A stretch of DNA of 39,476 bases from Acidobacteriaceae bacterium (GTDB lineage Bacteria > Acidobacteriota > Terriglobia > Terriglobales > Acidobacteriaceae): the NCBI GenBank assembly GCA_030041515.1, contig JASHNS010000074.1:1-39476 (forward strand), written 5' to 3'. The position numbers were made by a program, and so were the translations under genes. Below, piece after piece: positions 1-39,476 of this stretch. The notes below the pieces were generated by a model, which did not search any database, was not told the origin of the DNA, and saw only the letters and a list, made by a program, of their open reading frames with translations. Positions within the stretch are counted from its first letter, which is position 1; each line of letters starts with the position of its first letter.

Positions 1-56
1 GCCGGAACGGCATGGATGTCAGAACCCCGGGGATCGGCAGACGCCTCACAGCAGAT

Positions 57-239
57 TTATTCTCCCTGGCGCCGTTCCAGATGCGTCGCCAGCCGGTTCA
101 GTTGCTCCGCGGCAACCCGCAGAGCTTTGGAGGAGTTCTGGCGTACTTCGGGCACCACGTGATCGTTCAAATACGCGATCACGCGCTTCAGATCTTCTTC
201 CAGATGCTCACCGAGAGGCTGATCGGCCCTGGATTCCAT
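57..239 (-). CDS. small helical protein, function unknown (60 aa)
   Basis: I do not recognise a family. The product is short, charged and predicted to be almost entirely helical, with heptad-like Leu/Val spacing (LEEDLKRVIAYLNDHVVPEV, then LRVAAEQLNRLATHLERR), which suggests a small coiled-coil or helical-bundle cytoplasmic protein. It starts at an ATG and ends at TAA. The plus-strand frame over the same bases reads as low-quality sequence, which favours the minus-strand gene. It points away from the secreted protein gene that starts near 333, so the two probably share a divergent control region of about 90 bp. No clear Shine-Dalgarno sequence is visible. It could be a chance ORF, but the protein looks natural. 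Confidence 0.6.
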   Translation of the reverse strand: MESRADQPLGEHLEEDLKRVIAYLNDHVVPEVRQNSSKALRVAAEQLNRLATHLERRQGE

Positions 240-332
240 CGCATGGAGCAGGCATACACCATCGCCCGCTCAGCCTTCAGTATTGCCGTGCGATTCCGGG
301 AGGTCAATTCACCGTCACGGCAGGCGTTCCTG

Positions 333-1193
333 ATGAGTAACCCCTGGCCATCCCCACACCGGAATGTCCCCTCCAAGCTCCTGAGCATGGGAGATTTCCG
401 CATCGCAATTTCACTGATTGCAGGGTGGTTCTGGGTTGGCGGACTGTTCTTCCCTGCCGTAACGGTGTGGGCCCAGGCGCCCGACACAATCCCCGATGCT
501 CCACAACCTGCCATCATCGCCACCCTGCCCGTCTCCGCTCCCGCGCTTCCGCCAAACGCCGGCCAGTCCGCGCCGCCCCGGCACCGGTGGCGACCCTGGA
601 TCGACCCGGATCAGCCTCCGCATCCCCTCACCCCCTCGGAAAAGATGAAGTTCTGGCTGCACCTGGAGATTGTTCCCTGGTCCCCGGCCCCTTCGTTCAT
701 TTCCGCCGGCTTTGAACAGGGCATCGACGGCAATCCGAAATACGGCACCGACAGCGGCGCGTTTGGCGAGCGCCTCGGCGCGGCCTTTGTGCGCGACGCC
801 AGCATGCGCTTCTTCGTCAGCAGCTTCTTTCCCGTCGTGCTCCACGAAGATCCCCGCTACTACCGCGTCAAGTATGGCCGCATCGTCGTGCGCGGCCTCA
901 AAGCCGGGCAGCAGGCTCTCCTCACGCATACCGACTCCGGCCGCGTCACGCTCAATTACTCCGACCTGCTAGGCCATCTGGCCGCCTGCGCTCTCACCGT
1001 TCTTTACTACCCCGCTCCCAGCGCCAACGGGCGCGTGGTCGCCGAGGCCTGGGTCACCTCCATTGCCGGCGATGCCGGCAACAATCTCCTGCTCGAATTC
1101 GTTCCCAGCATCATGAGCCGCTGGCGGCGTCACCGGCTCCGCACCCATCTCCACTCGTCTCAAACCCGCCGGGCTCCGTCTATCCATGAGTAG
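333..1193 (+). CDS. secreted protein of unknown function, PDAP motif (paralogue 1)
   Basis: Predicted exported protein of about 286 aa. After the n-region there is a hydrophobic stretch (IAISLIAGWFWVGGLFFPAVTV) and a likely signal peptidase site after VWAQA. The mature N-terminus carries IPDAPQP, a PDAP motif that the next gene also has, followed by a Pro/Ala-rich linker and then a conserved-looking domain (SEKMKFWLHLEIVPWSPAPSFISAGFEQ ... LHEDPRYYRV ... NYSDLLG ... GNNLLLEFVPS). The in-frame ORF extends to the left window edge, but that part overlaps the opposite-strand small gene. The likely start is ATG 333 (GGCAGG about 8 nt upstream) or ATG 387, which gives a more typical signal peptide. 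The stop overlaps an ATG at 1186 of the next frame. The C-terminal half shares spaced motifs with the following gene. Confidence 0.75.
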   Translation: MSNPWPSPHRNVPSKLLSMGDFRIAISLIAGWFWVGGLFFPAVTVWAQAPDTIPDAPQPAIIATLPVSAPALPPNAGQSAPPRHRWRPWIDPDQPPHPLTPSEKMKFWLHLEIVPWSPAPSFISAGFEQGIDGNPKYGTDSGAFGERLGAAFVRDASMRFFVSSFFPVVLHEDPRYYRVKYGRIVVRGLKAGQQALLTHTDSGRVTLNYSDLLGHLAACALTVLYYPAPSANGRVVAEAWVTSIAGDAGNNLLLEFVPSIMSRWRRHRLRTHLHSSQTRRAPSIHE

Positions 1194-1263
1194 CAGCTTT
1201 AACTCCCGGCGCGCCCGCCGGATGTTCCAGCGGACCAGCATGACGGCGGACACCAGGACGGCC

Positions 1264-2208
1264 ATGGGCCGGAACCAGACAGCACTCCGGCATCGGACCC
1301 GGCGGCTCGGCCGACACGGCCTCGGCCTCGGCGCGTTGCTGCTCGCGTCCTGCGTTGCCACCCAGGCGCAGGCGGCTCTGCCCGATGCACCTGCACCCCA
1401 GGTAGCGATGGCCGCGGTTGCCGCCTTGGATCCTCAACAGTCCTTTCCGCCTCAGCAGACGCGCCGCCGGGGTCTAAACCTCCCGGGTTTGAATCCCACC
1501 TATGTGCCCACCCCTCGCCATTGCTGGGCTCAGTCCTGCAGCGAGCTTTCGCCGCAAAGAGCCTGCTGCCAGCAGCAACCGGGTCTCTTCGCCGCCTACC
1601 TGAAAGCGAACGCCTCCCAGATCGATACGCCGCGCAGCCTGGCGCGCCTGGCGGCACGCAGCGTGGCCGACCCCTTCAACCTGCTCACCATCGCCGGCAC
1701 CTCCGCCTATTCCGTTGCCACCGACGCGCACGGTCCCTACGGCCCAGGCATGATGGGCTGGGCCAAATTCAGCGGCGTTTCCCTCACCCAGGACATGACC
1801 GGCGAATTCTTCGGTACCTTTCTCATTCCCTCCATCGATCACGAATACCCCCACTATGTCCGCATGCCGAACGCTTCGCTGAAGCGGCGCATCGCGCACT
1901 GCATCTATCAGCCCTTCTGGACGATCAGCGATACGGGCCAGGGAATGCCGAACTACTCCAATCTCGTCGGCACCATCGCCGATGAAGCTGTGGACGTGGC
2001 CTACGTGCCCTACCAGCAGGTAGGCTGGGGTGCCAGCGCCGAACGCATCAGCACCGCCTGGGCCACAGCTCCCATCGGCAACTTCATCACGGAATTCGTG
2101 CCCGATCTCGCCCGCCACGTGAACTTCAACGTCGTCTTCGTGCAGCGCATCATCGACCGCGTCGCCGTCGAGGAAGGCGGTGGCCTCTCTACCACGCCGA
2201 CGCCGTAA
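1264..2208 (+). CDS. secreted protein of unknown function, PDAP motif (paralogue 2)
   Basis: Predicted exported protein of about 314 aa. It has an Arg-rich n-region, a hydrophobic core (LGLGALLLASCVA) and a cleavage site near TQAQA, followed directly by LPDAPAPQ. The body carries FLIPSIDHEYPHYVRM, TISDTGQGMPNYSNLVG and PIGNFITEFVPDL. These line up in order with LHEDPRYYRV, THTDSGRVTLNYSDLLG and AGNNLLLEFVPSI in the upstream gene, so the two are tandem divergent paralogues. The open frame runs back to an ATG at 1186 that overlaps the upstream stop. ATG 1264 is preferred because it follows AGGA by 6 nt and gives a signal peptide of normal length. Transcription is probably shared with the upstream gene. 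The function is unknown; an envelope role is likely from the export signal. Confidence 0.78.
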   Translation: MGRNQTALRHRTRRLGRHGLGLGALLLASCVATQAQAALPDAPAPQVAMAAVAALDPQQSFPPQQTRRRGLNLPGLNPTYVPTPRHCWAQSCSELSPQRACCQQQPGLFAAYLKANASQIDTPRSLARLAARSVADPFNLLTIAGTSAYSVATDAHGPYGPGMMGWAKFSGVSLTQDMTGEFFGTFLIPSIDHEYPHYVRMPNASLKRRIAHCIYQPFWTISDTGQGMPNYSNLVGTIADEAVDVAYVPYQQVGWGASAERISTAWATAPIGNFITEFVPDLARHVNFNVVFVQRIIDRVAVEEGGGLSTTPTP

Positions 2209-2221
2209 GCCGGCCGCACTC

Positions 2222-3454
2222 TCAATTCCCTTTGCTGAAGTACTTCGGCCGCCGCCCCGGAGCCCACGGATCGTAATGCTCCGCGAACTCCGCACGCTGC
2301 TCCGTCGAGGGATGCGTGTACGTCCAGAACTCCACGAAACGGTTTGGGTGCGGATTGTCCAGCCACAACTGCGCGTCGCTGCAGAATGAATCAACCGCGG
2401 CCTGCCGCGCGCTCGGCACCAGGCCGTGGATCACCTCCTGCCCGTACACATCCGCCTGATGCTCGATGTGCCGCGACATCGCGTTGCCAATCGGATCGGC
2501 AAGAAAGCTCAGCCCCACGAAGAGAAACAGCAGCAGCCCCAGCGACGACCAGCCGGCCACCGAATCGATTCCCCAGCGCGGCCCGCGCACCCGCACCAGC
2601 CAGCACAGCAGCCGGAAAGCGATCCAGTAGAACAGCAAAATCACCGGCACCGAAAACGCAATCCCCTTTGCAATATGGTGCAGCACGTAATGCCCCTGCT
2701 CGTGCCCGTAGGTGAACAGAATCTCGTCCGGCGTCTCTTCGTGAATCGTCGTGTCCCACACCACAATCCGCTTCGACGCGCCCAGCCCTGTGACGTATGC
2801 GTTCGGTCCCGTCACCTTGCGGCTCGCGTCCATCAGAAAAATCCGGCTCGGCGGAATGTGGAGGCCGCCGCGCGCTGCCACGCGCTCCAGCTGATCCACC
2901 AGGGCCGGATCCACCTTCTGGAGCGGCTCAAATTTGTTGAACAGCGGATCGATGACGATCGGCGCAACGAAGACCGCGAAGACCTCAATCGGAATGGTGA
3001 TGATCCAGAACCACAGCCACCAGCGTCGCGGCGCATGGCGCATCAGCGCATACAGCACGCCCAGCACCACCGTCCCCACCACCACATAAATTCCCGTCGA
3101 CTTCGCCCAGTCGCCCCACCACGCCGGCCACGACTCCACCGAGAGCCCGAAGTGCAGCCCAACGTGATGCCCCAGCAGAGCCAGCGGCAGATTCAGCGCC
3201 ACAAAAATCAGCAACCACGCCGGAGCAGCAACCAAGCCCTGCACCCACGGCCGCGCAGACACGCGGCCCGCCAGCCTCGCCACAGGCGCTCCAGCCCGCA
3301 CTGCCAGCCACAGCATCAGCAGCAGCCAGGCCGTCCCGGCGAAATAAAGTCCGGTGCTCCAATGGCTGAGTGCGATCGCTTCTGCCAGCTTCTGCGGCGG
3401 CAAAGCGCACAGGCATTTCGAGGTCGTGGCCGGCGGCGGGGTAAAGGCGGTCAT
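2222..3454 (-). CDS. M48 family membrane metalloprotease, Ste24/CAAX protease 1-like
   Basis: Integral membrane zinc protease of about 410 aa, the usual size for Ste24-type M48 enzymes. The N-terminal half holds several membrane segments (roughly residues 34-52, 78-98, 122-138 and 146-168). The zinc motif HEQGH is at residues 251-255 (H251, E252, H255), and the third ligand is probably E331 in RHIEHQADVYGQ. Family members cleave hydrophobic or prenylated peptides, or do membrane-protein quality control; a bacterial substrate cannot be read from sequence. The start is ATG 3454, with an in-frame GTG one codon upstream. It lies only a few bases after the stop of the LytTR regulator gene, so the two are very likely co-transcribed. 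It converges with the secreted-protein pair, leaving only 13 bp between stops. Confidence 0.9.
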   Translation of the reverse strand: MTAFTPPPATTSKCLCALPPQKLAEAIALSHWSTGLYFAGTAWLLLMLWLAVRAGAPVARLAGRVSARPWVQGLVAAPAWLLIFVALNLPLALLGHHVGLHFGLSVESWPAWWGDWAKSTGIYVVVGTVVLGVLYALMRHAPRRWWLWFWIITIPIEVFAVFVAPIVIDPLFNKFEPLQKVDPALVDQLERVAARGGLHIPPSRIFLMDASRKVTGPNAYVTGLGASKRIVVWDTTIHEETPDEILFTYGHEQGHYVLHHIAKGIAFSVPVILLFYWIAFRLLCWLVRVRGPRWGIDSVAGWSSLGLLLFLFVGLSFLADPIGNAMSRHIEHQADVYGQEVIHGLVPSARQAAVDSFCSDAQLWLDNPHPNRFVEFWTYTHPSTEQRAEFAEHYDPWAPGRRPKYFSKGN

Positions 3455-3459
3455 CACGC

Positions 3460-4260
3460 CTACAGATTAAACAGCTCCCGCAGCCGCCGCGTCTGCGCCC
3501 GGCTCACCGGAATTTCCGTCTGCTTCTTGTCGTCCATGCGAAGCTGATACGTGCTCTTGAACCACGGCACCACTTCGCGAATGTGGTTGATGTTCACCAG
3601 ATACGACCGGTGCGCCCGCCAGAACACCGCCGGATCGAGCAGATCGATCAGTTCCTCCAGCGTCCGGCACTTCGACTGGCCCTCCAGTGTCGGCGTCACC
3701 ACGGAGATAATCCCCTCCTCGATCGACGCGAAGCAGATGTCCTTCTGATCGATCAGCAGCAGACGGCTTCCCGCCTGCACCACGATCTTCCCGCTGTGCG
3801 GCTTCGGCCCCTGATGCTGCTCGATCAGCTTCAGCAGCGTATCCACGCGCATATCGCCCGTCGACGGACGAGCCTCGCTGTTTACCTCCTGCAGCCGCAG
3901 CCGCGCGCGTTCCACCGCCTGCATCACACGATCGCGATCGAAGGGCTTCAGCAGGTAGTCGATCGCGTTCACGTCGAAGGCCCGCACCGCGTACTGGTCA
4001 AAAGCCGTCGCAAAGATGATCTGCGGCAGGCGGTCGCCCTCGCCCAGATCCAGCAACTTCTTCAGCACCGCGAACCCGTCCAGCCCCGGCATCTGCACGT
4101 CCAGGAACACAACGTCCGGATGCCGCGTGCGGATCAGATCCACGGCCTCAACGCCATTCGTTCCCTCGCCGACGATCTCCACATCGCCGTCGTCGAGCAG
4201 AAACTTCAGCTCCTCGCGGCTTAGCTCTTCATCGTCGACAATCAGCGCGGTCATGGGCAT
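3460..4260 (-). CDS. LytTR-family response regulator transcription factor
   Basis: Two-domain regulator of 266 aa. Residues 1-125 form a CheY-like receiver with the acidic pair D9/D10, the phospho-acceptor D54 (FLDVQMPG), the switch Thr in FATAFDQYAVRAFD and the Lys in YLLKPFD. Residues about 155-266 form a LytTR DNA-binding domain (VFWRAHRSYLVNINHIREVVPWF ... IPVSR). Regulators of this class bind direct-repeat sites and control envelope, extracellular or quorum traits. The partner histidine kinase is not in the window. The start is ATG 4260; a second in-frame ATG lies two codons downstream. A TATATT -10-like element lies at 4275-4280 on the minus strand, without a good -35. The next gene in the same transcript is the M48 membrane protease. 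Confidence 0.95.
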   Translation of the reverse strand: MPMTALIVDDEELSREELKFLLDDGDVEIVGEGTNGVEAVDLIRTRHPDVVFLDVQMPGLDGFAVLKKLLDLGEGDRLPQIIFATAFDQYAVRAFDVNAIDYLLKPFDRDRVMQAVERARLRLQEVNSEARPSTGDMRVDTLLKLIEQHQGPKPHSGKIVVQAGSRLLLIDQKDICFASIEEGIISVVTPTLEGQSKCRTLEELIDLLDPAVFWRAHRSYLVNINHIREVVPWFKSTYQLRMDDKKQTEIPVSRAQTRRLRELFNL

Positions 4261-4461
4261 ACGGGCAATCTAAGAATATAGGAACACGCCGCTGCCCCAC
4301 ATACCGGCCCGAGTCACCGCCCACGCGCCCACAAAACCCGGCCGAGCCCATCGGGGCAGGACTGGGAAAGCAGCAGCACCGGGATCCGGTTGTCGAATCT
4401 CCGTCGCGCGCTACCACCTCCATTCACAACCGCGAGGACCTTCTGCACTATCAGCTGGATA

Positions 4462-4887
4462 CTATGGTTGGCACGGAGCCACCCTCCCCAGCCGATGCAA
4501 CTCCTCCGCGGAGATAGTTCCGCTTTGCAGCAATTGCTCATGAAAATGCCGGATCGCGGAAGAAGTCAGCCTCCTGCACTGCGCAGAGTCCCATACATCG
4601 CCAGTCCTCTTATTCACCGCGAAATATCCGAGGAGCGGGCTCTCATCACCGGGCACATTTGCGGTGACCTCGAACCAGTAGAACCCTTTAGGATGCGGAG
4701 CCCTCTCGCGATCGAAACGCATGCCGGACAGCTGCCGAGCGCTCGCCGTCAACGTTGAGACCGCTAGAACGTGCGCCGCTCCTTCGCTCACCGCTGGAGC
4801 AGCATTCTGTCCCGCGCAGACACTCGCTGTGAATACCAGAATGATTGCTGGAAGTGCGATACCAATCGATCGAAACCGCTTCACCAT
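4462..4887 (-). CDS. small secreted protein of unknown function (141 aa)
   Basis: A clear signal peptide (MVKRFRSIGIALPAIILVFTASVCAGQ) precedes a mature domain of about 115 aa. The central segment GFYWFEVTANVPGDESPLLGYFAVNKRTGDVWDSAQC looks like a small beta-rich fold of the kind that ends 'YFAVN..TGDVWD', followed by a C-terminal helix (SSAIRHFHEQLLQ). The mature part has two Cys that could form a disulphide. The start is supported by AGGAG 7 nt upstream. It begins 13 nt after the stop of the glucosaminidase-like gene on the same strand, so the two are probably translated from one mRNA. I do not recognise a family. A periplasmic partner or inhibitor of the upstream hydrolase is possible but not shown. 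Confidence 0.75.
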   Translation of the reverse strand: MVKRFRSIGIALPAIILVFTASVCAGQNAAPAVSEGAAHVLAVSTLTASARQLSGMRFDRERAPHPKGFYWFEVTANVPGDESPLLGYFAVNKRTGDVWDSAQCRRLTSSAIRHFHEQLLQSGTISAEELHRLGRVAPCQP

Positions 4888-4900
4888 GACGCGTCTCCTG

Positions 4901-5812
4901 TTAAGGGCAGTTCATTCGGATCTGCGCCATTTTGGCGCTCTGTACCATTTTTCGAATATAGTTCGGGGTTCCTATCCCCCACTTCTTGTGCATCGCCGTG
5001 AAAAAGCTTTTCGGGTCGATGGGACTGCCGAGACCCTTAAGCAGCGGCGAAGCCAATTGAACGAAGCTCTGGCCTGAGGCCATAAAGCCATCCTCCGAAG
5101 GGAAAGCGGCGACAATGGGGTTCTGGGGCCAAGGCCCAATCGATCCCGGAGCACCAGCGTGGAGGCCGAAATAATTGTGGGCGCCAACGGCGATATTTGA
5201 CGTTCCATATTGGCTCTCATCGCCGGCCATGGCCAGAACGTAGTATGTCGGCACCCCCAACTCAGATGCAAGTGACGATGCGTCAGCCGTGTTGTCCTGC
5301 ATAAAGCTCGTCGCGGGCTGAACGCTGCACGCTTTGTTTTGATCTCCGATGATCTGCACTGCCATGGCCGCCCCATATTGGTACGTCGAGGTGCATGTGC
5401 TCGAGGCGGCCGCGTCGTCCGCCTCATCCATCTCCGCGTCGCCGTCCGCGGGCTGGTTGGGGCCGTCCTGACCCAATTGCAAAGAAAGGCACGCCTGTTC
5501 TGTGGGCGCATCGGCGCTGATTGAAACGGTAGCGGTGATTTCGCTCGTGCTCACAAGGACCACGTTCGAGACCGTCATCGTGCCCTGAGCAGCCTGCACG
5601 GTAAGAAATGTCCCGCCGCAACTGATATTGGTACCGGAGATGGTGACATTGATCGTCTCTCCCGCCTGCCAGGGGCTCGGCGTGATGGATGTGATCGCGA
5701 TCGGGGTGGGACAGACGACACCGGCGTGGCAGATCGCCGGGCAGGTCAGAAGCGAAAACGCGAGAAAGCTTCGCGCAAAAATGCATGCGCATCGCCCATG
5801 GAGTTTTGGCAT
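4901..5812 (-). CDS. secreted glucosaminidase/lysozyme-fold protein with N-terminal Ig-like domain
   Basis: Exported protein of about 303 aa. The signal peptide covers roughly residues 1-31 (FARSFLAFSLLTCPAICHAG). Residues 35-115 resemble an IPT/TIG-type Ig-like domain (ITSITPSPWQAGETINVTISGTNISCGGTFLTV). A short acidic linker follows, then a C-terminal domain with VLAMAGDESQYGTSN and AVGAHNYFGLHAG at about 192-220. The pattern of a Glu (E199) followed by a Gly/Ser-rich turn and N-x-FG is typical of the FlgJ/LytD glucosaminidase fold that cuts peptidoglycan. The start at 5812 is set by a strong AAGGGGAG Shine-Dalgarno; the longer frame has only a TTG. The Cys-rich mature region fits an extracytoplasmic location. 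It probably remodels, or attacks, cell wall. The exact bond cleaved is unknown. Confidence 0.78.
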   Translation of the reverse strand: MPKLHGRCACIFARSFLAFSLLTCPAICHAGVVCPTPIAITSITPSPWQAGETINVTISGTNISCGGTFLTVQAAQGTMTVSNVVLVSTSEITATVSISADAPTEQACLSLQLGQDGPNQPADGDAEMDEADDAAASSTCTSTYQYGAAMAVQIIGDQNKACSVQPATSFMQDNTADASSLASELGVPTYYVLAMAGDESQYGTSNIAVGAHNYFGLHAGAPGSIGPWPQNPIVAAFPSEDGFMASGQSFVQLASPLLKGLGSPIDPKSFFTAMHKKWGIGTPNYIRKMVQSAKMAQIRMNCP

Positions 5813-5910
5813 GGAACAACTCCCCTTCCATTCGGGTGGAGCAACGGTACGGCCCTTTCTAGCAGCCCTCAAGGGGAGGATCAAGCTAAATAGCAACGAC
5901 AATCGCCAGG

Positions 5911-5938
5911 TAACTATAGTTGGATAACTACAGTTGGA
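5911..5938. promoter_or_regulatory. tandem 14-bp dyad repeat, putative operator
   Basis: Two adjacent 14-bp units read TAACTATAGTTGGA (5911-5924) and TAACTACAGTTGGA (5925-5938), differing at one base. Each contains an inverted AACT-NN-AGTT core. The array lies about 100 bp upstream of the glucosaminidase-like gene's start, in a 211-bp gap that contains no gene. This is the layout expected for a repressor that binds as two dimers. The cognate regulator is not identified. Confidence 0.5.
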
Positions 5939-6023
5939 TGGCCATTGGTCGATAAGTAATGAATCCCGGGACGCTCAGTCGAACATCCGGACCATTGCGC
6001 GCCCTGAGTCGCGCGATGCGCGG

Positions 6024-6584
6024 TCACTCGGTGAAAGCGTGGAGGCGGGCGGGGGGATTGTCGGCGGCGAGGTGATGCCCGCAGTGCACGCAGTAGAGAT
6101 CCGTAATCCGCGCCCCGCGATGGCAAGCCCCGCAGCACGGAGCTACCTGGTACGCGCACTGCGGGCAAAAGTGGTAATCGCTCTCTATTCTCGCCCCGCA
6201 CGCCGGGCACAGAGAGAGCACCGGCTGCCGCAGCAGGAAATAAAGCACCGCGCCGATGCCGCTCGGAATCACAAGGCAAACCACCGTCCACAAAGCAGTG
6301 CTCATGCCCCGCCGCGGAGAATCCCGGCTCACATAGCCCACCATCAGCACGTACAGCGCCGCCAGCGCGCTCAGCGTGATGTTGAAATAAAACCGGAACC
6401 AGAAGGGCAGGTTGGGAGGATGATGCCGATGCCCCGGCACCACGATCCACATCAGATACTGCATCAGCGTGAAAGCGGCGGCCGCGCCCGCAATCGACCA
6501 CGCCGGGATCATGCGCAGTTCGCCGCTGAAACCTTCAGGCTGCGAAGTTTGAGAAGCAGGACGTTGTGGGTTCTCGAATTCCAT
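6024..6584 (-). CDS. membrane protein with C-terminal zinc ribbons
   Basis: 186-aa protein with three predicted membrane spans (about 27-49, 66-86 and 96-118). The second half is rich in Cys pairs: C126-x2-C129, C140-x2-C143, C151-x2-C154 and C165-x2-C168, i.e. two double zinc-ribbon-like modules on the cytoplasmic side. No catalytic motif is visible. It is the third gene of the transcript headed by the ECF sigma factor, 41 nt after the small membrane protein. That placement suggests it belongs to the sigma regulon or modulates it, but there is no direct evidence. Zinc-ribbon membrane proteins of this type are usually annotated as unknown. Confidence 0.75.
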   Translation of the reverse strand: MEFENPQRPASQTSQPEGFSGELRMIPAWSIAGAAAAFTLMQYLMWIVVPGHRHHPPNLPFWFRFYFNITLSALAALYVLMVGYVSRDSPRRGMSTALWTVVCLVIPSGIGAVLYFLLRQPVLSLCPACGARIESDYHFCPQCAYQVAPCCGACHRGARITDLYCVHCGHHLAADNPPARLHAFTE

Positions 6585-6625
6585 GACGGCGAAACGTTCC
6601 GATGCGGACGGCTACAACAATTCCA

Positions 6626-6967
6626 TCAGCGCTGATCTTCGTTCGCGCGCTGTTGCCGGCCTCGCCAGCTTACCATCAGCACCGCAAACATGGCCGTAAT
6701 CAGCACCAGGGAGAGCGTCAGCAGCATCAGCGGCATCCCCGTGAACTCCTCGCCGGCAGCCACATCGGCAAACACGCTCCACAGTGCGGGCGCCGCCAGC
6801 AGCACCAGCGTCGCCACCGCCAGCAGGATATAGCCCGCGTGACGTCGCCGCTGCCGGCGCTGCGCCTGCATCAGCTGTGCCGCTTCCATCACCGACCGCC
6901 GCGTGCGCAGCACCACTTCCGGCATCGGATGCCCTCCCGCTCGGCCGCGTCCGGCGTCGCCGTTCAT
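6626..6967 (-). CDS. small two-span membrane protein downstream of sigma factor
   Basis: 113-aa protein with an Arg-rich cytoplasmic N-terminus (residues 20-43) and two hydrophobic helices (about 44-66 and 79-100). Its ATG overlaps the TGA of the sigma factor gene in the form ATGA, a sign of translational coupling. A membrane protein coupled to an ECF sigma gene is the usual position of an anti-sigma factor. I see neither a zinc-binding anti-sigma (ZAS) motif nor another known anti-sigma signature, so the role is open. Confidence 0.72.
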   Translation of the reverse strand: MNGDAGRGRAGGHPMPEVVLRTRRSVMEAAQLMQAQRRQRRRHAGYILLAVATLVLLAAPALWSVFADVAAGEEFTGMPLMLLTLSLVLITAMFAVLMVSWRGRQQRANEDQR

Positions 6968-7692
6968 CGCGCCTCCTGGTGGGGTTCGTTCTGGAGGCGC
7001 GCCGCCGCCACGTGCGGCTTCAGCGCTGCCAATCCGCGATAGAGCCGCGACTTCACCGTCGACAGCGGAGCGCGCGTCAGCCGCGCAATCTCTTCCAGCG
7101 ACATTTCCTCATGGAAGCGCAGCGTCAGAACCTCCCGCTGCAGCGGTTCCAGCGTCAGCAGGGCTTCGGCGACCAAAGCCCCGCTTTCCAGCGTCGCCAG
7201 ATGATCGAACGGCGTCTTGTCCTGGCTCGGAATCTCAAACGGCCGGTCGTCCTCGTTCTTGTCGAAAAGCTCTTCCAGGCTCGCCATCGGCCGCCGCCGC
7301 CTCAGATCGATCACCAGATTGCGCGCGATCGTGAACAGCCAGGTATCGAACCGCGAGTTGCCGTTGAACTGCGCCCCCCGCAGCAGCACCCGCATCCACG
7401 TCTCCTGGAACAGGTCCTCCGCCAGCTCCCGATTTCCCGTCAGATACAACAGGTACCGCAGCAGCCGATGCTGATACTGCAGGATCAGCCGGTCGATCAG
7501 CTCCGGGTCGTGGCGCTTCAGCCCCTCCGCCACCAGGACGTTGTCCTGCCGGATTTGCTCCGCCAACTGCAGCGCTGCCGTGCTCATGTCATCCACACAG
7601 ACGGGTGAAGCCGCCCGGAAGACGCTGCCGGCTATGAGTTTTTCCAGTTTTTCTCCCAGATCCACTCGCTTCCGATCCTCGTACCAGCCCAT
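6964..7692 (-). CDS. ECF-type RNA polymerase sigma factor
   Basis: Sigma-70 family regulator of about 242 aa. Region 2 is clear (YQHRLLRYLLYLTGNRELAEDLFQETWMRVLLRGAQFNGNSRFDTWLFTIARNLVIDLRRRR), and region 4 follows (ALLTLEPLQREVLTLRFHEEMSLEEIARLTRAPLSTVKSRLYRGLAAL) with a helix-turn-helix. It directs RNA polymerase to a specialised promoter set, probably in response to envelope or stress signals. The start is uncertain. ATG 7692 is given here; ATG 7587 (MSTAALQLAEQIRQDN) would give a 207-aa protein more typical of ECF factors. The next two membrane-protein genes follow in the same transcript, the first by ATGA overlap. It diverges from the rlmB gene across a short gap. Confidence 0.93.
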   Translation of the reverse strand: MGWYEDRKRVDLGEKLEKLIAGSVFRAASPVCVDDMSTAALQLAEQIRQDNVLVAEGLKRHDPELIDRLILQYQHRLLRYLLYLTGNRELAEDLFQETWMRVLLRGAQFNGNSRFDTWLFTIARNLVIDLRRRRPMASLEELFDKNEDDRPFEIPSQDKTPFDHLATLESGALVAEALLTLEPLQREVLTLRFHEEMSLEEIARLTRAPLSTVKSRLYRGLAALKPHVAAARLQNEPHQEAR

Positions 7693-7773
7693 ACGGCTCA
7701 ACCCCGCACGCCCGATTGATTCCCTGCCTCGCGGGGTCGATTCATTATCTCAGGATTGCCCCGCCCCCAAGGT

Positions 7774-7789
7774 TAGACTGGTGACAATG
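7774..7789 (+). promoter_or_regulatory. TAGACT -10-like box 7 nt before the rlmB start
   Basis: TAGACT at 7774-7779 is followed by only 7 nt before ATG 7787, and there is no Shine-Dalgarno in between. If this is the -10 element, transcription would begin at or next to the start codon, giving a leaderless mRNA. There is no good -35 hexamer at 16-18 bp spacing. Confidence 0.35.
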
Positions 7790-8569
7790 GAGATTCTTTA
7801 CGGCCTCCACCCCGTGGAGGAAGCCCTGCGCTCCGGCTCGCGACGCTTCGACCACGTTTGCCTCGCCCGCGAGCGGCACGACGACCGGCTTGCCCAGGTG
7901 GCCGCGCTCTGCCGAGCGAACGGGGTCCGGCTCCGCACCGAGCCGCGCGAGGCCCTTACACGCCTGGCCCGTACGCCCGCCCACCAGGGTGTGGTCGCCG
8001 TCGTCCGCGAGCGCGAGTTCCTCGACGCCGAAGACCTCCTCGAAGGCCCCGAACCCCGCCTGGTCCTCGCTCTCGACAGCGTCGAAGATCCCCAGAACCT
8101 CGGCGCTCTGCTGCGCAGCGCGGAAGCCGCCGGCGTCGATGGCGTCCTTTTCGCCGAGCGCCGCTCCGCCCCCCTCAGCGCCGTGGCCATCAAAGCCTCC
8201 GCCGGAGCTGCCGAGCATCTCCGCCTGGCCCGCGTCGTCAACATCGTCCGCGCTCTGGAGCTCCTCAAAGAACGCGGCCTCTGGGTCGTCGGCCTCGACG
8301 AGCGCGGCGCCCAGGATTACGACCAGTACGATTTCACCTCCGGCGCCGTCATCGTGCTCGGCCGCGAAGGCGACGGCCTCCACGATCTTGTCCGCCGCAC
8401 CTGCGACCACCTGCTCCGCATCCCCATGTCCGGCCAGGTCGCGTCGCTCAACGTCTCCGCCGCCGGCGCCGTGGTCCTCTTTGAAGCTGCCCGCCAGCGC
8501 CGCGCCGGCCGCCAGCCGCAACGCGCCGCCATCTCCGCAAAAAAGCAGCAGAAGGGCCTCGGCTCATGA
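7787..8569 (+). CDS. rlmB: 23S rRNA 2'-O-methyltransferase, RlmB-type (SpoU/TrmH family)
   Basis: 260-aa SPOUT methyltransferase that probably methylates the 2'-O of a guanosine in 23S rRNA (G2251 in E. coli), using S-adenosylmethionine. The N-terminal substrate-binding domain starts with MEILYGLHPVEEALRSG, typical of RlmB. The knotted catalytic domain shows motif 1 with N104 and R110 (QNLGALLRSAEAAG), motif 2 (LGREGDGL, about 191-198, where GNEGxGL is usual) and motif 3 (LNVSAAGAVVLFEA, from 221). The longer frame to 7541 overlaps the divergent sigma gene and is not believed. The stop overlaps the next ATG (ATGA), so it is coupled to the M1-like gene. Assignment to RlmB rather than another TrmH-type enzyme is likely but not certain. 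Confidence 0.9.
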   Translation: MEILYGLHPVEEALRSGSRRFDHVCLARERHDDRLAQVAALCRANGVRLRTEPREALTRLARTPAHQGVVAVVREREFLDAEDLLEGPEPRLVLALDSVEDPQNLGALLRSAEAAGVDGVLFAERRSAPLSAVAIKASAGAAEHLRLARVVNIVRALELLKERGLWVVGLDERGAQDYDQYDFTSGAVIVLGREGDGLHDLVRRTCDHLLRIPMSGQVASLNVSAAGAVVLFEAARQRRAGRQPQRAAISAKKQQKGLGS

Positions 8570-10380
8570 AGTTTTTCTTTTGGATGGCCGCCGTTGCGCT
8601 CGGCGGCTCCATGGCGCTGGCGCAGCAAGCTCCCGAGCCTCAGATTGTTTTCTCCGGCCGTCCCCGGCCCTCCTCCACAGCGAAGGCCGCGCCGCAGGCG
8701 CTCACCGATGCGGAACGCCTCGCCGTGGACATCCATGCGTGGGATCTCGACGTCCGTCTGGAGCCCGACAGGCAGTCCATCGAAGCCCACGCACGCGTGA
8801 CGCTCCGTAATGCCGGCTCGGCGCCTTTGGCTGCCATCCCCCTTCAGCTTTCTTCGACCCTTCACTTTGAAGACGTTGGCTTCAACGGCAAGGCGCTTCC
8901 CTTCACCCAAACCATCCTCGCCAGCGATGCCGACCACACCGGCGCGCTCCGCGAAGCGGCGATCACGCCTCCCCAGCCGCTCGCGCCCGGAGCAGAAATT
9001 ACCCTTACCCTCGACTACGGCGGCGCCATCCCTGTCTCCGCCGAACGTGTCACCGACCTGGGCGCGCCCATCGGCGCTGCCGTCGCCTCCGACTGGGACC
9101 GCATCTCTCCGGACTTCACGGGCCTGCGCGGATTCGGCGACGTTGTTTGGTACCCGGTCAGCTCCGTCCCCGCGGCACTCGGCGACGGCGACAAGCTCTT
9201 CGTCGAGATCGGACGCCAGAAGCTCATGGACCAGGACGCCACGATGGCCCTGCACGTCACCGACGAATTCACCGGCGATCCGCCCAACGTGGCCCTGCTC
9301 AACGGCCGCTGGGTTCCGCTCAAACAGCCTTCGCTGATGCCCACCACCGCCTATCCCGGCGTCATCACATGTGCCTCGCCGGCCACGCGTCTCGGCTTTG
9401 AAGCGCCTTCGCTCTTCCTCGCCCGCCGCACCGAAACCGACGCCGGCAACATCCGGGTTCTTTCCACCCCAGCGGACCAGCCGCACGTCCAGGACTACCT
9501 CACCGCGGCCACCAGCGTCGCCCCGCTCGTCCAGCGCTGGCTCGGCAACAAGCCGCACCCGAGGTTCACAGTTCTCGATCTCCCCGAAGCCGCCGACGCA
9601 CCCGCCGAGACAGGCAATGTCCTCGCCATTCCGCTGGCGTCGGAGGACCCGGAGAAGCTCGCGCCCCTCGTCGCCCACGGCCTCGCCCACGCCGCCTTCT
9701 GGTCGCCGCGCGCCTGGCTCAACGAAGGTGTCGCCAACTTTATCGGCACGCTCTGGGTCGAGTCTGCCGACGGACGCACCGCCGCGCTCGAAAGCCTCAA
9801 TGCCGGGCGCCCTGCGCTTGCCCTCGCCGAGCCCGCGGTGCCCGGCGACGGGCGCGGCCAGGACCTCCTCCATGCGGAAAGCTCGGTCTACTACCGCACC
9901 AAAGCGACGTACGTCCTCTGGATGCTGCGCTCCCTCGTCGGCGACGACGCTCTTCAGAGCGCCCTCCAGGCTTACAATCCCGCCCAGGATACCGCGCCCG
10001 AGACCTTCGAGCGCCTCGTTGAAAATGCCTCCCACAAGGATCTCGGCTGGTTTTTCTCGAATTGGGTTAACCACGACGACGGCCTGCCCGATCTCTCCAT
10101 CGCCGGCGTCTACTTCTCTCCTGAGGCGCACTTTACCCAACTCGTCGCCATCGACATCGTGAACAACGGCTACGCCGAGGCCGAGGTCCCCGTCACCGTC
10201 AAAGGCGCCAACACCTCAGACACCGTCAACGTGCGCGTTCCCGCCCACGGAAGCGTCACCCACCGCGTCATCTTCCAGGAAATGCCCACAGAAGTCATCG
10301 TGAATGACGGCAGCATCCCCGAAGTCCAGGCCAGCGAGCACGTGAAGACGCTGAAGCAAGTGCCCTCCAGCACCTTCTAG
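8566..10380 (+). CDS. secreted M1 peptidase-like protein, probably catalytically dead
   Basis: 604-aa protein with a signal peptide (MKFFFWMAAVALGGSMALAQQ). Residues about 55-170 form the N-terminal beta domain of M1 aminopeptidases (DLDVRLEPDRQSIEAHARVTLRNAG). The gluzincin domain has LVAHGLAHAAFWSPRAWLNEGVANF at 368-392. The zinc motif HExxH reads H371-G-L-A-H375: both His ligands and the downstream NEG Glu (E387) remain, but the catalytic Glu is Gly. The spacing to E387 is 11 residues rather than the usual 18. It may still bind metal or peptide but should not hydrolyse by the normal mechanism. A C-terminal Ig-like region (about 500-585) follows. The ATG overlaps the rlmB stop. A chaperone-like or scaffold role in the envelope is speculation. 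Confidence 0.85.
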   Translation: MKFFFWMAAVALGGSMALAQQAPEPQIVFSGRPRPSSTAKAAPQALTDAERLAVDIHAWDLDVRLEPDRQSIEAHARVTLRNAGSAPLAAIPLQLSSTLHFEDVGFNGKALPFTQTILASDADHTGALREAAITPPQPLAPGAEITLTLDYGGAIPVSAERVTDLGAPIGAAVASDWDRISPDFTGLRGFGDVVWYPVSSVPAALGDGDKLFVEIGRQKLMDQDATMALHVTDEFTGDPPNVALLNGRWVPLKQPSLMPTTAYPGVITCASPATRLGFEAPSLFLARRTETDAGNIRVLSTPADQPHVQDYLTAATSVAPLVQRWLGNKPHPRFTVLDLPEAADAPAETGNVLAIPLASEDPEKLAPLVAHGLAHAAFWSPRAWLNEGVANFIGTLWVESADGRTAALESLNAGRPALALAEPAVPGDGRGQDLLHAESSVYYRTKATYVLWMLRSLVGDDALQSALQAYNPAQDTAPETFERLVENASHKDLGWFFSNWVNHDDGLPDLSIAGVYFSPEAHFTQLVAIDIVNNGYAEAEVPVTVKGANTSDTVNVRVPAHGSVTHRVIFQEMPTEVIVNDGSIPEVQASEHVKTLKQVPSSTF

Positions 10381-10414
10381 CTTGTGCCGGTTGCGGCCGA
10401 GCTTTCTCTCTTTC

Positions 10415-10500
10415 TCATCCTGAGCGAGCCAGCAGAATTCGCTGCTCCCGCCGCCTGGCGCATCAGAATGAAAGGCGGCGAGTCGAAGAACCTGCATTTC
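10415..10500. repeat. dispersed-type intergenic repeat, two head-to-head copies
   Basis: The gap between the convergent M1-like and AsmA-like genes holds TCATCCTGAGCG (10415-10426, plus strand) and a related TCATTCTGATGCG read on the minus strand (10471-10459), followed by GAAGAACCTGCATTTC. From memory, TCATYCTGAGCG ... AAGRAYCTGC elements are frequent between genes in Acidobacteriota. The copy here looks interrupted by, or folded around, the hairpin at 10449-10480. Confidence 0.5.
10449..10480. terminator. stem-loop between convergent genes
   Basis: CGCCGCCT (10449-10456) and AGGCGGCG (10473-10480) form a perfect 8-bp stem around a 16-nt loop. It lies 69 nt past the M1-like stop and 48 nt past the AsmA-like stop. 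There is no U-tract on either strand, so it is a weak or Rho-assisted bidirectional terminator at best. Confidence 0.45.
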
Positions 10501-10527
10501 TTCTGCCCCTGCGCCCCGCAGTCTCCC

Positions 10528-13116
10528 TCACCGCCCCACCAGCGGCCGCGCCATCGTCCCGTGCACGTCCACCGTTCCGCTGCGCGCCCGGATCGTCAGA
10601 TCCACGCTGCGGTCGAAGCCGATGCTCCCGCGTACCGGAGTCACGTGTCCCGTATGCGACAAGCCCCCGCCGGTTAGGTTCAGCGTGCGATTCACGACGC
10701 TGCCGCCGCCCGTCCACAGCGCGAAATTCCCCAGCGGTCCCGCGTCGGCGGAAAACCCGCCGTTCTGCCACGTGAAGTGAAATTCGCCCGCCGCCGAAGC
10801 GTCCAGCTCCGCCGTGCTCCGTCCGCTCAGCGTCAGCCGGGTCTCCCCGTCGAATCGTCCCGCGCCCCAGTGCTCCCGAAACAGCGACGCCGCCGCGGAA
10901 GGCCGCAGCCCCGTCCCCCGCACATCCAGGCTCCAGTTCGGCACGCCGTCCCTGAGGGTCATCGCGCCGGTCGCATGCAGCGTTCCCCCCAGCGCCGACG
11001 CGTCGACGGATTTCAGCGTCAGCCCCGCCGGGCCGACCGCAATCGAGGCTGTGGCCTGCCGCAGCACCAGCCGATCCAGATTGAACGCTCCCGCCTGAAT
11101 CGTCCCGTCCAGCAACGGCCACGGCGACCGTTGAGTTCCCAGAGTGCCGGCAAACATCCGTCCCAAAAATCCGCGCCGCTGACCCCGGAGCGCCGCGGAC
11201 AAGGCCGAACCACTCAGCACCGGCGCCTCCAGCGTGAACGTCGCCGCGCACGGCGTCGGCTGATCGCAGACCTGGGGATACGCCAAAGAGCCGTGCAGCG
11301 CCAGGCCCTGATAGTGAATCGCCGCATTGCGCCACGCGATCTGCTGCGCGTCGATCACGATGTCCGCCGAGTCCACATTCACCGGCGCAGCCAGAAAACC
11401 CGGCCGCAACTGCAGCCCCGTCGCGTGAACCGTACCGCTGGTGCTCAGTCCCAGCCCCGTGCCCGCCAGCGGAGGCAGCCATGCGCCGCTCGTCGTCACG
11501 TTCAGGTCCGCGCGTCCTTTCCGCCCGGCCGCCGCCAGCGTATGGTTCAGCAGCCCCAGCGTCGCTCCGGGCGCGGTCAACCGCTGCAGCGAAGCGGGAC
11601 CGGCAACATGCAGCGTGAAGCCGCCGCGCGTTAGGCTGCCATCCGCAATCAGCGGCGCCGGCTCGCCAAACGGAATCGCCGCAGGCTCGAGCAAAATCCC
11701 ATGCTGTGGCGCAAGCGCGGCTGCCGATCTCGCCGTCCCTCCCGCACGGCCCGCGTGCCCCCGTTTCTCCATCCCCTGCGCCGCCGAAGTGGCCGCAACG
11801 AAATGCAGCTCCGGCAAAGAGAACGTTCCACCCCCATTCGTAATCGACAATCCCGTTACCGTGGCATCGCCGGACAGCACGCGCTTCGCCCCCATCCAAT
11901 CTCCGGCTGCGCTGCCCGGCGCTCCGCCGGTCACGAGCCGGAATGCGCCGTCGATATCGCCGGCCGCACTCGCGTTCTGCAGGCTGGAACGCATCAGCCC
12001 CGCCAGCGATAACGGGAACTCCGCGGAAACGTGGTTGATCTCCAGTTGCAGATCGGCGCCGCCATCACTCGATCCCCGCACCCTCCCGGTCAGCAGCAGA
12101 TGCCCAGGCGCAACCGGCAGGAAGCACGTGATCTGATCCAGCGCCCGCTGCTCGTGCAGATACTCCGCGCTGCACGTCGCGCTCACATCCATGGACGAGA
12201 GAGGCTGGAATTCCTGGCGCCGCAGGTTGCCGATGCTGACCGTGGAGTGCAGTCGCAGATCGGCCAGCGTGCCGCTCACCTGCCCCGTCAAATTCATGCC
12301 GCCCCGCCAGCCGGTGTCCTGCCCGATCAGCAACTCGCTCACCTGCCCCAGTTGCGCGCCTCTCCAGGCCACGGTCAGGTTCACAGGCAGCGTTCTCAGC
12401 ATCGTTCCGCGCCGCAGCGATCCCGCTACGTTCAGTTCGCCCACGTCCAGCAGCTCCAGCGGCAAATCCGTCCGTGCCGGTTGTGCCTTCATTCGCAGCC
12501 GCCATTCCCCGCCGCCCGATTGCCACATGGAAAACTCTGCGTTCATCAGCGAGAATGGCTTCTTTTCCACGCCGTCCTTGAAGTTAATGCGCGAATCCGT
12601 CGCCTCGATGTACGGGAAGCGCGGCGTGGGCCCCGCATGCCGTTGCCCCGTCGGCGCGTTCGGGATCCGGGAGGCGCGCAGCAGAATCGAGTTCACGCTC
12701 CACTGCCCTGCGCTGTTCCTCACCAAATTCAGGCTGGCCTGGTCCAGGCTGATTCGGCTGATCTCCAGCCGCCGCCGCCACAGCGAGCTCAGCCGCAGCG
12801 ACACCACTACAGAATTCGCATGCAGCGCCGGCTCATATCCAAACGCCGGATCTTCCTCCACCGTCAGGTTGCTCAGCGCGATGCCCGGAACCGGCAGCAG
12901 TTGCAGCGAAATTCCGCCCACCGCAACCGGTCTGCCCAGCGCCGCCGCTATGCTTGCCGTGATCGATCGCCGATACTTCCCCAGGCTCACCAGCGGAGGC
13001 ACAAAGATGGCCACCAGCAACACCACTCCCAGCAGAAGAACCGCGATCCCTTGTCGCCTGCGCCGAGTTCGCTGCTCCGGCGTTAGCTCTTCCCCCAGCT
13101 CGTCCTCGGCGTTCAT
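10528..13116 (-). CDS. AsmA-family inner-membrane protein
   Basis: 862-aa protein with a cytoplasmic N-terminus, one membrane anchor (about 24-46, GIAVLLLGVVLLVAIFVPPLV) and a very long periplasmic part. The AsmA signature is at the start of the exported region: SITASIAAALGRPVAVGGISLQLLPVPGIALSNLTVEEDPAFG. The rest is a repetitive beta-rich chain (VSLRLSSLWRRRLEISRISLDQASLNLVR and later TLHATGAMTLRDG-type repeats) consistent with the bridge-like lipid-transport fold proposed for AsmA/TamB-type proteins. The likely role is phospholipid or outer-membrane homeostasis. It is the last gene of the rnc-lepB-lepB operon, 2 nt after the second lepB. Co-expression with signal peptidases fits an envelope-biogenesis module. 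Confidence 0.88.
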   Translation of the reverse strand: MNAEDELGEELTPEQRTRRRRQGIAVLLLGVVLLVAIFVPPLVSLGKYRRSITASIAAALGRPVAVGGISLQLLPVPGIALSNLTVEEDPAFGYEPALHANSVVVSLRLSSLWRRRLEISRISLDQASLNLVRNSAGQWSVNSILLRASRIPNAPTGQRHAGPTPRFPYIEATDSRINFKDGVEKKPFSLMNAEFSMWQSGGGEWRLRMKAQPARTDLPLELLDVGELNVAGSLRRGTMLRTLPVNLTVAWRGAQLGQVSELLIGQDTGWRGGMNLTGQVSGTLADLRLHSTVSIGNLRRQEFQPLSSMDVSATCSAEYLHEQRALDQITCFLPVAPGHLLLTGRVRGSSDGGADLQLEINHVSAEFPLSLAGLMRSSLQNASAAGDIDGAFRLVTGGAPGSAAGDWMGAKRVLSGDATVTGLSITNGGGTFSLPELHFVAATSAAQGMEKRGHAGRAGGTARSAAALAPQHGILLEPAAIPFGEPAPLIADGSLTRGGFTLHVAGPASLQRLTAPGATLGLLNHTLAAAGRKGRADLNVTTSGAWLPPLAGTGLGLSTSGTVHATGLQLRPGFLAAPVNVDSADIVIDAQQIAWRNAAIHYQGLALHGSLAYPQVCDQPTPCAATFTLEAPVLSGSALSAALRGQRRGFLGRMFAGTLGTQRSPWPLLDGTIQAGAFNLDRLVLRQATASIAVGPAGLTLKSVDASALGGTLHATGAMTLRDGVPNWSLDVRGTGLRPSAAASLFREHWGAGRFDGETRLTLSGRSTAELDASAAGEFHFTWQNGGFSADAGPLGNFALWTGGGSVVNRTLNLTGGGLSHTGHVTPVRGSIGFDRSVDLTIRARSGTVDVHGTMARPLVGR

Positions 13117-13118
13117 GA

Positions 13119-13901
13119 CTAATGGATCACGTGGAAAGTGCGGCTCCAGCGCGTTTCTGTGAAGAAGTGGAGCGTTTCATGCCCGATCCACGCAATCTGG
13201 TCCGCGAACGATGTTTTATATTGCTCGCTGTCCGGTGTCCGGAACGACCAATAGACCAGAAGCGGCCGTCCCACAATGTTCGCGCGCGGTACAAACCCCC
13301 AGTACCGGCTGTCCAGGCTCACCGTGCGATTGTCCCCCATCACGAAATACATCCCCGGAGGAACCACCAAATCCCCATTCTGGATGTACTGCGGCAGCGC
13401 CTCCGCCCATTCTGCCGTCACATCGTCGTCCGGCGGCGGAGGCACATCCGGAAAATCGTCGCGATACGGCAGGAATCCCGGCTGATCCGGCGGATCCTTC
13501 ACCCACGGCTCCTTCAGCGCAACCCCGTTCCGGTACACCACGCCGTTCTCCAGATGAATATGGTCCCCCGGCAGCCCGATCACCCGTTTCACCAGAAACA
13601 GATGTTGCCCATTCGCCTCCAGCGTGGGCTTATAGAAGACGATGATGTCGTCGCGGTGCACGTCACGGTAATACACAAACGGCGCCCACTTTGCCGGCGG
13701 AGCCAGCGTGATCCGATTCACCAGCACGTGATCACCGATCAGCAGCGTGTTCTCCATCGACGACGACGGAATCGCAAAATTCTGGAAGATGAATGTCAGA
13801 ACGAAAAGCCCCACCACCAGGACGCCGCAAATAGAGGCAAACGCTTCGAGGGGAGTTTCTTCGCTGGGCTGTCGGGGCTTCTTTTCCAAATCTTCGTCCA
13901 T
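13119..13901 (-). CDS. lepB: signal peptidase I (paralogue A)
   Basis: 260-aa membrane-anchored serine protease that removes signal peptides from exported preproteins. One membrane span (about 21-42, ICGVLVVGLFVLTFIFQNF) is followed by the catalytic Ser box IPSSSMENTL with S48 as nucleophile, then the general-base Lys K105 in LFLVKRVIGLPGD. The last box, MGDNRTVSLDSRYWGFV, is intact. An insertion rich in Pro and Asp (about 137-160, FPDVPPPPDDDV) separates the boxes. The C-terminus is extended by about 40 residues past the usual end. It lies 16 nt after the other lepB gene and 2 nt before the AsmA-like gene. Both catalytic residues are present, so it should be active. Confidence 0.95.
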   Translation of the reverse strand: MDEDLEKKPRQPSEETPLEAFASICGVLVVGLFVLTFIFQNFAIPSSSMENTLLIGDHVLVNRITLAPPAKWAPFVYYRDVHRDDIIVFYKPTLEANGQHLFLVKRVIGLPGDHIHLENGVVYRNGVALKEPWVKDPPDQPGFLPYRDDFPDVPPPPDDDVTAEWAEALPQYIQNGDLVVPPGMYFVMGDNRTVSLDSRYWGFVPRANIVGRPLLVYWSFRTPDSEQYKTSFADQIAWIGHETLHFFTETRWSRTFHVIH

Positions 13902-13917
13902 GGGCCGGATCAGACTT

Positions 13918-14826
13918 TCAGCGCAGCACGCGCCCGATTCGATCCCAGCGCGCGAAGTCCTTCAGCCTGTCCAGCAGATCGCTTTTCTGCTTTAGGCTAT
14001 CATCCTGCGTGGGATCGGTGGACGACGGTTCGCGCAGCGAGAAATAGATCAGCAATCCCCGCCCCACAATGTTCTGCCGCGGCACGAATCCCCAGTACCG
14101 GCTGTCGCGGCTGAAATTGCGGTTGTCCCCCAGAACGAAATACTGGCCCCGCGGCACCACCAGCTCCCCCGCATGCACGTCCCGCTGCATCTGTTGCCAC
14201 CATCCCGGATCCACTCCCGGATCGGTGTACAACCGCTGCGGAAAATCGTCGCGGTACGCATCGGGATATGCCGGCTCGAAGGCCACGTACGGCTCGTCCT
14301 GCGGAACGCCATCGATGTCCGCCAGTCCATCCTGCAGATGGACCGTCTCGCCCGGCACCGCAATCACCCGCTTCACCACATGCTCTGAAGGTTGATCCGG
14401 ATAGTGGAAGACGATCACGTCTCCGCGCTGCGGCTCACGATACGGCAGCAGCCACTGCCACTCGCCCGGCGGCGCGTAGATCATCTTGTTCACCAGAACA
14501 AAATCGCCCACCAGCAATGTATGTTCCATCGATTCCGACGGAATCCGGAATGGCTGCGCAATAAAAGTCAGCACAAATACAGCCGCCGCCAGCACCCGGA
14601 AAAGCGACGCCACGATATCCAGAACGTTCGGCACCACCGCGTCCCGCGACCGCTCCGGTCCCAGCAACTGACGCCGCAGCGCCAAATCATCGCTCCCCCC
14701 GGAACCGCCTCCAGCCGGACGCATCGGTGGTGGCGCAGGACACTCCATCGCATCCGCGCGCATCGGTGGTGGCACGGGAGTCTCCATCTCATCCGCGCGA
14801 TCCGGCGGCGGTACGCTGGCGCTCAT
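13918..14826 (-). CDS. lepB: signal peptidase I (paralogue B) with Pro-rich repeat N-terminus
   Basis: 302-aa signal peptidase I. The start is taken as ATG 14826 because it overlaps the rnc stop as ATGA; the longer frame would run into rnc. Residues 1-37 are a cytoplasmic Pro/Met/Asp-rich tail built from 13-residue repeats (RADEMETPVPPPM, RADAMECPAPPPM), encoded by a 39-bp DNA repeat. The membrane span is at about 70-90. The Ser box IPSESMEHTL has S99 and the Lys box HVVKRVIAVPGE has K152; GDNRNFSRDSRYWGFV closes the fold. All catalytic features are intact. It is about 40-45% similar by eye to the next lepB in the operon, so this is a local duplication with division of labour possible. Confidence 0.94.
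   Translation of the reverse strand: MSASVPPPDRADEMETPVPPPMRADAMECPAPPPMRPAGGGSGGSDDLALRRQLLGPERSRDAVVPNVLDIVASLFRVLAAAVFVLTFIAQPFRIPSESMEHTLLVGDFVLVNKMIYAPPGEWQWLLPYREPQRGDVIVFHYPDQPSEHVVKRVIAVPGETVHLQDGLADIDGVPQDEPYVAFEPAYPDAYRDDFPQRLYTDPGVDPGWWQQMQRDVHAGELVVPRGQYFVLGDNRNFSRDSRYWGFVPRQNIVGRGLLIYFSLREPSSTDPTQDDSLKQKSDLLDRLKDFARWDRIGRVLR
14720..14797. repeat. two tandem 39-bp repeats inside lepB paralogue B
   Basis: Units at 14720-14758 and 14759-14797 differ at only a few positions, and a decayed third unit follows to about 14826. The 39-bp length keeps the reading frame and encodes a 13-aa Pro-rich unit in the cytoplasmic tail. The sharp identity suggests recent slippage expansion. Confidence 0.85.
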
Positions 14827-15620
14827 TCCCCATTCTCCCGCAGGCTCTCCAGCGCCTGGCGCGCGGCATCCTGCTCCGCCAGTTTGCGATTCCGTCCCCT
14901 GCCCGTCGCCAGCGACTTCCCCCCGCACCGCACTTCAACGAAAAACTCCTTGGAGTGGTCCGGACCGCTCTCCGCCGTTGTTCGATACTCCGGCTGCCCC
15001 AGTCTCCGCGCCTGTAGCAGCTCCTGCAATCCCGATTTGTAGTCGCCAATCCCCGAGCCCGCCAGCAATTGTCCCCCCAGCGCCTCTGCCGAGGGATCCA
15101 TCACCAGCCGATCCACAATGCGGCGCACCGTCTCCAGCCCCGCATCCAGAAAAATCGCTCCCAGCACCGCCTCCATCGCATTGGCCAGCAGCGCGGGCTT
15201 CGCCCGGCCGCCGCTGTTCTCTTCGCTGCGCCCCAGCAGCAGATACCGCCCGAGATCCAGTTGCCGCGCCACCTGCCCCAAATGCCGGCGGCTCACCAGC
15301 GCGCCGCGCAGCCGCGTCAGATCGCCCTCCCGCAGATCAGGAAATCGCAGATAGAGCGACTCAGCCGCCGCCAGTCCAATCACCGCATCGCCCAAAAACT
15401 CCAGGCGCTCGTTGTCGGCCAGCGCTTCGGCTCCGCCGTCGCGCGATCCCTCCCGGGTCAGCGACCGGTGCGTCAGAGCCTGCTCGAGCAGTTTGGAATT
15501 CACAAAGGGGTGGCCCAGCCGGATTTCCAGCTCCCGCAGCGGCGCGGGAAGCGATGCCTTCTCCACGTCGGCCGAAAGCGCGCCGATCGGTACGCCGGGA
15601 TCGTGAACAGAGGACTCCAT
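14823..15620 (-). CDS. rnc: ribonuclease III
   Basis: 265-aa double-stranded-RNA endonuclease for rRNA processing and mRNA control. The signature NERLEFLGDAV is at 70-80 (E74 and D78 are the expected metal-site acids). The second metal motif reads LLANAMEAVLGAIFLDAG, with E150 present but Asn at 147 where Asp is common. A C-terminal dsRNA-binding domain spans about 187-262 (DYKSGLQELLQARRLGQPEYRTTAESGPDHSKEFFVEV ... AEQDAARQALESL). An N-terminal extension of about 25 residues is present. The start is supported by GAGGAAGG 8 nt upstream. It heads an operon with two signal peptidases and an AsmA-like protein; rnc next to lepB is a common bacterial pairing. Confidence 0.96.
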   Translation of the reverse strand: MESSVHDPGVPIGALSADVEKASLPAPLRELEIRLGHPFVNSKLLEQALTHRSLTREGSRDGGAEALADNERLEFLGDAVIGLAAAESLYLRFPDLREGDLTRLRGALVSRRHLGQVARQLDLGRYLLLGRSEENSGGRAKPALLANAMEAVLGAIFLDAGLETVRRIVDRLVMDPSAEALGGQLLAGSGIGDYKSGLQELLQARRLGQPEYRTTAESGPDHSKEFFVEVRCGGKSLATGRGRNRKLAEQDAARQALESLRENGE

Positions 15621-15715
15621 GCGCCGCTTCCTTCCTCATTATGGCAGAGGCAGGCAAACGGCCAGGATCATGGATTGCGACGAACGCGGTTGGCTGCGCG
15701 GCGCTCGGCCGAGGG

Positions 15716-15994
15716 CTAGCTCGCTACCCCAATCGACCGCACAAACAGATCCGCGCCAATCTCCGGCGACAGGAAGACCAGTTCCCACGCCCCTCCCGTC
15801 TTCCAGGTATTCACCCGATGATTGGCAAACACCACCTGGTACGGTCCATCCGGCGCTTCGGGAGCTTCATCGGTGATCCGGCAGCGCGTGAAAATGCGGC
15901 CGGTGGACGAGCTCTCCTGCCAAACCTCCAGCGTGCATCTGAACTCGACATCGGGAGCACGCAGTACAGCGGGGATACGAGCAACGAAACTCAC
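15716..15994 (-). CDS. small protein of unknown function (92 aa), GTG start
   Basis: I do not recognise the family. The product (FVARIPAVLRAPDVEFRCTLEVWQES ... RVNTWKTGGAWELVFLSPEIGAD) looks beta-rich and cytoplasmic, with no signal peptide or membrane segment. The start is taken as GTG 15994, because GGTGGAG sits 8 nt upstream and a tiny eight-codon reading frame (MEKVEIPL) ends in a TGA that overlaps this GTG. The longer frame to 16066 reads as unlikely protein. It lies 95 bp upstream of rnc on the same strand, so it may be co-transcribed. No function is suggested by the context. Confidence 0.6.
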   Translation of the reverse strand: MSFVARIPAVLRAPDVEFRCTLEVWQESSSTGRIFTRCRITDEAPEAPDGPYQVVFANHRVNTWKTGGAWELVFLSPEIGADLFVRSIGVAS

Positions 15995-16351
15995 AGCGGA
16001 ATCTCCACCTTCTCCATGAAAGCCAGGGCTACAAGGGGTCCGAGCAACGATCAGAAACCGTCCCACGGGTGGACTTGCCGGGCGTCCAGGCAGGTTCCCT
16101 CAAACTGTCTGAGGGATAAATTGCGCGCCGTGCATACGTCGCGCCAGTTGATCAACCATCCCCGGTCGTTGTCGTTTCTTCGCCGTGGCGGGTCAGGCAG
16201 AGCCTTCCGCGTGGTCAGATGCGGGGCAACCGGGTGCTGGTTGTCGTGACCCAGGCGATGAGCCCAGGTTCGATCCACGTTATTCAAACCGAACAGAACA
16301 GGAAATGCCAGCTATGGCGCGCCTGCCGGCATTTCTCCCTCTGCCGTTCTC
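15995..16351. other. gene-poor 357-bp stretch
   Basis: No convincing protein or tRNA is seen. Visible structure: a 6-bp stem CCCTCA/TGAGGG with a 7-nt loop at 16097-16115, followed on the plus strand by an A/T-rich ATAAATT; a 10-bp palindrome GTTGATCAAC near 16147; and a small CAACC/GGTTG stem near 16228. GGTTCGATCC near 16268 resembles a tRNA T-loop, but no cloverleaf forms around it. A small RNA or a decayed gene is possible. Confidence 0.5.
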
Positions 16352-18115
16352 CTACTGCGGATGCGACGTATTCGTGGCAGGAGTCGCAGGCGTTTTGACC
16401 GGCGCGCTGCTCTCCGTCTGCGCCTGCGGCGGCAGCGCAAACGGCTTCTTCAGCCCCGACTGCGCCGCTGCCAGAGTGTCCGGCTGCCCATCGCGCGCAT
16501 CCAGCGCCGCCTTGTACTCGGCCACCGCCTGCGGACGCTGATCTTCCACATCGTAAATCCGCCCCAGATAAATATGCGACCACGCAATCAGCCGCTGGTC
16601 CTTCGAGTCCGTCAGCGTCTTCTGGAACGCCGCCACCGCCTGATTCACGTGGTTGTTCATCAGGTCCGCGCGCGCCAGGATAAACTCCGCGCGGCCCGGC
16701 TCTCCGGTGTGGTCAGCGATCGCCTTCTCTGCTATCGCGCTCGCGCCCGCCACGTCGCCTTTCACCAGCTTCATCTCGGCCACGTCCAGCCCCTGCAGCG
16801 GATGTATCGGCGCGTGGCCCAGCATCTCCCCCTCCCAGTGTTGGTCGAAGGTCGTATTCCGCGCTTCATGCACCACAGAGTCCACGTCCATGCCGTACAC
16901 CATCGGCCCAATCGCCTCCGACAGGCTCTGCGGCGTCTTCTCGAAGGCCAGCAGCTGGTTGTAGAAGTACTGCGTCACCACGAAGCCCTGCGCCATCGAG
17001 TGCTCCACCGCCTGCTCGCGTACCTCCGCATCCTTCTGCAGCGATTCGCTGCGCGCAATCTCGTACGGTTCCGCTTCGCTGCGCGGCAGCCCCGCCGGCA
17101 CTTTCACAATCGCCACGCCCGTCTTCATGATCCGCGCCTCAATCGCCCGAATCATGCTCTCCACTACCAGCGCCACAATGTCGTTCTTGAAATTGAACGG
17201 CAGCGGGGCATAATAGATCGTCTTCAGAATCGGCTGCATCCGGATCATGTCGTTCTGGCGTGAATACAGCAGCGGCTCGATCTCGTAATGCAGGTACACG
17301 TGCCGTACCAGCCGCATGGCTATCTGCCCGTTCTTCGGCGACGCCACCACAACGTAATTCGTCCCGTAGACCCGCGCGTTCGTCTCTTCCGGCGACAGCA
17401 TCGGCTCAATCACCACCAGAAACCGCCGCGTCGTCGCGATCGACGCCGGCATCTTCAGGTAGTAATTTGTGCTGACGATCATCTGCGTGAGCGGCCCGTG
17501 CAGCTTTTGCTGGAGCGCGTCGTATGCCGGCCGGTTCTCGAGCCAGATCACATGCAGATCGGTGTCCTGTGCGAACTTCCGCACCAGCGGCAGAATCAAC
17601 AGCACGCCGTTGGCATCCGGCGGCAGATCCTCTTCGTCCACGCTCGGAGTCAGTTGCGGTGGCGGACTCAGATACAGTCCCAGCGACACGTACTGCGCCA
17701 GGTTCTGCGCCGGATCGTCCAGCTTGTGCTGGTCGATGTACAGGCACAGCTTGTCGCGATCTTCCCGCGCCGCCTCGGATGCCTGCGTCGCCTGGTTCAC
17801 TTCCGCGCGCACCGTCTGCCGCACCGGATCGGATTCGCTCAGTCCATCGTCGTAGCCACAGGCATTCAGCGCCACGGCCAGATCGAACATCGCCTCGCTG
17901 GTTTGCAGGCTCACCGCCGGTCCCGCCGGATCGAGCAGCGCCGGCCCTTTGCCCGCCTGGGCCGTCTGCGGGAGCTCCGCCGGAGCCGCGGGCACTGTCC
18001 CCGGCGACGGCGAAGGCACAGGAACGCTCTGCTGCGCCGCACATACCGAGGCCAGCAAAGCTGCAGGAAGTCCAAAGGTCAGCAGGAAACGGCGCACAGA
18101 GGGAAACAACGGCAT
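16352..18115 (-). CDS. large secreted protein with C-terminal TPR-like helices, unknown function
   Basis: 587-aa protein with a signal peptide (RRFLLTFGLPAALLASVCAAQQ) and a Pro/Ala-rich linker. The middle (about 70-330) contains LALNAC-like and NYYLKMPASIATTRRFLVVIEPMLSPEETNARVYGTNYVVVASP, with no protease motif that I can identify. The C-terminal third (about 440-560) has helical-pair repeats typical of tetratricopeptide repeats (LVKGDVAGASAIAEKAIADHTGEPGRAEFILARADLMNNHVNQAVAAFQKTL ... HIYLGRIYDVEDQRPQAVAEYKAALDA), ending in a low-complexity Ala/Pro/Thr tail. It is probably periplasmic or surface-associated and protein-binding. It is transcribed alone from a good promoter at 18143-18172. 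Confidence 0.85.
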   Translation of the reverse strand: MPLFPSVRRFLLTFGLPAALLASVCAAQQSVPVPSPSPGTVPAAPAELPQTAQAGKGPALLDPAGPAVSLQTSEAMFDLAVALNACGYDDGLSESDPVRQTVRAEVNQATQASEAAREDRDKLCLYIDQHKLDDPAQNLAQYVSLGLYLSPPPQLTPSVDEEDLPPDANGVLLILPLVRKFAQDTDLHVIWLENRPAYDALQQKLHGPLTQMIVSTNYYLKMPASIATTRRFLVVIEPMLSPEETNARVYGTNYVVVASPKNGQIAMRLVRHVYLHYEIEPLLYSRQNDMIRMQPILKTIYYAPLPFNFKNDIVALVVESMIRAIEARIMKTGVAIVKVPAGLPRSEAEPYEIARSESLQKDAEVREQAVEHSMAQGFVVTQYFYNQLLAFEKTPQSLSEAIGPMVYGMDVDSVVHEARNTTFDQHWEGEMLGHAPIHPLQGLDVAEMKLVKGDVAGASAIAEKAIADHTGEPGRAEFILARADLMNNHVNQAVAAFQKTLTDSKDQRLIAWSHIYLGRIYDVEDQRPQAVAEYKAALDARDGQPDTLAAAQSGLKKPFALPPQAQTESSAPVKTPATPATNTSHPQ

Positions 18116-18142
18116 ATCGATAGGCAGGGTGGGACTGCCTTC

Positions 18143-18172
18143 AGTCTATGCAACCGCCTGAACCAGGGTCAA
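18143..18172 (-). promoter_or_regulatory. sigma-70-type promoter for the TPR-like gene
   Basis: On the minus strand TTGACC (18172-18167) is followed after 18 bp by TAGACT (18148-18143). The predicted transcript starts about 20 nt upstream of ATG 18115. Confidence 0.55.
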
Positions 18173-18175
18173 CGG

Positions 18176-18203
18176 AATAGTCAATAGTCAGCAATCAGCG
18201 GCT
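18176..18203. repeat. short period-7 repeat
   Basis: AATAGTC (18176-18182), AATAGTC (18183-18189), AGCAATC (18190-18196) and AGCGGCT (18197-18203) form four 7-bp units, two identical and two decayed. They lie 12 nt past the stop of the menC/NSAR-like gene. Confidence 0.55.
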
Positions 18204-18214
18204 GGATGCCGGTA

Positions 18215-19336
18215 TCACGCCACAGCGAAGGCCCGGACCTCTTCCTTCCGCACCGTCAGCCTCTCCACCAGATCTGTCTTCACTTCAAATCCCCGTCCCG
18301 GCGTCTCCGGCACTGCAATCTGTCCAAGCTCCGACACCGTCACTTCCGGTTCGATGATGTCTTCCTTCCAGTAGCGCTTCGATGCCGACACATCCCCAGG
18401 CAGCGTGAAGTTCTCGAGCGACGACAGCGCGATGTTGTGTGCCCGCCCGATCCCCGTCTCCAGCATCCCGCCGCACCACACCGGAATCCCGCGTTCCTGC
18501 GCCGCATTGTGCACCGCGATGGCCTCGCTGAATCCGCCCACGCGCCCCACCTTAATATTGATGATCCGGCACGACTCCATCTCGATGGCCGCCAGCGCGT
18601 CCCGCCGGTTCCGGATCGACTCATCCAGGCAAATCGCCGTGTTCAGCCGCTTCTGCAGCATCGAGTGGAAGTAGAAATCGTCCGCCCACAGCGGCTGCTC
18701 GATCATCATCAGATCGAACTCGTCGAAGCTGACAATGTGGTCTGAATCCTTCAGCCGGTACGCGGAGTTGGCGTCCACGCTCAGCTCGATGTCCGGCCAG
18801 CGGCTCCGCACCAGCTCCAGCATCTTCACATCCCAGCCCGGCTTGCACTTCAGCTTGATGCGCTGATAGCCGGCCGCCAGCTCCCTCTCCACGGCGGCCA
18901 TCTGCTGCTCCATCGTCGCCTGAATCCCGATCGATACGCCGCAGTCGATCTTTTCGCGCGTGCCCCCCAGCAAACTCGCCAGCGGAACCTTCCGCATCTG
19001 CGCTTCCAGGTCCCACACCGCGTTCTCCAGCGCCGCCTTCGCCATGCGGTTCCCGCGCACCTGGCGAAAGATCCCCGGACATTTCCCGCCGTGCTCCGGA
19101 TCGGCCGCCGCCAGCATGGGCCCCAGCTCGTTCTGCATCGCCATCCACGCCGTGTCGATCGATTCCTCCGAATAATAAGGATGCTCGCCCGCCACGCATT
19201 CGCCCCAGCCGCTCAGACCCTCGGCCCGCAACTCCACCAGCAGAATTCGCCGCTCCGTGGTGGTTCCGAAGCTCGTTTGAAAGGGGTGGACAAGGGGAAG
19301 GCGCAGCTCACGCAGAAAAATGGCATCGATTCTCAT
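18215..19336 (-). CDS. menC: enolase-superfamily enzyme: o-succinylbenzoate synthase or N-succinylamino acid racemase
   Basis: 373-aa enzyme of the MenC/NSAR branch (muconate-lactonising subgroup). The catalytic set is complete: K161-L-K163, metal ligands D188, E213 and D238, and K262 in NIKVGRVGG. These lie within one residue of the numbering I recall for the Amycolatopsis racemase (K163, D189, E214, D239, K263). The N-terminal capping domain is normal (LPLVHPFQTSFGTTTERR). It dehydrates SHCHC to o-succinylbenzoate in menaquinone synthesis, or racemises N-succinylamino acids, or does both; sequence alone rarely decides. The ATG overlaps the stop of the GNAT gene upstream. No other men gene is in the window, and the GNAT neighbour favours the racemase role, so the symbol is provisional. 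Confidence 0.88.
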   Translation of the reverse strand: MRIDAIFLRELRLPLVHPFQTSFGTTTERRILLVELRAEGLSGWGECVAGEHPYYSEESIDTAWMAMQNELGPMLAAADPEHGGKCPGIFRQVRGNRMAKAALENAVWDLEAQMRKVPLASLLGGTREKIDCGVSIGIQATMEQQMAAVERELAAGYQRIKLKCKPGWDVKMLELVRSRWPDIELSVDANSAYRLKDSDHIVSFDEFDLMMIEQPLWADDFYFHSMLQKRLNTAICLDESIRNRRDALAAIEMESCRIINIKVGRVGGFSEAIAVHNAAQERGIPVWCGGMLETGIGRAHNIALSSLENFTLPGDVSASKRYWKEDIIEPEVTVSELGQIAVPETPGRGFEVKTDLVERLTVRKEEVRAFAVA

Positions 19337-20190
19337 AACACTCCCAGGGTTGGATCGTGCAGCCTTGCGAGTTCGTAAGTGCCGTTACCGTCTCCATCGG
19401 TCTCAAATCCCACTACCGCGAGCCCGCGCGCAAACGCCGCCAGAAACCGCTCGCGATTTTCCGCCTGGACCACCTGAGCACGGGAGACACTTTCAGCCTT
19501 CCATGTGGCGATCGCCTTTGGGACCATGATTGTCTCCAGAGTTGTCGGCGGTGTGTAGGATGACCCGCTCAGGATGGCCTTCACCCGTTCCGACTCCATC
19601 CACCACTCCGCATGGAGTCGATCCGTGGGAAGCCCAGCCTGCAGTCGAGATGAGGATACACCATAAAAATTGGGGCTGTAGGTGCGCACGATCACCCCCA
19701 GCTTGTGGATATTCAGATGTGCGTTTTTGATTTCCAGTGGGTCGAACGTCCACTCCATCAGCCGGATTCCCCGGCTCAACGCCTCCGCCCGCTGGTACAG
19801 CTTCAGCCGCCGCCCCAGCCCGGCGTTCCTGTAACGCGGCGTCACCGCCAGCATATGTGAGTGCAAATACGGCACTTGCTCCGGCTGCCCCACCCTTATC
19901 CGCGGCTCCATCGCGGATAGGGTGGGTTTAGGCTTCATCCCCGGAATCGCCATCGCAAACCCGACCATCTCCCCTGCCGGATCGAACGCCCCAATCGCCT
20001 GCCCGCCCACCTTCTGCGCTACCTTAAACATCCGCCGCGGGATCACGTCCCCGTCGTCGTACCCCCACGTCTCAATCTGCAGCCGGACGCAGGCTTCCAG
20101 CTCGTCATACCCCTCGCACGACCGCAGCACGATCTCCGTTCCATCGGGCGTCCGCATCGTCTCGGCCGGAAAACTCGACGCAGCGCTCAT
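19333..20190 (-). CDS. GNAT-family acyltransferase, COG3375-like
   Basis: 285-aa protein, larger than a simple GNAT. The acyl-CoA-binding region is RVGQPEQVPYLHSHMLAVTPRYRNAGLGRRLKLYQRAEALSRGI (about 100-145), with the R/Q-x-x-G-x-G/A pattern RNAGLGR. Other blocks are LQIETWGYDDGDVIPRRMF near the start and EWTFDPLEIKNAHLNIHKLGVIVRTYSPNFYG after the CoA site, which resemble the predicted-acetyltransferase group COG3375. The start is ATG 20190, which overlaps the mazG stop as ATGA; the longer frame intrudes into mazG. It is coupled to the downstream enolase-superfamily gene by another ATGA. In Geobacillus a GNAT beside an N-succinylamino acid racemase is a succinyl-CoA:D-amino acid transferase, and that is my preferred role here (inference). 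Confidence 0.85.
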   Translation of the reverse strand: MSAASSFPAETMRTPDGTEIVLRSCEGYDELEACVRLQIETWGYDDGDVIPRRMFKVAQKVGGQAIGAFDPAGEMVGFAMAIPGMKPKPTLSAMEPRIRVGQPEQVPYLHSHMLAVTPRYRNAGLGRRLKLYQRAEALSRGIRLMEWTFDPLEIKNAHLNIHKLGVIVRTYSPNFYGVSSSRLQAGLPTDRLHAEWWMESERVKAILSGSSYTPPTTLETIMVPKAIATWKAESVSRAQVVQAENRERFLAAFARGLAVVGFETDGDGNGTYELARLHDPTLGVL

Positions 20191-21122
20191 CGCCCGCCCT
20201 CCGGCCCGGAAGTCGCCCTGGCCTTTGTCTGCGACTTCGGCGCCTTCGCCCGAGCCCACAGCGCCTCCAGTTCGTCCGGGGAAAGCTCCTCCAGGGGACG
20301 TTCGCTCTCGGCCTCCATCGCCCGGAATCTCCTTCGGAATTTCTCGCTCGCATCGCGCAGGGTTAACTCCGCGTCGACCTTCAGGTGACGCGCGACATTT
20401 GCCGCCGTAAACAGCAGATCCCCCAACTCTTCTGTAGCTTTCTCCGTCTTCCCCATCCGGATTTCCGCGTCCAGCTCCGCTGTCTCTTCCCTCAGCTTTT
20501 CCACAACCCCGCCGATCTCCGGCCAGTCGAATCCTGCCTTCGCCGCTTTCGCCCCAATCTTCCCTGCTTCCATTAGCGCCGGCATTGCCCGCGAAACCCC
20601 GTCCAGCCGCCCAGCCCTTCCGGTTGTCTCCGCACCGTTCAGGTCGCCCCCGGGGCGGGCAGCCCTTTCCAGCTTCTTGATCTCCTCCCAGTTCCGCAGC
20701 ACCTGCCCCGATCCAATCCCCTCCGTCTCCAGACCCTCCGCCCGATTCCCCGCCTCCGCCGCTGCCGCCTCGCCGAAGACGTGCGGATGCCGCCGCACCA
20801 GCTTCCGGTTCAGTCCGGCAATCACGTCGCTGATCCTGAAGTGCCCAGCCTCCTCGGCCATCACGGCATAGAACAGCACCTGCAGCAGCAGATCCCCCAG
20901 CTCATCGGCCAGATCCGTCCAGTGCTCCCGCTCGATGGCGTCCAGCACCTCGTACGTTTCTTCCAGCGTGTATTTGCGAATGGTCGCGAAGGTCTGCTCG
21001 CGATCCCACGGACACCCGCCCGGCGCCCGCAGCCGCGCCATAATCCGCACCGCCTCGGCAAACAACTCCCCAACGCGCCAAGGTGCGGCGTCCTGCGGTT
21101 CCCCATCCTGTTCAGGAGGCAT
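20187..21122 (-). CDS. mazG: nucleoside triphosphate pyrophosphohydrolase MazG
   Basis: 311-aa all-alpha NTP pyrophosphohydrolase that hydrolyses (d)NTPs to monophosphate and PPi. The N-terminal module has APGGCPWDREQTFATIRKYTLEETYEVLDAIE and DLADELGDLLLQVLF (EExxE ... ExxD metal motif, about 54-82). The C-terminal module repeats it (LREETAELDAEI ... ATEELGDLLFTAANVARHL). The two-module architecture is the standard MazG layout; the C-terminus has an extra Lys/Ala-rich tail. It heads a three-gene unit with the GNAT and the enolase-superfamily gene, joined by ATGA overlaps, and diverges from a secreted-protein gene 66 bp away. Confidence 0.95.
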   Translation of the reverse strand: MPPEQDGEPQDAAPWRVGELFAEAVRIMARLRAPGGCPWDREQTFATIRKYTLEETYEVLDAIEREHWTDLADELGDLLLQVLFYAVMAEEAGHFRISDVIAGLNRKLVRRHPHVFGEAAAAEAGNRAEGLETEGIGSGQVLRNWEEIKKLERAARPGGDLNGAETTGRAGRLDGVSRAMPALMEAGKIGAKAAKAGFDWPEIGGVVEKLREETAELDAEIRMGKTEKATEELGDLLFTAANVARHLKVDAELTLRDASEKFRRRFRAMEAESERPLEELSPDELEALWARAKAPKSQTKARATSGPEGGR

Positions 21123-21188
21123 AATCCCACTCTACAACCTCGCAAGGGACTGCTGGAAAGCTGCTATGCTCTCTGCCGGAGTGCACAG

Positions 21189-21758
21189 ATGCGTTCGACC
21201 CTGCTCCTGCTTTTTCTGCTGACTCCCCTGTCTGCTCACGCCCAGGAAAATGTCTGGCAGCACGTCAGTCCCAGCTACAACCAGCCAGTGCTGGAAACCC
21301 AGACGACTCTCCCCATCGCCCGTCAGCTTGCCATCGCGCGGCTCATCCAGCATTGCTGCGCATCGGATCTCAATACACAGCCGGGGAGCACCGCAGCGGA
21401 TGTGGCGCAATGCCTCACCTTCCAGGCAATCCCGCTGGCTCCAAAACAAAACGTCCTGCTCGTCTGGGGATGCTACCGGGCCGGCACCGGCGGAGGGGGC
21501 CCGAACTGGCTGGTCCGTTTTCGCGGCGCCGTACCGGTTCTGCTGGCGTCCTCAAACAACGGCTTCAGTGGCTGGCTCTACTCCATCCAGCCAACGATGA
21601 CCCACGGTTATCACGATCTTGTGCTTGGGTGGCACATGGGTGCCTTCGAAACGGACCTTACCTACTTTCAATTCAACGGCAGCACCTACGTTCCTGTCAG
21701 CAAGGCGCAGGATCTCTGCAATAGCGACCAATGCAGGATTCACCCCGAGCCGAAGTAA
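21189..21758 (+). CDS. secreted protein of unknown function (189 aa)
   Basis: A signal peptide (MRSTLLLLFLLTPLSAHAQ) is followed by a mature protein of about 170 aa with five or six Cys (IQHCCASDLN, AQCLTF, VWGCYRAG, DLCNSDQCRI), so disulphides are likely. The segment VLLVWGCYRAGTGGGGPNWLVRFRG and the Trp/Gly-rich middle suggest a small beta-rich domain. The start is ATG 21189 with GGAG 8 nt upstream. I do not recognise a family. It diverges from mazG and precedes a repeat-rich gap and the prepilin peptidase gene. There is no evidence for a link to the latter. Confidence 0.75.
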   Translation: MRSTLLLLFLLTPLSAHAQENVWQHVSPSYNQPVLETQTTLPIARQLAIARLIQHCCASDLNTQPGSTAADVAQCLTFQAIPLAPKQNVLLVWGCYRAGTGGGGPNWLVRFRGAVPVLLASSNNGFSGWLYSIQPTMTHGYHDLVLGWHMGAFETDLTYFQFNGSTYVPVSKAQDLCNSDQCRIHPEPK

Positions 21759-21872
21759 GGTCGCCGATCGCAGCAGGTTGAACTCTTCCGCCACCCCAGC
21801 CGTGGCGCCAGCCGCCCCCTGCCCGCTGTGCGCTCCCTGTGCTCTGTGCAACGGCTCCCTGCCTCGATGCCC

Positions 21873-21957
21873 CGCTAACTCGCCAACTCGCTCCCTCGTC
21901 GCTGGAGGCTGGCCGCTGGCTCCTGGCCTGATCCCTGATTCCCGATCCCTGATTTAC
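21873..21957. repeat. degenerate tandem repeats, period 8 then period 7
   Basis: Four 8-bp units (CGCTAACT, CGCCAACT, CGCTCCCT, CGTCGCTG, 21873-21904) lead into eight 7-bp units. Four begin CTGG (21902-21929) and four begin GAT (21930-21957: GATCCCT, GATTCCC, GATCCCT, GATTTAC). Weaker period-7 structure extends upstream to about 21820. The periods are not multiples of three, so this is non-coding DNA and the upstream extension of the prepilin peptidase frame is spurious. Confidence 0.7.
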
Positions 21958-21966
21958 CCTGTTGCC

Positions 21967-22761
21967 TTGACGCTGACCCTCGCCATCTTCGTCGTCCTCT
22001 TCGGGCTCGCCTTCGGCAGCTTCCTCAACGTCTGCATTGCGCGCCTGCCGCGGCACCGCTCCATCGTCCGCCCCGGCTCCGCCTGCCCCAACTGCGGCAC
22101 GGCCATCCGCGTGCGCGACAACATCCCGCTCCTCAGCTGGATCGTTCTCGGCGGCCGCTGCCGCAACTGCCGTTGGAGCATCCCCTGGCGTTATCCCGCT
22201 GTCGAGATCGCCATGGCCTCGCTCTTCCTGCTCGCGTATCTGCGCTTCGGGCTCACGCTCGCCGCCGCCGGCGCAGCTGTCTTCAGCTTCCTGCTTCTCG
22301 GCCTCGCCGTCATGGACGCGGAAACCATGCGCCTGCCCGACTCCTTCACGGTCCCTGGCATCCTGCTCGGCATCCTCTGGCGAGGCACGCTGCACACCGC
22401 GGCCCTCCTCATCCATCTCCAGAACGCCGCTTTCGCCCTGCTCTGGGCCATCTGCGCCGCGCTCATCATCGTGCTCATCCGCTGGCTCTACTACGCCGTG
22501 CGCCGCCGCGAAGGCATGGGCCTCGGCGACGCCAAGCTGCTCGCTATGATCGCCGCGTGGCTCGGCCCCATGCTCACCGGACTCACCTTCGTCCTCGGCA
22601 CCTTCGCCGCCGCCGTGTTTGGAATCGCCCTCGCGGCGCGCTCGCGCAGAACCGCCGATCCGACCAAACTCGCTTTTGGATCCTTCCTCTGCGCCGCCGC
22701 CCTCTACGCCCTCTTCGCCGGTCGGCCGATTGTCACGTGGTACGCAGGCTTTTTCCGTTAG
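21967..22761 (+). CDS. prepilin peptidase / N-methyltransferase (A24 family)
   Basis: Integral membrane aspartyl protease of about 264 aa that processes type IV pilins and related pseudopilins. The N-terminal domain has LFGLAFGSFLNVCIARLPRHRSIVRPGSACPNCG ... GGRCRNCRW, i.e. the paired CxxC zinc motif of the methyltransferase domain. The catalytic Asp residues are in AVMDAETMRLPD and in GMGLGDAKLLAMIAAWLG (the GxGD motif). About seven to eight membrane spans follow. The only in-frame starts near the conserved N-terminus are non-ATG. TTG 21967, just after the period-7 repeats, gives MTLTLAIFVVLFGLAFGSF and is preferred. No pilin genes are in the window. It converges with fahA across 35 bp of tandem repeat. 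Confidence 0.88.
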   Translation: MTLTLAIFVVLFGLAFGSFLNVCIARLPRHRSIVRPGSACPNCGTAIRVRDNIPLLSWIVLGGRCRNCRWSIPWRYPAVEIAMASLFLLAYLRFGLTLAAAGAAVFSFLLLGLAVMDAETMRLPDSFTVPGILLGILWRGTLHTAALLIHLQNAAFALLWAICAALIIVLIRWLYYAVRRREGMGLGDAKLLAMIAAWLGPMLTGLTFVLGTFAAAVFGIALAARSRRTADPTKLAFGSFLCAAALYALFAGRPIVTWYAGFFR

Positions 22762-22776
22762 GACTGCTCCACTGAG

Positions 22777-22799
22777 TACGGTCTACGGTCTACGGTCTA
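22777..22799. repeat. TACGGTC x3 tandem repeat covering the fahA stop codon
   Basis: Three perfect 7-bp units (22777-22797) plus TA; on the minus strand TAGACCG x3 begins with the TAG stop of fahA (22799-22797). It fills most of the 35-bp gap between two convergent genes. Confidence 0.85.
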
Positions 22800-24041
22800 C
22801 GAAATGACGATGCCCCGGCACTCCCCGAACCCAATCCGCGCGTGCCCCTCGCTTTCGCACCAGCCGCGCAGGATCACCTCGTCGCCGTCCTCAAGAAACT
22901 TCCGCTGCTCGCCATCCGGCAGCGCCAGCGGCTCCGCGCCGCGCTTCGTCCGCTCCAGCAGCGAGCCGACCGACTCCGGAGTCGGCCCCGACACCGTTCC
23001 CGTCGCCAGCAAATCCCCGGGCCGCAGATTGCACCCGTTGCTGGTGTGGTGTGCCAGCATTTGCGCCGGCGTCCAGTAGAGATCGCGCAGGTTCCCGAGG
23101 CTCACGCGCGCCGGCTTGTCGCCCGCCGCGCGCATCCGAGCCGTCAGCAGCGAAACTTCGAGTTGGATGTCGAAGGCGCCGCGCAGCCGGTCCCGCTCGT
23201 CGGTGAGATACGGCAGCGGCTCCGGATCGCCCTGGGGCCGCGGCGCTGCCGGAACCCGAAACGGCTCCAGCGCATCCAGCGTGACCACCCACGGCGAGAT
23301 CGTCGTGGCGAAGCTCTTGCCCAGAAACGGCCCCAGCGGCTGATACTCCCACGACTGGATGTCCCGCGCCGACCAGTCATTCAACAAACAGAGCCCGAAG
23401 ATCCGCGCCTCAGCCTGATGCAACGGCACCGGCTCGCCCAGCGCGTTCCCCTCGCCTACGAAGAAGCCGACCTCCAACTCGTAATCGAGCATGCGGCTCG
23501 GGCCAAACACCGGCGCGGCCGCATCGGGAGCCTTCGTCTGCCCGCTCGGCCGCTTCACCTCAGTCCCGCTGACGACGATGGACGAGGCGCGCCCGTGATA
23601 CCCAATCGGCACCCACTTGTAGTTGGGCAGCAGCGGATTGTCCGGCCGAAAGAGCTTGCCGACATTCGTCGCATGATGGATCGAAGCGTAGAAGTCCGTA
23701 TAGTCGCCAATTTCGAATGGCGGCAACATGCGCACGCTGCTCTGCGGAACCAGGCAGGGCTGGACGCGCGAGCGGTGTCCCGCCTCGCTCAGCCACTCCG
23801 CGGCGCTGTGCCGCACCTTGCGTGCTTTGCCCGATACCGCCAAAGCGCGCAGATCCAGGTTGATCTCGCCGCTCAGCAGCCCAGCCCGCGCGCAGGCGTG
23901 AAGGTCCAGGATCTGATCACCAACGGCGAGACCGGTCCGCCGCTCTCCGTCGCGCTCGATCACGCCGAACGGCAGATTCTCCACCGGAAAATCCCCCTCG
24001 AGTTCGTTCGCCGACTCGACCCAGCTGCGCTTCACAGCCAT
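22797..24041 (-). CDS. fahA: fumarylacetoacetase
   Basis: 414-aa hydrolase for the last step of tyrosine/homogentisate breakdown: fumarylacetoacetate plus water gives fumarate and acetoacetate. The N-terminal SH3-like domain (about 1-110) is followed by the catalytic domain with EIGDYTDFYASIHHATNVGKLFRP (metal Asp D116 and general-base His H123 by analogy with mouse FAH D126/H133). ELEVGFFVGEGN supplies the Glu metal ligands and LLNDWSARDIQSWEYQPLGPFLGKSF the third acidic ligand. The length is normal. It overlaps the upstream 287-aa gene by 10 bp, so it is translationally coupled. Its stop codon lies inside a 7-bp tandem repeat. Confidence 0.96.
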   Translation of the reverse strand: MAVKRSWVESANELEGDFPVENLPFGVIERDGERRTGLAVGDQILDLHACARAGLLSGEINLDLRALAVSGKARKVRHSAAEWLSEAGHRSRVQPCLVPQSSVRMLPPFEIGDYTDFYASIHHATNVGKLFRPDNPLLPNYKWVPIGYHGRASSIVVSGTEVKRPSGQTKAPDAAAPVFGPSRMLDYELEVGFFVGEGNALGEPVPLHQAEARIFGLCLLNDWSARDIQSWEYQPLGPFLGKSFATTISPWVVTLDALEPFRVPAAPRPQGDPEPLPYLTDERDRLRGAFDIQLEVSLLTARMRAAGDKPARVSLGNLRDLYWTPAQMLAHHTSNGCNLRPGDLLATGTVSGPTPESVGSLLERTKRGAEPLALPDGEQRKFLEDGDEVILRGWCESEGHARIGFGECRGIVIS

Positions 24042-24895
24042 TCCATCGCCCTCAGATCATCGACCGGCTCGGCGAACGAGCACGACCCGAAGCTGATCGC
24101 GAAATCCCGCCGCACCAGCTCCAGTTGGTCCGCCGTCATGGCATGCTCATGCCACCGGATCACATCATCGTCCACGCGAAAGGCCGTCGCGTCCTCTTCC
24201 GCCAGCGTCCGCTGCACTGCCGTGTTTTCCGCGCCGAACCACGCGAGCGCCGCCGCCAGAAACAGGTTGATGAAGCCGTGCATCGTCGCGCGGGCCGCTC
24301 CGTCCGGCGCCAGCAGGTGCAATCCGCGGATGGGATGGTGCAGCCCCGCCGTCGCCTTGAACGGCACGCGCTCTGCCGCGGAGGCCCGCAGAAACGCAGC
24401 CACCGCCTCGACCGACGGAATGGCATCCGCCGTCAGGCCGCCCGTCCGCAATTTCGCGCGCCCGCCGTTTGCCGCCAACAACGGCAGGATCTCCTGCGCC
24501 CGCTCCGGCGGAAATTCAACGTAACAGAAGCGCGATTTGGACAGGCCGCGTAAGGCCGCCTCAGCCGAGGCACGATCCGCCGCCTTCGCCTCGACGCTCC
24601 GCAGGAATACGGCGCCCTCCTGGAATTCCTCGACCGCGCGCCGGTCCGCCTCGTCAGCGCAGATCACGCTTAGCGTCCACGGCGGCTCGCGCTCGCCGCA
24701 GCACACGCGCTCGAAGCTCTCCGCGAACACGCCCAGCCGCGCCGCCGGAACCACAAACGATCCCAGCATCCAGCGGTCCTCGCCTGCCAGGGCGTCCTGG
24801 TAGTTGCGCACGGCCGACTCCATATCCAGGCCCGCCGGCGGAAACAAACCGGCATAGTCGACAACGTGCCGCAACAGCGTTTCCACTGCAGACAT
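24032..24895 (-). CDS. uncharacterised 287-aa protein between fahA and hmgA
   Basis: I do not recognise a named family. It has no signal peptide and no membrane span. It reads as an alpha/beta protein, possibly a TIM barrel: strand-like blocks with conserved-looking ends are RAKLRTGGLTA (about 146-156), VPFKATAGLHHPIRGLHLL (177-195) and ARATMHGFINLFLAAAL (201-217), with a C-terminal DFAISFGSCSFAEPVDDLRAMEWL. Residues K148, R150, K180, H186, H187 and H206 are candidate functional groups. The 10-bp overlap with fahA and its place after hmgA tie it to homogentisate catabolism. The pathway step with no recognisable gene here is maleylacetoacetate isomerase, so this is a candidate, although it does not look like the glutathione-transferase-type isomerase. 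Confidence 0.82.
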   Translation of the reverse strand: MSAVETLLRHVVDYAGLFPPAGLDMESAVRNYQDALAGEDRWMLGSFVVPAARLGVFAESFERVCCGEREPPWTLSVICADEADRRAVEEFQEGAVFLRSVEAKAADRASAEAALRGLSKSRFCYVEFPPERAQEILPLLAANGGRAKLRTGGLTADAIPSVEAVAAFLRASAAERVPFKATAGLHHPIRGLHLLAPDGAARATMHGFINLFLAAALAWFGAENTAVQRTLAEEDATAFRVDDDVIRWHEHAMTADQLELVRRDFAISFGSCSFAEPVDDLRAMEWL

Positions 24896-24943
24896 CGCTT
24901 CAATCCTTGCTTCAGTGTTCGTTGTCCAGTACTGTCAGCTTTT

Positions 24944-25003
24944 GCTGACCGCTTTTTCGCTCACCGGACCTCAGCCGACCGCTTTCTGGCTGACCGCTCC
25001 TTA
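24944..25003. repeat. four 15-bp tandem units ending at the hmgA stop codon
   Basis: Units at 24944-24958 (GCTGACCGCTTTTTC), 24959-24973, 24974-24988 (GCCGACCGCTTTCTG) and 24989-25003 (GCTGACCGCTCCTTA) keep an exact 15-bp period. The last unit ends in the complement of the hmgA TAA. The second unit is the most decayed. The array fills the gap between hmgA and the 287-aa gene. Confidence 0.75.
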
Positions 25004-26305
25004 GCTGCCTTTGAAGTGCTTCTTCAGCCCCTGCCAGCACTCGAAGTACTCGTGTTGCAGAATCTTCGTCTCCAGCGCGAACTTCGTGGGCCGCACCGGC
25101 AGCCCCGTCTCGAACATGAAGGCCAGGGTGTTGTCCAGTTTCACCGGCTTCAGCTCGGCTTTGCTGGCTTTCTCCCAAGTCTCGGCGTCGGGCCCGTGGC
25201 CGCTCATGCAGTTGTGCAGGCTCGCGCCGCCCGGCAGGAAGCCTTCGGCCTTGGCGTCGTACTCGCCGAAGACGAGCCCCATGAACTCGTTCATCATGTT
25301 GCGATGGAACCACGGCGGCCGGAAGGTATGCTCCGCCACCAGCCACCGCGGCGGGAATACGACGAAGTCCACGTTGGCGGTGCCAGGAATCGCGGTCGGC
25401 GAGGTCATCACGGAGTAGATCGACGGATCAGGATGGTCGAAGCTGACCGAGTTGATGCAGTTGAAGCGCGCCAGATCGTACTTGTACGGAGCGTAGTTGC
25501 CATGCCACGCCACCACGTCCAGCGGCGAGTGGTCGATCTCCGCCTCCCACAGCCGCCCCAGGAACTTGCCGACGATGCGGAAGTCCCCCTCCTTGTCTTC
25601 ATACGCCGCAATGGGCGTCAGGAAATCCCGCGCGTTCGCCAAACCGTTCGCGCCGATCGGTCCCAGTTCCGGCAATCGGAACGACAGTCCGTAGTTCTCG
25701 CAGATGTAACCGCGCGACGGACCGTCGAGATCCACGCGCATCTTCATCCCGCGCGGCACCACGCCAATTTCGCCCGGCTTCAGCCCCAGGATGCCCAACT
25801 CCGTGTGCACCCGGATCGCTCCGTCCTGCGGAACGATCAGCATCTCGCCGTCGGCGTTGTAGAAGTAGCGCCCCTTCATCGAGGCATTGGCCACATACAC
25901 GTGAACGCCAACCCCGATCTGCATCGCTGGATCGCCGCTGCCGCCCAGCGTCACGATGCCCTCGACGAAGTCCGTCTTCTTGTCCGGCATGGGCACCGGA
26001 TTCCACCGCATCTGATTCGGCGGCGTGGGCAGCTCATTGAAGGGCCCGCTGCGAAAGAGCCCCAGCCCGAGCGAGGGAATCTCCGAGAACGGCTTGTGGG
26101 TCACCGAAGGCCTGATCCGATACGTCCACGTGCGCCGATTCATCGCGCGCGGCGCCGTGAACGCCGTCCCGCTCAGTTGCTCGGTGTAGAGCCCCAGCGG
26201 CGCCTTCTGGGGCGCATTCTGTCCCTCGGGCAGCGCGCCTTTCACCGCTTCGGCGGCAAACTCGTTCCCAAATCCTGACTGGTAGTGCAGCTCTTTCTGA
26301 GCCAT
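25001..26305 (-). CDS. hmgA: homogentisate 1,2-dioxygenase
   Basis: 434-aa non-haem Fe(II) dioxygenase that opens homogentisate to maleylacetoacetate. The N-terminus [26 protein letters not shown] and the motif [11 protein letters not shown] are diagnostic. The iron ligands are present in [20 protein letters not shown] (His and Glu six residues apart, as in human H335/E341) and in [12 protein letters not shown] (third His). The length is normal for the family. The start is ATG 26305, with GGGAGG about 10 nt upstream; the TTG six codons earlier is not needed. It is first in the hmgA-(287 aa)-fahA unit, 100 bp downstream of the VOC gene. It is cytoplasmic and probably induced by tyrosine or homogentisate, but no operator is seen. 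Confidence 0.97.
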
Positions 26306-26405
26306 GTGCGGCGTTCCTCCCAATCGCGCAGCGGGCGTGCAAAGCCTCTGTGCGAAAACTCTATACGCTATCGGGAAAGATGCAGGCTTGGCAAATGTAC
26401 GAGCC

Positions 26406-26819
26406 TCACGCCTCCTCGTTCCACTGGAAGCACAGATTGAACCCGTCCGGATCGTGCAGGTAGAGCTGCTTCATCCCGTACGGCGCCACCTTCGGCGGTT
26501 TCACGGCGACGCCTTTGTCGCGCAGCTCTTCATACACACCATCGACATCCGGGCAGCCGAAGTAGAGGCAGATATCGTCATGCGCTGCCACACGCGTGCG
26601 ATCCGCCGGCACAGGCCGCTGGTGGTCGAATTCATAGATGTCGTTCAGCATAATCTCGGCCGCGCCCAGCCGCAGCAGCGCCCAGTGGAACTTGTCCGGT
26701 CCCAGCACCGGCGACGTGGTGACCACGTCGAATCCCAGCTTGTCCCGATAGAACCGCACCGCCGTCGGCATGTCGTACACGCCCAGAAGCGGGCACACCC
26801 CACGCACTTCGATGGCCAT
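26406..26819 (-). CDS. VOC-superfamily (glyoxalase/bleomycin-resistance fold) protein
   Basis: 137-aa single-domain protein with the beta-alpha-beta-beta-beta pattern of the vicinal oxygen chelate fold: [26 protein letters not shown] at the start and [15 protein letters not shown] at the end. The metal-site Glu often seen near the end (DPDGxxxE/Q) is replaced by Cys/Phe (GFNLCF), so metal chemistry is uncertain. It lies 100 bp upstream of hmgA on the same strand. It might act on an aromatic or dicarbonyl compound, but it is far too short for 4-hydroxyphenylpyruvate dioxygenase and could be unrelated to that pathway. Confidence 0.85.
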
Positions 26820-26871
26820 CGCTCACCTCACGATGGCACCCAGCATACCGCGATTCAGAAGGGCCGCCGTC

Positions 26872-28272
26872 TCAGGCCTCGAATTCGCGCACGCGCTCGC
26901 CCTCGTGCAGCCGTTGCTCGCCAGACGCCGACGCGTCGCCGGAGACCGCATAAGCAACGGCCGCGCCAATCAGCGCCGGCACAATGAAGGCGTGCCCACC
27001 CGTCGCCTCCGCCACGAACACCACCGCCGCCAGCGGCGTCTTGTAACCCGCGGACAGAAACGACGCCATGCCCACCGCGGCAAACAGTCCTGTCGCCGGG
27101 CTATGCACGATGCTCTGGGCAAACGCCGTGCCCAGGCTGCCGCCGGTCAGAAACAGGGGCACGAACATCGCGCTTACGCCGCCGGCGGCGAGCGTGAACA
27201 GCGTCGCCGCCAGCTTAAAGGCGCCGAAGACGACCAGTTGCAGCGACCCGTGATGGCCATTCAGGATCATATCCACAGCTTCGTAATTCGGCCCCAGCGG
27301 CGTCAGATTTCCCGGATAGAGATACAGAAAACCCAGCCCGCACAGCCCGGTCAGCAACCCGCCAGTCGACAGCTTCAGCCAGTGCGGCCAGCTCCAGTCG
27401 ATCCACATCCTCCGCCCCCACCGGAACAGCAGCGTAAACACCACTGCGATCAGGCCGATGAGCAGACCCAGCAGCGCGCTCCAGTACACATCGGTGTGCG
27501 TAAATGTCGTCGATCCCTGGAAATCGAAGAGCGGAGCGGTGCCCAGAAATGCGCCAAGCGTGACAAATGCCACCACCGAGGCGATCAGCGACGGAACCAA
27601 AGCTTCGTGCGCCAGATCGTCGCGATACGGCATCTCCAGGGCGAAGACGATCCCGGTCAGCGGCGCGCGAAACACGGCCGACATGCCGGCAGCCGCGCCG
27701 CAGATCAGCAGAATCCGCCGCTCGCGGTCGTCCAGCCGCAGCCTGCGCATCACCGCGGCTCGCCGCGAGCCTTCGCGAACCACGAAATGCTTCCACATCC
27801 ACGATCCGATGGCCCCGCCGCCGTAGATGCTCGGACCCTCCAGTGCCGCGCTGCCGCCCATTCCGACCGTGGCAACGGCCGCCAGGATCTTAGGCACAAA
27901 CGAGCGCACGTCCATCCGCCCCTGATGGTCGTGATAGGCGCGAATGACCTCCTCGGTGGAGTGCTCATTCGGATCAGGCGTCGCGAACTGCATCAGCGCC
28001 CCGGCCACGCCGCATCCCAGCACCACTCCCGGCACAATCGCCCACCAGTGTTTCAGGTAGAAGCCCAGCACCGCCGGCCACAATTCGCGCAGGATGACCA
28101 CCGCAATCCCGGTGACCACGAGACCCGTCACCACCCCCACTGCCGGAGCAATCAGCAGCCACTTGCGCAGATCGCGGGCGTAGATCTCCTTCAAATCTCC
28201 CCGCACCATCTCGCCCACTCGCCTCAGCAGCGGATATCCAGTCACCTGCCCTGCGCTCGCCACGGGCCTCAT
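26872..28272 (-). CDS. ClC-family chloride channel / H+-anion antiporter
   Basis: 466-aa membrane protein of the ClC family, the length of a minimal bacterial ClC without CBS domains. The gating-glutamate motif is GMGGSAALEGPSIYGG at 137-152 (E145, the E148 position of E. coli ClC-ec1), and GGVSAMFVPLFLTGGSLG is the GxFxP region. GAAAGMSAVFRAPLTGIVFALE is also typical. The usual anion-selectivity motif GSGIP is not obvious: the region reads NEHSTEEVIRAYH (about 102-114), so anion preference is unclear. The start is ATG 28272, which overlaps the MarR stop as ATGA, so the regulator and channel are one unit under the palindrome promoter at 28750-28786. Confidence 0.92.
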   Translation of the reverse strand: MRPVASAGQVTGYPLLRRVGEMVRGDLKEIYARDLRKWLLIAPAVGVVTGLVVTGIAVVILRELWPAVLGFYLKHWWAIVPGVVLGCGVAGALMQFATPDPNEHSTEEVIRAYHDHQGRMDVRSFVPKILAAVATVGMGGSAALEGPSIYGGGAIGSWMWKHFVVREGSRRAAVMRRLRLDDRERRILLICGAAAGMSAVFRAPLTGIVFALEMPYRDDLAHEALVPSLIASVVAFVTLGAFLGTAPLFDFQGSTTFTHTDVYWSALLGLLIGLIAVVFTLLFRWGRRMWIDWSWPHWLKLSTGGLLTGLCGLGFLYLYPGNLTPLGPNYEAVDMILNGHHGSLQLVVFGAFKLAATLFTLAAGGVSAMFVPLFLTGGSLGTAFAQSIVHSPATGLFAAVGMASFLSAGYKTPLAAVVFVAEATGGHAFIVPALIGAAVAYAVSGDASASGEQRLHEGERVREFEA

Positions 28273-28709
28273 TGCGGCTTCCTCCGGGGCTGGATCGTGG
28301 GCTGCTGCGCTGCCCCGGCGCCTCTGAATCCTTCGCGCACCCTCCCAAGCTCTTCGTGGTGCAACAGGCTCAATCGCTCCAGAATGCGAGCGCCCCGCGC
28401 GGTCATGGTCACCACCACCTGCCGGCGATCCGCCGCGGAATTGCGCCGCCGCACCAGCCCCGCTTCCGCGGCGCGCTCCACAAGGCCCACGACGGAGTTG
28501 TTCCGTTCCTGCAGGAACTCCGCCAATTCTGAAATCGTGGCGGCGCCGTCTTCGGTGAAGCCGGCGATTCCCAGCAACAGCTGGTGCTGCTGGGGCGTGA
28601 CACCGCAGCTCCGCGCCGCTTTCTCGCTGAATCGCAGGAAGCGGCGAAGGTTGTAGCGGAATTGAGCAAGGCCGCGGATCATTGCCCGATCCGACATGGG
28701 GACTGGCAT
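28269..28709 (-). CDS. MarR-family transcriptional regulator
   Basis: 146-aa winged-helix regulator. The core is GVTPQQHQLLLGIAGFTEDGAATISELAEFLQERNNSVVGLVERAAEAGLVRRRNSAADRRQVVVTMTARGARIL, with recognition helix ERNNSVVGLVERAAEAG and wing RRRNSAADRRQVVV. C-terminal dimer helices follow, then a Pro/Arg-rich tail. MarR proteins normally repress their own operon and let go on ligand binding. The two perfect palindromes upstream (28750-28786) are the expected operator. It is coupled by ATGA to the ClC gene, so it probably controls ion-channel expression. ATG 28709 or 28697 could be the start. Confidence 0.93.
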   Translation of the reverse strand: MPVPMSDRAMIRGLAQFRYNLRRFLRFSEKAARSCGVTPQQHQLLLGIAGFTEDGAATISELAEFLQERNNSVVGLVERAAEAGLVRRRNSAADRRQVVVTMTARGARILERLSLLHHEELGRVREGFRGAGAAQQPTIQPRRKPQ

Positions 28710-28749
28710 GCAGGAAGACCGTTTCCGGGCGCCCGGATACCGCGCCCTT

Positions 28750-28786
28750 AGATCGCATTGCGATCTATTTTACATCGCAATGCGAT
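28750..28786 (-). promoter_or_regulatory. double palindrome operator over the marR-clc promoter
   Basis: AGATCGCATTGCGATCT (28750-28766) is a perfect 8+1+8 palindrome and ATCGCAATGCGAT (28774-28786) a perfect 6+1+6 one. The two share the ATCGCA half-site. The centres are 22 bp apart, about two helical turns. Between them, on the minus strand, lies TAAAAT (28772-28767), a good -10 box. Bound MarR dimers would block the promoter. Confidence 0.8.
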
Positions 28787-28833
28787 CTTTTATTGAAACA
28801 GAGATTTCGGTCGCCCCCGGCGCCGGCTCACTG

Positions 28834-29493
28834 CTAAAACGCCGCCTTCCCCTCGATCGGGTCGCTGGCGCAGTCCCGCGGAGCGCCCACCGCGCCCTGG
28901 AGCCACACTCGATGCTCGCCCCAGGAGATTTCGCATACTCGTCGTGTAGGAACCAACTGCTCCCCGTAGGCCCACTGGCGCGCCCGCACCGCCAGGTAGC
29001 CAATATGCCACGACTTATCGCCGATCAGATAACCTTCGAGGCGGCCCATCAGCCCCTGCGAACCCCACACCTCGTAGCCTTTGACGTCCCCGGTTCTGCG
29101 CAAATGCGGGTCGTCCGTGACGCCGCCCCCGAATTCCCGCTGAGCGGCGATCGCTGGAAAATGCCACTTCGCCTCGTCGTCGGGCCAGCCGAAATGCCGG
29201 CTCCAGGCCCGTTCCTGCTGCCGCGAGACGGGACGCACTGTCTCTGCCGGCGGGCTGCTCAACACCTGCTGCAATGTCAGTTCGGTAGGCACCCGCTTGC
29301 CCTGCCAGTCCGGGACGCCGACTGCCGACGTGCAAAGTACAACCGGCTGAGAGCCCAGCCACTTCCCCGCATCAACCACCAGATAACGAACCAGCCAGGA
29401 CTGGTCGTCGAACAGAAATCCCTGGATCGGCCTCTTCTCGCCGTCCGCCGTGACGATTGGATATCGCAACAAAATCCCGAGCGTGTGAAACAC
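28834..29493 (-). CDS. protein with two PRC-barrel-like domains
   Basis: 219-aa cytoplasmic protein. Two similar halves can be seen: GEKRPIQGFLFDDQSWLVRYLVVDAGKWL (about 16-44) and GLMGRLEGYLIGDKSWHIGYLAVRARQWA (about 148-176), each matching the PRC-barrel pattern 'G.v.d.l.d...w.irylvv..g.wl'. The start is taken as GTG 29493 because GGGAGAAG lies about 7 nt upstream; the frame to 29574 has no good start signal. PRC-barrel proteins bind other proteins or RNA in varied contexts (RNA processing, photosynthetic reaction centre H subunit, sporulation); a specific role here is unknown. It diverges from the SDR gene across 249 bp. Confidence 0.82.
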   Translation of the reverse strand: MFHTLGILLRYPIVTADGEKRPIQGFLFDDQSWLVRYLVVDAGKWLGSQPVVLCTSAVGVPDWQGKRVPTELTLQQVLSSPPAETVRPVSRQQERAWSRHFGWPDDEAKWHFPAIAAQREFGGGVTDDPHLRRTGDVKGYEVWGSQGLMGRLEGYLIGDKSWHIGYLAVRARQWAYGEQLVPTRRVCEISWGEHRVWLQGAVGAPRDCASDPIEGKAAF

Positions 29494-29606
29494 TGCACTT
29501 CTCCCTGCGATTCGCTGACGTTCCGGCCTGCCGGCGCATCGTGGCACGCGTCCGGTGGCCGCCCAGAACTCCATTGTATCGCCTCACGATATATTAGAGA
29601 TGAGTC

Positions 29607-29622
29607 AACAGGTACCCCTGTT
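29607..29622. promoter_or_regulatory. 16-bp perfect dyad in the divergent intergenic region
   Basis: AACAGG (29607-29612), TACC, CCTGTT (29617-29622). The dyad lies between the divergent PRC-barrel and SDR genes, about 50 bp upstream of the SDR promoter's -35 box. It is a candidate operator for either gene; the protein is unknown. Confidence 0.4.
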
Positions 29623-29656
29623 ACTTTTCCTCGCGCTCTCCGATGGCCGGCCGCTG

Positions 29657-29684
29657 TTGCCATACGATTGCGGAAGCTTAGAAT
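29657..29684 (+). promoter_or_regulatory. promoter for the SDR gene
   Basis: TTGCCA (29657-29662), 16-bp spacer, TAGAAT (29679-29684), about 58 bp upstream of ATG 29743. An imperfect inverted repeat ATTGCGGAA/TTCCGGCAAT spans the -10 box. Confidence 0.5.
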
Positions 29685-29742
29685 TCCGGCAATCGATCTA
29701 CACAATTCGCGCATCCTCTTCCCACCACCCAGGAGACTCCTC

Positions 29743-30519
29743 ATGCAATGCACCGGCAACACCATTCTCATCACCGGAGGCACTTCCGGCATCGGACGCG
29801 CCCTCGCCGAAGCCTTCCACCAACTCGGAAACGAGGTCATCGTGGCCGGGCGGCGCCGCGAGCTTCTCGACAGGGTGACTACCGAGAACCCTGGCATGCG
29901 TTCCGCCGTTCTCGATGTGCAGGACCTCGGGGGTCTCGAAGCCTTCACGGACCGTATCGTCCGCAACCATCCCTCCCTCAACGTCCTGATCAACAACGCC
30001 GGGATCATGAAGCCCGAAAACCTCCGCAAGGGCGACGACTTTTCCACCGTCGAAGCGACGATCACGACGAATCTGATCGCCCCGCTGCGGCTCACGGCCG
30101 CGTTACTGCCGCACCTGCAACAGCAACCCCGTGCTGCCGTCATGAATGTCTCCTCGGGGCTCGCCTTCGTCCCGATGGCGCTGACGCCAACCTACTGCGC
30201 CACCAAGGCAGCGATGCATTCCTGGACGCAATCCCTGCGCTGGCAACTGCGCAGCTCCTCCGTAGAGGTGCTGGAACTGATTCCGCCCTACGTGCAGACA
30301 GAACTGATGGGGCCTCGCCAAACGCAGGACCCACGCGCCATGCCCCTCGCCGAGTTCATCAGGGAAGCGATGCAGATCCTCCGCACCCAGCCCGCGGTTC
30401 AGGAGATTTGCGTCCAGCGCGTCTATCCTCTGCGTTACGCCGGCAGCCTGGATCTGGTGAAGTACACCGAGATGTTTCAGGGGCTGAACAGCGGTTTCGG
30501 CGGGGATCACCAGGAGTAA
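29743..30519 (+). CDS. short-chain dehydrogenase/reductase, DltE-like
   Basis: 258-aa NAD(P)-dependent oxidoreductase of the classical SDR family. The Rossmann motif TGGTSGIG is at 11-18, NNAGIM at about 85-90, the catalytic Ser is in NVSSGLAFVP, and the Tyr-Lys pair is in YCATKAAMHSW (Y-x3-K). The sequence is closest in style to DltE-type SDRs (QCTGNTILITGGTSGIGRALAEAF), often labelled 'involved in D-alanine esterification', although their real substrate is unknown and no dlt genes occur here. The start is ATG 29743 with AGGAG 7 nt upstream; the very long frame to 28696 is spurious. Confidence 0.93.
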   Translation: MQCTGNTILITGGTSGIGRALAEAFHQLGNEVIVAGRRRELLDRVTTENPGMRSAVLDVQDLGGLEAFTDRIVRNHPSLNVLINNAGIMKPENLRKGDDFSTVEATITTNLIAPLRLTAALLPHLQQQPRAAVMNVSSGLAFVPMALTPTYCATKAAMHSWTQSLRWQLRSSSVEVLELIPPYVQTELMGPRQTQDPRAMPLAEFIREAMQILRTQPAVQEICVQRVYPLRYAGSLDLVKYTEMFQGLNSGFGGDHQE

Positions 30520-30571
30520 GCCTGGCACTCCGCTGGAGGCGGATGTCGACCTGCCGCCATGACCATGTCCT

Positions 30572-30587
30572 TGTGATGGCAGTCACA
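30572..30587. promoter_or_regulatory. perfect CRP-type binding site
   Basis: TGTGA-TGGCAG-TCACA matches the TGTGA-N6-TCACA consensus of CRP-type regulators exactly. Its centre (30579.5) is 41.5 bp upstream of 30621, the start predicted from the -10-like GACAAT at 30609-30614. That is the classic class II activator position. The downstream gene encodes a cyclic-nucleotide-binding-fold protein without a DNA-binding domain. Confidence 0.55.
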
Positions 30588-30623
30588 TCCCGACGGAGGC
30601 AGACGTCGGACAATCTTTCCTGT

Positions 30624-30649
30624 GGCGGGCTGCTGCGCCCGCCTTTTCT
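30624..30649 (+). terminator. terminator-like hairpin ending 2 nt before a start codon
   Basis: GGCGGGC (30624-30630), loop TGCTGC, GCCCGCC (30637-30643), then TTTTCT. This is a textbook intrinsic terminator on the plus strand. It may end SDR transcripts, or act as an attenuator or 5' stem-loop for the next gene, whose ATG is at 30652. A smaller stem, CCGACG/CGTCGG (30590-30609), precedes it. Confidence 0.6.
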
Positions 30650-30651
30650 CG

Positions 30652-31062
30652 ATGACGACTGACCTGGCTGAACTGAAAACCGAGCTTGAGCGTCTCGCTT
30701 CGAATATCTCTGTGTCTGCCGGTTCCGCTCTCTTCCGTTGTGGTGACCCGGCCTCCGGGGTTTTCCTCATCCGCAGGGGCTCCGTGCGCATGGCTCTCGA
30801 CGATGCCGGTGAGGTTTTCGAGGAGCGCCTCCTCGGCCCTGGAGAAATCATCGGTTTGCCCGCTGCTCTGACCGGAAATTACAGCCTTTCCGCCCAGGCC
30901 GCTGAGGATTCCGAGCTGGGCTACATTCCCGCTCCCCTTGTCACATCCCTGCTGGAGTGCTCGCCGCGCCTCTGTTTGCTGGCCACCCGCGTCATGAGCG
31001 CAGAGATCGCCCGCATGCGGTCGGCTCTCCGCGACGGCATCCACGTCGCTGTGCACGAATAG
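30652..31062 (+). CDS. stand-alone cyclic nucleotide-binding-fold protein (no HTH)
   Basis: 136-aa protein with a single cNMP-binding beta-roll: LERLASNISVSAGSALFRCGDPASGVFLIRRGSVRMALDDAGEVFEERLLGPGEIIGLPAALTGNYSLSAQAAEDSELGYI, followed by a C helix (LLECSPRLCLLATRVMSAEIARMRSALRD). The helix-turn-helix of Crp/Fnr proteins is missing. The phosphate-binding cassette has GE (in GPGEIIGLP) but lacks the Arg of the 'RSA' element (SLSAQA instead), so cAMP binding is doubtful. Four Cys could allow redox sensing. The start is ATG 30652; GTG 30622 is an alternative. There is no Shine-Dalgarno. It converges with cobB with 9 bp between stops. It may be a soluble sensor or partner protein. Confidence 0.82.
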   Translation: MTTDLAELKTELERLASNISVSAGSALFRCGDPASGVFLIRRGSVRMALDDAGEVFEERLLGPGEIIGLPAALTGNYSLSAQAAEDSELGYIPAPLVTSLLECSPRLCLLATRVMSAEIARMRSALRDGIHVAVHE

Positions 31063-31071
31063 GCCTTCGGA

Positions 31072-31809
31072 TCAGCCCACTTCGAAGAGCTCAGGCAGCA
31101 CTTCGCCGGCTTTCCCCAGCACGATCTGCGTAAAGGAACCAGCATTCGCCGGCTCCTCCGGCCCGATGTAGATTCTGCGCGCCTGAGGTTCGGCCCAGTT
31201 CACAAAGCTCGCCGCTGGATAAACCGCGCCCGACGTACCCGCCACCAGCATCGTCGTCGCCTGGGCGATCTCCCGCTCGATGCGATTCATCTTCAGCGGA
31301 GTCTCGCCGAACCAGACAATGTGGGGACGGATCCTGCCGCCGCACGCGCAGCGAGCGATCGCGGCGTCGCTTTCATACAGCGCCTCGTCATGGAACGGCT
31401 TCGCCGCGCACGCAAAGGCCCCCATTCCCGCGCCGGAAAACTCGCATCGCGAGGCGAACAGCTCGCCATGCATGTGCACGAGCCTGCGTGACCCGGCGCG
31501 CTCATGCAGGTCATCCACATTTTGCGTGCACAGAAAGAACCGCTCGCCCAGCGCCCGTTCCATCGCGGCCAGGGACCGATGCGCGACATTCGGCTCGGCC
31601 TTCAGCGCGTCTCGACGACGCTGGCTGTAAAAGCGCCATACGCGTGCCGCATTCTCGGCCCAGGCCTCCGGCGTAGCCACATCCTCCACGCGATGGCCCT
31701 CCCATAGTCCGCCCTGATCTCGAAAGGTCTTCAGCCCGCTCTCCGCGCTCACTCCGGCGCCGGTCAGCACAAAGACTCGCTCTTCCGGGCCAATGCGAAT
31801 TCGCTTCAT
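31072..31809 (-). CDS. cobB: SIR2-family NAD-dependent protein deacylase, CobB-like
   Basis: 245-aa sirtuin. The NAD-binding GAGVSAESGLKTFRDQGGLW is at 17-36, TQNVDDLHERAG at 95-106, the catalytic His is in HMHGE (H114), and HIVWFGE plus AGTSGAVYPAASF follow. Y61-x2-R64 in WRFYSQRRRDAL is the class III signature that allows succinyl- and malonyl-lysine as substrates. The zinc module has CEFSG (122-126), where the second Cys of a normal CxxC is Ser, and CACGG (154-158). From memory, E. coli CobB has a similar CSQSG arrangement. The product removes acyl groups from lysine. The start is ATG 31809, one base after the pepA stop, so the gene is coupled to pepA. Confidence 0.92.
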   Translation of the reverse strand: MKRIRIGPEERVFVLTGAGVSAESGLKTFRDQGGLWEGHRVEDVATPEAWAENAARVWRFYSQRRRDALKAEPNVAHRSLAAMERALGERFFLCTQNVDDLHERAGSRRLVHMHGELFASRCEFSGAGMGAFACAAKPFHDEALYESDAAIARCACGGRIRPHIVWFGETPLKMNRIEREIAQATTMLVAGTSGAVYPAASFVNWAEPQARRIYIGPEEPANAGSFTQIVLGKAGEVLPELFEVG

Positions 31810-31810
31810 C

Positions 31811-33334
31811 TCAGCCCTCGTAGCGCCGCACCCATTCAAGGATGCTGCGCATCGCCACGCCACTGGGCCCGGCGGCCACCCACGGCTTCGCCTCATCCTG
31901 CCAGGCCATGCCCGCTATATCCAGATGCACCCACGGCGTATCCTCTGCGAACTCTTTCAGAAACATCGCCGCGGTGATCGCGCCGCCGTACCGCCCGCCC
32001 GTGTTTTTGATGTCCGCAATCTGCGACCGGATCAGCTCCCGATAATCGTCCTCCACCGGCAGACGCCAGAAGCGCTCCCCGGAAATCTTCAGCGCCTCGG
32101 CGAATTCCGCGTACGTCGCATCGTCGTTCGAGAAGACGCCTGCATTGATCGTGCCCAATGCCACCGAGACCGCTCCGGTTAATGTCGCTGCATCGATGAG
32201 ATGCGTCGCGCCCAGTTGTTTCGCATAGGTCAGCCCATCGGCCAGAACCAGGCGGCCCTCCGCGTCAGTGTTGATGATCTCGATCGACTTGCCTGCCCGA
32301 TCCGGCCCCGCGGCCATGGCGATCTGCACGTCGCCGGGCTTCTGCGCCTTGCCCGAGGGCATATTCTCGGCGGCGCAGACAATGCCGATCACCCGCACCT
32401 TCGGCTGCAGCTGGGCAATCGCCCGCATCGTTCCGATCATGGCCGCACCTCCGGCCATGTCGTACTTCATCTTCTCCATGTTGTCGGCAGGCTTAATGGA
32501 GATTCCGCCGGTGTCAAAGGTGATGCCTTTGCCCACTAAACCCAATACCGGCCCATCGGTCACGCCCTTTGGTTCGTATCGCATCACGATCAGTGCCGGC
32601 GGCTCGTCGGATCCCTGCGCTACGCTCCAGAAGGCGCCCATCTGCAGTTCGTGCAGCTTCCCGGTGCTGTGCACCTCGCAGGTCAGCCCATACTCGCGGC
32701 ACATCTCCGCGGCTCTTTGCCCCAGAATCGTCGGGGTCAGCCGATTCCCCGGCTCGTTCACCAGTGAGCGCGCAAAGTTCTGCGCCTCGCCAACGATCAC
32801 CCCTTCGCGCAGCCCGATTTCCACCGCGGCGCGGTCGACTGCGGCGCCGGTCACGACCTGCAGAGCCTGCACACTGCGGTCTTTCCGGTCGCTGCGATAG
32901 GTGTCCGGGTCGAAATCCGCCACCAGCGCCCCCTCGACCAGCGCGCGCACTGCCAGCTTTGGTTCCATCGACTCGGCCGCCGGGGCCGCGACGGCGATCT
33001 CGCGGATCCCACGAGGCTTCGCGAAACGCACCGCCGTTCCGGATGCTTTGCGCACGTCATGAATCGTCGCTTTCGCCGCCTTGCCCAGCCCCACCAGCAG
33101 CAGCCGTTTCGCCTTCAGGCCGGCGGGAGCGTGGAGCAGGAGCGTTTCGTTCGCCTCCGCCCTGAACTCGCCGCCGTCCAGCACCGCCTGCGCGGCCTTC
33201 AGCGGCGCATCGTCCGGGGTCAGCAATCGAAGCTCCGGCTTCGCATCTTTGCCAGTCGCCCCATCGGACGCGAAGACGGCCAGCAGTTCGGTTTCCACGT
33301 CACTCAGAGCGGAATTCAGCAGTTTGGTATTCAT
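31811..33334 (-). CDS. pepA: leucyl aminopeptidase (M17)
   Basis: 507-aa cytosolic di-metal aminopeptidase that removes N-terminal residues from peptides. The catalytic domain shows GLVGKGITFDTGGISIKPADNMEKMKYDMAGGAAM (Lys and Asp ligands) and the family signature NTDAEGRLVLADGL (metal Asp/Glu and catalytic Arg), then DAATLTGA. The N-terminal macro-like domain spans about residues 1-160. The length is normal. The start is ATG 33334 with AGGAG 5 nt upstream; the frame to 33601 overlaps the divergent secreted-protein gene and is not used. A 9-bp hairpin lies in the leader at 33350-33375. In some bacteria PepA is also a DNA-binding protein; nothing here tests that. It is followed by cobB after one base. 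Confidence 0.96.
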   Translation of the reverse strand: MNTKLLNSALSDVETELLAVFASDGATGKDAKPELRLLTPDDAPLKAAQAVLDGGEFRAEANETLLLHAPAGLKAKRLLLVGLGKAAKATIHDVRKASGTAVRFAKPRGIREIAVAAPAAESMEPKLAVRALVEGALVADFDPDTYRSDRKDRSVQALQVVTGAAVDRAAVEIGLREGVIVGEAQNFARSLVNEPGNRLTPTILGQRAAEMCREYGLTCEVHSTGKLHELQMGAFWSVAQGSDEPPALIVMRYEPKGVTDGPVLGLVGKGITFDTGGISIKPADNMEKMKYDMAGGAAMIGTMRAIAQLQPKVRVIGIVCAAENMPSGKAQKPGDVQIAMAAGPDRAGKSIEIINTDAEGRLVLADGLTYAKQLGATHLIDAATLTGAVSVALGTINAGVFSNDDATYAEFAEALKISGERFWRLPVEDDYRELIRSQIADIKNTGGRYGGAITAAMFLKEFAEDTPWVHLDIAGMAWQDEAKPWVAAGPSGVAMRSILEWVRRYEG

Positions 33335-33349
33335 AGCCTCTCCTGACAG

Positions 33350-33375
33350 GTTACGGCATGGATTCCTGCCGTAAC
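33350..33375 (-). promoter_or_regulatory. perfect 9-bp inverted repeat in the pepA leader
   Basis: GTTACGGCA (33350-33358), 8-nt loop, TGCCGTAAC (33367-33375), ending 15 nt upstream of the pepA start codon and next to its Shine-Dalgarno. It could be a repressor site or an mRNA hairpin that affects translation. Confidence 0.5.
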
Positions 33376-33534
33376 TCCGCTCGCGCCGGTTTCGGGCAAC
33401 CTCTCCCAATAAAGAGGAGTCGGACAAAAGGGACCCCTGCCTTTCCCTGGCATCGCGATCCGCAAGAGGATATAAAGACCATTGCCTATGATCATCGCCG
33501 GCTCCGCCCTCGAAACCCTCGGGGGAATCCCTGA

Positions 33535-34404
33535 ATGAAGGCCTCGGTACGACTGAGACGAGTTCTCCGCATCTGCCTGCCTGTCGCCATCCTTCTTCCA
33601 TTCGCTGCGCCTCGCGTGATGTTCGGCCAATCCGCTGAAGCCATCGTCCGCAAGGTCGTCGGCAACGAGTTGTGGTACTCCGATCACGATCACTCCCGCT
33701 GGATGTATGAGGACGACTACAAATCTCCGACGAAAGACCTGGTCAAGCTGATCATCCAGACCCCCGACGGGAACTTGTCGGAAATTATCCGCAGCTACGG
33801 CCACACTCCCTCGGCTCAGGTGCATCAGGCCGATCTGACGCGCATCAGAAAGACGGTGAACAGCCCCTCGTTCCGCGCTCAGCAGCGCCAGAACGAGCGC
33901 CACGACGACCAGCAGGCGACCAACCTGCTGAAGATGCTGCCCGACGCTTTCATCTGGCGCATCGACAGCCGCGAAAACGGGAAGATTCGGCTCTCTTACC
34001 ACCCCAATCCCAATTTCTCGCCGCCATCCATGGCCTCGCGCGTACTCGCTTCCATGTCCGGCACCATGGTCGTGAATGAGCGCCAGATGCGCCTTGAAGA
34101 TCTCTTCGGCCGCCTCGATAAGCCTGTCGAATTCGGCTGGGGCCTCTTCGGGCATCTGAATGCCGGCGGCACCTTCCAGGTCATCCGCTCTGAAATCGCG
34201 CCCAACGAATGGCAGATCACGGAAACGCATGTCCACATCAGCGGGCACGCTCTGTTCTTCAAGGACATCGGCGACCAGGAAGACGAGGTCACCCGCGATT
34301 ACCATCCGGTCCCCGCGGATGTGGACCTGGAAAAAGCTCAGCAAATGCTGCTCAGCGGCGAGGTGGCCAGGATCCTGGGCGTGTCCGATCCATTCGTGCA
34401 CTGA
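33535..34404 (+). CDS. secreted protein of unknown function (289 aa)
   Basis: A signal peptide (LRICLPVAILLPFAAPRVMFGQ) precedes a mature domain that starts AEAIVRKVVGNELWYSDHDHSRWMYEDDYKSPTKDLVKLIIQTPDGNLSEIIRSYGHTP. Later blocks are ADLTRIRKTVNSPSFRAQQRQNERHDDQQATNLLKMLPDAF, GTMVVNERQMRLEDLFGRLDKPVEFGWGLFGHLNAGGTFQVIRS and WQITETHVHISGHALFFKDI. The alternating beta pattern suggests a LolA/outer-membrane-lipoprotein-sorting-like or similar sandwich, but I cannot name it. A TATGAT -10-like box is at 33487-33492. It diverges from pepA and converges with the YdcF-family gene. This type of protein is common in Acidobacteriota (from memory). Confidence 0.8.
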   Translation: MKASVRLRRVLRICLPVAILLPFAAPRVMFGQSAEAIVRKVVGNELWYSDHDHSRWMYEDDYKSPTKDLVKLIIQTPDGNLSEIIRSYGHTPSAQVHQADLTRIRKTVNSPSFRAQQRQNERHDDQQATNLLKMLPDAFIWRIDSRENGKIRLSYHPNPNFSPPSMASRVLASMSGTMVVNERQMRLEDLFGRLDKPVEFGWGLFGHLNAGGTFQVIRSEIAPNEWQITETHVHISGHALFFKDIGDQEDEVTRDYHPVPADVDLEKAQQMLLSGEVARILGVSDPFVH

Positions 34405-34434
34405 GGAAGGCGCCAGCGAAGCTGGCCGGATCTC

Positions 34435-35091
34435 TCAGTGCAAATGCAGCCGCCACGCGGTGTAGCTGAGAATCTCGTGCATCAGCCGCTGGGCGCGGGT
34501 CACCCGGGAAACATCGTGACCCTCCGGGCGCGGCGAGGTATAGACCGTCAGCCCGTCGTGTTCGCAGATGGCATGAACGCGGAACAGGTGTGTTCCATCG
34601 CTGACTACGATGATGCTCTTCAGCTTGTTTTCGCGGGCGATCGCCTCCAGCCGCGCCACAGACTGCTCCGTGTCGTCGCTTTCGGTCTCCGCAATGATGT
34701 CCTGCTGCGGCACGCCCCGCGCGATCAAATACGTTGCCCCTACGCCGCCTTCCGAGTGCTGATCGTCCGCCTCATACCCGCCGCCCAGAGTGATGACCAG
34801 GGGGGCCAGCCCGCGGCGATAGAGATCGAGCGCGTGATTCAGCCGCGCGCGCAGCACCGGCGAAGGCCGCCCATCGTACTCCGCGGCGCCGAAGACGGCA
34901 ATCGCGTCGGCGCGCCGCGCTTCGTCGTGCTGCGCATACCAGCGGATTTGCCCGTCCACCCACATCACCCACATCGCGCTGCCGGCAAGCAGAGTTGCAC
35001 AAGCCCACACCAGCAGCCGCCGGCCGCCGCGCTGCGCGATGCCATGCGGCGCGGTGCCCGAAGACCTCAGATTGCTGTCCGGTACGATCAT
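34435..35091 (-). CDS. YdcF-family (DUF218) membrane-anchored protein
   Basis: 218-aa protein with one N-terminal membrane span (about 25-43, LLVWACATLLAGSAMWVMWV) and a DUF218/YdcF domain: ADAIAVFGAAEYDGRPSPVLRARLNHALDLYRRGLAPLVITLGGG at about 61-105, then DDTEQSVARLEAIARENKLKSIIVVSDGTHLFRVHAI. The family has a Rossmann-like fold; members such as ElyC/SanA influence envelope precursor use, and YdcF binds SAM. The enzymatic role here is unproven. The start is ATG 35091, overlapping the tsaC stop as ATGA. Confidence 0.9.
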   Translation of the reverse strand: MIVPDSNLRSSGTAPHGIAQRGGRRLLVWACATLLAGSAMWVMWVDGQIRWYAQHDEARRADAIAVFGAAEYDGRPSPVLRARLNHALDLYRRGLAPLVITLGGGYEADDQHSEGGVGATYLIARGVPQQDIIAETESDDTEQSVARLEAIARENKLKSIIVVSDGTHLFRVHAICEHDGLTVYTSPRPEGHDVSRVTRAQRLMHEILSYTAWRLHLH

Positions 35092-35735
35092 TGCTGCTGC
35101 AGCGCCAGCGCGATGGCGTGCGTAGGAATCGCGCCCTCGCGCAAAATCTGCCACTCGCCGTCCGGCCCGCTCAGGTCGACGATCGTCGTCGGCACGCTGC
35201 GGCCGGTTGCGCCGCCGTCCACGATCAGCGGAATCCGGTCGCCGATCTGGTCGCGCACGCAGTTGGCATAAGTACACTCAGGCAGCCCGGCCAGATTCGC
35301 CGAAGTCGCCGTAATCGGCATGCCCAGCGCCTCCACCACCAGACGCGGAATCGCCGCGTCCGGCACCCGCAGCGCTACGTTGCCCGTATTCGCGGTGCTG
35401 CGCAAGGGCAGGCGCGAACTCGCCCGCACAATCACCGTCAGCGGCCCGGGCCAGAACCGCTCCGCCAGCAGATCGAAACAGGTGCCGATCTCGCGCGCCA
35501 GCTGGTACGCCTGGTTCAGGTTCGCGATCAGCAATGAAAGCGGCTTATGTTTCAGCCGCGATTTGATCTCATAAATGCTCTCCACCGCGCGCAGGTTCAC
35601 CGGGTCCACGGCCAGGCCGTAAAAGGTGTCCGTCGGCAGCCCGACCACTTTGCCGCCGCGAATGCAGGACGCGACATATTGGATCCGGTCCGGTTCGGGC
35701 TCATCCGGATGGATGCGCAGAATCTCGGCTGACAA
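35088..35735 (-). CDS. tsaC: L-threonylcarbamoyladenylate synthase (TsaC/YrdC type)
   Basis: About 215 aa, the single YrdC domain without the extra Sua5 C-terminal domain. It makes threonylcarbamoyl-AMP from Thr, bicarbonate and ATP for the t6A37 modification of ANN-decoding tRNAs. Seen: GGKVVGLPTDTFYGLAVD (about 27-44), the Lys/Arg basic motif IKSRLKHKPLSLLI, FWPGPLTVIVRAS, VALRVPD and the ATSANLAG loop. The start is a TTG at 35735 preceded by GGGAGAGG at good spacing; a TTG five codons upstream is also possible, and no ATG fits. It is coupled downstream to the YdcF-family gene. It diverges from the SpoU methyltransferase gene. Confidence 0.94.
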   Translation of the reverse strand: MSAEILRIHPDEPEPDRIQYVASCIRGGKVVGLPTDTFYGLAVDPVNLRAVESIYEIKSRLKHKPLSLLIANLNQAYQLAREIGTCFDLLAERFWPGPLTVIVRASSRLPLRSTANTGNVALRVPDAAIPRLVVEALGMPITATSANLAGLPECTYANCVRDQIGDRIPLIVDGGATGRSVPTTIVDLSGPDGEWQILREGAIPTHAIALALQQQ

Positions 35736-35810
35736 GGCCTCTCCCGTCAAGGTGCGTGTCGGCTCGGCAACCCGTGAGAGCGAAACCGCGTGGGACTCGC
35801 TGCGGCCCCT

Positions 35811-35833
35811 GGGGGTTTAGAATTCCCCCCATG
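35811..35833 (+). promoter_or_regulatory. inverted repeat and TAGAAT box abutting a start codon
   Basis: GGGGG (35811-35815), TTTAGAATT, CCCCCC (35825-35830 region) directly precede ATG 35831. TAGAAT (35818-35823) lies 7 nt before the ATG and there is no Shine-Dalgarno. The layout is compatible with a leaderless mRNA whose promoter is covered by a dyad, or simply with a 5' hairpin. Confidence 0.35.
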
Positions 35834-36706
35834 CCGACGGTTTCGGATCGCTCGCGCCTCATCAGCATTGTACAGAGTCGCCAGAACGCCCGCGTGCGAG
35901 AACTGCGCGCAGCCTTCGCGCGCAGCGGCCGGAACGTACCGGAAGTAATCGGCATCGAGGGCGAGCACCTCCTCATCGAAGCCCTGCGCAGCGGCCTTCG
36001 GATCAGGACGGTCTTTCTCTCCCACGACGTGGAGCACGTACGTCCGCGCGTCCCTGGCCACGAATCGAACCGCCATTCCGGCCGCATTTCTGCCCTGCGC
36101 CGCATGGAGCGGCTCCGGCTGCCGGCCTCCGTGCCCGTCGTCGAGCTCACGCCTGCGGTCTTTGCGAGCGCGGTTGCAACCGAGTCGCCCCAGGGCATCG
36201 CCGCGCTCGTCGAGCCACCGCATTATTCGCTGGACGACGCTCTTGCCGGTTCCAATCCCCTGGTCGTGGTCGCCGCCGGCCTCCAGGATCCCGGCAACCT
36301 CGGCACGCTCATCCGCTCCGCTGAAGCCTTTGGAGCTTCCGGGGTTCTGGCGTTGCCCGGCACCGTGGATGTGTGGAATGGCAAGGCACTGCGCGCCTCT
36401 GCTGGCTCGGCTTTCCGCGTCCCATTCATCTGCGACCGCTCCGCTCGCCTCTTCGAGGCGCTGGCCGGGCGTCGCATCCCCGTGCTCGCCGCCGTCGCCG
36501 CCGATGCCGTCCCCTGTTCCCGGGCGAATCTCGCCGGCCCCGCCGCCATCCTCATCGGCAACGAGGGCAGCGGTCTCTCCGCTGAATTGCTCGATCGCGC
36601 GCAGTCTCGCATCGCCGTCCCCATGCCCGGCCCGGTCGAGTCCCTCAACGCCGCCGTCGCCGCCAGCATCCTGCTCTACGAAGCGTCCCGGCAGCGCGCA
36701 GCGTAG
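35831..36706 (+). CDS. TrmH/SpoU-family RNA 2'-O-methyltransferase
   Basis: 291-aa SPOUT methyltransferase, a second one distinct from the RlmB-type gene at 7787. The N-terminal substrate domain has SRLISIVQSRQNARVRELRAAFAR and EVIGIEGEHLLIEALRSGLRIRTVFLS, the RNA 2'-O ribose methyltransferase substrate-binding pattern. The catalytic knot has DPGNLGTLIRSAEAFGASGVL (motif 1), ILIGNEGSGLSAELL (motif 2) and PGPVESLNAAVAASILLYEASRQR (motif 3). The target is probably a ribose in rRNA or tRNA; the exact nucleotide cannot be read. No Shine-Dalgarno is seen before ATG 35831. The gene ends 25 bp before a large hairpin shared with the converging PadR gene. Confidence 0.92.
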   Translation: MPTVSDRSRLISIVQSRQNARVRELRAAFARSGRNVPEVIGIEGEHLLIEALRSGLRIRTVFLSHDVEHVRPRVPGHESNRHSGRISALRRMERLRLPASVPVVELTPAVFASAVATESPQGIAALVEPPHYSLDDALAGSNPLVVVAAGLQDPGNLGTLIRSAEAFGASGVLALPGTVDVWNGKALRASAGSAFRVPFICDRSARLFEALAGRRIPVLAAVAADAVPCSRANLAGPAAILIGNEGSGLSAELLDRAQSRIAVPMPGPVESLNAAVAASILLYEASRQRAA

Positions 36707-36730
36707 CTGCAAAAGATTCCGCCCACAAGA

Positions 36731-36780
36731 AAGCGCAGAACGCCGGCCCCTCGCTGTGCGAGCAGCCTGGCTCTGCGCTT
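36731..36780. terminator. extended hairpin between convergent genes
   Basis: AAGCGCAGA (36731-36739) pairs with TCTGCGCTT (36772-36780). Inside, GCCGGCC-like bases pair imperfectly, and CTCGC-TGT-GCGAG closes the tip. The 50-nt symmetric stem sits in the 89-bp gap between the methyltransferase and PadR genes and probably terminates both, although there is no strong U-tract. Confidence 0.65.
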
Positions 36781-36795
36781 CGGCCCGCGTCCTGT

Positions 36796-37425
36796 TTACA
36801 GCTCGTCGATCGCCTTGGCCGCCGCGTGAATGGCCTCGGCGATTTTCAGAATCTGCTCCTGCGTCGCTTTACCGCGCATCATGCGCGACGCCACGGCCCC
36901 GCGCAGGTCCAGAAAGGCTTTCATCAGTTCCGGCGAACGCCCGCGGCGAAATCCCGCCCCGGCCTCGTCCAGCCGCTCGAAGAGCTCCTCCAGCCGCTCT
37001 GCATGCTCCGCCAGGTATTTTCGGCCCTCGTCAGTGAGCGAATAGACCTTCTTGTTGTTCTCTGAAACCGCCGCCGATGCGAGCCCTTCTTCTTCCAGCA
37101 TCGTCAGAGTGGGATAAACCACGCCTGCGCTGGGCGTATAGCCGCCAGCCAGGTGTTCCTCCATCCGCTTGATCAGCTGATAACCGTAACTGGGCTGCTC
37201 CTCGAGCAACTTCAGAATCACGAGCTTGATGTCGCCGGCGGCGAACAGCCGCTCCCGGCCCCCGAAACCACCCGCCCATGGGCCGCCGAAGCCGCGTTGC
37301 GACCGCCTTCCACGGCGACCCCAAAAACCCTGCTCATGATGTCCTTCGTGTCCTTCGCTGCGCTCGCCACGGCCAGCCGGATGGCAATCCTGCCGGAAAA
37401 AGCTTTCGAATCGATGTTCTCTCAT
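36796..37425 (-). CDS. PadR-family transcriptional regulator
   Basis: 209-aa regulator. The N-terminal 60 residues are rich in Gly, Arg, Phe and His (HEGHHEQGFWGRRGRRSQRGFGGPWAGGFGGRER) and probably disordered. The winged helix follows: AAGDIKLVILKLLEEQPSYGYQLIKRMEEHLAGGYTPSAGVVYPTLTMLEEEGLASAAVSENNKKVYSLTDEGRKYL, typical PadR. A C-terminal helical dimerisation region ends the protein. The start is ATG 37425 with AAGGAG 9 nt upstream. Two GATATATC sites at its promoter suggest autoregulation. Other targets are unknown; PadR proteins often control efflux or membrane genes. It diverges from rarA. Confidence 0.93.
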   Translation of the reverse strand: MREHRFESFFRQDCHPAGRGERSEGHEGHHEQGFWGRRGRRSQRGFGGPWAGGFGGRERLFAAGDIKLVILKLLEEQPSYGYQLIKRMEEHLAGGYTPSAGVVYPTLTMLEEEGLASAAVSENNKKVYSLTDEGRKYLAEHAERLEELFERLDEAGAGFRRGRSPELMKAFLDLRGAVASRMMRGKATQEQILKIAEAIHAAAKAIDEL

Positions 37426-37450
37426 ACTTGAATCTCCTTTGTTATTGCTT

Positions 37451-37498
37451 ACGATATATCTTGAATAGTGCCGCGTCAATATGTTTTTAGATATATCT
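37451..37498 (-). promoter_or_regulatory. padR promoter with two GATATATC palindromes
   Basis: On the minus strand TTGACG (37479-37474) with TATATC or TATCGT near 37458-37451 gives a good promoter. GATATATC at 37453-37460 overlaps the -10; AGATATATCT (37489-37498) lies just upstream of the -35. The centres are 37 bp apart. The layout fits PadR self-repression. Confidence 0.7.
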
Positions 37499-37584
37499 TT
37501 TCTTTCAATTCAGCCACATCCCGCCCCGTTTTCATTTCCTTCTCCCCGATCTCAGCGGGTGAGCGATGATGAAGAGGACGCGGC

Positions 37585-38916
37585 ATGAGCCTTTTCAATC
37601 CAGCCCCCGATACCCAATCCGCACCCGTTTCTGCGCCGTTGGCCGAGCGCATGCGGCCGCGCGCCCTGGACGAATTTCTCGGCCAGGAGCACCTGCTGGG
37701 CCCTGGCAAGCCCCTCCGCGTCCAGATCGAGCGCGATGACGCCTCGTCGATGATCTTCTGGGGGCCCCCTGGCGTCGGCAAAACCACCCTCGCCAAAATC
37801 ATTGCCGAAACCACCAAAGCCACCTTCATCGAGTTCTCTGCGGTCCTCGCCGGGATCAAAGAAATCAAGCAGGTGATGGCAGACGCGGAAAAGGCCGCTT
37901 CCTGGGGCACGCGCACCATCCTCTTCATCGACGAAATTCACCGCTTCAACAAGGCCCAGCAGGACGCGTTTCTCCCGTGGGTCGAGCGTGGCTCGATTCG
38001 TCTGATCGGCGCCACCACCGAGAACCCTTCCTTCGAAATCAACTCCGCGTTGCTCTCGCGCTGCCGCGTCTACACGCTCAATCAGCTCACCGACGAGCAG
38101 ATCCTCGCCCTGCTCCGCCGCGCCCTCGCGGATCCGGCCCGTGGCCTCGGCGACCAGTACCTCACCGCCGATGATGGCGCTCTCGAACTCCTGGCCGGCT
38201 ACGCTTCCGGCGACGCCCGCAACGGCCTCAATGCCCTGGAGGTCGCCGCCAAGCTTGCCGCCGATGGCAAAACCCTCACCAAAGCCATCGCCACGGAGGC
38301 CCTGCAGCAGCGCGTCCTGATGTACGACAAGCAGGGTGAAGAGCACTACAACCTCATCTCCGCGCTGCACAAGTCCGTCCGCAATTCCGACGCAGATGCC
38401 GCCCTCTACTGGCTCGGACGCATGCTCAAGGCAGGTGAGGATCCGCTGTATGTCGCCCGCCGCGTCGTCCGCATGGCCGTCGAAGACATCGGCCTGGCCG
38501 CTCCCGAAGCCCTGAACCTGTGTCTCTCCGCTCGCGACATGGTCGACTTCCTCGGCTCTCCTGAAGGCGAGCTCGCGCTGGCTGAAGCCGTCGTCTACCT
38601 CGCTCTTGCGCCTAAGTCCAACGCGATCTACACAGCTTATGGCGCCGTCATGGCCGACATCGAGTCCACGCGCCAGGAGCCCGTCCCTCTGCACCTGCGC
38701 AATGCCCCAACCAGGCTCATGAAGGAGCTCGGCTACTCCGCCGGCTACGAGTATGCCCATGACGTCGAAGGCCACGTCGCCGACATGCAGTGCCTGCCCG
38801 AGTCGCTGGCCGGCCGCCGCTGGTACCACCCCACCCAGGAAGGACGCGAGAAGCTCCTCGCGCAGCGCATGGAAGAAATCCGTCGCATCCGGGAATCAAA
38901 ACGAACGCGGCCGTAG
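37585..38916 (+). CDS. rarA: replication-associated recombination protein A (AAA+ ATPase)
   Basis: 443-aa AAA+ ATPase of the RarA/MgsA/WRNIP1 family, acting at stalled or damaged replication forks. [25 protein letters not shown] is the family N-terminus. Walker [10 protein letters not shown] is at 60-68, Walker [11 protein letters not shown] at 113-122, and [22 protein letters not shown] carries sensor 1 and the Arg finger. The C-terminal tetramerisation region has [28 protein letters not shown] and [26 protein letters not shown], both diagnostic. The length is normal. The start is ATG 37585 with AGAGGA about 8 nt upstream. The two DUF507 genes follow on the same strand after 85 bp. Confidence 0.96.
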
Positions 38917-39001
38917 CGCCATGGCCGCCGAGACGCCTTCCCGCTCCGCGCGCCGCGCTCGGATGACGGTCTCTCATGTGCTATATTCCGAATGAGTTCC
39001 G

Positions 39002-39280
39002 ATGATCTTTTCCCGCGAATACGTTGGTTATCTGGCGCGCCACACGGTCAAGCACCTCATCGACGCCAAAATGATCCAGACCACCAAACAGGCGGCTGTG
39101 GAGGAGCGCGTCTACAACGGCATGCTCGAAGAGCTTTCCCTCGAGGACCGCATCAACGATGAAGTGCGCGTCATCCTCGAGGCCTACCAGGAAGACATGC
39201 GGCGGACCGGCGCCAGCTACCACGAGATGTTCAAAAAGGTGAAGACCGAGCTGGCTCGCAAATACAAGGCGGTCCTGTGA
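39002..39280 (+). CDS. DUF507 family protein (first of tandem pair)
   Basis: 92-aa protein of the DUF507 family (MIFSREYVGYLARHTVKHLIDAKMIQTTKQAAVEERVYNGMLEELSLEDRINDEVRVILEAYQEDMRRTGASYHEMFKKVKTELARKYKAVL), mostly helical and cytoplasmic. The function is unknown. The stop TGA overlaps the GTG start of the next gene (GTGA), so the pair is translationally coupled. A TATATT box lies 14 nt upstream of the ATG (38982-38987), and no Shine-Dalgarno is obvious. The two-gene DUF507 layout is seen in other deep-branching Gram-negative groups (from memory). Confidence 0.9.
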   Translation: MIFSREYVGYLARHTVKHLIDAKMIQTTKQAAVEERVYNGMLEELSLEDRINDEVRVILEAYQEDMRRTGASYHEMFKKVKTELARKYKAVL

Positions 39281-39476
39281 GAATCTCGCGCGACAAGCTG
39301 AACAAGCTGGCCCACGTGGTCGCCGACACCCTGGCCGAAACACCGGAGTGCGATTTCCTCGAGGATCGCAACACCATCCGCCAGGAAGCCCGTAAAGCCC
39401 TGGAGCACATTCTTCTTGAGGAAATGCGCATCGATCAGGCCGCCCGGCAGAAGATCGAGTCCCAGCGCCGCATCAT
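39277..39476 (+). CDS. DUF507 family protein (second copy), truncated by the window end
   Basis: Starts with GTG 39277 overlapping the previous stop. The visible 66 codons read RISRDKLNKLAHVVADTLAE, TPECDFLEDRNTIRQEARKA, LEHILLEEMRIDQAARQKIE and so on, matching the DUF507 start pattern of the first copy (M-I/R-F/I-S-R). The frame is open to the edge of the window, so the gene continues beyond it. It is likely a duplicated partner of the first copy, possibly forming a heteromer. Confidence 0.85.
   Translation, partial: MRISRDKLNKLAHVVADTLAETPECDFLEDRNTIRQEARKALEHILLEEMRIDQAARQKIESQRRI

Follow-up and report, generated by a model that had tools for sequence, protein, structure and literature searches.

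Which protein reads a perfect CRP-type palindrome that stands before a small gene in a genome of the Acidobacteriaceae, and what does the product of that gene do? The palindrome lies in the window analyzed here, a contig of 39,476 nucleotides (JASHNS010000074.1, assembly GCA_030041515.1). In a sequence-only reading of the window it had been taken for a class II CRP site controlling the gene of a cyclic-nucleotide-fold protein, with a feedback or sensor loop inside a cyclic-nucleotide network. Acidobacteriota are an abundant soil group, and to our knowledge little is known about their oxygen control. From the sequence comparisons described below, the site probably serves as a class II operator in an FNR-like regulon for low oxygen which extends across this family of acidobacteria, and two regulators, termed C72 and C110, are its most likely readers. 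The features of the locus and the putative targets elsewhere in the genome are collected in Table 1.

Table 1. Features of the locus (positions in the window) and genes assigned to operator sites of the genome.
Feature	Position	Strand	Evidence or remark
Palindromic Crp/Fnr-type operator TGTGATGGCAGTCACA (TGTGA-N6-TCACA)	30572..30587	.	exact match
Probable -10 hexamer GACAAT	30609..30614	+	first base 29.5 bp from palindrome centre
Terminator-like hairpin (7-bp G-C stem, loop 6), then TTTTCTCG, just 5' of ATG 30652	30624..30643	+	fold and terminator scan
Gene for 136-aa sensor-only (cNMP-fold, HTH-less) relative of FNR-like regulators	30652..31062	+	PF00027, homologues, model, tree
Convergent sirtuin (SIR2) gene, conserved neighbour	31072..31896	-	PF02146; putative regulon link only
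Target: small gene of the window	30652-31062		
Target: multihaem cytochrome (QrcA-like)			
Target: NicO nickel transporter			
Target: FeoA			
Target: CysJ-like flavoprotein			
Target: CcsB			
Target: CcmF/NrfE-like haem lyase			
Target: universal stress protein ahead of C72 regulator	L011 468-1409	-	also L065
Target: CydA (cytochrome bd)			
Target: GGDEF protein			
Target: haem-type radical SAM protein			
Target: [NiFe] hydrogenase small subunit and divergent universal stress protein			
Target: three outer-membrane TonB-type proteins			

The window holds a single match to TGTGA-N6-TCACA at up to one mismatch, the exact palindrome first noticed there. On the window alone this is unremarkable, at least one such match being present in 37 of 100 shuffles, and a chance origin would agree with that figure. 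The genome scan that had been proposed as a check gave 18 exact sites, the window site among them, and none for a reversed-pattern control. The expected number was 2.0 by a first-order Markov estimate, based on 185 kb of sequence, in part overlapping, with three foreign loci in it and with loci chosen because they have sites. Summed over the 12 genomes of the genus there are 213 sites and 7 controls. The corresponding counts are 362 and 14 for 25 genomes of the family, and 24 and 7 for 16 more distant genomes; a clear excess is missing in two of the family genomes, G018 (3 sites against 1) and G023 (2 against 2). The excess in the genome, the genus counts and the conservation of the site's position throughout the genus contradict an origin by chance, which was rejected and whose probability we put close to nil. 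Judged by these comparisons, the window site is a real Crp/Fnr-type operator.

A homologue of the small gene is present in all 12 genus genomes. Alignment of the upstream regions, again a check suggested at the outset, shows that the palindrome is retained, exactly in nine and with one mismatch in three (G005, G009 and G003). Its arms are constant across the 12 promoters and its six spacer bases are variable. On an open fork (82/80) the best homologue in G003 (locus L046) is placed with paralogues and not with the orthologues of the window gene, which could bring the strict orthologues that have the site down from 12 to 11. A hexamer of the form.A..[AT]T starts 29.5 or 30.5 bp from the palindrome centre in 12 of the 12 promoters, which, being related, are not 12 independent trials. 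Because the palindrome is conserved and the -10-like hexamer lies at this constant distance, the class II spacing of the earlier proposal is supported. Its transcription start is less secure: we infer a start near 30621, and a strict sigma-70 promoter scan of 30400-31200 found none. At the other genome sites a -10-like hexamer lies 28-31 bp away, in either direction, in only 3 of 17. Genes for CydA and for haem-type radical SAM proteins start 42-46 bp past the palindrome centre (L013 621-674; L122 1493-1531; L125 1480-1530) and, given class II spacing, their transcripts would be almost leaderless.

The hairpin before the start codon had also been singled out. The stem and the T-rich tail are indeed there, with a fold z-score of -2.69 (1 of 200 shuffles was as good). 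A main control element that attenuates or terminates the transcript could be seen in a perfect 7-bp G-C stem with a T-rich tail immediately 5' of the ATG. This explanation is highly unlikely, as a scan of the 110 bases past the palindrome gave no terminator-like hairpin in any of 11 relatives, and terminator-type patterns occurred twice in the 800 bases scanned where 0.9 would be expected by chance. A conserved role of the hairpin is thus not supported, and a conserved riboregulator was rejected (4 of the 11 relatives were folded and all 11 scanned for the pattern). The hairpin could also end transcripts from the upstream SDR gene.

Recognized gene starts (Pfam/NCBIfam) are at or near 15 of the 18 genome sites, the window site included, and no target was recognized among the ORFs scanned at L001, L007 and L012. 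Each start was placed at the earliest start codon that the frame allows, which need not be the true one. The true target is uncertain at some sites because other genes face the opposite way, namely those for a 6PGD-type dehydrogenase (L003), MutS (L009), HSP20 (L014) and an FtsX/MacB-type protein (L015), and farther off GH35 (L005). The TonB-type outer-membrane proteins and the GGDEF protein among the targets are not typical oxygen genes. Two further genomes of the genus were compared. Seven of the 23 sites in G005, all of which were covered, lie by clear homologues of the genome's targets: CydA, HydA with the universal stress protein, the haem-type radical SAM protein, CcsB, the CcmF-like protein, the multihaem cytochrome, and the stress protein that precedes the regulator. 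The 18 of 20 sites covered in G011 include four by clear target homologues, all of types that also recur in G005; the site of the stress protein and regulator is present in G011 too, and the two remaining sites of this genome are in L038 and L071. For both genomes together 11 of 41 sites lie by clear homologues, and the remaining 30 are without annotation. From its gene content, the site set looks like a low-oxygen respiratory programme and not a cyclic-AMP network.

The cyclic-AMP network was weighed as an alternative. A cAMP- or cGMP-bound CRP would activate the small gene, and its product would sense the cyclic nucleotide. The site is the textbook CRP consensus, the candidate regulators have a CRP-like recognition helix, and mycobacterial Crp has the same consensus and induces cydAB, according to PMC7739888. 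The genome also encodes one CYTH protein with weak similarity to cyaB (46.8 bits against a cut-off of 57.95 bits), which may be a class IV cyclase. Neither a class I nor a class III cyclase was found in the window genome. Of 41 genomes in all, 8 gave a class III enzyme. Within the genus it was found in G009 and not in the other 11 of the 12 genomes, several of which are incomplete. The Arg of the cAMP phosphate pocket is R82 of mature CRP; in the alignment this column has Arg in 0 of 45 family rows, and a further regulator of the genome, C62, has no Arg there either. The candidate regulators, finally, carry an FNR-like cysteine motif. A cyclic-AMP network was therefore rejected as the main reading and is very improbable, so that the cyclic-nucleotide part of the original claim does not stand.

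The low-oxygen reading requires a fitting regulator, as did the original proposal, and the genome encodes Crp/Fnr regulators that fit the site, with five matches to HTH_Crp_2 over the cut-off. C72 and C110 share the recognition helix RETVTR, which compares with RETVGR in CRP and VETISR in FNR. This helix is of the CRP type and not of the E. coli FNR type that goes with TTGAT half-sites, and would therefore call for TGTGA half-sites. It is combined with an N-terminal CxxC-x8-C in 16 of 16 regulators (5 of the 10 C72-type, 5 of the 12 C110-type and 6 from other genera), 14 of which also have a later Cys; the C110-type proteins of G001 and G006 were likewise seen by eye to be without it. The spacing of eight residues in both types compares with five in E. 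coli FNR. The best NCBIfam match of C72 and of C110 is CRP, below the cut-off.

The C110 type is present in all 12 genus genomes, once as a partial sequence, and the C72 type in 10, not being found in G001 and G002 (91 and 87% complete). All 25 family genomes encode a protein close to the C72 regulator (E 2.4e-49 or better). Of the 16 others one does, G039 (9.9e-58), seven have weaker matches and eight none at 1e-30. The palindrome also occurs at the regulators' own loci. It precedes the stress-protein gene ahead of C72 in all 10 loci, 9 times exactly and once nearly so, and no such site was found directly upstream of the C72 gene itself in the loci examined. The C72 gene follows about 280 bp behind its stress-protein gene, and a common transcript of the two is at most putative. 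Before the C110-type gene the palindrome is exact in 4 genomes, near in 7 and missing in 1 of the 12, the window genome having one mismatch. With such sites at both regulator loci, upstream of C110 and of the stress-protein gene that comes ahead of C72, a feedback relation is plausible, and to this extent the proposed feedback or sensor loop survives without its cyclic nucleotide.

The regulon could be real and yet be read by another Crp/Fnr protein, one that has no cysteine motif and answers to a different signal. C62 is one candidate, as its helix RELVSR keeps the base-contacting Arg, Glu and Arg (by eye) and no protein of the genome matches PF00027 better. It has no CxxC-x8-C, and no near-palindrome was found in the C62 loci examined, unlike the situation before C110 and ahead of C72; the respiratory targets, moreover, suit an oxygen or redox sensor. 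We regard this reader as unlikely. Apart from the regulators, three proteins of the genome have a cNMP-fold domain at the N-terminus, two of them histidine-kinase-like and one thioredoxin-reductase-like (L019, L021 and L022; named by eye).

In the preferred reading the readers would most likely be the two paralogous FNR-like regulators C72 and C110, whose CRP-type recognition helix is paired with an N-terminal CxxC-x8-C that is probably an iron-sulphur redox or oxygen sensor. The regulator would sense low oxygen or the redox state, bind at about -41.5 and activate, rather than repress, the small gene. The same regulators would switch on cytochrome bd, [NiFe] hydrogenase, cytochromes and their assembly, FeoA, nickel uptake and universal stress proteins.

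A CRP-type box read by FNR is already known. Table 1 of PMC8151001 gives the FNR consensus as TGTGANNNNNNTCACA, citing the Bacillus subtilis Fnr regulon (Reents et al. 2006), and there an FNR-type regulator is joined with a CRP-type site for anaerobic control, as would be the case here. B. subtilis belongs to another phylum. The cluster cysteines of Bacillus Fnr are at the C-terminus, in contrast to the N-terminal CxxC-x8-C of C72 and C110. E. coli FNR has the same fold, and its first two N-terminal cluster cysteines align with those of C72 and C110. It controls cydAB, as PMC7739888 states, which resembles the CydA site here, and uspE is beside fnr, much as a stress-protein gene is ahead of C72. 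It differs in its box, TTGATNNNNATCAA according to PMC4505428, as well as in the helix and cysteine spacing given above. The E. coli and mycobacterial cAMP-CRP have the same operator consensus, and the residues that contact bases in CRP (Arg180, Glu181 and Arg185, per PMC12531629) are all kept in C72 and C110; the absence of an R82 equivalent in the family, the cysteine motif and the failure to find a class I or III cyclase in the genome set the present system apart. TGTGA-N6-TCACA is also given as the motif of an ArcR-type Crp-family activator in PMC5452487. Among the matches listed from the open-access literature, no title concerned an Fnr/Crp regulon in acidobacteria or a Crp/Fnr partner that lacks the HTH.

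The protein encoded by the small gene matches PF00027 (53 bits) and no helix-turn-helix family in the Pfam scan, and no C-terminal HTH was found, which bears out the description of a cNMP-fold product with no DNA-binding domain. GTG 30622 was considered as an alternative start and is not favoured because similarity to the relatives begins at ATG 30652. The best NCBIfam match is FNR, far below the cut-off, and a search of contigs gave three named relatives, of which an Acidobacterium sp. MAG (72% identity) is close and the other two are distant. The predicted structure, of modest confidence and built on a four-row alignment, has an N-terminal helix, a beta-roll and a long C-terminal helix at residues 105-134 (mean pLDDT 71). 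Its best Foldseek matches are CRP-type proteins, with Aliivibrio fischeri FNR at rank 10, and the predicted beta-roll and dimer-type C-terminal helix are those of a Crp/Fnr sensor domain. By sequence kinship the small protein is related to the sensor domain of the C72 and C110 regulators and lacks their HTH. Standalone PF00027-only proteins have the same domain content; the window protein differs from them in that its sensor domain groups with one group of regulators, apart from E. coli FNR, CRP and C62, and in that a matching operator stands before its gene.

Among 48 sensor domains placed in one tree, a single branch (97/91) divides 29 HTH-less rows from 16 regulators, and another (92/94, open) sets the two groups jointly apart from E. 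coli FNR, CRP and C62. The root is unsure and long branches were flagged, so the tree is no proof of a single HTH-less clade. HTH-less here means that no RE[TS]V helix is present in the stop-to-stop frame (29 of 29), the Pfam scan having covered the window protein only. The arrangement recurs in the family in two forms. In the window genus the small gene is unlinked to regulators, and in four sister genera, represented by G014, G015, G021 and G024 (L152, L153, L154 and L109), an HTH-less gene follows a regulator gene within about 140 bp. The tandem HTH-less proteins of two of these genera (G015 and G021) keep the CxxC-x8-C. The regulator copy of G015 (L155 668-1614) seems to be split over two reading frames.

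A palindrome with up to two mismatches is present upstream in all five rows of the tandem group, G022 included although its gene is not itself in tandem, and in 4 of 12 further homologues outside it; the background rate of such palindromes is 0.13 per 240 positions, in site-enriched loci. In G015, G021 and G024 a two-mismatch palindrome is centred 41.5 bp before the first Met of the HTH-less protein, and for G014 and G022 the anchor of this distance lay inside the reading frame.

These features allow two views of what the product does. One is that the protein, which would keep the dimer-type helix without a DNA-binding domain, pairs with the FNR-like regulators through that helix and blocks or retunes their binding to DNA, giving a built-in negative feedback on the low-oxygen programme, which would be a bacterial counterpart of a microprotein. 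The tandems argue for a link of the small protein with a regulator, at least in the sister genera. The proposal is weakened because the small gene is not linked to regulator genes in the window genome, its C-terminal helix is unlike that of the regulators, and 8 of the 12 further homologues outside the tandem group have no site nearby; we put it forward tentatively and think it less likely than not. The other view leaves the regulon as described and lets the small protein keep the fold without acting on the regulator. It would then be an effector or adaptor, for example one that partners the convergent sirtuin or another enzyme. The three points just named speak for it, as does the small protein's want of a cysteine motif, and a sirtuin gene is downstream of the small gene in 10 of 12 genus loci. 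The two loci without one are L040, which is short and lies where its contig ends, and L046, whose G003 homologue was placed among the paralogues. With the regulator tandems of four sister genera standing against it, the effector or adaptor role is a good possibility that falls somewhat short of an even chance.

The window observation is now better founded than the sequence alone could show, and its cyclic-nucleotide meaning fails. A perfect CRP box need not imply cAMP. What emerges is a regulon that is both compact and testable and that has probable regulators. HTH-less relatives, which occur under the same type of operator in the window genus and in tandem with a regulator in sister genera, make feedback by dimer titration directly testable.
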